Origin: a virus
Reading direction: 5' to 3' (one strand)
DNA length: 40,947 bases
Virus record (IMG/VR): IMGVR_UViG_3300025889_000269
Location: 1-40,947 of that record
Shown: in pieces, positions 1 to 40,947 of the stretch
Layout of the letters: the number at the start of each line of letters is the position of its first letter
Position numbering within the stretch: the first letter of the stretch is position 1
Notes under the pieces: model-generated
Databases searched by the model: none
What the model saw: the letters and a program-made list of their open reading frames with translations, nothing else
What the model was told of the DNA's origin: nothing
Position numbers and translations under genes: made by a program

Positions 1-134
1 ATGGCGGAAACAGTGTTGCATGGTCCATGGGCGGCGATTGGAAATCAGTTGCGGCGGTCAATGGTTTCCGATTGATTTCCACATCGGGCAACCTCACGTC
101 AGGGGCCATCAATCTCTACGGCATCGTGAAATAG
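1..134 (+). CDS. C-terminal fragment of a tail-fibre-like protein (5' truncated by window)
   Basis: The open frame entering at base 3 runs 43 codons to a TAG at 132-134 with no need for an internal start. The residues include alternating small and aromatic positions and end in a Gly-Ala-Ile-Asn-Leu-Tyr-Gly-Ile stretch, a type of ending often seen at the C terminus of phage tail fibre and concanavalin-like tail domains. The next gene, also fibre-like, begins 9 bp later. That fits a pair of consecutive fibre genes in front of the lysis cassette. Only the extreme C terminus is present, so the identification rests on position and flavour, not on a diagnostic motif. Confidence 0.5.
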   Translation, partial: GGNSVAWSMGGDWKSVAAVNGFRLISTSGNLTSGAINLYGIVK

Positions 135-143
135 GAAAAGATC

Positions 144-1709
144 ATGGCAACTGTAGTTTCAAAGAACCTAATCGCTGATCTCACCAGCACACTTGAAAAC
201 AATGTTGCACTTCTCTCAGTCTTCCGCGCCCTCGACGCCAGCGCCAACTACTACGGTCTGACCAATGGCTTCTCGGATGAGTTCAATGATGCATCCGGCA
301 TCCAACAAATTTGGAGTGAAGATCAGGGCGGTCACACGACTACTCGTAATCCGATTATCAGCAACAGCCATAATGGTCACACTGACGCCAGCGATACCGA
401 AGTTGTCTCGCAGTCTCTCATCTTTGGCTCTGGCGACGTGGGCAAGACCATCAGCACGATCTTGATTTCCACCAACGACGACGGCGCGGGTACGGCCGGC
501 GAAGTGCATGGCGACGTGTTCCAGATGGAAATCGCCAGCGCCGCGACCGGCGGCACGGTCTACTGCACGCTGACGACGACCGTTATCGACTTCCGCGACA
601 CCGCTGGCGATCCGCCTTGCACGTTTATGGCAACAACGCCGTGGAAGGTTCCCGACAGCACCACGACCTTCTGGCTGCGAGTTAGTCGTGTCTCTGGCTC
701 TGGTGTGCTGCCGATCTCCTATTCGACGGGCAACTCCTATACTTCCGGCTCGATGCACACCACGTCTGGAGGAACCGACGGCGACAAGGACTTCTCCCGC
801 GTTGTCGTCTACTCGAACAATTATGGATTGTTGTTTTTTGAAAAGCCAGCACCGCGCTACGACACAACTGGCGACTACCTCGACAATAATACTGGCGGAT
901 ATGCCATTGGCGCTCCAAAAGCAGCAGACGCTACCAGAGGCGCGGATGGAGCTTCACACTATGCTGGCTACAAGCTGCCAGGAGGGCGTGTCGTCAAATC
1001 TTTTTGGGCGTTCAACGATGGAGGTAACAGCGCGACCGGACGCTTTTCTATCATGCGCTGGAACGGTAAGAGTTCAGCGCCAACAGAGATGGCGACTACT
1101 GGCAACATCACCATCGCTAATGGTGGGTGGGGGGAACATGCATGTGCTTACACCGTTCCAAACGACGCCAACATTTATTACCCGGCGATGTATTTTCAGA
1201 ACCACAGCACGGCCAGTGAAAGCCATTCCGAAGCGCCCTATTTTGGTCAATGGTCTAACCCGCCAGCGGGTAGCCACACGATCATCACAACCGCCCCGGA
1301 TGCTGGCATCAACAAGAACGGCCCAGGCAATGTTGATCCAGTTTGGCGCATCGAGTTTACTGCCGCCGCCACAAACATGGACGTTTATATGTCCGAAGCC
1401 TACGACGTTGGCGCAACCATCACCCTCGCCAGCGCCCTTGTCTTGATCGAGGAGATCGCCGGTACGATCACCTACGGCACCGACGTCATCATCAAGCTGT
1501 CGGCAGACGGCGGAACCACGTTCGAGACCGTGGCCCTGGCCGACACTACCGATCACGGGACGACAACCTTCAACGGCAACACCGTCCACATTGTCACCGC
1601 CAACGGCATCGACCTGTCCAGCCACGCCGGCCAGGAGATCGTCGTCAAAGTCACCACCGCCAACGGCGTTGAGGTTCACTGCCACGCCGCCTGGGCTGGC
1701 ACCAGCTAG
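144..1709 (+). CDS. Putative tail fibre / receptor-binding structural protein, 521 aa
   Basis: A long beta-rich protein, high in Thr, Ser, Gly and Asn, with no hydrophobic membrane segment and no enzymatic motif. The N-terminal 30 residues are helical-looking (LIADLTSTLENNVALL) and could be the virion-attachment part. Residues from about 410 onward look like a beta-sandwich domain with a repeated 'sadGGttFe' type strand pattern, common in phage fibre tips. The ATG at 144 is preceded by AGGAAAAG, a good ribosome site. It follows another fibre-like end and precedes two tiny genes and the lysis cassette, the usual place for fibres in short-tailed phages. Exact role and receptor are unknown. Confidence 0.6.
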   Translation: MATVVSKNLIADLTSTLENNVALLSVFRALDASANYYGLTNGFSDEFNDASGIQQIWSEDQGGHTTTRNPIISNSHNGHTDASDTEVVSQSLIFGSGDVGKTISTILISTNDDGAGTAGEVHGDVFQMEIASAATGGTVYCTLTTTVIDFRDTAGDPPCTFMATTPWKVPDSTTTFWLRVSRVSGSGVLPISYSTGNSYTSGSMHTTSGGTDGDKDFSRVVVYSNNYGLLFFEKPAPRYDTTGDYLDNNTGGYAIGAPKAADATRGADGASHYAGYKLPGGRVVKSFWAFNDGGNSATGRFSIMRWNGKSSAPTEMATTGNITIANGGWGEHACAYTVPNDANIYYPAMYFQNHSTASESHSEAPYFGQWSNPPAGSHTIITTAPDAGINKNGPGNVDPVWRIEFTAAATNMDVYMSEAYDVGATITLASALVLIEEIAGTITYGTDVIIKLSADGGTTFETVALADTTDHGTTTFNGNTVHIVTANGIDLSSHAGQEIVVKVTTANGVEVHCHAAWAGTS

Positions 1710-1718
1710 GAGACCGAC

Positions 1719-1796
1719 ATGCCACAGAAACCCTGGAACCCCGCGAAGCCGGGCTTCTCCGCTCCGGTGAAGCCGACCCCAACTCCGGTGGAATAA
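1719..1796 (+). CDS. Small Pro-rich ORF, 25 aa
   Basis: ATG at 1719 follows TAGGAGACCGAC, where AGGAGA makes a strong ribosome site 6 nt upstream. The peptide is Pro/Lys rich (about nine prolines in 25 residues) and ends at 1796, 3 bp before the next ATG. The spacing and ribosome site argue that it is translated. No function is recognised; it could be a small appendix of the fibre genes. Confidence 0.4.
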   Translation: MPQKPWNPAKPGFSAPVKPTPTPVE

Positions 1797-1799
1797 CCT

Positions 1800-1952
1800 A
1801 TGGCCGACCAGCCGCCTCTGACCGAGCAGGAGGTCACGGTGATCCGTGCTCTGTTGCGGAACCTCCCGGCGACCGTTGCCGACCCGGAAGCCTTTGTCGC
1901 TCAGTGGCGGGACGAGAACGCTGCCGACCCTTGGCCCGTAGCCCCGGTGTAA
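1800..1952 (+). CDS. Small hypothetical protein, 50 aa
   Basis: Reads from ATG 1800 to TAA 1952 as an acidic 50-residue protein (LTEQEVTVIRALLRNLPATV near its start, then Trp-containing segments). It lies tightly between the 25-aa ORF and the coiled-coil/TM gene at 1964, in the same direction, which supports real coding. The first half looks like two short helices. I recognise no family. Confidence 0.45.
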   Translation: MADQPPLTEQEVTVIRALLRNLPATVADPEAFVAQWRDENAADPWPVAPV

Positions 1953-1963
1953 GGTAGCGACAT

Positions 1964-2353
1964 ATGGCCGACACCTCCCAAGAGTACGTCACCCGGCATC
2001 AATCAATGGCGATAGCCCGTGAGACTGCTCATGCGGTGGTGCAAGAAGTCGCGCCCATCATAGCCGACCGGGCGATTGCTGCTGCATGTGAGGATAAGCG
2101 CCGGGCTATTTCGGAATTGGACAAGCGAGTGGCGGTCATGGAAACGGAGTTGGTTCACGGCAGCGGTATTTTTTGTGAGATCAAGGATGACATGGCCGAC
2201 ATAAAAAGCGCGGTGTCAGAGGTTGCCGACGATCTCCGCAAGCACATGCTCTGGGAGGAAAGCCAGCGCCACAAGATCGGCGCGTTCCTGATCGTCTCCC
2301 TGCTCGGCGTTGTCAGCGCGCTGCTCGTCTACATCTGGCAGGGCCATGTCTGA
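1964..2353 (+). CDS. Coiled-coil protein with C-terminal membrane anchor, lysis cassette, 129 aa
   Basis: Residues 1-100 are charged and heptad-like, consistent with a coiled coil. Residues about 104-123 (GAFLIVSLLGVVSALLVYIW) form one strong transmembrane helix followed by a three-residue tail. The stop TGA at 2351-2353 overlaps the ATG of the lipoprotein gene by one base, so the two are translationally coupled. Position directly before lipoprotein, TM protein, holin and endolysin suggests a lysis accessory role (holin, antiholin or spanin partner). The topology alone does not decide which. Confidence 0.55.
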   Translation: MADTSQEYVTRHQSMAIARETAHAVVQEVAPIIADRAIAAACEDKRRAISELDKRVAVMETELVHGSGIFCEIKDDMADIKSAVSEVADDLRKHMLWEESQRHKIGAFLIVSLLGVVSALLVYIWQGHV

Positions 2354-2541
2354 TGAGCCGTGTGGTAAACCGTGTCGGATTTGTTCTCATCGCGGTGTTT
2401 GCTTCTTTGTCGATGAGCGGTTGTTCCGTGATGCCGGAAATGATGACGACGGAGGAATTGCGCCGCCAGGAAGCGGAACTGCCAAGGCCGATCCTGATGG
2501 AGACGACTTGCACGGTTCGGACGGTTGAGGCTCGCTACTGA
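2353..2541 (+). CDS. Small lipoprotein, o-spanin candidate, 62 aa
   Basis: The N terminus has a positively charged start, a hydrophobic stretch and the lipobox LSMSGC with Cys at about residue 24, giving a mature lipoprotein of about 39 residues. The mature part is short, charged and Pro-containing. It is coupled by TGATG overlaps both upstream (2353) and downstream (2541). Small lipoproteins inside lysis cassettes are typically outer-membrane spanin subunits. No partner is certain here: either the 129-aa or the 103-aa TM protein could be the inner-membrane half. Confidence 0.6.
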   Translation: MSRVVNRVGFVLIAVFASLSMSGCSVMPEMMTTEELRRQEAELPRPILMETTCTVRTVEARY

Positions 2542-2852
2542 TGGCAGAGCAGCGCGAACGCGCCGGATCACCGGCAGACCGCAGGGGCGTCGATTTTGGA
2601 GCGTTGCTATCCAAGCTGCCGCTGATCCTGACTATTGGCGGTTTGGTGCTGGCGATGGCGCAAATGTATTTCCAGCTTCAATTCGTCACCAGCAAGATCA
2701 ACCCAGAGGCGATTGCGAAGTGGGAACGTACCCAGGCCGAGACTGCGGGCAAGGCTGAGTTGACACAGGACATCAACAACCGCCGTTGGTGTATGCAGAA
2801 GATGACGCTCAAGGGCGCGGACATCCATGAAGTCATGGCCTGTTTTGATTAG
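2541..2852 (+). CDS. Single-TM lysis-cassette protein, i-spanin candidate, 103 aa
   Basis: About 24 polar residues are followed by one transmembrane helix (LPLILTIGGLVLAMAQMYF, about residues 26-44) and a charged, helical C-terminal part of about 58 residues with two cysteines. A class-II-like topology with a helical periplasmic domain is what inner-membrane spanins show, and it directly follows the lipoprotein with a one-base overlap (TGATG). A small holin or an unrelated membrane protein remains possible. Confidence 0.5.
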   Translation: MAEQRERAGSPADRRGVDFGALLSKLPLILTIGGLVLAMAQMYFQLQFVTSKINPEAIAKWERTQAETAGKAELTQDINNRRWCMQKMTLKGADIHEVMACFD

Positions 2853-2861
2853 GAGAGATTG

Positions 2862-3308
2862 ATGCTTAGTTTACTCGGATCACTGCTCGGCTTTGGCACG
2901 AGTTTCCTCCCCAAAATTCTTGGGTTCTTTGAGGAAAAGCGCGATCAAGCGCATGAACTCCGTATGATGGACAAACAGCTTGAACAACAGAAAGCCATCG
3001 GCCAGCAAAAACTCCAGATGATGCACGTCGATGCTGATATTCGCGAAGGCGAAGCCCTTCTCAAGCACGACGCCAGCCTACAGCGGAGAGCATCGACGTG
3101 GGTGGTAGATTTCGCTGCGTCTGTGCGGCCTGTCTTGACGTACCTGTTCTTCATTGAGTTTTTTACGCTGACGTACTTGCTGGCGTTTGGCTATATCACC
3201 AAGGATTTCTACAAAACGATCTGGGACAACCCGACACAAGCCCTGTTTGCAACTGTTGTCTCCTTCTGGTTCGGCTCCCGCACTTTTGCTCGGGAACGGC
3301 ATACATGA
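2862..3308 (+). CDS. Holin, gene-transfer-agent 3-TM type, 148 aa
   Basis: I chose ATG 2862 rather than the in-frame TTG at 2859 because AGGAGA at 2851-2856 is then 5 nt upstream. The N terminus is a hydrophobic segment (LLGSLLGFGTSFLPKILGFF), followed by a long charged amphipathic coiled coil (about residues 24-75), then hydrophobic segments around VRPVLTYLFFIEFFTLTYLL and ATVVSFWFGSRTF. This arrangement matches the 'holin of 3TMs, for gene-transfer release' family typical of alphaproteobacterial GTAs and phages. Such proteins make lesions in the inner membrane to let the muramidase out. Its stop overlaps the endolysin start by 4 bases (ATGA). Confidence 0.75.
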   Translation: MLSLLGSLLGFGTSFLPKILGFFEEKRDQAHELRMMDKQLEQQKAIGQQKLQMMHVDADIREGEALLKHDASLQRRASTWVVDFAASVRPVLTYLFFIEFFTLTYLLAFGYITKDFYKTIWDNPTQALFATVVSFWFGSRTFARERHT

Positions 3309-3757
3309 GGACAAGTGAGGCCGGGATTGCGCTTATATGCACTTTCGAGGGTTTCAGCGCCGAGCCCTACCTTTGCCCTGCTGGCCGCGCCACTATTGGT
3401 TATGGGTCTACTTGGGACATCAATGGTGATCCTGTTACTATGGATCACCCTCCTGTCTCCGAAGAAGAAGCCCGAGACCTTGTCGCCCGGGAACTGAGAC
3501 ACGTCGAGACAGCAATCGACCGGCTTATCAAAGTCGGGCTCGAACAGCCGTCTTTCGACGCAATCTCGTCGTTCACGTTCAACGTCGGGTCCGGGAACCT
3601 ACAGCGATCCACTCTCAGAATGAAGCTGAACCGGGGAAACTACCTCGGTGCAGCGAACGAGTTCCCCAAGTGGCGGCGGGCAGGGGGTAAAATCCTTAAA
3701 GGGCTTGTCCATCGCCGCGCTGCGGAGAAACAAATGTTCATGGAGGGGATTTTCTGA
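3305..3757 (+). CDS. Endolysin, T4-type muramidase (GH24), 150 aa
   Basis: Cleaves the MurNAc-GlcNAc bond of peptidoglycan at the end of infection. The diagnostic region runs from residue 12 to 34: Glu15 in FEGF, Cys24 in YLCPAG and Thr30 in TIGYG, exactly the E-8-C-5-T spacing of the family (most members have D in place of C). Further on, NVGSGNLQRSTL and the Arg-rich HRRAAEKQMF segment match the C-terminal lobe. There is no N-terminal signal or SAR segment, so it should be cytoplasmic and depend on the upstream holin. ATGA overlap with the holin and TGATG overlap with the next gene show tight coupling. Confidence 0.9.
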   Translation: MRTSEAGIALICTFEGFSAEPYLCPAGRATIGYGSTWDINGDPVTMDHPPVSEEEARDLVARELRHVETAIDRLIKVGLEQPSFDAISSFTFNVGSGNLQRSTLRMKLNRGNYLGAANEFPKWRRAGGKILKGLVHRRAAEKQMFMEGIF

Positions 3758-4197
3758 TGCTCTCTGTTGCAATCCCGGTACTTGCGATCTGGCGGCTCTC
3801 CGATGGTGGATGGCATCGCCTTCCGTTTGGCTCCAACCTCCTCGGATACGCTCTGTGTCTCGGCCTCTCGTACCTCGCTCTGGGCCCGTGGGGGATCTTA
3901 CCCGGTATCTTCTACGGGATCGGTCTCGCCCAAGGCTATGATGGTTGGGACGAGTACAAAGTTATGCTTCGCCGGGCGTGGTTCGCCCCACTGGCCGCCG
4001 GTTCGGTACTTTGTCTCTCATATTTCGGCCAGATTGATACACAAAACAATTTGTGGCTCGTTGGTGCGCTTCTGGCCCCGGTGATCGGCAACGTAACCCA
4101 ACCTTGGCTCCGCGCCCGAGTAACAAATCGTTTTGTCGAGCCCTTTGAAGGGGCGTGTGTTGGGCTTTCGATAGCTTTTTTGTCTCTAATGGTGTAA
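3757..4197 (+). CDS. Multi-pass membrane protein of unknown function, 146 aa
   Basis: At least three and probably four hydrophobic segments are visible: around the N terminus (LSVAIPVLAIW), LLGYALCLGLSYLALGPWGI, LAAGSVLCLSYF and the C-terminal ACVGLSIAFLSLMV. The start overlaps the endolysin stop (TGATG), so it belongs to the lysis operon. Between the TM segments is a Trp/Tyr-rich GYDGWDEYK loop. It could be a second holin-like or an exclusion protein; I recognise no family. Confidence 0.6.
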   Translation: MLSVAIPVLAIWRLSDGGWHRLPFGSNLLGYALCLGLSYLALGPWGILPGIFYGIGLAQGYDGWDEYKVMLRRAWFAPLAAGSVLCLSYFGQIDTQNNLWLVGALLAPVIGNVTQPWLRARVTNRFVEPFEGACVGLSIAFLSLMV

Positions 4198-4207
4198 GAC
4201 ACAAGAC

Positions 4208-5803
4208 ATGACGCACGACATAGACGCCCAAATTGAACGAGACAAACGCCGGGAACTACTCCTCCGGCGCAAACGCGCTGTCCTAACAGCGCGTGACGAT
4301 CTCTTGGAATTTGCGCGTCTCACCATGCCGCATCCCGACAACATGGAAGACCCCCGGGAAAGTCTTTATGTGCCCGCAGCGCATCACAAGTTGATAGCCG
4401 ACGTTTTGATGGCTGTGGAGCGCGGAGACAAGACACGGGTGATACTCGCGGCCCCGCCGAGACACGGCAAGACACAAATCACCACCAAAACAGCGCCCGC
4501 GTGGTACATGGGCAAGAACCCCAAACACTCTGTTATCGTTGCGACGTATAACGAAAAGTTTAGTGTGGACTTGGGCCGGGCTGTGCGGAACCTCATGCGC
4601 TCGCCGCTTTACGCGCAAGTCTTCCCCGAAGTGTGTCTTGAGACCGGGTCTCAGGCCAGCGATTTTATGACCATTGAAGGTGGGGGCGCTCTCGCCTTTG
4701 CGGGTCGCGGCGGTACGATTACGGGTCGCGGCGGTGATTTGCTTATCATCGACGATCCGATCAAGGGCCGGGAAGAAGCCGATAGCCCCACGATCCGGGA
4801 TAAACTCTGGTCTTGGTACAACGACGACCTAAAGTCTCGTCTGATGACCGATAGCGGTAAAATCCTGATTATCCAGACCCGCTGGCACGAAGACGACCTC
4901 GTTGGGCGTCTCACCGACCCGTTGAACTCCCACTACGAGCCCGCCGAGGCCGCGAAATGGGAAGTGATTAACTTGCCCGCGCTGGCGGAAGAAGACGACC
5001 CACTGAAACGCCCCGTGGGCACTGCCTTATGGCCGGAACGCTTTTCGTCGAAACACTTGAAAGACCTCCAACGCGCTGATCCTCGGGGTTTCTCGGCTCT
5101 CTATCAGGGACACCCGAGCCCCGAGGACGGCAACTTCTTCAAAGACGAACACATTATGACGTATGGCCGCCAAGACTTGCCGCCGAAAGAGGCGTTGAAG
5201 TTTTATGTGGCGAGCGATCACGCTGTCTCAACGAAACAAGGCCGAGACAAGACGGTCTTGATCCCGGTCGGTGTAGACAGCGACGAGACCATTTGGGTGA
5301 TGCCCGATGTCTGGTGGCGGCAACAGCCGACCGATGTCGTGGTCGAAGCCATGTTGAACACGATTGAGGCGTATCAACCTCTTTGGTGGTGGGCGGAAAA
5401 GGGTCATGTCTCGAAATCTATCGGGCCGTTTCTCCGCAAGCGCATGATAGAAGAACGCACATTCTGTGCTATCGACGAAATCACCCCAATCGCAGACAAA
5501 CAAACCCGAGCCCAGAGCATCCAAGCCCGTATGGCGCTGGGGAAAGTTCGCTTTCCCAAGTTCGCCGCTTGGTATCCGGCGGCTCGGGACCAACTTTTGA
5601 AATTCCCGCATGGCGCACACGACGATTTTGTTGATGCGTTGGCGTATATCGGGCTCGGGCTCAACAAAATGGCCCCGTCTCGGTATGTCTCCGGGAAACG
5701 TCGAGACACGGGTGCCCGCCCGGGGTCTCTGGCATGGGTGAAAGCCCAATCCAACAAGGAACGGCGTGACCGGGCCATGCAAGCCAACGTGAATGGGTGG
5801 TGA
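4208..5803 (+). CDS. terL: Terminase large subunit, 531 aa
   Basis: The motor and nuclease that package DNA into the prohead. The N-terminal ATPase shows Walker A APPRHGKT (about residues 82-89) and Walker B DLLIIDDP (about 177-184), with IIQTRWHEDDLVGR as the coupling region. The C-terminal nuclease has an RNase-H-like start FYVASDHAV, a middle WWAEKG segment and the late acidic HDDFVDALAY. Full length for the family. The ATG at 4208 follows AAGACACAAGAC. The portal gene begins at its 3' end. No small-subunit gene lies next to it; a candidate is at the far right edge of the window. Confidence 0.93.
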   Translation: MTHDIDAQIERDKRRELLLRRKRAVLTARDDLLEFARLTMPHPDNMEDPRESLYVPAAHHKLIADVLMAVERGDKTRVILAAPPRHGKTQITTKTAPAWYMGKNPKHSVIVATYNEKFSVDLGRAVRNLMRSPLYAQVFPEVCLETGSQASDFMTIEGGGALAFAGRGGTITGRGGDLLIIDDPIKGREEADSPTIRDKLWSWYNDDLKSRLMTDSGKILIIQTRWHEDDLVGRLTDPLNSHYEPAEAAKWEVINLPALAEEDDPLKRPVGTALWPERFSSKHLKDLQRADPRGFSALYQGHPSPEDGNFFKDEHIMTYGRQDLPPKEALKFYVASDHAVSTKQGRDKTVLIPVGVDSDETIWVMPDVWWRQQPTDVVVEAMLNTIEAYQPLWWWAEKGHVSKSIGPFLRKRMIEERTFCAIDEITPIADKQTRAQSIQARMALGKVRFPKFAAWYPAARDQLLKFPHGAHDDFVDALAYIGLGLNKMAPSRYVSGKRRDTGARPGSLAWVKAQSNKERRDRAMQANVNGW

Positions 5804-5805
5804 TT

Positions 5806-7926
5806 ATGGAAGACATGTTTGACGAAGTCGAAGCCCTCGAAAACGGGGAAAACGGCCAAGACACGGTGGTCCCCCGTGAGAAGCCCGAGCCCGGAGAAGC
5901 CCGCGCGGCCCTCGTTCGGCAGTGGCAAGACCGTGTGACCGGGGCGAAATCCTTCTACGAGAAGAATTTCAAGTCGATGCGCGACGACCAACAGTTTGTT
6001 AGGGGCAAGCAGTGGAAAGGCGCAGACGGGCAGTATGTGGCGAACGTCGCACATCGCCACGTCCAACAGAAGACTGCCTTCCTGTATGCTAAAAACCCCC
6101 GGGTTTCCGCCAAAATGCGCCCCCGGTTGCTCGGCACCGTCTGGGATGGCTCGAACAGGCAGTTGATGATGGCGCAACAGGCCAGCGCAGCGGCGATGCA
6201 GGGTATGGCTCCGCCGAGCGCCGAAGCCGCGCAGATCATCGCGGAAGCCGAAGAAGCCCGGAGCCACAACCAGATGCTCCGCCGGGTCGGAGACACGTTG
6301 GCGTATCTATACGAATACAATCTCGACGAACAGATCGACCCGTTCAAATCCATGATGAAACTCACCGTGCGCCGGGCGATCACGACCGGCGTCGGCTACG
6401 TCAAACTTGGGTTTCAGCGTGTCATGGAAATGCGACCGGACGTCAAAAACCAGATCGCAGACTTCACCCAACGTCTCCACACGTTGGAACGTCTGGCGGC
6501 GGATATGGCCGACGGCGAAATCAACAAAGACGATGCCGAGGCCGAACAGCTTCGTTTGTCGATCCAAGCCCTCGAAAAAGAGGAACAGGTCTTAGTCCGT
6601 GAAGGGCTGGCGTTGGATTACCCGGATAGCACTTGCATCATCCCGGACACCAAATGCAAGAACCTGAGAACCTTTTCTGGGTGCGAGTGGGTCGCGCAAG
6701 AATACCTCCTGTCTCCTGAGACAATCCAAGAGGTCTATGGGGTAGACATCGCCACGAATTACCGGGGTTACGCCCGGAAAGAGGCCGGGGACGACGATCT
6801 CGCGGCGGAGGCGATCTCCCACATGGGCGACACCCGCGAAGACGCCAAAGGTGAGAATGGTTCCCGCCCGGAAGCGATGGTCTGGGAGGTTTACTCCCGG
6901 ATGGACGGGCTCGTTTACGTCGTTTGCGACGGATACCCTGAGTTTTTGCAAGAGCCAGAGGCTCCGGACGTTTATACCGAGCGTTTTTGGCCTTGGTTCC
7001 CGCTGGTACTCAACGAAGTTGACGATCCTAGCGATATTTTCCCTCCGAGCGACGTGTCTCTAATCCGAGACATGCAGCAAGAGTATAACAGATCGAGGCA
7101 GGGTCTCCGCGAACACCGCAAGGCTAACCGCCCCAAGACAGCGGTCGCTGCGGGTGTCTTGGACGAAGAAGACGTCTCGAAACTGCAAGACCACCCAGCT
7201 AACGCAGTGTTAGAACTTAACGCCTTGGCCCCCGGGCAGTCGGTCGATCAGGTCTTACAACCTATTAAAAACCCGCCTATCGACCCGGCGCTTTACGAGG
7301 TCAACAGTGTTTATGAAGACATTTTGCGGGTCGTTGGCGTTCAAGAGGCGACTTTGGGGTCTGTCTCCGGTGCTACGGCGACGGAAACGTCTATCGCCCA
7401 GAGTTCTCAGGCCAGCGCGACACAGTCCAACGTGGACGATCTCGACGAAATGATGACTTTGCTCGCTCGCACTGCGGGTCAGATTTTGTTTGCTGAGACA
7501 GCATCCGAGACAGTGAAAACCATTGTCGGGGAGGGCGCAGTCTGGCCCGACATGACACGCGGCGACATCGCAGCGGAAATCTACCTCGAAATCGAAGCCG
7601 GATCGACCGGGCGGCCCAACCAAGCCCAAGAAATCCAGAACGCCGAGCGGATTTTCCCCCTTCTGATGCAAATTCCCGGGGTATCCCCGGAGTGGATGGC
7701 TAAAGAGTTATTGCGCCGGTTGGATGATCGTCTGGATATTAACGATGCGTTCGATGCAGACATGCAGTCGATTGTGTCTCAGAACCAGAACAAACAGCCT
7801 GTGCAGGGCGACCCGAGTAACGACCCGAACGCCCAAGGGGTCGAGGGTGGCGCGAACACGCCGATCCCCGAAGAAAGCGTCCCACCGGAACTGGGGGCGA
7901 TTGCCGGGGCACTCGGGCTGAACTAG
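5806..7926 (+). CDS. Portal protein, 706 aa
   Basis: Forms the dodecameric ring at the packaging vertex. The frame is open from a GTG at 5797, but I prefer ATG 5806, which sits just after the terminase stop with GGGTGG upstream. The N terminus is acidic, followed by a charged YEKNFKSMRDDQQFVRGKQW region. The wing and stem regions contain QQEYNRSRQGLREHRKANRP (about 420-440) and the ATATETSIAQSSQASATQSN crown helix. The length is close to P22 gp1 (725 aa) and longer than most lambda-type portals. Position between terminase and scaffold agrees. Confidence 0.88.
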   Translation: MEDMFDEVEALENGENGQDTVVPREKPEPGEARAALVRQWQDRVTGAKSFYEKNFKSMRDDQQFVRGKQWKGADGQYVANVAHRHVQQKTAFLYAKNPRVSAKMRPRLLGTVWDGSNRQLMMAQQASAAAMQGMAPPSAEAAQIIAEAEEARSHNQMLRRVGDTLAYLYEYNLDEQIDPFKSMMKLTVRRAITTGVGYVKLGFQRVMEMRPDVKNQIADFTQRLHTLERLAADMADGEINKDDAEAEQLRLSIQALEKEEQVLVREGLALDYPDSTCIIPDTKCKNLRTFSGCEWVAQEYLLSPETIQEVYGVDIATNYRGYARKEAGDDDLAAEAISHMGDTREDAKGENGSRPEAMVWEVYSRMDGLVYVVCDGYPEFLQEPEAPDVYTERFWPWFPLVLNEVDDPSDIFPPSDVSLIRDMQQEYNRSRQGLREHRKANRPKTAVAAGVLDEEDVSKLQDHPANAVLELNALAPGQSVDQVLQPIKNPPIDPALYEVNSVYEDILRVVGVQEATLGSVSGATATETSIAQSSQASATQSNVDDLDEMMTLLARTAGQILFAETASETVKTIVGEGAVWPDMTRGDIAAEIYLEIEAGSTGRPNQAQEIQNAERIFPLLMQIPGVSPEWMAKELLRRLDDRLDINDAFDADMQSIVSQNQNKQPVQGDPSNDPNAQGVEGGANTPIPEESVPPELGAIAGALGLN

Positions 7927-7972
7927 CACAGATTGTGTGTCGGCTATTGCGCGAGACACAACTTGTGTGGTA
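7927..7972 (+). other. Imperfect inverted repeat between portal and scaffold genes
   Basis: Right after the portal stop, CACAGATTGTGTGTC faces GACACAACTTGTG across about 13 bases. The arms are complementary apart from an inserted GT and a GA/AG inversion. There is no T-run afterwards, so it is not a standard terminator. It could mark mRNA processing or a regulator site ahead of the scaffold/coat pair. Confidence 0.35.
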
Positions 7973-8021
7973 AGACACAAGACACGGTGGAGACACCAGA
8001 GTTTAATTATTTGGAGGCGTT

Positions 8022-9074
8022 ATGTCGGACAATTCGCCAGCCGATGAAAATCTGATCGACGAAACCTCTTACGAGGATGCGTCCCCGTCGAGCGCGGAAG
8101 ACACGGGTGCAGAGCCCGAGAGTATGCTTGATGCTGTTGCCGACAGCATTGACTTGGAGTTCGAGGCCGACAGCGATTTGGATGTCGAAAAAGAACTCGC
8201 AGCTTCTCAGGCCGAAAATGAGGAAGGCCCCGACCCTCAAGAAACCGGTTCGGATCAAGACACGGATGCCGACCAAAAGGATGATAGTCAGAAAGCATCG
8301 GACGAAGACGACGAATTGTCGGACGAGCCCGACCAAGCCGAGTTGGACAGCTACAAGCCGAAGACAAAGCGCCGGATTGAAAAATTGCTTTCTGAGCGTA
8401 ACGAACTGAGACAGGAACGCGCAAACTACGCACCGTTTGTTGAGGCTATGACCAACCACGACCTCGCTCAAGAGGACGTCGCCTTGCTCTTAGGGGCTGG
8501 GGCCGCACTCCGACGCGGGGACTATGAGGCTTTTCTGGCGGGGGTCCAACCCTACGTCGAACAGGCTCAGATGATGGTGGGCCAACGTCTTTCGCCTGAC
8601 CTTGAGCAGCAAGTCAATCAAGGTTACATCACTGCCGATCATGCCCGGGAGTTGGCACAACGCCGGGCCTATGACCAGCATTATCAGGTGGAAAGCGAAC
8701 GCTACCGGGTTCAACAACAGGAGCAACAGCTTCGCGCTCACGCCTCGAACGTCCAGCAAACTATCTCCGATTGGGAAGCGAATATCCGTAACCGAGACCC
8801 GGACTATTCGCAGAAACAGGATGCCGTTCGCCGGTACGCCCAAGCGATTATTCAAGAACGGGGCTTGCCCCAGACAGTCGAACAGGCTGTTGAATACGCC
8901 GAAGCGGCTTATCGGGAAGTGAACGAGTTGACCAAGTCTGTCTCACCGCAGCGTCGGCCAACCCGTCCCACACCAAACGGGGCCCTGTCTTCTAACGCTC
9001 ACGGAGCCAAAGGGCAGCCAAACAGCCTCATGGAAGCAGCATTGCAAGGCTTGGCATCGTCCTCCGGTTCTTAA
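8022..9074 (+). CDS. Scaffolding / capsid assembly protein, 350 aa
   Basis: Directs coat assembly and leaves before or during packaging. Residues 1-110 are extremely acidic (Asp/Glu/Ser rich). Residues 110-145 switch to basic (YKPKTKRRIEKLLSERNELR), and the remainder is Gln/Arg-rich helix with probable coiled coil (RYRVQQQEQQLRAHASNVQQ). The C terminus is basic (QRRPTRPT), as in scaffold proteins that bind coat. It sits between portal and coat. ATG 8022 follows TTGGAGGCGT, a strong ribosome site. Confidence 0.82.
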   Translation: MSDNSPADENLIDETSYEDASPSSAEDTGAEPESMLDAVADSIDLEFEADSDLDVEKELAASQAENEEGPDPQETGSDQDTDADQKDDSQKASDEDDELSDEPDQAELDSYKPKTKRRIEKLLSERNELRQERANYAPFVEAMTNHDLAQEDVALLLGAGAALRRGDYEAFLAGVQPYVEQAQMMVGQRLSPDLEQQVNQGYITADHARELAQRRAYDQHYQVESERYRVQQQEQQLRAHASNVQQTISDWEANIRNRDPDYSQKQDAVRRYAQAIIQERGLPQTVEQAVEYAEAAYREVNELTKSVSPQRRPTRPTPNGALSSNAHGAKGQPNSLMEAALQGLASSSGS

Positions 9075-9092
9075 TAACGGAGACACAAGACA

Positions 9093-10166
9093 ATGGCATT
9101 TACCGCCGCAGAAGTAACGAGCATCGCTAACGCCTCGCTCGATTTTTATCTGAACAAAGGCAAAGCCTTCGATCAGTCCATCCAGAAGAAGCCGCTTTTG
9201 GCCCGCATGGAAAAGGCCAAGAAAACCTTTACCGGCGGCAAAGGCGACATTTCCGTCGGCGTCAAGGGCGTCTACGGTGCGGGCGGAACCAACGATGGCG
9301 TCACGGGTTACACCCACGACGACACCGTGTCGTTCTACACCCCGGCCAACATCGACCGTGCAAACTACGCTTGGCGTGAAATGCACATTGGTATGGCCCT
9401 GACCCACACCGAACTCAAGATCGACGGTTTGTCGGTCGTTGACACCAACGGTGAAAACACCCGTCAGCACTCCAAGCGCGACATGCACGTCTTGGTCGGC
9501 CTGTTGGAAAACAAGCTGGAAGACCTCGGCGAACAGTACGCTTCCACCATGAACACCCTGCTTTGGGGCGATGGTACTTCCGATGCGAAAGCACTGGCCG
9601 GTATCCGCGCTCTGGTCACGGAAAACCCGACGACCGGTACGGTCGGCGGTATCAACCGTGCTACTGCCGGGAACGAATGGTGGCGCAACCGCGCTCGCAC
9701 CACTGCCAACTCGACGACGCAGATCACGTCTTCGACCGCTGGTGGCGGCGCTCTGCTTCAGGTTATCCAAGAGGAACACCGTCAGCTTACGCGCTACGGC
9801 GGCTCCCCGAACCTCGCTCTGTGCGGTTCGGACTTCCTCGGTGCGATGGAAACGGAAATGCGGGCGAACGGTAACTACAGCGACAGCGGTTTCGCCTCTG
9901 GCGGAAACGACTTCGCTGTCACCGGTCTCAACTTCATGGGTCAGAAGTTCATCTATGACCCGACCTTGGACGATCTGTCCAAGTCGAAGTTCTGCTGGTG
10001 GCTCGACACCAAGGCGATCTTCCTGATGTCGATGGAAGGCGAATGGAAACGCACTCACACCCCGGCTCGCCCGTCGAACCAGTTTGTGATGTACCGTTCG
10101 ATCACTTGCACCGGCCAGATGGTTGCGCGTCAGTGCAACTCGTCGATGGTGTTGGAGATCGCGTAA
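9093..10166 (+). CDS. Major capsid (coat) protein, 357 aa
   Basis: The shell protein. It directly follows the scaffold, starts at ATG 9093 behind GGAGACACAAGACA, and is followed by a strong intrinsic terminator, as expected for the most abundant structural gene. The sequence is Gly/Thr/Asn rich without membrane or enzyme motifs. The N terminus is helical (TSIANASLDFYLNKGKAFDQ), followed by the GDISVGVKGVYG strand region and a C-terminal WKRTHTPARPSNQFVMYRSI strand. An HK97-type fold is inferred from position and size only. Confidence 0.87.
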   Translation: MAFTAAEVTSIANASLDFYLNKGKAFDQSIQKKPLLARMEKAKKTFTGGKGDISVGVKGVYGAGGTNDGVTGYTHDDTVSFYTPANIDRANYAWREMHIGMALTHTELKIDGLSVVDTNGENTRQHSKRDMHVLVGLLENKLEDLGEQYASTMNTLLWGDGTSDAKALAGIRALVTENPTTGTVGGINRATAGNEWWRNRARTTANSTTQITSSTAGGGALLQVIQEEHRQLTRYGGSPNLALCGSDFLGAMETEMRANGNYSDSGFASGGNDFAVTGLNFMGQKFIYDPTLDDLSKSKFCWWLDTKAIFLMSMEGEWKRTHTPARPSNQFVMYRSITCTGQMVARQCNSSMVLEIA

Positions 10167-10193
10167 CTCTCCTCCCCACTCCCAGTGTGGGGC

Positions 10194-10243
10194 AACCCAA
10201 CCCCGGGGGGCTTCCTCCCAGACCCCCCGGGGGCCACTTTTTA
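10194..10243 (+). terminator. Intrinsic terminator after the coat gene
   Basis: CCCCGGGGGG pairs perfectly with CCCCCCGGGG across an 11-base loop. It is followed within a few bases by CACTTTTTAG, giving a GC-rich 10-bp stem and a U-run. It lies 30-75 bases after the coat stop codon and would cap transcription after the most abundant virion protein. Confidence 0.85.
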
Positions 10244-10255
10244 GGAAGGATCGAC

Positions 10256-10612
10256 ATGCACCTTTGCTCATGCGAAATCGCCCTTGGCGGAGACATTCGG
10301 AACACCGTGGTTCGCGGCGAGACCGACCCAGTAACCTACCCCGAAGTCGCGCTCTTGCGTTTGGTTCATGGGGAAAGTTCTGTGACCAATGTTGAAGTCG
10401 TCGGTGAAGTGAACCGCGACCCCGGCGAGGAAAAGAAACGTCTTGCGACTATCTATCCCGTCCCGGCAGTCGAAACGCTGTTCCCCGGCACCAAGCCTCC
10501 GATGGAGACCGAAGACCGGAACTTCAAGAAACCCGCTGCCAAGAAGAAGGCCGCGCCGAATAAGCCTGTCTCAGAAGACAAAGACACGCCGTTCGGAGAC
10601 ACCACGGAGTAA
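10256..10612 (+). CDS. Hypothetical virion-region protein with Lys/Ala-rich tail, 118 aa
   Basis: The frame is open further upstream into the coat gene, but ATG 10256 after TTAGGAAGGATCGAC is the sensible start and lies beyond the terminator. Residues 1-85 look like a compact beta-rich fold. The C-terminal 35 residues are Lys/Ala/Pro rich and then acidic (KKPAAKKKAAPNKP, EDKDTPFGDTTE), so probably disordered. Place between coat and adaptor suggests a minor head protein (decoration or head completion). No family recognised. Confidence 0.55.
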   Translation: MHLCSCEIALGGDIRNTVVRGETDPVTYPEVALLRLVHGESSVTNVEVVGEVNRDPGEEKKRLATIYPVPAVETLFPGTKPPMETEDRNFKKPAAKKKAAPNKPVSEDKDTPFGDTTE

Positions 10613-10618
10613 TAGGTT

Positions 10619-11317
10619 ATGCCCCTCGGCGTACAACTCACCCAGTTGATCTCGGACCTCCGCAGCGAACTTGGTCATTCGGTCAACGTCGCCCACGGGG
10701 TAAATACCAAAGAGAACATGGCGTATGTTCTTCGTCGGACCCAAGAGGTTCTTTACGAAGAACACGATTGGCCGTTTTTGCTCGTTGACCGAGACACGAC
10801 GGCTTACGCAGGGCAGTATCTTTACAACTACCCAGACGACATGCCCTTCTCTAACGTCAACTCCGTTTGGTGGGTCGAGGGCAGCCGGTACACACCAATG
10901 GACTACGGTCTGACGGTGGAAGACTTCAACCTGTACGACCCGGCTCTCGACGAGCGGTCGAACCCGGTCCAGAAGTGGAGAAACCGCCCGGATACGACCC
11001 AGATGGAAATCTGGCCGATCCCCAGCATCAACGGAACTCTGCGTCTCCGGGGGCTGTCTCCGCTGTCTCAGTTGATCGACGACAGTGATACTTGCACGTT
11101 GGACAGCAACCTGATCGTCCTCCATGCGGCAGCCGAACTTTTGGCGAGGCAGAAGTCCGAAGACGCAAGTCTCAAGGCGGAACTCGCCCGGAAACACCTA
11201 ACCAAACTCCTGAGTAACCAAGGCGGCCAGAAACGACGTCCTTGGGTTATGGGCGGCGGGAACAACAGTGCGTCCCGGCTCCGCCCCGGGATTGATTACA
11301 TTCCGACGAGGGGGTAG
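10619..11317 (+). CDS. Head-to-tail adaptor, T7 gp11-like, 232 aa
   Basis: Forms the ring under the portal in short-tailed phages. The N-terminal helical part (VQLTQLISDLRSELGHSVNV, then AYVLRRTQEVLYEEHDWPF) is the typical adaptor opening, with an Asp-Trp-Pro element. It continues with beta-rich segments (QMEIWPIPSINGTLRLRG) and a C-terminal helix pair with AELLARQKSEDASLKAELAR. Length is slightly above T7 gp11 (196 aa). It begins 6 bp after the previous stop. Assignment is from pattern and gene order. Confidence 0.72.
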   Translation: MPLGVQLTQLISDLRSELGHSVNVAHGVNTKENMAYVLRRTQEVLYEEHDWPFLLVDRDTTAYAGQYLYNYPDDMPFSNVNSVWWVEGSRYTPMDYGLTVEDFNLYDPALDERSNPVQKWRNRPDTTQMEIWPIPSINGTLRLRGLSPLSQLIDDSDTCTLDSNLIVLHAAAELLARQKSEDASLKAELARKHLTKLLSNQGGQKRRPWVMGGGNNSASRLRPGIDYIPTRG

Positions 11318-11320
11318 TGG

Positions 11321-12697
11321 GTGGCTTTCTATCTGATCGAAGACTTCCGCGCCGGTCTTGACGTCCGAAAAGCCTCGGATACCTCCCCGGCGGGAACGCT
11401 CACACAGTTTGAAAACGCCCACGTCTCGTCTGGCGGTGAGGTCGAAAAGCGTCTGGCTTTTGACGAAAACTATACGCTCCCTGCCGGGACGTTTGGTCTT
11501 TGTACGTTAGGCGACACGATCTATGTCTTCGGCACCATTGCGAACCCTCTCACCACAGAGCCCAACACCACATACGTCCAGTTGACGACATCGACCGGGT
11601 CCAACCTGTCTCGGATGGTTGATTGGGACGTCTACGACGGTTTGCTCTATGTCTCGTTCGAGTTGGTCGATGGCACTATAGATCACTTCTATGACGGAAC
11701 ACTCGTCACAGGGGCAGGGGCCAAAGGCCGGTACATCAAGACGTTCCAGACCAAGATGTATCACGTCGAAGACAAGACGTTGAACTTTACCGCCACCGGG
11801 GACTGCACCGACCTTGTTGGGACGGGTTCCGGGTTTATCAACCTCGCGCAGCAAGACGCCCGGGGCGTCGATGCCGTCGGGCTTGAAGTGTACTTCAACA
11901 AATTGGCGGTTTTCAGCCGCCGAGTGGTGGACATCTGGACGATGGATGTCGATCCACTAAACAATTCGTTAGATCAAACTCTCCAACAGACCGGGACACT
12001 CGCGTCTCGCTCTGTGTCTCAGTTCGGTAACGGTGATGTCTTGTATCTTGCTGACAGCGGTCTCCGCTCATTAAGGGCCCGAGACAGTTCCAACGCTGCC
12101 GCCGTCTCAGATATTGGTTCCCCTATCGACCCGGTCTTGGTGTCTCAAATCAACACCGTCGGGGAAGCGACTACCGCTTTGGCTCAAAGCATCGTCGAGC
12201 CGGTCACGGGCCGGTTCTGGCTTGTCTTGGGGGACACGATCTATGTCTTGTCCTACTTCCCGGGGCCAAAGGTTACCGCTTGGTCTACCTACGCCCCTGG
12301 GGTGTCTCTGGATTACGTCGCGGTGCTGAACAACAGCATTATCGCCCGGGCGGGCGACGTCGTTTACACCCTTGGCGGTTCCAACGGCACCACATATGAC
12401 AGTTCGCAAGCGCGGATCACAACGCCGTTTTTGTTCATCGACAACCCGGCGAACACCAAACTGTTCACGGGTTTGGACGTAGCATGTGTCGGCACTTGGA
12501 CCGTCGGCATCGCTCTGGACCCGTTCAACCCGGTCTATGAGACCGTGGCGACGATCACAAACAGCACCTACCGCCTTGGCCGGATCGAAATGTCTGGTTC
12601 CGGGACGCATATCTCAGTGCAGTTGACCTGCACAGACGCCAGCGCGGCCAGCCTCGCCAACATCGGGGTGCATTATCAGTCCGGGGAAGTCGGCTGA
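11321..12697 (+). CDS. Tail nozzle/hub or stopper, P22 gp10-like, 458 aa
   Basis: Starts with GTG at 11321 behind GAGGGGG, directly after the adaptor stop. The protein is almost entirely beta-strand-like with repeated YDGLLYVSFELVDG- and DTIYVLSYF-type blade motifs, consistent with a beta-propeller hub such as P22 gp10 or T7 gp12. Length (458) is close to P22 gp10 (472) and much shorter than T7 gp12 (794). Its place after the adaptor supports a role in closing the portal channel and building the short tail. No sequence-level proof. Confidence 0.6.
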   Translation: MAFYLIEDFRAGLDVRKASDTSPAGTLTQFENAHVSSGGEVEKRLAFDENYTLPAGTFGLCTLGDTIYVFGTIANPLTTEPNTTYVQLTTSTGSNLSRMVDWDVYDGLLYVSFELVDGTIDHFYDGTLVTGAGAKGRYIKTFQTKMYHVEDKTLNFTATGDCTDLVGTGSGFINLAQQDARGVDAVGLEVYFNKLAVFSRRVVDIWTMDVDPLNNSLDQTLQQTGTLASRSVSQFGNGDVLYLADSGLRSLRARDSSNAAAVSDIGSPIDPVLVSQINTVGEATTALAQSIVEPVTGRFWLVLGDTIYVLSYFPGPKVTAWSTYAPGVSLDYVAVLNNSIIARAGDVVYTLGGSNGTTYDSSQARITTPFLFIDNPANTKLFTGLDVACVGTWTVGIALDPFNPVYETVATITNSTYRLGRIEMSGSGTHISVQLTCTDASAASLANIGVHYQSGEVG

Positions 12698-13194
12698 TGG
12701 CAGTTGAGTTGGTCCCCGGCCCAGATTTTGACGCACTTGAGTTGATCGCCGAGGGCATGAGACAACGAGACAAGGAAGAAATATACGCGACCCGTTGGAC
12801 GGAAGACCCTACAGACTTAGCCACAGATGTACGCGGCTACGGGGATTTTCAGTGGATCGCGTGGCACGACAACGTGCCGGTAGCTGCTATTGGGGCCCTC
12901 CCGGTCTGGCCGAATGTTTGGTCCGTCTGGGCTTTTGGCACCGATCAGTGGCCCAAGGTCGTTTTATCGCTGACAAAGCATGTAAAACGCTCTATGATAC
13001 CAACGCTCTACGAACACGGTGTTCACCGCGCAGAGTGTCGAGCCCTCAAGACCCACACGGATGCGTGTCGATGGTTGGAGAGTATGGGGGCTCAAAAAGA
13101 GGCCGAATTGGCTGGTTTCGGTCGCCAGCGTGAAGATTTTAACCTTTACGTTTGGAGACGAGACCATGTGCGGCGGAGCCCCCGAAGTAGATAA
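12697..13194 (+). CDS. GNAT-fold protein, T7 gp13 (internal virion protein A)-like, 165 aa
   Basis: The layout (Asp/Glu-rich start, DFQWIAWHDNVPVAAIGALP beta pair, then the helix ending in HGVHRAECRALKTHTDACRW and LESMGAQKEAEL) is that of N-acetyltransferase-like proteins. In T7-like phages such a protein sits before the internal virion proteins and is needed for assembly without proven acetyltransferase activity. Its start overlaps the previous stop (TGATGG). Its C terminus overlaps the next gene by 29 bases. A genuine acetyltransferase cannot be excluded. Confidence 0.68.
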   Translation: MAVELVPGPDFDALELIAEGMRQRDKEEIYATRWTEDPTDLATDVRGYGDFQWIAWHDNVPVAAIGALPVWPNVWSVWAFGTDQWPKVVLSLTKHVKRSMIPTLYEHGVHRAECRALKTHTDACRWLESMGAQKEAELAGFGRQREDFNLYVWRRDHVRRSPRSR

Positions 13195-13819
13195 TTCAGC
13201 GGCAGAGCAAGCCCGCCGTGAGGCGGCGGAAGCCCGAGCCCGCGAAGAAAAACGCAAAGCCGACATCCAACTCGGCCAGACCCGCATCAACGAGACTTTT
13301 TCGCAGTTTGATGACCCGTATTACGACGCGCGTCGGACGGCGTATCTCGACTACGCGAACCCACAGCTTAACGATCAACACGAAGAAGCCCGGAAGAACC
13401 TGACGTTCAACTTGGCTCGCGGCGGGAACCTCCGGTCTCAGGCCGGTATCGACCAGTTGGCGAAGCTGTCTCAGGCGTTCCAGTTCCAACAGGCGAACAC
13501 CCTGTCCGAAGCCGACCGGCAGCGGCAGCTTCTCCGGGACGACGTCGAGAACGAGCGGCAACAGCTTTTCAATCAGCTTGACGCTTCCGCCGACCCGGAT
13601 GCCGCGTCCAACGCGGCGCTGACCCGGTCCCAGTTCATTAGCGGTCAAGTCCCCGCGTTCTCCCCTCTTGGTGACCTGTTCTCCAACGTCGCCATGACAG
13701 GCGGAAGTCAGTATTTGGCCGGACAACGTAACGCAGACCTTGACCGGATCGCTCAAGAGTACAGCGTCCCGACGCCTAGCCTCCCCGGAAAACGGGGCTC
13801 GGGCAAGGTGTTCAACTAA
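13166..13819 (+). CDS. Internal virion / ejection protein candidate, 217 aa
   Basis: The frame is open from 13019, but ATG 13166 after TTTGGAGACGAGACC has the right ribosome site and gives a start MCGGAPEVDNSAAEQARREA, much like the next gene's MCDP start. Residues 8-120 are Arg/Glu/Ala/Gln-rich helix with a likely coiled coil. The C terminus has Phe/Pro/Gly-rich segments. Such proteins in this position are ejected or form part of the internal core. It overlaps the GNAT-like gene by 29 nt. Confidence 0.55.
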   Translation: MCGGAPEVDNSAAEQARREAAEARAREEKRKADIQLGQTRINETFSQFDDPYYDARRTAYLDYANPQLNDQHEEARKNLTFNLARGGNLRSQAGIDQLAKLSQAFQFQQANTLSEADRQRQLLRDDVENERQQLFNQLDASADPDAASNAALTRSQFISGQVPAFSPLGDLFSNVAMTGGSQYLAGQRNADLDRIAQEYSVPTPSLPGKRGSGKVFN

Positions 13820-13840
13820 CCGAGACAGGAGACACGGGAC

Positions 13841-14587
13841 ATGTGCGATCCAGTAACAATCGGGAGTATGGCTCTCACCGCAGCGGGGACGATGTATAAC
13901 AACAACGTTCAGAAGAAAGCTGCAAAGGCTCAGATGAAGGCCAACCAAGACGCCCGCTCTGCGGCGAACCGGTTGCGTTTGGCTGAGTTCGAGCGCCAAG
14001 ACGCGCTGAAAAAGCAGTCTTTCGACCGGCTGGACGAGAACATCGAACACAAAACCCGTGAGAGCCAAGACGAGCAACTCGACGCCGAACGCCAGCGCGT
14101 CGAGACGCTCTACAACGAGAACATCCAAGACGCGACGACGAATAACTTGTTGCTGACCGGGATGCAGAACGCTGGGACGAACTTCCAAGAGGCCGCAGCA
14201 AAGAAACTCGCGGATACCTCGGCGGATACGAGACGCCGTCTCAACGCTCTGGCGCGTCTCCAAAGCTACGGCGGCTCCAAACGTCAGAACCAGTACGCGA
14301 CGGTAGACACGAACCGAGACATCGGGACGGTCAACAACTTCCGCCGTGGAAGCCTCTCGACGACCAACGCGGGCCGCCAAGCGATCCTCAACAACCCGGC
14401 GCAAGTGCAGTCGGGTAGCACCCTCCTCGGCGACATTATGATCGGCGCGGGTACTGTCGGCTCGTTTGCTGGCGGCGCGGGGTGGAACCCGTTCGGCGGC
14501 ACCCCGGGGCCCTCGGCTAACCCGTTCGGGATGTCTACAACCAACGCCATGAAGTCCCCTTCATGGTCGAAACTTGTGCCGATGTAA
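13841..14587 (+). CDS. Internal virion protein, T7 gp14-like, 248 aa
   Basis: The beginning MCDPVTIGSMALTAAG, with an early Cys and hydrophobic stretch, is characteristic of the small internal virion protein of T7-like phages. Residues 30-150 are long charged helix (KAAKAQMKANQDARSAANRL and following). The C-terminal 80 residues are Gly/Pro/Asn-rich with one short hydrophobic segment (GDIMIGAGTVGSFAGGAGW). ATG 13841 follows GGAGACACGGGAC. It likely helps form the periplasm-spanning ejection channel together with the next two genes. Confidence 0.68.
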   Translation: MCDPVTIGSMALTAAGTMYNNNVQKKAAKAQMKANQDARSAANRLRLAEFERQDALKKQSFDRLDENIEHKTRESQDEQLDAERQRVETLYNENIQDATTNNLLLTGMQNAGTNFQEAAAKKLADTSADTRRRLNALARLQSYGGSKRQNQYATVDTNRDIGTVNNFRRGSLSTTNAGRQAILNNPAQVQSGSTLLGDIMIGAGTVGSFAGGAGWNPFGGTPGPSANPFGMSTTNAMKSPSWSKLVPM

Positions 14588-14597
14588 GGAACCCGAT

Positions 14598-16145
14598 ATG
14601 GCTGGATACACAACTAACCCCGGGCTCTCAAACAGTATTGCTGGTTTCGGTAAAAGCCTTTTCGGCGACCCCTCGACCAAGATCAAGGCGGCGCAGCTTC
14701 GCGCACAGGCCGGGAAGTACAACCAAGAGCGTCTCAAAGTCATTCAAGACATGGAGATTGCGGCGGCCAAAGAGGCCCAGCGGATCAAAGACCAAGAGGC
14801 GATGGAGCAATCCGTCAAATCCCTTGGCGAGATTTTGGCCCGCCGCCCCGGTGATGTCCAAGCGATTGTCGAAGGACAGCGCCCGACCCCGGATATGGTC
14901 GGCCCCATGCCCGCCGTCGAAGACAAGTGGACGAAAGACGAAATTAACCGAGACCTGTCTGGTGTCTTGGCGGGCCTGACCCGCTTTGACGGCATGAACA
15001 CCCGGGCCAACCGCGCCCTGCAAGACGCTTTCGCGCTGCAAGCCCCCGATTGGCGGTCCCGTCAGTCGGCCCTTGGCAATGCCACGGGCTCGAACCTTAA
15101 CAGCCTCGACCAAGACGCGGAAATCGCGCGTCTCAAAGACGAACGCGCCAACCATCACGCGATGGCGCTGGACGCACAAAAGAACGCCCACGCGGTCAAT
15201 CTGGCCCGGGTCAACGCGGGTCTCAAGCCGATTGCGCCTGACAAAATCCTCCCGCAACCGCTTCAAGAGGTGACAGGGGTCTCTCAAGAACAGGCGACAG
15301 GGGTGGGAGACGCGATCTCGGCCCGAGACAGTCAAGAGGTCATCGACCAGAACGCGGCGAAGCCCAAAACCGGCAACGTCAAGCCTCAGATTTACTTCTA
15401 CCAAGGCCCCGACGGGAAGATGGTTCAAGGTCTGACCCACGACGGCGGTCTGACTGACGTGCATACCGGAGCGAAACTCCCCCCGGGAACTCAGGTCACA
15501 ACGAAGACTGTTGAGGGCACCGCCGAGGAAGTCGGGGCCCCGCAACTAGGTCTCGAAAGCAAAAGCAACCGAGACAAGGCGGCCCAACAGCGTGTGAAAC
15601 TGCAAAGTCTCAGTGACGGTCTTACTCGGGTGAAAGAGATCATCACTAGCGATCCGTCGCGGGTCGGCTGGCGCGGTAATCTGATCCGCTTCTCCCAAAG
15701 CATGATCGACAGTTTCGGTACGTCAGCGGAAGACCTGATTGAAAACATCGCAAACGACGGGCGTCTATCCCCCGAACTGCGAGACAACATGCTGGCGGAG
15801 TTTGACCGAGACAGCGCGAGCCTCGAAAGCCGCTATACGCTTCTGGCGTATCTGGCCGCCGAGGCGGTTGCCGGGCAGACGGGCCGAGCATTGTCTGACA
15901 ACGATTTCAAGAAATTCCGCGCGGCGTTGGGTGATCCGACGTCTTGGACCCGGGGCCCGCAAGACGCCCTGTCTCACCTTGAAATGTTCGAGGAAGCACT
16001 GAAATCCTCGGGTGTCCAACTCGACAACCTCGGCGTTCCGCCAATCCCGGGGCAAGGGGGTGGGCAACAGGGCCCGGTAGGCAACAACCCACAGGTTGAA
16101 GCGATCCTTAAGCGGACCTTGGGACCGGCGACGGGGGGTAGCTAA
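14598..16145 (+). CDS. Internal virion / ejection protein, 515 aa
   Basis: ATG 14598 lies 10 bp after the previous stop with AAGGAACC upstream. Mostly Ala/Gln/Lys/Glu-rich helix with a probable coiled coil at about 20-75. The Gly/Pro-rich C terminus (PPIPGQGGGQQGPVGNNP) resembles that of disordered ejection proteins. The region QRVKLQSLSDGLTRVKEI to FKKFRAALGDPTSW looks like a compact helical domain. No lytic transglycosylase motif is seen. By order it corresponds to T7 gp15 or P22 gp20. Confidence 0.62.
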   Translation: MAGYTTNPGLSNSIAGFGKSLFGDPSTKIKAAQLRAQAGKYNQERLKVIQDMEIAAAKEAQRIKDQEAMEQSVKSLGEILARRPGDVQAIVEGQRPTPDMVGPMPAVEDKWTKDEINRDLSGVLAGLTRFDGMNTRANRALQDAFALQAPDWRSRQSALGNATGSNLNSLDQDAEIARLKDERANHHAMALDAQKNAHAVNLARVNAGLKPIAPDKILPQPLQEVTGVSQEQATGVGDAISARDSQEVIDQNAAKPKTGNVKPQIYFYQGPDGKMVQGLTHDGGLTDVHTGAKLPPGTQVTTKTVEGTAEEVGAPQLGLESKSNRDKAAQQRVKLQSLSDGLTRVKEIITSDPSRVGWRGNLIRFSQSMIDSFGTSAEDLIENIANDGRLSPELRDNMLAEFDRDSASLESRYTLLAYLAAEAVAGQTGRALSDNDFKKFRAALGDPTSWTRGPQDALSHLEMFEEALKSSGVQLDNLGVPPIPGQGGGQQGPVGNNPQVEAILKRTLGPATGGS

Positions 16146-16147
16146 CA

Positions 16148-19015
16148 ATGGGTTATACCCTACAAGACCTAGAAGCCGGGATCATCGCCGCCAACGAGCG
16201 CGGAGACGAACAGGCTGTTCGGGCACTGGGCACCGAATACCGCAAACTCCAAACACAGCAGGGTTCGGGTGCGGAGACACAGGCGGAGACCCCACACGCC
16301 GAAGAATTTGCTTCTGTGTCTCCTGAGACACCAGCCGTGTCTCAGCCGCAACAGGAAGTGCTGACCCCGAACGAGGGTTTCCTATCGGAGACCGCCCGTT
16401 TCTTTGGGTTCGACCCGCACACCGACCAGAACGGAGACACTGTTGTCTTGAAAGTTCCCGACGTCAAGAGTGGGGTCGGGGTGCTTGACGCAATCGGTGA
16501 CATCATTCCCGACCCCGGGTTCTCTTTGGTCAAGGGCGCTCGCGATCTGGCTTCCGGTGTCTTGAACCTACCCGGGGACATCAAAGACGCGGTCACTGGG
16601 TCCGAAGGGGCGTGGACTGTAGACCTCCCCGAGTTCCGGGGCGGCACCGCTGAGAACATCGCTTCCGGTGTCTTACAGTACGGTGTCCCCGCCGTCGGGG
16701 GCTACAACCTCGCCGCCCAAGGTCTCAAGGCCGCACTCCCGAACGCTCCCGCGATTGTCCGGGGCCTTGGTGGGCTTCTGGCGGGCGGCGCGACTGACGC
16801 GGCGGTCACAGACACGGAAGACAAGAACCTAACGACCCTCGGAAACGTCATCCCGGGGGCCCCGACGGCTATCCAACCCGAAGACAGCGGTCTCGACAAA
16901 CGCCTCAAAGTCGGCGGCGAAGGTGCCGCCATCGGTGGTGTAGTTGACGGTGCGATGAAAGTCGGCGGCGCAGTTACCCGGCCTTTCTTGCGCGGAGCAT
17001 CTGCCGCGAACATCGAAAATAAACTCGCAAAAGAAATGCAAAATAGTATCATCGTGCGCCCCGGGGAGACCCGAGACGAGGCGATCCAACGTATCACGCA
17101 AAACATCGACGAAAGTGTTGCCCGCTCTGCCGACGACGGTTTCCAACCGACTACTGGCACCGCTACGAACGACCCAATGCTGCTGGCGTTGGAAAAGGAA
17201 GCGTCAACTTCTCCCGAGGCATTGGGTCGAACCCAGCAAAACCGGGCGGCTATTGCAGATACGGTTGAAAACGCGACAAACACGCAGGGGATGGCGTCCC
17301 CTGAGACAAGCATTGATGCGATCCGGGCCAACCGAGACGCAGACATCGCGGCCCGGCAAGCTGACGTGTCCAGCGCACAGCAAGCCGTAGACGCTGCGGA
17401 TGCGGCGAACCTCCAACAGGGGGCTGATCTGGCAGCAAACCGGGGGAACGGCCCCGCCGCGAGCCAGCAACTCGACGACCAGTTGGTTGACCTCAACCGA
17501 GACATGACCAAAACAAAGTCGGACAAATTTGACGCAATCGACCCCAACAACCGCGTCTCTGTCTCGGCGAACAACGCTATGGCCGGTACGATCAACAACT
17601 TGAGACAGACGTTGCCGGGTTCGACGGTCAAGCGGATCGACAAGTACGCCAAAGACGTCTTGGACGACCTGTCTCAGGCGGTCACGTTCCAAGACATGAA
17701 TAACCTTCGCGGCACCCTCAGTGGTGCCATTGAAGAAGCAAAACGCGCTGGTGCCGGTGACGTCGTTCAACACCTGACGACCGTCAAATCCCAGTACGAC
17801 AGTGTTTTGACCCAAATGGCGAACACCCCCGGCTCGAAACAGGCGGGTCGCCGGGCGCAGAAGGCGAAAGATTACTTCGCTGATGAATTTGCCCCGATCC
17901 AACGCGACGGCGTGGGCGGCAAGATGGCGGCAGATATTCGGACGGACCCGGCTCGGTCCAATGCGTCCCAAACCGCCAGAAAATACCTCGGCAGCCCCGA
18001 GGGGTCGGCGCAGTTGGCCGAGACCATTAAGCGCGTCAAAGACCCGAAAGCGGCGAGACAAGCTGTTCGAGACCATGTGTTCTCCGAGATTGCTGCAAGC
18101 GGCGCAGTTCGCGCCGACGGCACGATCAATGTCTCGGCGCTGGAAAAGATCATTGAGACACGGAAATCCGTCCTCAAAGATTTCCCCGATGTCTTGGACG
18201 AACTGAACCGAGTTCGGAACCAAGCCGCCTCTGGGGTCAAAATCTCTGATGATGCGAGACAGGCTCTCGACAACGCCAACAGCAACCTCAAGATGACGGA
18301 AGCGGAACACAAAAACTCCGCCGCCCGGTTGATGCTAGACGGCGCTGACCCAGTTGAAGCGGTCGGCGCGGCATTGAAGGCTCGGAACCCGAAACGGAAG
18401 ATGGCGGAAATCTTGGATGCAGTCGGGGACAACGAACAGGCCCAAGAAGGGGTTAAGACTGCCGCCCGGCAGTGGGTTTTGCGAAACGCCAGAGGTCTTC
18501 GTGAGACAGGCGGAGAGGCGGGCCAAGAGGCGATCTCTATGGCTAAACTCAAGAACGTCATAAAAGACCCCAAGACACGCGAAGCCTTGTTATCTTCCGG
18601 GATAACCGAAACAGAAATGAAAGCCCTCGACGGGGCGTATTCCCGCCTTCAAGAAATGGCCCGGATAGATCAGAAAGTTACCGGGGGGTCCGACACCGCG
18701 ACCATTATCGCGAAATCCTCCGAGAGTGTTAGGATTTTGGCGGCGTCCTACTTTGGGATCGTCAAAGGTCGCGGCGTTTTCCGTATCACAGAACTGCTCC
18801 AAAACATCACGGGGGCCAACCCCAAAGAACTCACAGCCGGGGCGATTGACAACCTCGTCTTGGACCCTGAGTTCGCGAAAATGCTTCTGTTGAAAGACAC
18901 GAACGCCCACCGGGCAAAATTGAAGACGTATTTGCTCAACAACATCCCCGGCATCCAAGGACAAGAGGAAGCCGAGGATGCGAATGTTTCACCCGTGTCC
19001 CGCACGGACGAGTAG
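16148..19015 (+). CDS. Large internal virion / ejection protein, 955 aa
   Basis: The largest gene of the window. The N terminus is a short helical repeat (LQDLEAGIIAANERGDEQAV), followed by a Thr/Glu/Pro-rich linker. A Gly/Ala-rich, partly hydrophobic zone (about 110-285; GVLQYGVPAVGGYNLAAQGL, IVRGLGGLLAGGATDAAV) could enter membranes. A very long helical/coiled-coil zone (about 300-830) follows. By place and architecture it matches the big ejected proteins (T7 gp16, P22 gp16), but I see no transglycosylase catalytic motif, unlike T7 gp16. It starts 2 bp after the preceding gene. Confidence 0.62.
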   Translation: MGYTLQDLEAGIIAANERGDEQAVRALGTEYRKLQTQQGSGAETQAETPHAEEFASVSPETPAVSQPQQEVLTPNEGFLSETARFFGFDPHTDQNGDTVVLKVPDVKSGVGVLDAIGDIIPDPGFSLVKGARDLASGVLNLPGDIKDAVTGSEGAWTVDLPEFRGGTAENIASGVLQYGVPAVGGYNLAAQGLKAALPNAPAIVRGLGGLLAGGATDAAVTDTEDKNLTTLGNVIPGAPTAIQPEDSGLDKRLKVGGEGAAIGGVVDGAMKVGGAVTRPFLRGASAANIENKLAKEMQNSIIVRPGETRDEAIQRITQNIDESVARSADDGFQPTTGTATNDPMLLALEKEASTSPEALGRTQQNRAAIADTVENATNTQGMASPETSIDAIRANRDADIAARQADVSSAQQAVDAADAANLQQGADLAANRGNGPAASQQLDDQLVDLNRDMTKTKSDKFDAIDPNNRVSVSANNAMAGTINNLRQTLPGSTVKRIDKYAKDVLDDLSQAVTFQDMNNLRGTLSGAIEEAKRAGAGDVVQHLTTVKSQYDSVLTQMANTPGSKQAGRRAQKAKDYFADEFAPIQRDGVGGKMAADIRTDPARSNASQTARKYLGSPEGSAQLAETIKRVKDPKAARQAVRDHVFSEIAASGAVRADGTINVSALEKIIETRKSVLKDFPDVLDELNRVRNQAASGVKISDDARQALDNANSNLKMTEAEHKNSAARLMLDGADPVEAVGAALKARNPKRKMAEILDAVGDNEQAQEGVKTAARQWVLRNARGLRETGGEAGQEAISMAKLKNVIKDPKTREALLSSGITETEMKALDGAYSRLQEMARIDQKVTGGSDTATIIAKSSESVRILAASYFGIVKGRGVFRITELLQNITGANPKELTAGAIDNLVLDPEFAKMLLLKDTNAHRAKLKTYLLNNIPGIQGQEEAEDANVSPVSRTDE

Positions 19016-19042
19016 CGCGGCCCTTTTCCCGGGGGACCGCGC
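19015..19042 (+). other. GC-rich hairpin after the large ejection-protein gene
   Basis: GCGCGG (19015-19020, sharing its first base with the stop codon) pairs with CCGCGC (19037-19042), extended inward by CC/GG around one mismatch. No U-run follows. It may stabilise or process the mRNA upstream of the 67-aa gene rather than terminate transcription. Confidence 0.4.
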
Positions 19043-19069
19043 CCCCCGAAAGTGAATGGAGTTCACACA

Positions 19070-19273
19070 ATGACACGCACTAAAGGACATCCCCAGCCGA
19101 ACGTCGGCGTTTACACCGTTGCCACCCTGCCGACCGGCGAAGAAGGCGACGTCGCCTACGCTTCCGACGCTCGGAAAGCTGGCGAAACTGCCACCAACGG
19201 CACCGGCTGTTTGGTTTTCTACGATGGTACTAACTGGATCGCCGTCGATACGGGGGCAACGACCGCCGCTTAA
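19070..19273 (+). CDS. Small structural-type protein, 67 aa
   Basis: ATG 19070 is preferred over the in-frame GTG 19052 because GGAG lies 8 nt upstream. The sequence pattern (YTVATLPTGEEGDVAYASDA, a central Lys-Ala-Gly-Glu, then GTGCLVFYDGTNWIAVDTGA) is the short beta unit found at the C termini of many phage tail-fibre or neck proteins, here as a stand-alone gene. It is framed by a hairpin before and an intrinsic terminator after, so it may be made at high level. It could decorate the tail or head; function unknown. Confidence 0.6.
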   Translation: MTRTKGHPQPNVGVYTVATLPTGEEGDVAYASDARKAGETATNGTGCLVFYDGTNWIAVDTGATTAA

Positions 19274-19280
19274 CTCAGAT

Positions 19281-19318
19281 CAGGGGGAGGGGATTTCTCC
19301 TCCCCCTGCTCCGATTTT
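19281..19318 (+). terminator. Intrinsic terminator after the 67-aa gene
   Basis: CAGGGGGAGG (19281-19290) is perfectly complementary to CCTCCCCCTG (19299-19308), with an 8-base loop, followed by CTCCGATTTT. The stem is 10 bp and GC-rich. It closes the ejection-protein transcription unit. Confidence 0.85.
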
Positions 19319-19347
19319 CAGCACCGAGACACGACGGAGACACGAAC

Positions 19348-20235
19348 ATGGCGACCCAAGACATTGATTACGCCGGAAGACAGGGGCAAAACGCCATCTT
19401 TGGCGACCGGATGGTCGGCCAGAGGTTCCCCGACGTCACGGTGCAGTTCCAATACAACATTTCAAATCGCGACGTTACTACGACTACCTCGGGGACCGGC
19501 GCGGCCTCTCACTCTCAGGGGGTCGCGACCATCTCGACGGGCGCGGGCGTTGGCAAGTGTGAACTCGAAAGCGTAGAGCCTCTGCGGTATCAACCGGGTT
19601 TCGACGGTTACGCGCTGTTCACGGCGGCGTTCTCCGGGGGTACAATCGACGTGGGGCTTGCGGGCACGACTGCTCCGTCGATCCTACAGCCGTCTCAGCC
19701 CGTCCACATGGACGCGACACGTCTCAGTGGGTCGGGCGAAGCCACCGTCAAGACATGTTCTTGGTCTGCCGGGCGTATCGGCGGTGGAACGACCGACACC
19801 TCTGCGCGGCCTTTCGCTGCGGCGAACATTAAATCCGGCATCACCACCGAGACCAACATCATTTCTCTGCAAAACGCCTCGACGTTCCAAGGGTTCACGA
19901 ACCGGATCGTGGTCGAAGGTACGATCTTCTCTTGTGCGTCCGATGGCACGAAAACTGCGACAGTTTACATCAAGCAGGGCGTAACACTGGGCGGGACACC
20001 GTCGTTTAGCGACATCGACGCCACGAACAGCGTCGCCAGCATCGACACCGCCGGGACGACAGTCACCGGGGGGTCAACTGTCTTGGCGATCCCACTGGCG
20101 AAGGTCGATAGCCGTGTCTTGGACATGACGCCCTTTAGGTTCCGGCTCTATCCGGGGCAAACAATGACGTTCTCGGCAGAGAGTTCGTCTGCAACTGAAA
20201 TTGATATTGGTCTGAACTGGCAGGAGTTATTCTGA
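19348..20235 (+). CDS. Beta-rich virion protein, 295 aa
   Basis: ATG 19348 follows ACGGAGACACGAAC. The N-terminal 35 residues (DYAGRQGQNAIFGDRMVGQR) look like an attachment segment. The rest is Thr/Ser/Gly-rich beta with strands such as KTATVYIKQGVTLGG and a final FRFRLYPGQTMTFSAES before an aromatic end. A head-fibre, decoration or tail-spike-adaptor protein is likely. It is co-linear with two further small genes, with a TGATGG overlap to the next. No enzymatic motif and no confident family. Confidence 0.58.
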   Translation: MATQDIDYAGRQGQNAIFGDRMVGQRFPDVTVQFQYNISNRDVTTTTSGTGAASHSQGVATISTGAGVGKCELESVEPLRYQPGFDGYALFTAAFSGGTIDVGLAGTTAPSILQPSQPVHMDATRLSGSGEATVKTCSWSAGRIGGGTTDTSARPFAAANIKSGITTETNIISLQNASTFQGFTNRIVVEGTIFSCASDGTKTATVYIKQGVTLGGTPSFSDIDATNSVASIDTAGTTVTGGSTVLAIPLAKVDSRVLDMTPFRFRLYPGQTMTFSAESSSATEIDIGLNWQELF

Positions 20236-20624
20236 TGGAAAACAACAAGACACCGAGCCTCGGAGACATCCTGTCTCAGTTTGTCGGAAACGGCGGCGTA
20301 CAACAGATGCAAGACCTCTTGTATCGTGGTGGTCCGCCCCAGATGACAAGTGGCCCATACGCGCCGCCACCGGGGGGCCCGCAATATCAGAACGCACAAG
20401 AAATGCGACCCGTTCCGATGCCCATGCCGAACATGCAACCGCCAATCCCACCGGTTCCGATGCCACAAGCACCTGTCCCGGAAATGCGTATGGCCCCGAT
20501 GCCGACGCAAATCGACTTGCAAGAGCAACGTCGTCGTGGGTCGATGCGGGCCCCGCAACCGGGCGGGCAGGGTTTGTTCAGTAATGAAGACGCGATGCAG
20601 CTTTTACGGAAATATGGGGGCTAA
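20235..20624 (+). CDS. Pro/Met/Gln-rich protein, 129 aa
   Basis: Start overlaps the previous stop (TGATGG). The first 35 residues are helical (SLGDILSQFVGNGGVQQMQD). The middle is low-complexity Pro/Met/Gln (PVPMPMPNMQPPIPPVPMP) and surely disordered. The end, EDAMQLLRKYGG, resembles a short helix used as an interaction tag. Such proteins in tail regions are often adaptors. Function unknown. Confidence 0.5.
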   Translation: MENNKTPSLGDILSQFVGNGGVQQMQDLLYRGGPPQMTSGPYAPPPGGPQYQNAQEMRPVPMPMPNMQPPIPPVPMPQAPVPEMRMAPMPTQIDLQEQRRRGSMRAPQPGGQGLFSNEDAMQLLRKYGG

Positions 20625-20654
20625 CAGTGGTGCTGCGGGCTTTAGGGGGTCAAG

Positions 20655-21101
20655 ATGGAGCGAAATAATCGGTTGGCCGACGTTCTTGCGGGCCCCAACG
20701 CCCTCCCTGACGTTCTTCGCAAGCAACTGTACCCGGGGGAGGAGGCTTTCTTCCGAAAAAATCCGAGTGTCTCCGGGATGGCGGCGGAAGACGGGCGGGT
20801 TATTCTCAACCCGTGGGCCCCGGCAGAAGTGAACCAAAACAGCGTGTACGCCAATGAGGTCGCGCGGCTCTACATGCGCGGTATGTTGCCCGGGTATGAA
20901 CAAGTTCGGCCAAATTTCTCCCTGACACCTGACCAACTAAATAAACTGCAAGGGACGACGTATTCGAGCGCCCCGTTACAGGACCAACGGGAGACAATCG
21001 CCGCCCGCATATTTAGTGGCGATCCATCTGCGGGGACGCCGACCGGGGACCAGAAGGCTTTCGTGGACACTCTCCGCGCCCGTCTTCAGTCTCAGCGTTA
21101 G
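20655..21101 (+). CDS. Hypothetical protein of the tail region, 148 aa
   Basis: ATG 20655 has AGGGGG upstream. The sequence looks like a compact helical protein (LADVLAGPNALPDVLRKQLY; SVYANEVARLYMRGMLPGYE) with a NPWAP motif in the middle and a disordered Gly/Thr/Pro stretch before a final helix. It is the last gene of the rightward virion block; the tRNA gene on the opposite strand begins 3 bp later. I recall similar proteins in phage tail regions but cannot assign a role. Confidence 0.5.
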   Translation: MERNNRLADVLAGPNALPDVLRKQLYPGEEAFFRKNPSVSGMAAEDGRVILNPWAPAEVNQNSVYANEVARLYMRGMLPGYEQVRPNFSLTPDQLNKLQGTTYSSAPLQDQRETIAARIFSGDPSAGTPTGDQKAFVDTLRARLQSQR

Positions 21102-21103
21102 AA

Positions 21104-21179
21104 TGGTGCCGCAGGGGAGATTTGAACTCCCGACTTCCCCCTTACCAAGGGGGTACTCTACCCCTGAGTTACTGCGGCA
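21104..21179 (-). tRNA. tRNA-Thr (anticodon GGU)
   Basis: Read on the minus strand, a complete cloverleaf is present. The 7-bp acceptor stem TGCCGCA/TGCGGCA is perfect. The D arm is ACTC-AGGGGTA-GAGT. The anticodon stem CCCCC/GGGGG holds loop TTGGTAA, so the anticodon is GGT (reads ACC and ACU). The T arm is GGGAG-TTCAAAT-CTCCC. CCA is encoded at the 3' end. It stands between the convergent virion block and the lysogeny operon, close to the integrase. It may be a phage tRNA or part of an attachment site. Confidence 0.93.
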
Positions 21180-21360
21180 CAATCTGTTATCTGCTGCGAT
21201 GCGGTACTGTTAGATCGCAAAACCCTTGTGTCTTCAATGTCTTAGCCCCGGTGACGCATTGTTACCAAGAATATGCTCCCGACACACAAGACACAAGGAA
21301 TTGAGCCAGTTCAACACGTTTTGTTATATCCTAAAGTGACAGAACAAGACAAAACGGACA

Positions 21361-21384
21361 GAAAAAGTGCCGTTTTGCGGCACT
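21361..21384 (-). terminator. Intrinsic terminator of the leftward lysogeny operon
   Basis: On the minus strand AGTGCCG pairs with CGGCACT across a 5-base loop and is followed by TTTT. It lies about 30 bp after the stop of the ART-like gene (21414), the end of the repressor-excisionase-integrase operon. Confidence 0.75.
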
Positions 21385-21413
21385 GTTAGGGTGTTTGTGC
21401 AGCAACGCGGCAC

Positions 21414-21953
21414 CTATGCTGCGTCGAGGATTTTGAGCCCGTAGTGCATCCTCTCGACCCCCAATCGGTCGGGTTGCCGGGCTCGTTCGACGAAATACCC
21501 TTTTCCAAAACAGACGAACTCCACCGCGTTACCCGCGTAACGAACTTTCTCCAAGATGGGTTGCGCGGTGCGCCACGGGCCCGACCAAGTCTTGATCTCA
21601 ACGGTCAAGACGCGGTCCAGAGACACGGGCCCCTTGGCGACAAACCAACAGTCTGTATCCAACTGTCCGAGGTTCGCCGCGTAATGCAGCAAAGTCCCTT
21701 TGTGGGCCGGTTCCCACTCCGGGTTTGCGTCGATAGCGGCTTCCCACGGCTCGAACTCGGCGGCATCGAAGCCGATCCGAACCCGGGGGATTTCCTTCTG
21801 GCAACAAGCCGCGACCGTGCGGTCTCCGTTGGGGTTTGACGTCGCCCAAACGTAGTCGCCGGGCCAATCGGCGTTCGCCGGGCTGCCAATCAGGGCCCCC
21901 TCGGCGAAGATATACGGCAGATGGGCGAGAGAAGTGTGGTGATAAACTTTCAT
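21414..21953 (-). CDS. ART-like moron protein, 179 aa (function unproven)
   Basis: Begins YHHTSLAHLPYIFAEGAL, close to the 'YHxT..hLp.I...Gl' opening of ADP-ribosyltransferase-fold enzymes such as DarT and RNA 2'-phosphotransferases. Later it has a Trp-rich centre, and FVCFGKGYFVERARQ near the C terminus supplies possible catalytic Glu/Arg residues. No full ART catalytic set can be confirmed by eye, so the enzymatic role is a guess. It lies one base after the integrase stop in the same direction and before a terminator, a typical place for a lysogenic-conversion or defence gene. No antitoxin is seen. Confidence 0.4.
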   Translation of the reverse strand: MKVYHHTSLAHLPYIFAEGALIGSPANADWPGDYVWATSNPNGDRTVAACCQKEIPRVRIGFDAAEFEPWEAAIDANPEWEPAHKGTLLHYAANLGQLDTDCWFVAKGPVSLDRVLTVEIKTWSGPWRTAQPILEKVRYAGNAVEFVCFGKGYFVERARQPDRLGVERMHYGLKILDAA

Positions 21954-21954
21954 G

Positions 21955-22968
21955 TCAGGCTCTCCTGTTCACGGCGTCGATCAGATAATCGGGCGAATGG
22001 TGTCCGTAGACGCGGGTTACGGTTTCGACGGTGTCTCCCAAGACCCCGGCGACATTCCAAATCGAGACCCCGGCGCGTAACATGAGCGTCGCGGCGGTGT
22101 GGCGCATGACGTGGGGCGTCACCCAATCGAAGCCCGCGCCGTGTCTCCATGTCTCGAACGTCTTCCGAATTGCCCCGGGGTGATCCAAAACGAACTGTGT
22201 TTGGCGTTCACGTTTCGCCCGTTCCAAGACAGGCATCAGGCGGTCGGAAATAGGCACCGGCACCCGGCGCTTTTTACTCACACTCATTGACGAGTCGCGG
22301 AAGTCGATAAGTTTGCCCGTCAGGTCAACGCGATCCCAAGTCAGGCCCTCAATCGCCTTTTTGCGGGCACCTGTGTCGAGCGCAATCGCCACGAAGCGGG
22401 TCAGGCGGGTCAGACGGGGCTCTCCAAGGCTATGCCCATACGCGAGGGCTAAGAACTCGTTTTCTTGTTTCTCGTCCAGCCAGACGTCGCGGGGCTGCCC
22501 AGTGGGGGGTAAATCGACATACGGCACGTCTTTGGGGTCGATCAGCTTGTGTTTGACGCCAAACCCAAAAATGGTTTTCAAGACCGATAAGTCGCGACGT
22601 AGGGAACTGTCTGCCACATTTCGAGACACGCGGAATTTTAAAAAAACGTCAGGGGTGATTTCCCGGGGCGTCATGTCTCCGAAAAAGCCCATGACCACGG
22701 CGGCAGACCGCTGTTGCCCGTCTTTTACGCCCCGAGCCTTGGCGGCGGCCAAATACTGTTCGCCCAAGTCTCGCACCGTCGGGTCGGAGAGCGAACGGGC
22801 TATCTCTTGCTCCTGTTTAATGAACTCAGCGAGGATAAGTTTCGCTTCACCGAGGCTTTTCGTGCCCGTGCTTTGAGTGCGGGAACGGTATGACCCGTCG
22901 GGGCGCTTTTCGGAGTAACGGATTTCAAATCTGCCGCTCCGGTTCTTTGCGAGGGTTGGGTTGAGCAT
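21955..22968 (-). CDS. int: Tyrosine integrase, 337 aa
   Basis: Catalyses attP x attB recombination for lysogeny. N-terminal arm-binding domain with RFEIRYSEKRPDG; core-binding domain at about 62-150; catalytic domain with Arg202 (DTGARKKAIEGL), the Lys beta-hairpin (KKRRVPVP, about 232-240), HVMRHTAATLM (His286, Arg289) and Tyr321 in VYGHHSPDYL. The box-III position usually held by His or Trp (LGH) reads LGD here; variants with other residues there occur in the alphaproteobacterial VYGHH-type integrases. ATG 22968 has GAAAGGAAC upstream. The 5' end is overlapped for 169 nt by the excisionase candidate. Confidence 0.92.
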   Translation of the reverse strand: MLNPTLAKNRSGRFEIRYSEKRPDGSYRSRTQSTGTKSLGEAKLILAEFIKQEQEIARSLSDPTVRDLGEQYLAAAKARGVKDGQQRSAAVVMGFFGDMTPREITPDVFLKFRVSRNVADSSLRRDLSVLKTIFGFGVKHKLIDPKDVPYVDLPPTGQPRDVWLDEKQENEFLALAYGHSLGEPRLTRLTRFVAIALDTGARKKAIEGLTWDRVDLTGKLIDFRDSSMSVSKKRRVPVPISDRLMPVLERAKRERQTQFVLDHPGAIRKTFETWRHGAGFDWVTPHVMRHTAATLMLRAGVSIWNVAGVLGDTVETVTRVYGHHSPDYLIDAVNRRA

Positions 22969-23126
22969 GTCTTGTTCCTTTCGAGTAGGTCGAGCAGATC
23001 GACCAGATTTATCCTAACCGGTCTCCCGGGGTAGTAAGGCAACTGCCCGGCGTATCGCCACCTTTTGATGGTCCGTGTCGAGACCCGGGCAAGGGTCGCG
23101 GCCTCACTTTGCGTTATTAGTATCAT
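22800..23126 (-). CDS. MerR/HTH_17-type DNA-binding protein, excisionase candidate, 108 aa
   Basis: Residues 1-55 form a winged-helix of the excisionase type: TQSEAATLARVSTRTIKRW is the helix-turn-helix and YYPGRPVRINLVDLLDLLE the wing and last helix. The remaining 50 residues are Lys/Arg/Ser-rich and lie entirely over the integrase start region in another frame (169-nt overlap). The start overlaps the end of the repressor by 23 nt. Small HTH proteins beside int usually direct excision. The long tail may be real or just read-through past the functional domain. Confidence 0.7.
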   Translation of the reverse strand: MILITQSEAATLARVSTRTIKRWRYAGQLPYYPGRPVRINLVDLLDLLERNKTCSTQPSQRTGAADLKSVTPKSAPTGHTVPALKARARKASVKRNLSSLSSLNRSKR

Positions 23127-23568
23127 CGTGCGCCGCGATCATCGAAACGATCTTTGACGCCAGAGACAGCGGTAGCAGTTTGTTCACTTGCAGATGCACT
23201 TTGTCTCCGTGCCCCGCGATGGCGGTCAACGCGACCTCTGGGTTCTCCCTGTCGATTGTTGACGCTGCGATCTCGGGGGCCAACTCGTCGGGGTCCACCC
23301 CCAAGGCGTCAGCGATCTTTTGTAGGTTCTTTGGGTCCGGTAAAGACGTGCCTTTCAGATAGACACTTATTCGGTCCCGGTTGCGGGCTACTTCATAGCC
23401 CCTCTTGTCGGTTTTTGTCCCGAAGGCTTTCCGGGCTAGATCGGACTGTGACAGACCGCGCTCGTTCATCATTTCGTATAACCGCCGAGCGAAGCGGTCC
23501 ATTTCCAGTTTCTCGACTTGTGTACGTCCTCCTGTTGGAGCCATTAGGCGCTTTGGTGATTTTGACAT
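23104..23568 (-). CDS. XRE-family repressor (CI-like), 154 aa
   Basis: An HTH_3 domain spans about residues 24-98: FARRLYEMMNERGLSQSDLA is helices 1-2, with the recognition region around DRISVYLKGTSLPDPKNLQK and IADALGVDPDELAP closing the domain. An unusually long loop (GTKTDKRGYEVARN) separates helices 2 and 3. The C terminus lacks a LexA/S24 peptidase domain, so RecA-driven self-cleavage is not expected and induction must work otherwise. It is first in the leftward lysogeny operon and divergent from the early promoter. Confidence 0.78.
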   Translation of the reverse strand: MSKSPKRLMAPTGGRTQVEKLEMDRFARRLYEMMNERGLSQSDLARKAFGTKTDKRGYEVARNRDRISVYLKGTSLPDPKNLQKIADALGVDPDELAPEIAASTIDRENPEVALTAIAGHGDKVHLQVNKLLPLSLASKIVSMIAAHDDTNNAK

Positions 23569-23654
23569 GATGTCTTTCTCTCTGGGTTGAGGGTTTAGAG
23601 CGAACTGCCGCCGCCTCTTATAAAAACAGGTCTCGCTGCCCGATTGCCCACAAG

Positions 23655-23711
23655 ATGTTATATGTTGTCGGCAATGTCAAGCAACAAACCAAACAAAATG
23701 TGATATTACGG
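23655..23711. promoter_or_regulatory. Divergent control region: possible repressor promoter and operators
   Basis: AT-richer DNA between the divergent repressor and Cro-like genes. The minus strand carries TTGACA (in GCTTGACATTGCC, near 23673-23681), a possible -35 element, but no well-spaced -10, so a weak repressor promoter is only suggested. TGTTG...CAACA arms (about 23663-23686) form a loose dyad. Confidence 0.35.
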
Positions 23712-23739
23712 TTGACAGGTCTAACAGATCGTGTATTTA
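23712..23739 (+). promoter_or_regulatory. Early rightward promoter
   Basis: TTGACA (23712-23717), a 16-base spacer and TATTTA (23734-23739) make a sigma70-type promoter directed to the replication operon. Transcription would begin near 23746. GAC-AG-GTC with flanking TT/AA (around 23713-23725) overlaps the -35 element and could be a repressor operator. Confidence 0.75.
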
Positions 23740-23786
23740 AGGTGTTGTGAATGACGCACGACAAAGCCAAACACAAGGAACTTAGA

Positions 23787-24065
23787 ATGACAAATCCGAG
23801 CCCCGAGTGGGACACCCAAGAACTGATAAAGCGGGCTGGCGGGCCGACTGGCATCCGCCGCACTGCCGCAGAATTGGGGATCAAAATGCCGTCTTCTGCC
23901 CAAATCTATATGTGGCAGAACCGGGACAGTATCCCCGCCGATTGGGTCGCGATTTTGTTGGTTATTGCAGACGCCCGTGGCGAAGTCGCCGCGCCACGTC
24001 AGGTGATGAACAACGTAGAGATCGACCCAGACGCACTGGTCGAAGACTTCGACCCCTTCGCTTAA
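23787..24065 (+). CDS. Cro-like HTH regulator, 92 aa
   Basis: The frame has two candidate ATGs, 23751 and 23787. The first lies about 5 nt from the predicted transcription start, while the second has AAGGAAC 6 nt upstream, so I chose 23787. RRTAAELGIKMPSSAQIYMW followed by NRDSIPADWVAILLVIADAR resembles Cro/YdaS-type HTH proteins, where the recognition helix precedes a Trp and Ile-Pro. The tail is acidic. As first gene of the early operon, divergent from the repressor, it probably controls the lysis-lysogeny switch. Confidence 0.68.
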   Translation: MTNPSPEWDTQELIKRAGGPTGIRRTAAELGIKMPSSAQIYMWQNRDSIPADWVAILLVIADARGEVAAPRQVMNNVEIDPDALVEDFDPFA

Positions 24066-24102
24066 ACCCAAGACACACTCGACAAAAAAAAGGAACCACA
24101 CC

Positions 24103-24324
24103 ATGTCCAACTTGATTGATCTCCGGCCATTCTGGAACCGCAAACCCGACGTCGTGAGACTGCGCGTCGTCAACGACCCTTACACCATCAAAGTGACAGG
24201 CGTCAATACCGAGAAACATTCGAGTTTTTCCCGGCTCCGTGACGCCGCCGATTGGCTCCGCGACGAAGGCTACGAATGGGTCGTTGGCTCAAACGGTCTC
24301 TGGGCTCGGGCAGCGGTCCAATGA
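24103..24324 (+). CDS. Hypothetical protein, 73 aa
   Basis: ATG 24103 behind AAAAAAAGGAACCACACC, a strong ribosome site. A small mixed alpha/beta protein with FSRLRDAADWLRDEGYEWVV as a clear amphipathic helix. The stop overlaps the next gene by 4 bases (ATGA), so they are coupled. No family recognised. Confidence 0.6.
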   Translation: MSNLIDLRPFWNRKPDVVRLRVVNDPYTIKVTGVNTEKHSSFSRLRDAADWLRDEGYEWVVGSNGLWARAAVQ

Positions 24325-24713
24325 AAAAGGTCGCTGCAATCACGGCGGCGTGTCTTCTGGCATCCGCATGTTCGTTTCCGCGCCCGGTCGTCTTTCTCCA
24401 TGAAGACGATCAGGCCGACAAACTCGACGAAACCATAATGTACTGCGAGAAACTCGCCCGCGACTTTGGGCACCCGCAAGCCAAATACACGATGTATGCG
24501 GCTGGCGCGGGGGCTCTTGGGGGTGCGGCTCTTGGGTACGCAGACGACACCCAAAACGACATGTCTCAAGAAGGATGGGCGGGGGTCGCGGCGCTGGTCG
24601 CTGCGGGCTCCGTCGCCATCATGGCTTGGGCGGTCGCTGAGAAGAAGAACACCCAGCTTTACAAACAATGCGTCTCCGAGCGGCACCCCGTCTCGGATTG
24701 GAAACTCTTTTGA
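24321..24713 (+). CDS. Lipoprotein with glycine-rich membrane segments, 130 aa
   Basis: The true start is ATG 24321 (ATGA overlap); the longer upstream frame lacks a signal. MKKVAAITAACLLASAC is a lipoprotein signal with Cys17. Two hydrophobic Gly/Ala-rich segments follow (YAAGAGALGGAALGY and GVAALVAAGSVAIMAWAV), like a glycine-zipper hairpin. An early-expressed lipoprotein with a membrane hairpin suits superinfection exclusion or control of the envelope, but that is inference. Confidence 0.65.
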   Translation: MKKVAAITAACLLASACSFPRPVVFLHEDDQADKLDETIMYCEKLARDFGHPQAKYTMYAAGAGALGGAALGYADDTQNDMSQEGWAGVAALVAAGSVAIMAWAVAEKKNTQLYKQCVSERHPVSDWKLF

Positions 24714-24728
24714 ACAGGAAAGACACGA

Positions 24729-24938
24729 ATGTCCGACAATTCTCCGAGCCTCAATTTCGAGCAACGTCTACGGGCCGCCCACGCCCACTTTATCCTCGGC
24801 GTCAAACAACATGACGTCGCGGCGATCCTGAGTGTCAATGCCGGGCGGGTCGCAGAAGCCTGTAAGGCGGTCGAACTGGCTCTCCAAGACCCGAAAGAGA
24901 CGTCGGAACTCTTGAAAGAGCTTTACGGCAATGAGTGA
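24729..24938 (+). CDS. Small helical protein, 69 aa
   Basis: ATG 24729 after AACAGGAAAGACACGA. All-helical, with VKQHDVAAILSVNAGRVAEA resembling a helix-turn-helix and an acidic end (DPKETSELLKELYGNE). The 3' end overlaps the next gene by 8 nt. Possibly a small DNA-binding regulator; not proven. Confidence 0.55.
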   Translation: MSDNSPSLNFEQRLRAAHAHFILGVKQHDVAAILSVNAGRVAEACKAVELALQDPKETSELLKELYGNE

Positions 24939-25329
24939 CGAAAAAGACCCGCACGGCATCGAACAGCATGAGCCCGGTGCAAAACTCGACGAAGGCAAGA
25001 CCCGGGTGGGTCTTGTCTTGGGGGGTTTCCCGAACGCCCTAGAACAGGTGTCTCGGGTGGGTACTTTTGGGGCCAACAAATACACAGAGTTCGGCTGGCT
25101 CAAAGTCCCCGACGGTCAGTCCCGATACACCGACGCGATGCTGAGACACTTCCTTGCGGAGTGCAAAGGCGAACTGATCGACCAAGACAGCGGCATGTTT
25201 CACGCGGCGCAGACCGCTTGGAACGCGCTGGCGCGTCTTGAATTGATGATCCGAGACATGAAAGGAACCACAGACCATGAGCGGATTAAGAAAACAGTAC
25301 AACCAAGCGATAGCGAAAATACTGGATGA
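24931..25329 (+). CDS. dATP/dGTP diphosphohydrolase N-terminal-domain-like protein (DUF5664), 132 aa
   Basis: The pattern GAKLDEGKTRVGLVLGGFPN, then GTFGANKYTEFGWLKVPDGQ, RYTDAMLRHFLAE and a terminal MFHAAQTAWNALARLELMI matches the small phage family annotated as dATP/dGTP diphosphohydrolase N-terminal domain, related in context to MazG-type nucleotide pyrophosphatases. It would act on purine dNTP pools during replication. Metal ligands are probably the Glu/Asp of LAECKGELID and the His of FHAAQTAWN. Only the N-terminal domain is present; no MazG domain and no PurZ partner is visible in the window. Confidence 0.7.
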   Translation: MSDEKDPHGIEQHEPGAKLDEGKTRVGLVLGGFPNALEQVSRVGTFGANKYTEFGWLKVPDGQSRYTDAMLRHFLAECKGELIDQDSGMFHAAQTAWNALARLELMIRDMKGTTDHERIKKTVQPSDSENTG

Positions 25330-25687
25330 CGCGAAGAGTGTCACCGGCTGGGAGTTTGTGCCAGGTGGCAAACACCGCAAATTGCTGATCCACGGAAAAT
25401 CCAGATCGGTGAAACTTCCGGTCCCGTGGAGCCCCAGCGACAGACGCGGAGTGTTAAACCTTATGTCTCAGCTTAGACGGATTGCGGCATCGTTGTGTGT
25501 CTTGGTGTCTCTGGTTGGTTGCTCGGATTTCCGGCCCGTGATCGACCTCAAAGCCTCGGGCCCCAAAGCCCAAGACGCGCAACTCGACGAAATGCACTGT
25601 GGGTGGTTGGCTGAACGCTACGATCTCGACGAAGAAACTGCGATGCGGAAGTGTCTCAGTGGGCGAGGGCACAGTGTCCTTAATTGA
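25277..25687 (+). CDS. HicA-like domain continuing into a lipoprotein frame, 136 aa
   Basis: ATG 25277 has AAAGGAACCACAGACC upstream and overlaps the previous gene by 53 nt. Residues 1-68 look like a HicA-type double-stranded-RNA-binding fold: VTGWEFVPGGKHRKLLIHGK with the key His in GGKH, then SPSDRRGVLNLMSQLRR. The same frame then runs through LRRIAASLCVLVSLVGCSDF, a perfect lipoprotein signal, to the stop. Either the full product is a fusion or two proteins are made from nested in-frame starts. No HicB antitoxin is seen next to it. Confidence 0.55.
   Translation: MSGLRKQYNQAIAKILDDAKSVTGWEFVPGGKHRKLLIHGKSRSVKLPVPWSPSDRRGVLNLMSQLRRIAASLCVLVSLVGCSDFRPVIDLKASGPKAQDAQLDEMHCGWLAERYDLDEETAMRKCLSGRGHSVLN
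25463..25687 (+). CDS. Nested in-frame lipoprotein, 74 aa (alternative start)
   Basis: From the internal ATG 25463 the frame reads MSQLRRIAASLCVLVSLVGC: basic start, hydrophobic core and lipobox LVGC with Cys20, followed by a soluble 54-residue part containing two more cysteines. GGAG stands 12 nt upstream, a weak but usable ribosome site. A signal in the middle of a cytoplasmic fold makes little sense unless this start is used, so I list it separately. Confidence 0.5.
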   Translation: MSQLRRIAASLCVLVSLVGCSDFRPVIDLKASGPKAQDAQLDEMHCGWLAERYDLDEETAMRKCLSGRGHSVLN

Positions 25688-25874
25688 TATAGTCCGTGCG
25701 ATGGAACGCAAGGAACGCTGTCAACAGTGCGCCGAAATCGCAGAACACTTCCGGGAAGCCGTGACCAAAGTCACGGCGGTCCACACCCGCGCGGTCGCCA
25801 TGCGTAACGCGCTGCCCCCCGGCAGCCACGCATGGGAGATCGTCAACGAAATCATAGAAGGGAACGAAACTTAG
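25674..25874 (+). CDS. Small helical protein, 66 aa
   Basis: GTG 25674 with GCGAGGGC upstream is favoured; it overlaps the preceding gene by 14 nt. All-helical, with CxxC near the start (CQQCAEIAEHFREAVTKVTA) and an acidic end. It stops 1 bp before the resolvase start. Possibly a small zinc-binding or dimerising accessory protein of the replication operon; function unknown. Confidence 0.5.
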   Translation: MSLIDIVRAMERKERCQQCAEIAEHFREAVTKVTAVHTRAVAMRNALPPGSHAWEIVNEIIEGNET

Positions 25875-25875
25875 G

Positions 25876-26370
25876 ATGTTTTTTATAGGTATCGACCCCG
25901 GGGTCTCAGGGGCGATTGCGCTCTACGACCCCAAGACACAGAAAGTGGAAGTCCGAGACATGCCGGTGGCGACGATGCGTGTCTCGGGCAAGAACCGCAA
26001 CCGTGTCATGGAGCCCGTCTTCGCTGACATTCTCCGGGGCTGGTATCTGACCCGCGATGTCTTCGCGCTGGTCGAACAGGTGAACTCCATGCCCAAACAG
26101 GGGGTGGCGAGTACGTTCACTTTTGGAATGAGTTTCGGGATTTGCACTGGCGTCTTGGCCGGGGTCGGTATCCCGTTCGATACGATGCGACCTCAAGAGT
26201 GGAAAAAACTCGTTCGTGTCGGGCAAGGCAAAGATGCGTCCCGGGCGCTGGCAGCAAAATTATTCCCGTCTCAGGCAGATTTGTTCGCCCGTAAAAAGGA
26301 TGACGGTCGCGCCGACGCTTGTTTGTTGGCTATGGCGGCCAACAAAATTACTGAACACGACAAAAAATGA
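25876..26370 (+). CDS. RuvC-like Holliday-junction resolvase, 164 aa
   Basis: RNase-H-fold endonuclease resolving branched DNA before packaging. Acidic residues are at the expected places: Asp7 in FIGIDPGVSGAIAL, Glu67 in FALVEQVN and Asp142/143 and Asp147 in KKDDGRADACLLA. GVASTFTFGMSFGICTGVLA is the typical helix between the second and third motif. Length equals bacterial RuvC (about 170). It is followed by a promoter-like sequence and the helicase gene. Confidence 0.88.
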   Translation: MFFIGIDPGVSGAIALYDPKTQKVEVRDMPVATMRVSGKNRNRVMEPVFADILRGWYLTRDVFALVEQVNSMPKQGVASTFTFGMSFGICTGVLAGVGIPFDTMRPQEWKKLVRVGQGKDASRALAAKLFPSQADLFARKKDDGRADACLLAMAANKITEHDKK

Positions 26371-26399
26371 TTGTCAAACATAACAACCTGTACTATTTA
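26371..26399 (+). promoter_or_regulatory. Second early promoter, upstream of helicase gene
   Basis: TTGTCA (26371-26376), a 17-base spacer and TATTTA (26394-26399). The -10 hexamer is identical to that of the promoter at 23712. It lies in the only gap (about 90 bp) inside the replication operon and points to the helicase and downstream genes. Confidence 0.6.
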
Positions 26400-26463
26400 A
26401 CGATCAGACGCCCTTCATCGGCGCTCTCGTAGAACTGTAGAAACGCTAACCGGAACTCTCTTG

Positions 26464-27849
26464 ATGAACCTCCCTGTAACTCCGCCCCTCAGACCGTATC
26501 AAGTCGAAGGGGCATCTTTTTTAGCCTCGAACGACCGCGCCGGTTTATTTGATGACTGCGGCCTCGGGAAGACCCCACAATCACTGACCGCTGCGAAAGA
26601 CGTAGACGCGAAATCTATCCTCGTCGTTTGCCCTGCGGTCGCCCGGTACAACTGGGAGCGGGAGACCCGGCGCTGGTTCGATGCGAACGCTACTACATTC
26701 GTAGTTACCTCGAAACTCAAGACAGGGCTCCCCGCGCCGATCAAAATCGCGAACAAAGCTGTCGTGATTGTATCTCACGATTTGCTGACAGATGCGGGCA
26801 CCCTCGACACGCTGTTTAATCACGATTGGGACGTCCTGATCGTTGACGAGGCGCACTTTCTGAAATCCAAAGGCGCGAAGCGTACCAAGGCTGTGTACGG
26901 CACCCGCTGTGACTTAAAGGGGAAATCCCTCGCCGCGAAAGCCAAACGCACTTGGATATTGACGGGTACGCCCGCCCCCAACCACGCCGGGGAACTCTGG
27001 ACCCATTTGCGGGCGCTGTACCCGCAAGCAATCCCGGGTGTCTCGGGCAAGCCAATGGGCGAACAAGAATACATCGGGAACTATTGCCGGGTCGAAGTGA
27101 CCAACTGGGGCGTCAACGTCGTCGGTTCAAAAGACATGAAAGAACTGCGTCGCCGGATGGCCGGGTTTTATATGCGTCGTCTCAAGAAAGATGTTCTGAA
27201 AGACTTGCCGCCCGTGACGGTTACGTCTGTGCCGGTGTCTCTCAAGGAAATGGACGGCGAAGACATGAATAAGGCGCTGTCGTCGCACTCAGACGCGAAA
27301 CACTTGGCCGACGCTGCCGAGAACATGTCCGAGAACGACCTCGTTGATTTTATGAAATCACATGCGACCGAATTAGCCACATATCGCCGTCATACTGGCC
27401 TTTTAAAACTGCCCGTTTGTCTCGAATGGTTAAAGACGGAGATGGCGTCGGGAAACAAATACATCGTGTTCGCCATCCACCATGAAGTGATCGACAAGAT
27501 AGTCGAACACATGGCGGCGTTCAACCCGGTTAAGATCGACGGGCGAGACACTGCTAAAGACAGGGATCGGGCGGAACAAGTATTTATGAAAGACCCGAAT
27601 TGCAAGTTAATTGTTGGACAGATTGCGGCGGCGGGAACTGCGCTCACGCTGACCGCTGCATCAGACGTCGCGTTTTTCGAGGCCGATTGGGTGCCGTCAA
27701 ACAACTATCAAGCCCTGTCTCGGGCCCACCGATTTACCCAGACCCGGGGCGTCGTCGCTCGGTTTCTGACCCTACCCAACTCAATCGACGACATCATCAA
27801 CCGGGCCTTGGTTCGCAAGACCCGGGAACTCACCGAACTGTTTGGATAG
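26464..27849 (+). CDS. SF2 (SNF2/DEAD-like) helicase, 461 aa
   Basis: ATG 26464 chosen over the TTG directly before it. The motifs are in order: LRPYQVEGASFL (Q-like), GLGKT (about residues 33-37; Walker A), VLIVDEAHFLKS (DEAH, about 128-131), WILTGTPAPNHAGELW (motif III), YIVFAIHHEVIDKIVEHM (motif IV) and NYQALSRAHRFTQTRGV (motif VI, Arg finger). Such phage helicases remodel replication forks or help recombination. It has its own promoter and is followed by the recombination-type genes. Confidence 0.9.
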   Translation: MNLPVTPPLRPYQVEGASFLASNDRAGLFDDCGLGKTPQSLTAAKDVDAKSILVVCPAVARYNWERETRRWFDANATTFVVTSKLKTGLPAPIKIANKAVVIVSHDLLTDAGTLDTLFNHDWDVLIVDEAHFLKSKGAKRTKAVYGTRCDLKGKSLAAKAKRTWILTGTPAPNHAGELWTHLRALYPQAIPGVSGKPMGEQEYIGNYCRVEVTNWGVNVVGSKDMKELRRRMAGFYMRRLKKDVLKDLPPVTVTSVPVSLKEMDGEDMNKALSSHSDAKHLADAAENMSENDLVDFMKSHATELATYRRHTGLLKLPVCLEWLKTEMASGNKYIVFAIHHEVIDKIVEHMAAFNPVKIDGRDTAKDRDRAEQVFMKDPNCKLIVGQIAAAGTALTLTAASDVAFFEADWVPSNNYQALSRAHRFTQTRGVVARFLTLPNSIDDIINRALVRKTRELTELFG

Positions 27850-27865
27850 AAAGGAACCAGATGGA

Positions 27866-28381
27866 ATGACTGTGGAAGTTAAGATTGTTGCGAACAACGC
27901 TACCGACCTGTTGGCTAAAATGGCCGAAGTCGCAACTGCTATGTCTTCGCCAGAGGCGGGCCCCGTGTCTGTGGACGCAATGCTGACCGCCATCAACGCG
28001 CAACTGCCCGAGGGCATGGAGTGTGTGATCGTGGACAACAAAGCGGAACCGGAAACGAAACCGGAGAAGAAAAAAGCCGCGCCGAAGAAGGCGAAGAAAG
28101 AAGAACCCGAGCCAGAGCCGGAAGTCGAGGAAGAACCCGAGACAGAGGAACCGGAAGACGAAGACACCGGAGACACGGAAGACGGCGATAGCCCAAAAGC
28201 CGATTTCGATGCTGCGCTGGAACTTCTTTCCGAGTGCTACGGGCAAGACGACGGGAAAGCTGCCGTCATGGCGCTGGTCAAAAAGTACGACGTCCAGCGT
28301 TTCGCCGACATCGACCCGTCGAACGGGCCTGATTTGTTGAAAGCGGCGCGTAAGATCGCTGTGGATTGTGGGGTGGCGTAA
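27866..28381 (+). CDS. Hypothetical replication-module protein with acidic/basic linker, 171 aa
   Basis: ATG 27866 with AAAGGAACC upstream. Residues 1-58 are a folded N-terminal part, 62-112 a low-complexity linker that begins Lys/Pro-rich (KPEKKKAAPKKAKK) and continues Glu/Pro-rich, and 120-171 a helical C-terminal domain (DFDAALELLSECYGQDDGKA). Such a two-domain layout with a charged tether is common in phage recombination accessory proteins. It is coupled to the nuclease gene by a one-base overlap. Confidence 0.55.
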   Translation: MTVEVKIVANNATDLLAKMAEVATAMSSPEAGPVSVDAMLTAINAQLPEGMECVIVDNKAEPETKPEKKKAAPKKAKKEEPEPEPEVEEEPETEEPEDEDTGDTEDGDSPKADFDAALELLSECYGQDDGKAAVMALVKKYDVQRFADIDPSNGPDLLKAARKIAVDCGVA

Positions 28382-29589
28382 TGTCTCAGGATCGCCCCGC
28401 CCACTCCATACTGGGGGCCTCTAGTGCCGAAAGGTGGCTAGAGTGTCCCGCCAGTGTCTTGCTGTCGGCGGGGCAGCAATCCGCAACGTCAACATATGCT
28501 GCGGAAGGCCAAGCCGCCCACGCGCTGACTGAAATGTGTTTCATCCAGGACGATGACCCGTATTCGTACATCGGGGATGAATTTCAGTCGGAACTCGGCC
28601 CCATCGAAGTAGACGAGGAAATGGCAGACGCCGCCTTCGTTTATCTGGAACTTTGCCGCGAGATTGGTAAAGCCGCCAAATTCTGTGAAGTCGAGAAACA
28701 GGTAGACGTCAACGACCTGTGGGCCGACGGCTCCCAACCCGCCGACATGTTCGGCACTTCTGATTTCGCAGCTTGGGGCACGAAAGATCGCCGTCTCAGC
28801 ATTGTGGATTTCAAATATGGGAAGGGGGTCGCTGTTGACGTGGAGAAGCTGGGGAAACTCAACCCTCAACTTCTCTATTACGCTCTGGGTGTCTTACTGT
28901 CGATCAAAGACGGAGACGCCCGACCCCTCTGGGTGGACGTTTATGTCTGCCAACCCCGAGCGGATCACCCATTGGGTCCGATCCGCAAGGCCAGTATTTC
29001 CACCTTGGATTTGCTTGCTTGGGGACATGAGACACTGAAACCGGGGGCCGAGGCTTGTTTCTCGGGCAACCCCAAAGCCGTCGTCGGAGACGGGTGCCGC
29101 TGGTGCCCGGCTCGGGGGCGGTGCCCGGCCTTGAGACAGGTCGCGCAAGAGACGGCACGGGTCGAGTTTGACGCGCTGCCGCCTCAACCGGTCGATTTAT
29201 CTGACGCCGAACTCGGGGCTATCCTCGACAAGACGGAGATCATTCGGGCGTTCATAGACGGTGTTCGCGGCGAAGCATCCAGCCGAATTGACCGGGGCGG
29301 TAAAGTCCCGGGCTGGAAACTGGTGCAGAAGCGCGGCATCCGAAAGTGGGATAATGAAAAGTTAGTGTTGGGAAAACTGGAAGACATGGGGCTACCGGAA
29401 GACAAAGCGGTCTCTGTGAAACTCAAGTCTCCGGCCCAGATCGAAAAACTCCTCAAAGACAAAGAGGCTTTCGAGACACTGACGGATCATATCTCAAAAG
29501 ACAGTAGCGGGACCACTCTCGTCCGAGAACTGGACCCGAGACAAGCCGCTGCGGCTGGGCCCGCATCGGATTTTGACCCGGTCGATTAA
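28381..29589 (+). CDS. RecB/Cas4-like PD-(D/E)XK exonuclease (DUF2800), 402 aa
   Basis: ATG 28381 overlaps the stop of the previous gene. The opening HSILGASSAERWLECPASVL and AAEGQAAHALTEM are the DUF2800/RecB-like start, CEVEKQVDV and FGTSDFAAW the first acidic motif, and LSIVDFKYGKGVAV the D-x-K strand. The cluster GDGCRWCPARGRCPAL, together with the earlier Cys of ECPAS, recalls the Fe-S cluster of AddB/Cas4-type nucleases. In other phages this protein accompanies DUF2815 SSB and a PolA polymerase, exactly as here, and probably resects DNA ends for recombination. Confidence 0.85.
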   Translation: MSQDRPAHSILGASSAERWLECPASVLLSAGQQSATSTYAAEGQAAHALTEMCFIQDDDPYSYIGDEFQSELGPIEVDEEMADAAFVYLELCREIGKAAKFCEVEKQVDVNDLWADGSQPADMFGTSDFAAWGTKDRRLSIVDFKYGKGVAVDVEKLGKLNPQLLYYALGVLLSIKDGDARPLWVDVYVCQPRADHPLGPIRKASISTLDLLAWGHETLKPGAEACFSGNPKAVVGDGCRWCPARGRCPALRQVAQETARVEFDALPPQPVDLSDAELGAILDKTEIIRAFIDGVRGEASSRIDRGGKVPGWKLVQKRGIRKWDNEKLVLGKLEDMGLPEDKAVSVKLKSPAQIEKLLKDKEAFETLTDHISKDSSGTTLVRELDPRQAAAAGPASDFDPVD

Positions 29590-29628
29590 GACCAACTTCT
29601 AGCCAAACGTAGAAAGGAAACGTAGAAA

Positions 29629-30201
29629 ATGGCTGACACACTTCGCACCCCTGTTGGCATGTCCTCTTTCGTCCACCTGTTCACCGCTCGGGCTCCGTCC
29701 CCGGGGGCAGAACCGCGCTTTTCGATGAACATCCTGTTCGACAAAGAGGCGCAGAACTCTCCCGAGTACAAGGCCCTCAAAGCCGCTGTGAACGCTTGCG
29801 TCAAAGAAAAGTGGGGCGACAAAGTCCCGTCGGGCTTGCGCTCTCCGTTCCGTGACGCTGGCGAGAAAGACTACGCCGGTTATGAAGACGGGATGATCTA
29901 CATCAATCCGTGGTCGAAACAGAAGCCGGGTATCGTTGACGGGCGTCTCCAAGACGTGCTTGCCGCTGACGACGTCTTCCCGGGGCAACTGGTTCGCGCA
30001 ACTGTGCGTCCCTTCGCCTACGACAACTCGGGCAACCGTGGTGTCTCGTTCGGTCTGCAAAACATCCAGATCGTGAAGAAAGACATGCCGCGTCTCGACG
30101 GCAAACGCGCTGCGTCTAGCGACTTCGACGCTCTCGACGAGGCTGATCCCAACCCGGACGCAGAAATCGAAACCGATAGCGCCGATCCGTTCGATAGCTA
30201 A
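29629..30201 (+). CDS. Single-stranded DNA-binding protein (DUF2815), 190 aa
   Basis: ATG 29629 after GAAAGGAAACGTAGAAA. An OB-fold-like beta-rich body (SFVHLFTARAPSPGAEPRFS; GQLVRATVRPFAYDNSGNRG) and an acidic C-terminal tail ending in DSADPFDS, the kind of tail by which SSBs recruit partners. It lies between DUF2800 nuclease and PolA, as in many temperate phages. It should coat ssDNA in replication and recombination. Confidence 0.83.
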   Translation: MADTLRTPVGMSSFVHLFTARAPSPGAEPRFSMNILFDKEAQNSPEYKALKAAVNACVKEKWGDKVPSGLRSPFRDAGEKDYAGYEDGMIYINPWSKQKPGIVDGRLQDVLAADDVFPGQLVRATVRPFAYDNSGNRGVSFGLQNIQIVKKDMPRLDGKRAASSDFDALDEADPNPDAEIETDSADPFDS

Positions 30202-30215
30202 GTCTCTGGAACTTT

Positions 30216-30252
30216 CCCGGCACGTCATATATTTTTTGTATGGCGTGTCGGG
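30216..30252 (+). other. 14-bp RNA-type hairpin downstream of the SSB gene
   Basis: CCCGGCACGTCATA (30216-30229) pairs fully with TATGGCGTGTCGGG (30239-30252) if two G-U pairs are allowed; the loop is TATTTTTTG. The G-U pairs work only in the rightward transcript. No T-run follows, so an RNA processing site, stabiliser or translational control element is more likely than a terminator. Confidence 0.6.
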
Positions 30253-30288
30253 AATACCGGCAAACACTCGAAAACAAAGGAAACCAAA

Positions 30289-30513
30289 ATGTCTGACGAA
30301 AACGAATTTTCCATCGAAGAACTCGAACTCTTGTCTCGCTGGCTCAAGGCCCGGTTGGCCCACATCAACGATCTTCCCACTGCCAACATAACCCCGACGT
30401 TACGGGATTACGCCCAGTTTCTCATGTTGGAACTGAATTTTGTGACGACTGTCTTGGAAGACAAGAAAGAGGGTGCCGAGACGCCCGCCGAGCAACTCGA
30501 ACTCCCACTGTAG
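30289..30513 (+). CDS. Small acidic helical protein, 74 aa
   Basis: ATG 30289 after ACAAAGGAAACCAAA. Helical and acidic (FSIEELELLSRWLKARLAHI), with a Glu-rich C terminus ending in ELPL. It lies between SSB and polymerase and ends 4 bp before the polymerase start. Possibly a clamp-like or polymerase-binding accessory protein; not recognised. Confidence 0.55.
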   Translation: MSDENEFSIEELELLSRWLKARLAHINDLPTANITPTLRDYAQFLMLELNFVTTVLEDKKEGAETPAEQLELPL

Positions 30514-30517
30514 TCCC

Positions 30518-32461
30518 ATGACGGAGACACTGTTGCACTTGGATGTCGAGACGGTCGCCGTTCTCGACCTCAACAAGACGGGAGCCTACCGGTACGCTCA
30601 AGACAAAGACACGGATTGCATCATGGCTTTCTGTGCCTTTGGCGAGACGGGCAAAGTCCGTGGCTGGCTCCCGTCCATGCCGGTCCCCGACGAGATCATC
30701 GCGCATGTCCAGGCTGGCGGCAAAGTCGCCGCTTGGAACGCGCAGTTTGAGCGGTTGATCTGGAAATATGTCTTGGGCCCGAAACACAACTGGCCCGACA
30801 TCAAACCCGAGCAATTCGTCTGCACGATGGCGCAAGCTGCCTATTGGGGGCTGCCGCTGTCGTTGGACATGGCATCAGACGCACTGGGCGGGCCCCCAAA
30901 AGACAAAGAGGGGCACTCGTTAATGCTCCGCATGTCTCGGCCCCGTAAGACAAACAAAGACGGCACACATGAATGGTGGCACTTGGACGATCCGCAGCGA
31001 TACGCCCGTCTCCAAGATTACTGTGCCCAAGACGTCGAAGCGGAGCGGGGTATTTGTTATCAAATCCCACCGCTGCCGCCCGAGGAAGTAAAAGTCTATC
31101 AGGTAGACCAACGCCTCAACGACCGGGGGGTGTTCCTAGACCAAGACCTAGTGACCGCCATGTCTCGGTACGCCGACGCGTCTAAGAAGAAACTCGACGC
31201 CCGGATGGCTCAAATCACTGATGGCGAAGTCACGACCTGTTCTCAGGTGGGCAAACTCTTGGATTTTGTTCGCAAGAGTTATCCGGGGGTGAACTCTCTT
31301 GATAAGGCAAACATGGCGAAAGCCTTAAAGTCGCCACATTTGACCGGGGCGGCGAGACGCGCTGTAGAACTGCGCCAGATCGCGGCCAAGTCTTCAACTG
31401 CCAAACTGACCGCCATGCTCAACTGTGTCGGCGAGGGGTCTCGGGTCCGTGGGATGCTTCAATACTACGGCGCTTTTAGGACCGGGAGACACGCGGGCAG
31501 ACTGATCCAACCCCAGAACATGCCGCGCGGCGAGATCAAAGATGTGGACCGCGCGATTAGCTGGATGCTCAGAGGGGTGGACGCCGACATGATCGAACTC
31601 ACGTTCGGGCCGGTTATGTCTGTCGTGTCTTCGTGTCTCAGGGGGTGTCTGGCCGCGCCTAACAATATGTCGCTAACTGTGGTCGATTTCTCGCAGATCG
31701 AAGCGAGAGTGTTGGCGTGGGAAGCTGACCAGCAAGACATCTTGAATGTCTTCGCCAACGGTGAAGACGTGTATGTCTACGACGCCACTCAGATCGGATC
31801 GGACAACCGCGCCTTGGGCAAAGTCTGTCGTCTCGGTCTCGGCTACGGCATGGGAGCGAACAAATTCGTCGAGACGGCGCTGGGGTACGGTCTCACCTTG
31901 GAGACAGAGTTTGCCGCCGAAGTGGTCTCGGGCTGGCGTAAAGCCAACCCCTACATCGTGGGGTTTTGGTACGACTGCCAAGAAGCTGCCATCAAGGCCA
32001 TCGAAAGCAAACGCAACGCTCTCCGGCCCAAAATCTACAACGTCGGCAAGGTCGATTACGCCATGATGGGGAGCAATCTGGTCTGTCGGCTGCCATCGGG
32101 GCGGTATCTGGTTTACCGAGAGGCTCAGATCGAACACGACGAGAAGAACCGGCCCAGAGTTACTTATATGGGGGTCAACCAGTACACCCGGAAATGGGAA
32201 CGCCAAGACACATGGGGCGGGAAACTCGTCGAGAACATCACTCAGGCTATCGCCCGAGACCTGATGATCGCCGCGCTGCTGCGTCTCGACAAAGCCGGGT
32301 ACAGGATTTTGCTGACTGTGCATGACGAACTGATCGTCGAGACAGACGCAGACATCGACCACCTAAAAAACATCAAAGACATCATCCGTATCAACCCGGC
32401 TTGGGCAGACGGTCTCCCAACCGACTGCGAAGGCTGGGTCGGGACCAGATATAGGAAATAA
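30518..32461 (+). CDS. DNA polymerase I family polymerase with 3'-5' exonuclease, 647 aa
   Basis: ATG 30518 gives the start MTETLLHLDVET; the frame is open upstream without a better start. Exonuclease: Asp9 and Glu11 (LDVET), NAQFERL (about 74-80), and YCAQDVEAE with Asp172. Polymerase: motif A VVDFSQIEARVL (Asp390), motif B with Lys435 in GKVCRLGLGYGMG and motif C TVHDELIVE (about 601-609). Shorter than E. coli Pol I because the 5'-3' exonuclease domain is absent, as in T7-type polymerases. It is the replicative enzyme of the phage, beside its SSB and primase-helicase. Confidence 0.93.
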   Translation: MTETLLHLDVETVAVLDLNKTGAYRYAQDKDTDCIMAFCAFGETGKVRGWLPSMPVPDEIIAHVQAGGKVAAWNAQFERLIWKYVLGPKHNWPDIKPEQFVCTMAQAAYWGLPLSLDMASDALGGPPKDKEGHSLMLRMSRPRKTNKDGTHEWWHLDDPQRYARLQDYCAQDVEAERGICYQIPPLPPEEVKVYQVDQRLNDRGVFLDQDLVTAMSRYADASKKKLDARMAQITDGEVTTCSQVGKLLDFVRKSYPGVNSLDKANMAKALKSPHLTGAARRAVELRQIAAKSSTAKLTAMLNCVGEGSRVRGMLQYYGAFRTGRHAGRLIQPQNMPRGEIKDVDRAISWMLRGVDADMIELTFGPVMSVVSSCLRGCLAAPNNMSLTVVDFSQIEARVLAWEADQQDILNVFANGEDVYVYDATQIGSDNRALGKVCRLGLGYGMGANKFVETALGYGLTLETEFAAEVVSGWRKANPYIVGFWYDCQEAAIKAIESKRNALRPKIYNVGKVDYAMMGSNLVCRLPSGRYLVYREAQIEHDEKNRPRVTYMGVNQYTRKWERQDTWGGKLVENITQAIARDLMIAALLRLDKAGYRILLTVHDELIVETDADIDHLKNIKDIIRINPAWADGLPTDCEGWVGTRYRK

Positions 32462-32464
32462 CAC

Positions 32465-32683
32465 ATGAGAAATGTATTTAAGACACCCCGAGACCCATAC
32501 GAAGACAAGAAGAAGCCCAAACCCGAGAGGGACTATTCGGGACAAGCCAAGACACGGATATGTCTCAAGTGCCGCCGGAGTTTCTTTAGTGAATGGATCG
32601 GGCAACGCATCTGCGGATCATGCAAAGACACCGGGATTTTCGGATCAATGGTCGCCGAGAGTTATTCTGTGGGGCACAAGTGA
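32465..32683 (+). CDS. Zinc-ribbon protein, 72 aa
   Basis: CLKCRRSFFSEWIGQRICGSC forms one four-cysteine zinc ribbon (CxxC-x14-CxxC), similar to small FmdB- or transcription-factor-like ribbons. The N terminus is Lys/Arg/Pro-rich and presumably contacts nucleic acid. Starts 3 bp after the polymerase stop and overlaps the next start (TGATG). Likely a small regulator or processivity accessory protein. Confidence 0.68.
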   Translation: MRNVFKTPRDPYEDKKKPKPERDYSGQAKTRICLKCRRSFFSEWIGQRICGSCKDTGIFGSMVAESYSVGHK

Positions 32684-32895
32684 TGAAAAAACCTGTCGCT
32701 ATCTGGACCCGCTACGACGACGGATCGCTGGATTATTGTTTGGTCGAGGAAATTAAATTTCTCGGGGGCACACCTTCTGTGGGCCCTATTGGCAGACTTC
32801 TGCGGGAACTGGGGCGAAGGCTCTACGTCTTTGTCGGCCCTGTCGGCTATTGCGCCAAACACTTAAAGACATTACTCTTAAAACCCTTCGCTTAA
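32683..32895 (+). CDS. Small hypothetical protein, 70 aa
   Basis: ATG 32683 overlaps the preceding stop (TGATG). Begins MKKPVAIWTRYDDGSLDYCL; later LLRELGRRLYVFVGPVGYCA, with two cysteines and a basic end. No membrane segment and no family. It closes this part of the operon before a GC-rich hairpin. Confidence 0.5.
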   Translation: MKKPVAIWTRYDDGSLDYCLVEEIKFLGGTPSVGPIGRLLRELGRRLYVFVGPVGYCAKHLKTLLLKPFA

Positions 32896-32902
32896 ACGGC
32901 AA

Positions 32903-32932
32903 GAGGCCCGGGGGAACCACTCCCCGGGCCTC
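32903..32932 (+). terminator. 11-bp GC-rich hairpin, possible terminator
   Basis: GAGGCCCGGGG (32903-32913) pairs perfectly with CCCCGGGCCTC (32922-32932) over an 8-base loop, followed by AAAACAC rather than a U-run. It could terminate partially or stabilise the upstream mRNA ahead of the primase-helicase unit. Confidence 0.6.
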
Positions 32933-32965
32933 AAAACACTCGAAAGACAATGAAAGGAACCTCCA

Positions 32966-33037
32966 ATGCCCGGCCTAAATATACCCTCACCGACTGTTGG
33001 CGACAACCCTCAAAACTTATCATTTTTGGGGGCGTGA
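32966..33037 (+). CDS. 23-aa leader peptide before the primase-helicase gene
   Basis: ATG 32966 sits behind GAAAGGAACCTCCA, among the best ribosome sites in this part of the window. It encodes a 23-residue peptide (MPGLNIPSPTVGDNPQNLSF and three more) ending at TGA 33035-33037, one base before the ATG of the primase-helicase. That geometry suggests translational coupling; the peptide itself may have no other role. Confidence 0.5.
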   Translation: MPGLNIPSPTVGDNPQNLSFLGA

Positions 33038-33038
33038 A

Positions 33039-35372
33039 ATGGGCGGTGAAAACGTGGTAACAATGGCGAAGCGGGTCGATCTCACGAACGAAGACTTCCT
33101 CAAAGGCATCTTCGGTAACGAATGGGAACGGGCCCACGTTACGAGTTTCAAAGAAGACCCGTATGATCTGGATAATCTGGGTCTCAGGCACTACTGGGGC
33201 GGCGGCCCCGCGAAGACACAACTTCCGTACTGTCTCGGGGATCGGAACACATATTTTGTGATCTCCCTGTTTGAACTGGCGGAAGACGGCAAAGCCCGCC
33301 GCCGCAAAGACCTCCACGACGCAACGTATGTGATAACCATTGATGACGTTCACGACAAAGTCCCGGCGGAGAATATCAAAAACCTACCAGAGCCGAGTTA
33401 TATCTTGGAGACGTCGTCGGGTAACGAGCAATGGGGCTTCATCCTTGAGACACCGGAGACACGGCAAGAACGGGTAGACGCGCTCTTAAATGGGCTGGTT
33501 GCTGCTGGGATCGCTGATGACATGAAAGACCCCGGCATGAAAGGCGTCACCCGATATGTTCGGCTGCCTGTCGGGTCAAACACCAAAAAGAAATACGGCA
33601 AACCCTTCAAGTGTAAACTCACGAAATGGGAACCGGATTTGAAACACCGGCTGGAAGATTTGGCCCGGCCCTTTGGGATCGACGTGACGAATGTCTCAGC
33701 CAAGACGTCTAAGTACGGTTCCGGGATCGACGAAGACAAAGACCCGATTGTGCCCCTACTGTCTCAGGTCGGGATTTTCAAAGGCAAGATCAAACCCGAC
33801 ACCTACGACATCGAGTGCCCTTGGGTGCATGAGCATACCGGCGCGGCTGATAGCGGCGCGGCGTATCTGTCTCCGTTCGGGTTTAGGTGCCACCACGGGC
33901 ACTGTGAGCAACGCCACTACGGCGACCTGATCGACCACATTGACGCCAAATTGCCCGGCTCAAAGAAGTCTGTCGAGTGGGCTCAGATGGTGCATGAGTT
34001 TGACGAGAATAACCGCTGGCCCTTTGAGATCGCGCAGACATGGAAAGACAGGGAAACCATTGAGGCGCATCGGGGCTGGTTGGCGCATTTACAGGTTTTG
34101 GACCCGCTACAATATGACAGGTTGGTAGACAAGTGGGATGTTCTCTGTGGGGTGCCCGAAAGTGTCATACAAGACATTGAAGACGCCGCCGAGACAGAGC
34201 GTGTCCACAAGTCCACCGGGGGGCTGGTTATCACCCGCCCCGGCGAATGGTCAGGTAAGACCCCTCCGCAGCGTGAGTGGGTGGTGGAAGATTGGCTGCC
34301 CAAAGGCAAGGTCACGTCTCTGTATGGAGACGGGGGCTTGGGTAAGACACTGGTCGCGCAAATGTTGGCGACCTGTCTCTCTGTTGGTGGCGATTGGCTC
34401 GGCGAGAAAACTCAGAAGTCCCGGGTACTGGCGGTGCTGTGTGAAGACGACGCGGATGAAATCTGGCGGCGTCAGGATGACATTAACAACCACTATGTCT
34501 TGGACATGAATACATGGGACGGGCCAGACAAAGACACGCTGGCCTATATGTGCCGCGAAGGCGAAGATAACTTATTGATGACGTTTGACGGCTCCGGCAT
34601 CGGAACTCTCACGGATTTCTGGGTAAACCTCCGAGACGCGGCTGTTGCGATGAAAGCGGATGTAATTGTTTTGGACACGCTGGCTGATGTATTCGGCGGC
34701 AACGAAGTGTCTCGGCTGGAAGTCAGACAGTTTGTGCAACGGGCGCTCTTGGGTCTCGCCCAAGACATAAATGGCTCCGTCTTGTTCCTAGCCCACCCGT
34801 CTCAAGCCGGTAAGTCCTCCGGGCAAGGTTTCTCAGGTTCAACTGCTTGGAACAACTCTGTCAGGAGTAGGTGGTATCTTTCTTCGATGGACGACAACGA
34901 TCCGTCAGGGGTTTTAGGGGGCCGAAACAACTTGAGGCGCTTGTCTCGGGTCAAGTCCAACTATTCGGCGTCAGGCTCAGAGACAGACAAAATCTTGGAA
35001 TGGGACAAGGGGGCTTTCAAGGTAGTGCGCCAAGTCACTGCCGGGGAAATCGACCCGATCACAGGCAAGACAGAAGCCGAGACCGAGATCGAAGGCATTA
35101 TCGAAGACGGGATCATATTGGCCGAAGACAAGAAACACGCGCTGTCGTTCTCCAAGAAAGCCGGTCACGACAAGTGGCTCCCGGCGTGGTGTAAGGCTCG
35201 GGTTCACCGGGCACAGGTCTATCGTTTGGACGAGATCGAATTGGTCATGGAGCGGATGCGCGAGAGGGGCGAATTGGATACCGGCGATCTGGGCTGGAAG
35301 ACACCGACGGGGCGCTCGGGTCAGGGTGTTGTGGTTGTTTCCCGGGCGCAGATGCCAAATCCTTTCGATTGA
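33039..35372 (+). CDS. RepB-type primase fused to RecA/DnaB-fold helicase, 777 aa
   Basis: I chose ATG 33039; ATG 33063 is the alternative. The N-terminal half holds VITIDDVHDKVPAENIKN and SYILETSSGNEQWGFILETP followed by KGVTRYVRLPVGSNTKKKYG, like the RepB-type primase of phages and mobile elements. PWVHEHTGAADSGAAYLSPF and CHHGHCEQRHYGD look like a zinc- or substrate-binding middle segment. The C-terminal half is a RepA-like hexameric ATPase: Walker A YGDGGLGKT (about residue 430), VLCEDDADEIWRRQ, and Walker B VIVLDTLADVFGG (about 543). Iterons follow immediately downstream, so it may act as initiator as well as primase-helicase. Confidence 0.82.
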   Translation: MGGENVVTMAKRVDLTNEDFLKGIFGNEWERAHVTSFKEDPYDLDNLGLRHYWGGGPAKTQLPYCLGDRNTYFVISLFELAEDGKARRRKDLHDATYVITIDDVHDKVPAENIKNLPEPSYILETSSGNEQWGFILETPETRQERVDALLNGLVAAGIADDMKDPGMKGVTRYVRLPVGSNTKKKYGKPFKCKLTKWEPDLKHRLEDLARPFGIDVTNVSAKTSKYGSGIDEDKDPIVPLLSQVGIFKGKIKPDTYDIECPWVHEHTGAADSGAAYLSPFGFRCHHGHCEQRHYGDLIDHIDAKLPGSKKSVEWAQMVHEFDENNRWPFEIAQTWKDRETIEAHRGWLAHLQVLDPLQYDRLVDKWDVLCGVPESVIQDIEDAAETERVHKSTGGLVITRPGEWSGKTPPQREWVVEDWLPKGKVTSLYGDGGLGKTLVAQMLATCLSVGGDWLGEKTQKSRVLAVLCEDDADEIWRRQDDINNHYVLDMNTWDGPDKDTLAYMCREGEDNLLMTFDGSGIGTLTDFWVNLRDAAVAMKADVIVLDTLADVFGGNEVSRLEVRQFVQRALLGLAQDINGSVLFLAHPSQAGKSSGQGFSGSTAWNNSVRSRWYLSSMDDNDPSGVLGGRNNLRRLSRVKSNYSASGSETDKILEWDKGAFKVVRQVTAGEIDPITGKTEAETEIEGIIEDGIILAEDKKHALSFSKKAGHDKWLPAWCKARVHRAQVYRLDEIELVMERMRERGELDTGDLGWKTPTGRSGQGVVVVSRAQMPNPFD

Positions 35373-35430
35373 TGGGGTCGGGTTTTCCCCGTAATTCACA
35401 GGGTAATACATAACTTGTTGTTAGGTTGGG

Positions 35431-35466
35431 GAAACCCCATGTCTCGGATGCGGGGTTTTCTCTTGT
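35431..35466 (+). terminator. Terminator after the primase-helicase gene
   Basis: GAAACCCC (35431-35438) pairs with GGGGTTTTC (35452-35460) over a short inner stem (AT...AT), followed by TCTTGTC. It ends the rightward early operon about 60 bp after the last stop codon. Confidence 0.6.
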
Positions 35467-35585
35467 CTCAGATGGGGTTTTTGGGGGGTGGGTGGTGCTA
35501 CAGTTTTTAACAGTTTGTGATGTGCTGGGTGTTGTTTTTAGGGCGGATTTACAAGATGTAGCATAACAAAACGTATTTTTTCTCG

Positions 35586-35739
35586 ACATGGTTCACGACA
35601 TGGTTGCTACATGGTTACAAGGTTAAGGGTTAAGTCATTGAAATCATTACGACATGGTTCATTTTCGACATGGTTCCGACATGGTTACATGGATAAGGGC
35701 TAAGTCATTGATTTTAAAGCTACATGGTTCGACATGGTT
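35586..35739. repeat. Iteron array, replication-origin candidate
   Basis: The 8-mer ACATGGTT occurs at 35586, 35598, 35609, 35652, 35668, 35679, 35722 and 35732, with a degenerate ACATGGAT at 35687. Within clusters the spacing is mostly 8-12 bases (one 16), roughly one helical turn. Two clusters end in a second shared element, TAAGGGYTAAGTCATTGA (starting at about 35624 and 35694), which makes a larger repeat unit of about 65-70 bp. The block is AT-rich relative to its surroundings and directly follows the RepB-type primase-helicase. Origin of replication is the most economical reading; a pac or partition site is possible. Confidence 0.7.
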
Positions 35740-35747
35740 GGTCAAAA

Positions 35748-35813
35748 CGCCTTGACGTCCCCGGTGGCACCCCCCATAGAGGGGTGGGGTGCCTCCCGGG
35801 GGGACGTTAGGCG
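35748..35813. repeat. Long imperfect inverted repeat
   Basis: CGCCTTGACGTCCCCGG... (from 35748) faces ...CCGGGGGGACGTTAGGCG (to 35813) with an inner GGCACCCC/GGGGTGCC pair and a short AT-containing loop. About 25 of 28 stem positions pair. It follows the iterons and may be a terminator in both directions or a cruciform of the origin. Confidence 0.6.
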
Positions 35814-35850
35814 GCGAGTATAACTATGTGTTATCTAACGAAGTGTGATA

Positions 35851-35934
35851 ATTTTCGTACCTCGTACAATCTCGGAAATTTTGGAATTTTCGTACCGCGT
35901 ACAATCTCCGAATTTTCGTACCTCGTACAATCTT
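35851..35934. repeat. Three 23-bp GTAC-type direct repeats
   Basis: ATTTTCGTACCTCGTACAATC and two near-copies start at 35851, 35886 and 35912; the middle copy reads CCGCG where the others read CCTCG. Each unit holds GTAC-N3-GTAC, itself a small dyad. The spacing is 35 and 26 bases. These could be binding sites for a dimeric regulator or a second class of origin repeat. Confidence 0.65.
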
Positions 35935-35939
35935 TGAAA

Positions 35940-36813
35940 TCAGGCGCGGCGGCGGAGGGGCAGGCCTCGCTCCCGCCCGGGCCCGCGCGGCGGCCGCGCG
36001 TGTCTCAAGACGGCGTCTCGCCGTCTCGGCCCGAGACCGAGACGGCGAGACGCCGCCCCGGGCGTTAAAACTAAAACCGCCGCGCGACGTTCCGGCGTCA
36101 AAAATCTTACGACCCGGCCCCGGTTTTTTTTCTCGATCTCGACCCGGCGGCGCTCGACCTCGACCCGGTCGCCGATCTCGACCTCGACCCGGCGGCGCTC
36201 GACCTCGACCCGGCGGCGCTCGACCTCGACCCGGTCGCCGATCTCGACCCGGCGGCGCTCGACCCGGTCGCCGATCTCGACCCGGCGGCGCTCGACCCGG
36301 TCGCCGATCTCGACCCGGTCGCCGCCCCGGGGCCGACGTGCCCGGGCCCGCCGCCGATCTCGACCTCGACCCGGTCGCCGACCTCGACCCGGTCGCCGAC
36401 CTCGACCCGGTCGCCGACCTCGACCCGGTCGCCGACCTCGACCCGGTCGCCGCCCCGGGGCCGACGTGCCCGGGCCCGCCGCCGACGGCGGGGCCGGGAT
36501 AGGGCCGCCCGCCCTCGGCGGCGTCTCTCGCCGATCTCGCCGCCCCGGGGCCCGCCGCGCGACGTCGAGCGGGGCGAGAGACGCCCAAAAATGGCCCGCC
36601 AAGGGCCGACAAGGGCCCGCCGGGGCCTCGACCCGCCCCGGGGCCCTCTCGGCCCCGTGCGGGTAAAAAAAAGGGCCCCGGGTCTCTCGACCCGGGGCCC
36701 TCGGCGGGCGTCTTATTTTTTCCGACCTCGACGCCGTCGCCGGGCGACGTGCCCGACCTCGGCGCATAGGGCCCCGACCAAAACGGCGAGGGCCCCAAGG
36801 GCCGCCGGTATAA
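35940..36813. repeat. GC-rich low-complexity intergenic DNA
   Basis: About 870 bp with no credible gene. An 18-bp unit CTCGACCCGGTCGCCGAC is repeated in tandem (36365-36452, four full copies and one partial). A 47-bp segment at 36311-36357 recurs exactly at 36439-36485. From 36130 to 36310 the same words (CTCGACC, CCGGCGGCG, GATCTCGAC) are shuffled irregularly. Long open frames here arise because the repeats lack stop codons. The terminator of the leftward CobT-like gene lies inside at 36665-36700. Confidence 0.7.
36665..36700 (-). terminator. Intrinsic terminator of the CobT-like gene
   Basis: On the minus strand GGGCCCCGGGT pairs perfectly with ACCCGGGGCCC (11 bp) over a 6-base loop, followed by eight T. 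It lies about 110 bp after the stop of the CobT-like gene. Confidence 0.88.
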
Positions 36814-38709
36814 TCACCGGGCGGCCCCCAATTGCCGGGCGAGAATGTCGAGACCGGCGGCCCCAAGGTCGCGCACGTCGTCGATTTTTTGGGCGACCTT
36901 GAACGCCCGCACGTCGGACCCGCCGCCGATGCCGAGCCCGGCGACCTCGACGCCGACGCTCTCGGCATAATCGACCGCCGCCCGCAAGGCCCAAGGGCCG
37001 CACCCGCACCCGCCGTCGGTCAAGACTAGCATGATCCGCCGGTTCACGTTCGCGACGTCGCGCAAGCGCAAGGCCCCGGCGACGACCGACGACGTGATAT
37101 TCGTTCCGCCGCCGAGAGAATATTCGGCCTTGCCGATATTCTCGACCGCCGCCCGGTTCCAAGCCTCGGCCAAGGTTTTGACGGCGTAAACGGTTTCGCC
37201 GCCGCGAAAACCCATGATCTCGAACGGCACCCCGGCGGCCTTTAAAGCCTCGCCCAAGTGAACGGCGAGACCGCAAGCGGCGTGGATACGACGGCCCCCC
37301 ATGCTCGGCGAAAGGTCGAGTATGAGCGAAACGACGCTATTGACGGCGTCTTGTTTGCGCCGGGTCCGAAAGACGTTTTTTCGGCCCGCCCGCATTGCCG
37401 GGATTGCGCGAACGTCGAGACGCCCGGCGTCTTGCCAGCGCCGCCTGTCGGTTCGGCCCGGGGCCCGGACAATCGCCCGGACTTGGGTTTTCAGTTTCGA
37501 CGGCACGGCAATGTCGGCCTTGGCCCGGTCGGCCCCGGCGGCCATGTCGGAACCTCGAAAAGTTTTCTGTATCTCGCGAGAGACCGGCGACCGGGTCAAA
37601 ATGCCGTTCCAGACGTCAACGCCGTCGGCGTCAATGCCAAGGTCGGCGGCGACGCCGTCGGCGGTCGGTTCGGCGTCTTGCAAATTGTCGAGCCCGCCGC
37701 CGGTCCAATCGTCGCCGCCCTTGCCCGCGCCGTCGCCGGGCTTGTCGCCCTGGTCGCCCTGGTCGCCCTGGTCGTCGCCCTGGTCGTCGCCCTGGTCGTC
37801 GCCCTGGTCGTCGCCCTGGTCGCCCTGGTCGTCGCCCTGGTCGCCCTGGTCGTCGCCCTGGTCGTCGCCCTGGTCGTCGCCCTGGTCGCCCTGGTCGCCC
37901 TGGTCGCCCTGGTCGCCCTGGTCGCCCTGGTCGTCGCCCTGGTCGCCCTGGTCGCCCTGGTCGCCCTGGTCGTCGCCCTGGTCGTCGCCCTTTTCGCCGG
38001 GCCCGGGTTGCGGTTCGGGGCCTTGCTGGTCGGCGTCGAAAAGGTCGAGCAAATCGCGAGCGATTGCGACGACGTCGGCGGTCGAGCCCGCCCGGTCGAG
38101 CCGGTCGAGCGTATCGCGGACGATTGCCGATTGCGCCGGGCCGAGAGCCCCGGCGAGCCCGGCGGCGGCGGGCACGTTATAACCGCACAAATCGACCCGA
38201 CCCAAAACGCAAAGGGTCCAAAGGGCCCCGCCCGGGCCGTTCGGGTTAAACCCGCCGCGCACGGCGTCGGCGTGTAACTGGTCGATCAAACGTTCGAGAC
38301 AATCGCGGAACCGACCGGCGACCTTTTCGCGAATTGAAACACGTTCAATTCGCACGTCTTCGAGGGCGTTTATAATACGATGGAAAGCCGTTTGTTTGCG
38401 ATACTCGACCGCACGCACGGCCTCGTCCCATGCCTCGGTGTCGGTCCAAAGGTTGTGCGAAATTTCGTGCAGAATATACGCCGTGAACATGTCGGCTTGG
38501 TCGCGGGTCATAGACCCGGCGACCGGCAAAGCGGGCATGTTTAAATCGACGCGCATGGTCGAGCCGTCGCGCCCGGACCCGTAAAAACGGGTCCAAGCGG
38601 TCGAGCCCGAGCAAAGCACTTTGACCTTTGCCTTGACGCCCGCCCGCGCCAAAAATTTTTGGGCGGTCGGGCCGACGGCGGCGAGGAAATCGGTGTTTTT
38701 AACCTTCAT
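36814..38709 (-). CDS. CobT-like protein: HExxH metallopeptidase-type domain, DQG repeat, VWA domain, 631 aa
   Basis: N-terminal region with HEISHNLWTD (HExxH at 81-85) and a helical RIINALEDVRIERV segment, as in CobT-like and VWA-linked putative metallopeptidases. Residues about 241-320 are 23 tandem DQG or DDQG units. The C-terminal VWA domain starts near 464 with the MIDAS motif LDLSPSMGG and continues with GGGTNITSS and MLVLTDGGCGCG. Partner of the upstream AAA+ ATPase, as CobT is of CobS; cobalt chelation is unlikely since no cobalamin genes are near. It may be a remodelling machine of unknown target. Composition differs strongly from the phage block. Confidence 0.82.
   Translation of the reverse strand: MKVKNTDFLAAVGPTAQKFLARAGVKAKVKVLCSGSTAWTRFYGSGRDGSTMRVDLNMPALPVAGSMTRDQADMFTAYILHEISHNLWTDTEAWDEAVRAVEYRKQTAFHRIINALEDVRIERVSIREKVAGRFRDCLERLIDQLHADAVRGGFNPNGPGGALWTLCVLGRVDLCGYNVPAAAGLAGALGPAQSAIVRDTLDRLDRAGSTADVVAIARDLLDLFDADQQGPEPQPGPGEKGDDQGDDQGDQGDQGDQGDDQGDQGDQGDQGDQGDQGDDQGDDQGDDQGDQGDDQGDQGDDQGDDQGDDQGDDQGDQGDQGDKPGDGAGKGGDDWTGGGLDNLQDAEPTADGVAADLGIDADGVDVWNGILTRSPVSREIQKTFRGSDMAAGADRAKADIAVPSKLKTQVRAIVRAPGRTDRRRWQDAGRLDVRAIPAMRAGRKNVFRTRRKQDAVNSVVSLILDLSPSMGGRRIHAACGLAVHLGEALKAAGVPFEIMGFRGGETVYAVKTLAEAWNRAAVENIGKAEYSLGGGTNITSSVVAGALRLRDVANVNRRIMLVLTDGGCGCGPWALRAAVDYAESVGVEVAGLGIGGGSDVRAFKVAQKIDDVRDLGAAGLDILARQLGAAR
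37741..37990 (-). repeat. Coding tandem repeat (DQG/DDQG units)
   Basis: The 9-bp unit TGGTCGCCC and the 12-bp unit TGGTCGTCGCCC alternate irregularly, 12 and 11 times, within the CobT-like gene. The frame is always kept. Such arrays change length by slippage in steps of three or four residues, so the linker between the two domains of the protein may vary among relatives. Confidence 0.85.
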
Positions 38710-38722
38710 GGTCTCGCCCCCC

Positions 38723-40255
38723 TTATGCGTTCACGTTGTCGAGATCGAGGGCGTCAAAGCCCAAGCGGGTCTCGACGTCGTCGGTCGATTGCGGGGCCGC
38801 GCCGTCGGGCGACGGTAAAGCCTCGCCCCGGGCGAGGGCGTCAATAACGGCGTGATCGAGCCCGCCGACGCCGTCGCCGATCTCAAGTTGCCGGTATATC
38901 TCGACGTGCGCCGGGTCGGCCAAATTGACGACCGCCATATTGAAAGCTTCGGCGCTTGGGAAACCGTCGGCGACAAGTTCGGCCCAAGCAAAAACGCGAC
39001 GGGGCGAGAGCCCGGCGCAATCGTTGCCTTTTTGCCGGGTCAGGCCCGCGAACGTGACCAGCTTGTCGGCGGTCGCCCGGTTTAAACCCGTGCGGGCCTC
39101 GACAAGCGCGACCTCTTTGGCCTTGGGCAAATAACCGACCGGAATTGAGACGGCGGCGCGGTCGAGGAAAGCGGCGTTCATAGGGCCGGTCCCGTGATAC
39201 TCGCCGGTATCGTCGCCATGCCCGGCGGTATTGTCGGCGATTGCAAAGACGACGCCCTCGGCGGCCTCGACGACCTCGCCGGTTTCGAGCGTAACGCGCC
39301 GAGTGTCCAGAACCGTTTGAAGGGCGTGTAACATGCCGACCGGCGCAAGGGTCGGTTCGTCGAGCAAAATTATCGTGCCCGGGCGGCGCATGGCGGCGAC
39401 CAGAACGCCGTCTTGCCAAACGACGCCGCCGGTCGGTTCGGGGACGACCATACCGAAAAGATGCACTGGTTCCATATCGGCGTGAAAACCAATGCGAACG
39501 TGCGGGCGACCGGTCCAAGCGGCGACCTGTTCGCAAAACGTCGTCTTGCCGACGCCGCGCGGGCCGTGCAACCAGATATTTTTCCCGCGCCGCCAAACGG
39601 CGAGGGCATAGGATAAGACTGTTTTATCCCATGCCATCTTTTTATCGCGGGCCGGGGCGTCGGCGGCGTTCCATATTGAAACCGGGAAATCAGACCCGTC
39701 GAGCGTAAGGCCGAAAACGTCTTTCCGGGTTTTGGTCTCGACGACCCGGGCCGGGGCGACCGTCGGGGCCTTTGCGACCGGCGCGGCGGGCGTCGGCATT
39801 GCGACGACGTTCGAGCCCGGGGCCGCCATTGCGGCGGCGAGACGTGCCGACGTCTCGGCGGCGGCGGTCTCGGCGTCGAGGGCCCGGGCGGCCAAGGTCT
39901 CGACCCGGGCGGCCATGTCGGCGATTGAACCGCTCAAAATATCGCGGGCGATTGCGTCGGCGGTCTCGCCGTCTTGGGTCTCGACCGGGGCGGCCTCGAC
40001 CTCGACGACCGGGGCGGCCTCGACCTCGACCGGGGCGGCGACCGGCGCGGCGACCGGCGGCGTTGCCGGGGCGAAAACGTCTTTCGCATATTGCCGGGCG
40101 TCGATACCGAGGGCGGCGGCGGCCTTTTCGAGACCGGCGACCGTAAGGCCGCCCGACGTGACGCCGTGCGCATCTTTATAGTCGCCCCATGCCGGGCTGT
40201 TTGTGATCGCCGCTTTTAAAGCCGTGCGGCCTTCGCTTGTGTATGTGTTTGTCAT
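38723..40255 (-). CDS. CobS/MoxR-like AAA+ ATPase, 510 aa
   Basis: Start at 40255 with CAAGGAACC 8 nt upstream; the open frame extends further but without ribosome site. Residues 1-60 form a helical domain (GLTVAGLEKAAAALGIDARQ). Residues 62-170 are low-complexity Ala/Pro/Val/Glu (EVEAAPVVEVEAAPVE) with a coiled part. The ATPase shows Walker A GPRGVGKTTF (231-240), Walker B GTIILLDEP (293-301), sensor-1 FAIADNTAG and LDRAAVSIPVGY. This matches CobS-type MoxR AAA+ proteins. It stands 13 bp before the CobT-like gene, and together they form a chaperone-like pair. Confidence 0.85.
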   Translation of the reverse strand: MTNTYTSEGRTALKAAITNSPAWGDYKDAHGVTSGGLTVAGLEKAAAALGIDARQYAKDVFAPATPPVAAPVAAPVEVEAAPVVEVEAAPVETQDGETADAIARDILSGSIADMAARVETLAARALDAETAAAETSARLAAAMAAPGSNVVAMPTPAAPVAKAPTVAPARVVETKTRKDVFGLTLDGSDFPVSIWNAADAPARDKKMAWDKTVLSYALAVWRRGKNIWLHGPRGVGKTTFCEQVAAWTGRPHVRIGFHADMEPVHLFGMVVPEPTGGVVWQDGVLVAAMRRPGTIILLDEPTLAPVGMLHALQTVLDTRRVTLETGEVVEAAEGVVFAIADNTAGHGDDTGEYHGTGPMNAAFLDRAAVSIPVGYLPKAKEVALVEARTGLNRATADKLVTFAGLTRQKGNDCAGLSPRRVFAWAELVADGFPSAEAFNMAVVNLADPAHVEIYRQLEIGDGVGGLDHAVIDALARGEALPSPDGAAPQSTDDVETRLGFDALDLDNVNA

Positions 40256-40324
40256 GGTTTGTTGGTTCCTTGTGTTTAGTCGGTTCGAGTGTTTGCCGTC
40301 GGGCGGCGTCGCCCGACACGTCAA

Positions 40325-40353
40325 TATATAACAATGTGTGATATAGAACGCAA
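40325..40353 (-). promoter_or_regulatory. Promoter of the CobS/CobT-like operon
   Basis: On the minus strand TTGCGT (40353-40348), a 17-base spacer and TATATA (40330-40325). Between it and the start codon lies a perfect 8-bp hairpin GTCGGGCG/CGCCCGAC (40298-40317) that would sit in the 5' leader of the mRNA. Confidence 0.6.
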
Positions 40354-40379
40354 GCGCGGCGTCGGGTATCATCCCGGGC

Positions 40380-40808
40380 ATGGCAAACAAAAACCCGACG
40401 CAATCCGAGACGTTCAAAACCAAGCGGGCCGCCGCCGGTTTTGGGTCGCCGTTCGCGACCGCCAAGACGTGCGCCGGTTGGTCGCGACAAAACGACCGAC
40501 CATGTCGGAACCGGGCGGCGTGGGGCCTCGAACATTGCCGGTATCATTTGACCGGGGCCGACCGCGCGGCCTTGCGAAACAATCCCGACCATAAACCGAC
40601 GCCCGAGCGTCGAGCCCGACACGCCCGCCGACAAGCGGCGCTCGACGCAATCCAAGACGCGCCGCCCGACGTCTTACGCTTGCCGGTATATCGGGCGGCC
40701 CGGTCTCTCGCCGAGAGGGCCGCCGTCGTTCTCGCCTATGTCGCCGCCCAAGCGGGCGACGGTCGGGCGTGGGCCGACCTAACGGGGCGTTATAATGCAA
40801 ACAGATAG
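40380..40808 (+). CDS. Cys/His zinc-binding phage protein, 142 aa
   Basis: The central motif CAGWSRQNDRPCRNRAAWG followed by C and H in EHCRYHL is a C-C-C-H zinc site of the 'CgartrsGtPCr..a..G...C..HGG' type found in small phage proteins often placed before terminase genes. Both flanks are Arg/Ala-rich and helical. It is divergent from the ATPase gene, and its 3' end overlaps the terminase-small-subunit-like start by 14 nt. The role is unknown, perhaps DNA recognition in packaging or HNH-like accessory function. Confidence 0.62.
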   Translation: MANKNPTQSETFKTKRAAAGFGSPFATAKTCAGWSRQNDRPCRNRAAWGLEHCRYHLTGADRAALRNNPDHKPTPERRARHARRQAALDAIQDAPPDVLRLPVYRAARSLAERAAVVLAYVAAQAGDGRAWADLTGRYNANR

Positions 40809-40947
40809 TGATATTATCCTCGCCGCTTTGCGCGACGTCATAAACGATAAGACCGCCGCCGCCGCCGCGCGGGTCCAAGCGGCGCGAACGCTCGCCGAGA
40901 TCGCGGGCCTATTGGGCAAGCACCAAGACGCGCCGACCCGACCCGGC
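40795..40947 (+). CDS. Terminase small-subunit-like N terminus (3' truncated by window)
   Basis: 51 codons are visible without stop. ILAALRDVINDKTAAAAARV, then QAARTLAEIAGLLGKHQDAP, is the pattern of the helix-turn-helix plus helix at the beginning of many small terminase subunits and related phage HTH proteins. It overlaps the zinc-binding gene by 14 nt, the usual arrangement of this pair. The remainder lies outside the window, so identity cannot be settled. Confidence 0.5.
   Translation, partial: MQTDSDIILAALRDVINDKTAAAAARVQAARTLAEIAGLLGKHQDAPTRPG

What the first reader, a model, noticed from the sequence alone, without database searches (positions are those of the whole stretch)
25277..25687. 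HicA-like toxin fold whose C terminus is a lipoprotein signal
One frame encodes a HicA-like domain (GGKH motif) and, from internal ATG 25463, a perfect lipoprotein precursor whose signal peptide is made from the last helix of the HicA-like part. Two products with different compartments from one frame would be a compact overprinting-like arrangement rarely noted. No HicB is adjacent.
Basis: partly seen in the sequence, partly recalled or inferred. Interest (0 to 1): 0.65.

Follow-up and report, generated by a model that had tools for sequence, protein, structure and literature searches.

The report
Two phage genes sharing one frame
In this phage a small gene for a protein resembling an RNA-cutting (HicA-type) enzyme has no stop codon of its own and runs, in the same reading frame, into the next gene, which makes a small membrane lipoprotein that other phages carry as a separate gene; it is a curious variant of a known way of packing phage genes.

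Summary
In detail: 25277-25687 (+) is one open frame of 136 codons. Its first ~72 residues are HicA-like and an internal ATG at 25463 begins a textbook lipoprotein precursor (MSQLRRIAASLCVLVSLVGC|SDF).

The two parts belong to unrelated families that are separate genes elsewhere. The lipoprotein part belongs to an unnamed phage lipoprotein family: 149 loci in viral contigs. All 80 that I read are stand-alone genes with their own start and signal peptide, ending in RGH, mostly RGHS[VI]LN, with two conserved mature cysteines. A second member lies 750 bp upstream in this same phage (24321-24713). The HicA-like part matches stand-alone phage families weakly (phrog_2053, phrog_2089). It fails Pfam HicA, and no HicB was found in the window with the one HicB profile used. 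Both starts have Shine-Dalgarno sequences.

Best reading: two neighbouring early genes overlap in the same frame, so the upstream gene has lost its stop. The lipoprotein is made from 25463. Anything made from 25277 is a 136-residue HicA-like/lipoprotein fusion, not a simple cytosolic toxin. This is not overprinting, because the shared codons are read once. M13 gene I/XI is a precedent for internal in-frame starts. The arrangement was seen in only two near-identical contigs.

The parts
25277..25687 (+). Single open frame, 136 aa: HicA-like domain followed by lipoprotein precursor
   Evidence: junction identical in a second IMG/VR contig covering 25364 onward
25260..25268 (+). Shine-Dalgarno-like GAAAGGAAC for the 25277 start
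   Evidence: duplex energy -9.6 kcal/mol, reached by 3% of random window ATGs
25277..25492 (+). HicA-like (dsRBD-type) domain, residues 1-72, GGKH at residues 30-33
   Evidence: phrog_2053/2089/3655, E 1.2e-4 in own record, L105 relative, AF2 alpha-beta-beta-beta-alpha pLDDT 75, VIA Z 4.0 to HicA 6g26_F, not above unrelated rows
25447..25455 (+). Shine-Dalgarno-like CGGAGTGTT for the 25463 start
   Evidence: duplex energy -6.9 kcal/mol, reached by 12% of random ATGs; similar to several starts of this phage; weakly folded region
25463..25687 (+). Lipoprotein precursor gene, 74 aa
   Evidence: homologous to stand-alone pelagiphage lipoproteins
25463..25519 (+). Signal peptide MSQLRRIAASLCVLVSLVG, lipobox LVGC; its n-region overlaps the last HicA-like helix
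   Evidence: read from sequence; model helix 56-71/76
25520..25684 (+). Mature lipoprotein domain, lipidated Cys then two Cys conserved in the family, ends RGHSVLN
24321..24713 (+). Second lipoprotein of the same family (longer, glycine-rich insert)
   Evidence: second-best of 597 ORFs with the pelagiphage profile, E 3.7e-4; shares phrog_22235 with pelagiphage HTVC111P protein
24931..25329 (+). Upstream neighbour, dATP/dGTP diphosphohydrolase N-terminal-like protein; overlaps the 25277 gene by 53 bp in another frame
   Evidence: Pfam PF18909 E 3.6e-26
25674..25874 (+). Downstream small ORF (GTG 25674), overlaps the lipoprotein end out of frame

Best explanation
Two unrelated early genes of a temperate phage overlap in the same reading frame. 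The downstream gene (25463-25687) encodes a small envelope lipoprotein, translated from its own ATG and Shine-Dalgarno, exported by Sec, lipidated at Cys20 and cleaved by LspA. Ser at +2 favours sorting to the outer membrane. The upstream gene (25277 start) encodes a HicA-like dsRBD-type domain that no longer has its own stop, so ribosomes starting there read on and make a 136-residue fusion with the signal peptide and lipoprotein in its middle and C-terminus. That fusion is probably anchored in the inner membrane with the HicA-like domain in the cytoplasm, or is cleaved by LspA after insertion. Both products come from one mRNA, much like M13 gene I/gene XI. Shown: the frame, the two starts, both homologies, the stand-alone state elsewhere. 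Inferred: initiation at both sites, export, membrane topology of the fusion, and a role of the lipoprotein in blocking superinfection (like T5 Llp, perhaps 1 in 3).
For: Lipoprotein part: homologues in Pelagibacter phages HTVC202P, 111P, 112P and 026P and 149 viral loci. In all 80 loci read it is a stand-alone gene, and in 79 the first in-frame Met lies at most 21 residues after the preceding stop. The family start matches ATG 25463. HicA-like part: phrog_2053/2089, the stand-alone relative L105 whose stop falls right after the last helix, and the AF2 topology with His33 in beta 2. Both starts have Shine-Dalgarno pairing (-9.6 and -6.9 kcal/mol). The in-frame junction is identical in a second contig. 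Neighbouring genes also overlap. M13 gene I has an internal in-frame start giving gp11, which keeps the transmembrane segment but lacks the cytoplasmic domain (PMC5408679).
Against: No expression data. Codon usage in the HicA-like half is atypical (-0.009 against an in-frame 5th percentile of 0.152), although it is still the best frame, so the half could be decaying or newly acquired. Only one phage lineage (two near-identical contigs) shows the arrangement, so its conservation cannot be tested. No relative of the full 136-aa protein was found in phage records, viral contigs (apart from the near-identical one) or bacterial genomes.
Confidence: 0.62

Rival explanations
1. Only the lipoprotein matters. 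The HicA-like gene is a remnant that lost its stop (for example through an indel or stop mutation) and is no longer selected; its fusion product is rare or degraded.
For: Atypical codon usage of the HicA-like half; no fused relatives anywhere; none of the 48 records searched with phrog_2089, nearly all lipoprotein-bearing, matched except the one that supplied L105.
Against: Strong Shine-Dalgarno at 25277; intact GGKH and PSDR motifs and a foldable domain.
Confidence: 0.22
2. One fused protein only: a membrane-tethered HicA-like domain with a periplasmic tail, translated from 25277, with no use of 25463.
For: Continuous frame; strongest Shine-Dalgarno is at 25277.
Against: All 80 lipoprotein homologues read start just before the signal peptide, matching ATG 25463; 25463 has its own Shine-Dalgarno; a signal peptide 62 residues inside a protein is a poor export signal (general knowledge).
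Confidence: 0.08
3. One reading: a functional cytosolic HicA toxin and a separate lipoprotein, deliberately encoded in one frame.
For: HicA-like motif, no HicB match with the profile tried, two starts.
Against: The long product necessarily carries the hydrophobic segment and so is not a free cytosolic HicA; Pfam HicA is not matched even at E 10.
Confidence: 0.05
4. Assembly or sequencing error removed a base and joined two genes that overlap out of frame.
For: Stops occur in both other frames close to 25463 (read from the sequence); neighbouring genes overlap out of frame.
Against: A second IMG/VR contig is identical through 25364-27068, its only two differences from the window being at 27069 and 28092.
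Confidence: 0.03

Closest known systems
M13/f1 gene I and gene XI (gp1/gp11), PMC5408679
   Same: Internal in-frame start in a phage gene gives a short form that keeps the membrane segment and periplasmic part and lacks the cytoplasmic domain.
   Different: There both forms belong to one protein and work in one complex; here the two parts are unrelated families found as separate genes elsewhere, and the short form is a lipoprotein.
Pelagibacter phage lipoproteins (HTVC202P gp08, HTVC111P gp07, HTVC112P gp05, HTVC026P gp09)
   Same: Signal peptide plus lipobox, [YF][RK]P[VI][IV]D after the lipid Cys, two mature cysteines, C-terminal RGHS[VI]LN or close to it.
   Different: Stand-alone genes with no HicA-like extension; the window protein has a shorter spacer between the two cysteines.
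phrog_2053 / phrog_2089 small phage proteins (HicA-like), L105 relative
   Same: GW..v.GGKHxK ... PSDxR ... LR motif set over about 65 residues.
   Different: L105's gene stops right after the last helix, and the PHROG profile matches end near residue 70; here the helix runs into a signal peptide.
HicA mRNA interferase of HicAB toxin-antitoxin systems (PMC7180214)
   Same: alpha-beta-beta-beta-alpha topology predicted, histidine in beta 2.
   Different: No match to Pfam HicA, no HicB match in the record with the profile tried, activity unknown.
T5 Llp superinfection-exclusion lipoprotein (PMC9586334)
   Same: Small phage lipoprotein made early in infection.
   Different: No sequence relation was tested or seen; likeness is of kind only.

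Membership tests
HicA toxin (Pfam PF07927, HicAB systems) | Match to the HicA family profile | tested here: not met
   PF07927 gives no match in the record at E <= 10, while 13 of 14 control genomes ring
HicA toxin (Pfam PF07927, HicAB systems) | dsRBD-type fold with histidine in beta 2 | tested here: inconclusive
   AF2 alpha-beta-beta-beta-alpha, His33 in strand 32-36, pLDDT 75; VIA-align Z 4.0 over 53 residues to HicA 6g26_F, tied with unrelated rows; Foldseek has no significant hit
HicA toxin (Pfam PF07927, HicAB systems) | Partner HicB antitoxin | tested here: not met
   PF15919 no match at E <= 10 in the record; other HicB profiles were not tried, and the record may be incomplete
HicA toxin (Pfam PF07927, HicAB systems) | RNA cleavage and growth arrest | not testable with these tools
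   needs expression in a laboratory strain
phrog_2053/phrog_2089 HicA-like small phage proteins | Profile match over most of the domain | tested here: met
   whole-record E 1.2e-4 for phrog_2053; library E 0.004 and 0.003 over residues 6-69: weak but covering the domain
Phage RGHSVLN lipoprotein family (unnamed; pelagiphage type) | Type II signal peptide and lipobox at the protein's own start | tested here: met
   MSQLRRIAASLCVLVSLVGC from ATG 25463; same place in homologues
Phage RGHSVLN lipoprotein family (unnamed; pelagiphage type) | Mature domain with two conserved Cys and RGHS[VI]LN or similar end | tested here: met
   mature-only profile E 1.3e-5, best of 597 ORFs; Cys 45 and 11 residues from the end in all 80 homologues read, 29 and 11 here
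Phage RGHSVLN lipoprotein family (unnamed; pelagiphage type) | Stand-alone gene | tested here: not met
   in-frame open extension of 67 codons here, while 79 of 80 homologues have at most 21 residues before the first Met
In-frame overlapping genes with internal start (M13 I/XI type) | Initiation at both starts | not testable with these tools
   only Shine-Dalgarno support, -9.6 and -6.9 kcal/mol

The most novel reading that the evidence does not exclude
The fusion is selected: the phage uses one mRNA to make a free outer-membrane lipoprotein and a second form in which a HicA-like RNA-binding or RNA-cutting domain is held at the inner face of the membrane by an internal lipoprotein signal, perhaps released or re-set by LspA cleavage. 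That would be a membrane-tethered RNase-like protein whose tether is itself a lipoprotein precursor.
Probability: 0.12. Interest if true: 0.65.

Novelty: new variant of a known kind. Interest (0 to 1): 0.3.

Why it matters
It is a clean, testable case of two unrelated phage genes joined in one frame, with products that would go to different compartments. It also exposes a widespread, unannotated phage lipoprotein family (149 viral loci; no Pfam match and no convincing PHROG match for the members tested). Its position among early genes, with two members in one phage, makes it a candidate for superinfection exclusion in alphaproteobacterial phages.

Tried and rejected
tblastn of the whole protein against phages: none; of the HicA-like part: only chance hits; against plasmids: none. 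Bacterial genome scans with P0001 and with the two-sequence HicA alignment found no relatives. L108 proved a false match in another frame of an unrelated gene. A DNA-pattern scan for the HicA-like motif gave nine loci, of which only L105 is real. PDB sequence search of the HicA-like part gave only chance hits to repetitive proteins. The single-sequence AF2 model of the whole 136 aa is too poor to use (pLDDT 52) and its Foldseek hits are not significant. Gordonia phage gp51, labelled 'HicA-like toxin', was only a weak hit (E 0.09) to L105 and matches no PHROG, so I do not rely on it. Microcystis phage Mae-Yong1326-1 and Rhizobium phage RHph_N65 share the portal protein but have no phrog_2053 match; reading the ORFs before the resolvase of Mae-Yong1326-1 showed no HicA-like or lipoprotein gene of this family.

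Full report
WHAT IS THERE. The window is an IMG/VR virus record of 40,947 bases from a temperate phage with an integrase, a repressor and a P22-like portal protein. Its portal is related to those of Microcystis phage Mae-Yong1326-1 and Rhizobium phage RHph_N65. The reported frame 25277-25687 exists exactly as described: 136 codons, ATG at 25277, internal ATG at 25463, no stop between them.

THE LIPOPROTEIN PART IS A GENUINE, SEPARATE FAMILY. tblastn with the part from 25463 gave weak hits (E 0.1-0.3) to Pelagibacter phages. Read out, these are stand-alone genes with signal peptide, lipobox and a C-terminus almost identical to the window's, e.g. MRKCVSQRGHSVLN against MRKCLSGRGHSVLN. A profile built only from the four pelagiphage proteins, run against all 597 stop-to-stop ORFs of the window, puts this ORF first (E 1.8e-6; 1.3e-5 for the mature part alone) and the window's other lipoprotein, 24321-24713, second (3.7e-4; 1.8e-3), with nothing else below 1. 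A motif search of viral contigs found 149 relatives, of which 80 were fetched. In all 80 the gene stands alone; in 79 the first in-frame Met lies at most 21 residues after the preceding stop, the exception having 52. All 80 end in an RGH motif and keep Cys residues 45 and 11 from the end. The window protein keeps both cysteines (29 and 11 from its end). No Pfam model matched the three pelagiphage proteins or the window part, and PHROG matches were weak. The family start coincides with ATG 25463, so that ATG is very probably a true start.

THE HICA-LIKE PART IS REAL BUT REMOTE. PHROG families 2053, 2089 and 3655 match residues 6-72, with the matches ending near the ends of the short profiles. 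Within the record phrog_2053 gives E 1.2e-4. A motif scan found one stand-alone relative, L105 (IMGVR_UViG_3300009553_000027), with the same GW..V.GGKHxK ... PSDxR ... LR pattern and a stop just after the last helix. It matches the same PHROGs strongly (3.6e-10), finds only this ORF in the window (E 1.6e-4), and scores 18.6 bits against 11.6 for the best of 2000 shuffles. AlphaFold with these two sequences gives alpha-beta-beta-beta-alpha with mean pLDDT 75 and His33 in the second strand, where HicA has its catalytic histidine (PMC7180214). A HicA crystal chain (6g26_F) appears at Z 4.0 over 53 of its 60 residues, but unrelated chains score the same, so the fold search is inconclusive. Pfam HicA does not match and Pfam HicB_lk_antitox is absent from the record. 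I call it HicA-like, not HicA.

HOW THE TWO MEET. In L105 the HicA-like gene stops after the last helix. Here, at that place, the frame stays open, and the helix residues MSQLRRIAAS double as the positively charged start of the signal peptide. The hydrophobic core and lipobox lie beyond the HicA homology. Because it is the same frame, nothing is overprinted; the upstream gene simply has no stop of its own. The 67 codons open upstream of 25463 are the longest such extension among 28 starts examined, but a stretch of about 66 open codons is expected by chance at 14% of out-of-frame positions here. The neighbourhood is crowded: the upstream gene overlaps by 53 bp and the downstream one by 14 bp, both out of frame. 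The junction is identical in a second contig, whose only two differences from the window over 4.5 kb lie at 27069 and 28092, which speaks against an assembly error.

TRANSLATION. Pairing with the 16S tail is strong at 25277 (-9.6 kcal/mol, top 3% of random ATGs) and fair at 25463 (-6.9, top 12%), similar to or better than several other genes of this phage. The mRNA around 25463 is less folded than shuffles. Codon usage supports the frame clearly in the mature lipoprotein part (0.229) and only marginally in the HicA-like half (-0.009, the best of the six frames there but below the 5th percentile of the phage's genes). The HicA-like half may therefore be recent or decaying.

MECHANISM, WITH STATUS. 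Shown by sequence: one frame, two starts, two families, separate elsewhere. Inferred: both starts are used; the short form is exported, lipidated and, with Ser at +2, sorted to the outer membrane; the long form is held in the inner membrane by the internal hydrophobic segment with the HicA-like domain inside, or cut by LspA. M13 gene I/gene XI is a proven case of an internal in-frame start in a phage gene whose short product keeps the membrane part and lacks the cytoplasmic domain (PMC5408679). Other in-frame pairs are discussed in PMC6854812. For the lipoprotein I favour superinfection exclusion, as with T5 Llp, a small lipoprotein made early (PMC9586334): it lies among early genes in the window, sits beside a regulator in the pelagiphages, and two members occur in this phage. 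That is inference from context only.

VERDICT. The finding is an in-frame overlap (gene fusion with a retained internal start) between two unrelated phage genes, a variant of a known kind, known from one phage lineage only. The more general result is the unannotated phage lipoprotein family.

Noticed in passing
24321-24713: A second lipoprotein of the same family as the one in the finding, with a glycine-rich insert; two family members in one early operon.
   Followed up: partly
L017-L096; L012, L013, L014, L016: A widespread phage lipoprotein family (149 loci in viral contigs, largely related to Pelagibacter phages) without a Pfam match in the members tested, with two conserved mature cysteines and a mostly RGHS[VI]LN C-terminus.
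   Followed up: partly
36000-40947: G+C content jumps from about 0.57 to 0.64-0.72, and the block carries a CobT-like VWA protein with a long GDQ repeat (36814-38709, -) and a MoxR/CbbQ-type AAA ATPase (38723-40465, -); it may be of different origin from the rest of the record.
   Followed up: partly
36131-36485 and 37744-37991: Dense GC-rich tandem arrays (units of 18-21 and 9-12 bp), the second inside the VWA gene.
   Followed up: no
35596-35933: Long direct repeats (70 bp and 35 bp units, about 1.9 copies each) just before the G+C jump.
   Followed up: no
24931-25329: Pfam calls this the N-terminal domain of a dATP/dGTP diphosphohydrolase (E 3.6e-26), while the best PHROG (5033) is labelled 'endolysin; inhibits RNA polymerase'; the PHROG label looks wrong.
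   Followed up: no
21414-21953 (-): A 179-aa protein next to the integrase, no Pfam match at E 0.01; a possible cargo gene.
   Followed up: no
L105, 3020-2700 (-): The stand-alone HicA-like gene is followed by a gene whose start overlaps its stop out of frame; whether that neighbour is an antitoxin was not tested.
   Followed up: no

Follow-up and report, generated by a model that had tools for sequence, protein, structure and literature searches.

Results

A phage gene pair encoding a MoxR-type ATPase and a putative peptidase-VWA protein

We find that two adjacent genes in the window (the whole 40,947-nucleotide stretch of DNA analysed here, from a phage of ~40 kb) form a pair that belongs to a published phage family, and that the VWA protein of this family keeps, near-universally among viruses, a metallopeptidase motif that none of ten genuine cellular CobTs has. 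In our preferred reading, which we hold with about as much doubt as conviction, the two products would act as one ATP-driven MoxR-VWA machine, a zinc-peptidase or remodeller of proteins at phage DNA, possibly with an anti-restriction function.

The original prediction had described a leftward two-gene operon with its own promoter and terminator. Both ORFs are indeed found on the minus strand, 13 bp apart, and a strong terminator follows them (Table 1). The predicted promoter was not recovered: a sigma-70 scan gave no site on the minus strand immediately upstream of 40255, and the cobST promoter must lie in the 124-bp gap before the divergent gene, the sole possible place.

Table 1. Coordinates of the gene pair, its domains and its surroundings in the window.
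Feature	Position	Strand	Basis
Primase/helicase gene, convergent, on the CobT side (replication module)	32997..35372	+	phrog_906, phrog_239
Intrinsic terminator of the operon	36671..36702	-	14-bp stem, loop of 4, T-run; strong
Zincin-like-VWA protein, CobT-like, 631 aa (P0002)	36814..38709	-	ORF and domain matches
VWA/MIDAS domain of P0002, C-terminal, about residues 401-629	36823..37509	-	Pfam CobT_C, 3e-11
DQG-repeat acidic linker of P0002, residues 242-321, predicted disordered	37747..37986	-	pLDDT <50 at 251-338
Zincin-like domain of P0002, N-terminal, residues 1-235	38005..38709	-	HEISH 81-85; AF2
CobS/CbbQ/MoxR-type AAA+ ATPase, 510 aa (P0001)	38723..40255	-	ATG at 40255, stop at 38723
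Divergent intergenic region, 124 bp	40256..40379		sigma-70 scan: minus strand without consensus site
Divergent upstream gene, 142 aa	40380..40808	+	homologue adjoins CobS in relative L026, 56% aa identity
Small-terminase-like gene start, running off the contig end	40795..40947	+	same-place homologue in L026 and Mae-Yong1326-1

Neither PHROG nor Pfam matched the 142-aa divergent gene product, and the small-terminase label of the gene at 40795 reflects sequence appearance only, this being a 51-aa fragment without a PHROG match. On the other side, the convergent primase/helicase gene stands where the relative Mae-Yong1326-1 has a RecA-family ATPase, also convergent; tblastn found no similarity between them. 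The structural genes of Mae-Yong1326-1 are collinear with those of the window, its integrase region and most of its replication genes are similar, and its cobST genes lie in the same convergent place. A break in GC and dinucleotide composition at ~35,940 had made us suspect a chimeric contig. We rejected this because in a relative with an 83% identical TerL (L026) a single contig holds the cobST block, with a CobT of 65% identity and a CobS homologue, along with homologues of the 40380 and 40795 genes; the Mae-Yong1326-1 arrangement speaks against it as well.

The ATPase has a variable N-terminal stretch of ~175 aa and an AAA+ core (200-450) with Walker A GPRGVGKT (231), Walker B IILLDE (295-300), ADN (340) and LDR (364) motifs. 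It matches Pfam AAA_5 (1e-15) and CbbQ_C (3e-8) and, with a sensor and an arginine finger, belongs to the MoxR/CbbQ ATPases. The closest solved sequences are midasin AAA modules (7e-37), CobS (9ujv, 4e-24) and NorQ (9qh4, 6e-16). In P0002, the HExxH at 81-85, the DQG linker and the VWA/MIDAS domain are all present as originally described, and the MIDAS is complete (D465-x-S467-x-S469 / T536 / D565); with the intact motifs of the ATPase, this confirms the proposed pairing of a MoxR-type AAA+ protein with a VWA protein. The full-length AF2 model of P0002 has a mean pLDDT of 74.5, and the top Foldseek matches of its C-terminal half are the NorD VWA and the Rea1/MDN1 MIDAS (E 1e-10 to 1e-8). A PDB profile search of P0002 retrieved CobT (9uka, 3e-56); a match to AcrIIA26 in the same search (E 0.007) was judged to be chance.

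The N-terminal domain of the viral protein keeps an HExxH motif

By composition, the expectation for HExxH in a protein of the length of P0002 is about 0.002. To follow the motif across viruses, we fetched 80 loci (52 clusters) by the NxxEDxxxER motif alone, independently of HExxH. In all 80, HExxH precedes NxxEDxxxER by 24-39 residues, which bears out the earlier claim that HExxH is meaningful. This motif-based scan was the productive one: single-protein scans of viral contigs gave only false matches to the DQG repeats, or nothing, a two-row CobS alignment scan gave one weak locus, and an alignment-based genome scan found only two loci, both Parasutterella. Across 51 sequences, H81, E82, H85, N114, E117, D118, E122 and R123 are invariant. 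The AF2 model of the domain, made from 51 sequences, is confident (pLDDT 92.9, pTM 0.89) and places HEISH on helix 69-88 and NALEDVRIER (114-123) on the next helix, 103-127. In this model, the conserved NxLEDxRIER motif (E117/D118, with E122 also invariant) is a candidate for the third ligand that had been sought downstream of HEISH. In PDB, the model had no fold match at E <= 0.001 (best E 0.34), and comparison with viral zincins, M48 and SprT gave sub-threshold matches only.

The original prediction had also named true cobaltochelatases as a check, and like the candidate third ligand, the outcome so far favours the prediction: 10 genuine cellular CobTs can be aligned over the N-domain and all 10 lack both HExxH and the ED pair. 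Because these proteins align and yet lack the motif, HExxH is a viral and mobile-element trait, not inherited CobT background, and sequence comparison makes 'peptidase' the more fitting name for this domain in viruses. Published work has read viral cobST as cobalamin genes and called the peptidase annotation mistaken (PMC8651126; PMC9503304, for Mae-Yong1326-1); for the N-domain, the HExxH evidence in these direct homologues (which include PHROG 249, 459, 1576 and 17276) argues the opposite. A relative from Stenotrophomonas phage ANB28 is an exception, with REVST in place of HExxH, suggesting that peptidase activity is not essential everywhere.

The general class first proposed, an ATP-driven protease or metallo-chaperone, remains the best one. 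Within it, we consider it unlikely that the pair is a metallo-chaperone or remodeller without proteolysis, its zincin-like domain serving to bind metal or substrate with no cleavage. NorQ-NorD and CoxD-CoxE, analogues that insert or remodel cofactors, would fit such a function, as would the NorD VWA bound to NorQ, the structure that the C-terminal half matches best, and the fact that no solved zincin matches the N-domain fold; the domain also seems workable without catalysis, as in genuine CobTs and in ANB28. However, HExxH and the ED motif are retained almost without exception in viruses that have diverged widely, a pattern typical of catalytic residues. NorQ-NorD and other CbbQ-type MoxR-VWA machines, which the window pair resembles in its CbbQ_C domain and VWA fold, function in cellular cofactor remodelling, and NorD is not known to have an HExxH domain.

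The pair usually adjoins replication and recombination genes

CobS adjoins the zincin-VWA gene in 41 of the 52 related viral clusters. Around 51 dereplicated loci, the neighbours include SbcC (12), clamp (12), primase/helicase (11), clamp loader (10), SbcD (10) and DnaB (10), and in named phages cobST lies near PolIII alpha, primase, ligase, clamp and DNA polymerase genes. The pair is not the undescribed system that had been supposed: a MoxR ATPase with a vWA protein bearing an N-terminal metallopeptidase domain was described in group 2.2 jumbo phages (Iyer et al. 2021, PMC7824862), cobST was reported in viruses of eight host orders (PMC8651126), and PHROGs families exist. The window shows the jumbo-phage architecture, with an N-terminal HExxH domain fused to vWA and an adjoining MoxR gene, and its pair is a member of this family, here carried by a much smaller phage of ~40 kb.

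For the jumbo phages, a role in virion assembly was proposed, with the MoxR-vWA pair of Acidianus two-tailed virus as the cited precedent (PMC7824862). As an assembly chaperone combined with a maturation protease, the pair would then use its ATPase and VWA parts to remodel a structural protein, which its peptidase domain would process. Packaging or assembly is compatible with the neighbourhood, because in the window-like group one cobST flank is replication and the other looks like a small terminase; TerS families (phrog_51) are also frequent neighbours of related loci (TerS 11 and TerL 4 of 150 neighbour proteins). We nevertheless regard this role as doubtful, since the immediate neighbours in most lineages are replisome and recombination genes rather than structural genes, and both IncC plasmids and a Parasutterella element have the pair without adjoining virion genes.

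The pair is not a demonstrable cobaltochelatase

The aerobic cobaltochelatase CobS/CobT requires CobN. As the original prediction had noted, no cobalamin gene is near: CobN is absent from the window and from the scanned ORFs, and we found it in none of 38 cobST virus records, some of which are fragments. The VWA protein scores 31 bits against a CobT cut-off of 759 (TIGR01651), and the ATPase 76 against a CobS cut-off of 558.6 (TIGR01650). Because of these low scores and the absence of CobN from all 38 records, the window pair is not a demonstrable cobaltochelatase, although it shares the AAA+ protein, the VWA domain and an alignable N-domain with that enzyme (PDB 9uka series). RNR co-occurrence was examined as possible support for a B12 function; RNR passed its cut-off in 7 of the 38 records and is absent from the window. 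It is very unlikely that the products work as genuine CobST subunits with a CobN taken from the host and raise cobalamin synthesis for phage metabolism, as has been proposed (PMC8651126): the VWA is clearly CobT-like and the ATPase matches solved CobS and, weakly, the CobS model, but the diagnostic N-domain residues differ from those of all 10 genuine CobTs, RNR is missing in most records and the same pair lies beside recombination genes on IncC plasmids.

Homologues on IncC plasmids suggest a link to restriction

Both proteins have homologues on IncC plasmids, encoded around ssb-bet-exo in one gene block, the hde operon region (vcrx089-093; PMC11602122). The IncC ATPase is 28% identical to the window ATPase (E 7e-18) and the IncC zincin-VWA protein aligns to P0002 by hhalign at E 5e-34, while vcrx090, ssb, bet, exo and DUF3150 of this block have no homologue in the window (tblastn, E 1e-3). 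Deletion of vcrx089-090 increased type I restriction, by 906-fold for EcoKI and 424-fold for EcoBI (PMC11602122). By gene order (SSB being vcrx091) and from secondary sources, vcrx089 is the IncC ATPase homologue; the phenotype is that of a double deletion including vcrx090, and the IncC zincin-VWA gene lies outside the deletions reported (PMC11602122). PADLOC gave no match that would link the pair to a host defence system, and the sole experimental lead points to counter-defence rather than defence. We found no experiment in the literature on any phage member of the pair.

Discussion

Zinc binding, proteolysis, complex formation and the target of the pair are what we infer from this analysis. 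In the MoxR-VWA machine that we favour, the CobS-like ATPase would assemble as a ring, on which the VWA/MIDAS domain of its partner would dock to recruit or gate a protein substrate. ATP hydrolysis would pull or unfold this substrate, which the N-terminal zinc-metallopeptidase domain, tethered by the flexible acidic linker, would cut. The substrate would most likely be some protein that sits on phage DNA around replication or attacks it, the best single candidate being a type I restriction complex. A more specific proposal, tentative and on balance improbable, casts 'CobST' as a counter-defence machine, an AAA+ metalloprotease widespread among phages and plasmids, whose N-domain would be a zincin-like fold without solved relative. 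It would remove DNA-translocating type I restriction complexes from DNA that is entering or being replicated, or degrade them there, and so be the mobile-element equivalent of restriction alleviation by ClpXP.

New here are the HExxH contrast between viral and cellular CobT, the N-domain prediction, the replication/recombination neighbourhood and the IncC anti-restriction link. The pair is commonly mislabelled as parts of a vitamin B12 enzyme, and the purpose of the 'cobalamin' genes of tailed viruses is usually ascribed to host B12 metabolism. Yet the viral protein has retained a metallopeptidase motif that is missing from all ten real CobTs examined, and the same pair occurs in an IncC region with a measured anti-restriction effect. 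If the protease or the anti-restriction reading is true, many viral B12 auxiliary-gene annotations made from cobS/cobT would need revision.

Organization and relatives of the gene pair

The window spans an entire IMG/VR virus record (40,947 bp). A leftward gene pair starts at 40255 at its right end. The ORFs of P0001, an AAA+ ATPase, and P0002, a CobT-like protein, lie 13 bp apart and are closed by a strong terminator, which bears out the two-gene operon of the original prediction. The motifs it had assigned were also all located: a MoxR-type ATPase core in P0001 and, in P0002, HExxH (HEISH, residues 81-85) within the N-terminal domain, a DQG linker (242-321) and a VWA domain whose MIDAS residues are all present. 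The operon's proposed own promoter was not recovered by a sigma-70 scan; it must lie in the divergent gap 40256-40379.

Features of the window and the basis of each call
Feature	Position	Strand	Basis
tRNA Leu-gag / Thr-ggt	15075-15170 and 21104-21178	-	tRNA calls
~70-bp repeat unit, x1.9	35596-35730		unusual repeat beside GC change
26-35-bp repeat units around CGTACC(T/G)CGTACAATCT	35850-35933		unusual repeat beside GC change
Long CTCGACC/CCGGTCGCC arrays	36131-36485		unusual repeat beside GC change
Strong terminator	36702-36671	-	sequence scan
P0002 (631 aa; N-domain, linker, VWA)	38709-36814	-	ORF and motifs
P0001 (AAA+ ATPase, 510 aa)	40255-38723	-	all core motifs present

P0001 matches PHROG 249 (8e-50) and P0002 matches PHROGs 1576, 17276 and 459 ('peptidase'). 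Both remain far from the curated cut-offs for CobS (76 bits, cut-off 559) and CobT (31 bits, cut-off 759). For the VWA half of P0002, profile comparison points to solved CobT 9uka and fold comparison to the VWA domains of NorD/Rea1. Group 2.2 jumbo phages encode MoxR with a vWA protein bearing an N-terminal metallopeptidase (Iyer et al. 2021, PMC7824862), and cobST is reported across viruses of eight host orders (PMC8651126, which calls the peptidase label mistaken); this kind of system is therefore known, not undescribed as had been proposed.

A putative active site sets viral CobT apart

Viral relatives were fetched by the single pattern Nx[LV]EDx[RWM][ILM]ER, HExxH not being used, and confirmed by tblastn with P0002. 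HExxH lay 24-39 residues upstream of the pattern in 80/80 loci; as P0002 served for the confirmation and many loci are cyanophage-like, these do not amount to 80 independent events. These form 52 clusters, in 41 of which CobS adjoins the HExxH gene, in either order. H81, E82, H85, N114, E117, D118, E122 and R123 are invariant in 51 aligned N-domains; E117, D118 and E122 are candidates for a third metal ligand downstream of HEISH. In Stenotrophomonas phage ANB28 (L022:1727-3712), 1 of 11 among the first aligned proteins, REVST replaces HExxH, so that the putative active site has been lost naturally. In a further group (L108, L123, L126, L139-L141, L151, L156, L166, L177), the HExxH domain occupies a short ORF (~330-390 aa) without VWA; since tblastn matches carry on downstream, the VWA here seems to be encoded by a gene of its own.

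CobT exceeded the curated cut-off in 23/100 sampled Pseudomonadota genomes. Ten of these 23 were fetched; all align in the same N-domain, but none has HExxH, and in place of ED nine have EQ and one has EA. The N-domain is thus common to both forms, and the putative active site distinguishes the viral form from true cobaltochelatase.

AF2 modelled both P0002 domains confidently, with a disordered linker between them (N-domain alone: pLDDT 92.9, pTM 0.89). In the N-domain model, strands precede a helix (69-88) bearing HExxH and another (103-127) bearing the ED motif. Foldseek gave no fold match among solved structures (best E 0.34), the HExxH enzyme leishmanolysin being listed at E 1.6 only; in the viral library, phage and haloarchaeal-virus CobT/VWFA proteins came first and zincins were sub-threshold. 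The zincin label is consequently based on the motif and the predicted order of secondary structure.

The block belongs to the phage genome

Near 35,940, GC rises from ~57% to 63-75% and dinucleotide distance from at most ~0.10 to ~0.2, so a chimeric record was considered; two lines exclude it. In Mae-Yong1326-1 (OP028995.1), structural genes are collinear with the window, matches extend to the integrase region and to most of the replication genes, and CobS-CobT hold the same convergent position next to a RecA-family ATPase; beyond CobS lies a gene resembling window gene 40795 (small-terminase-like). IMG/VR contig 3300047669_001092 carries a TerL 83% identical to that of the window, a CobT 65% identical to P0002, and homologues of CobS, 40380 (the divergent upstream gene) and 40795 in the window's order and strands. 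The cobST block is compositionally odd yet linked to the phage.

Repeats flank the sharp GC change (35596-36485); they may represent an element like a replication origin, or else a scar left by recombination. The Thr tRNA call is close to the integrase gene (21955-22968), a possible sign of an attachment site. The record itself looks incomplete, because 40795 runs off the end at 40947 and, in the IMG/VR contig named above (L026), ~7.5 kb separates the homologues of window 40944 and 2852. Mae-Yong1326-1, related to the window phage and deposited as a Microcystis phage, has ~72% GC throughout. Devosia and Roseicella are among the top protein matches in its paper. The stated host, a low-GC cyanobacterium, looks doubtful.

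Neighbours and plasmid homologues

Among 150 neighbour proteins from 51 dereplicated loci, the named families matched most often, in raw, uncontrolled counts of matching proteins, were SbcC (12), sliding clamp (12), primase/helicase (11) and small terminase (11), followed by clamp loader, SbcD and DnaB (10 each). The pair adjoins gp46/clamp/clamp loader in cyanophages and Ochrobactrum phage OC, PolIII alpha in SSU5, RHEph10, ANB28, B1VFA and hairong, and primase/helicase/polymerase in ICP2 and T5S1. Across 38 cobST virus records, some of them fragments, CobN was found in none and the RNR large subunit exceeded its cut-off in only seven.

The IncC plasmid pTC2 encodes, in order, an ATPase (28% identity to P0001, E 7e-18), an uncharacterized protein, ssb, bet, exo, DUF3150 and a VWA protein, which bears HEAAH...NVLEDCRIER and matches the window profile over nearly its full length (hhalign 99.9%, E 5e-34). 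As vcrx091 is the SSB of the five-gene operon vcrx089-093, gene order makes vcrx089 the P0001-homologous ATPase and vcrx090 the protein between it and ssb. When pKAZ3 lacked vcrx089-090, restriction was 906-fold higher with EcoKI and 424-fold higher with EcoBI, with lesser effects on two other systems (PMC11602122). The window shares the ATPase and HExxH-VWA protein, but has no vcrx090, ssb, bet or exo homologues at E 1e-3, so we take the IncC block as a functional lead and not as a claim of membership. In IncC plasmids, the DUF3150 gene (L192:13731-15008) is flanked by exo and the HExxH-VWA gene. A single block in Parasutterella genomes combines primase-like, CobS, DUF3150-like and HExxH-VWA genes; in one such genome the DUF3150 look-alike ORF lies between CobS and HExxH-VWA (L196:6860-7813). 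In mobile elements, DUF3150 could form a third component.

Proposed function

The gene pair, its motifs and their conservation, the predicted fold, the neighbourhood and the homologues form the observed basis. We propose that the ring ATPase and VWA adaptor would pull on a DNA-associated protein, which the zinc domain would then cut. We give about even chances that the pair is a protease or remodeller working near phage DNA and not a chelatase; anti-restriction as its specific role seems unlikely, if conceivable.
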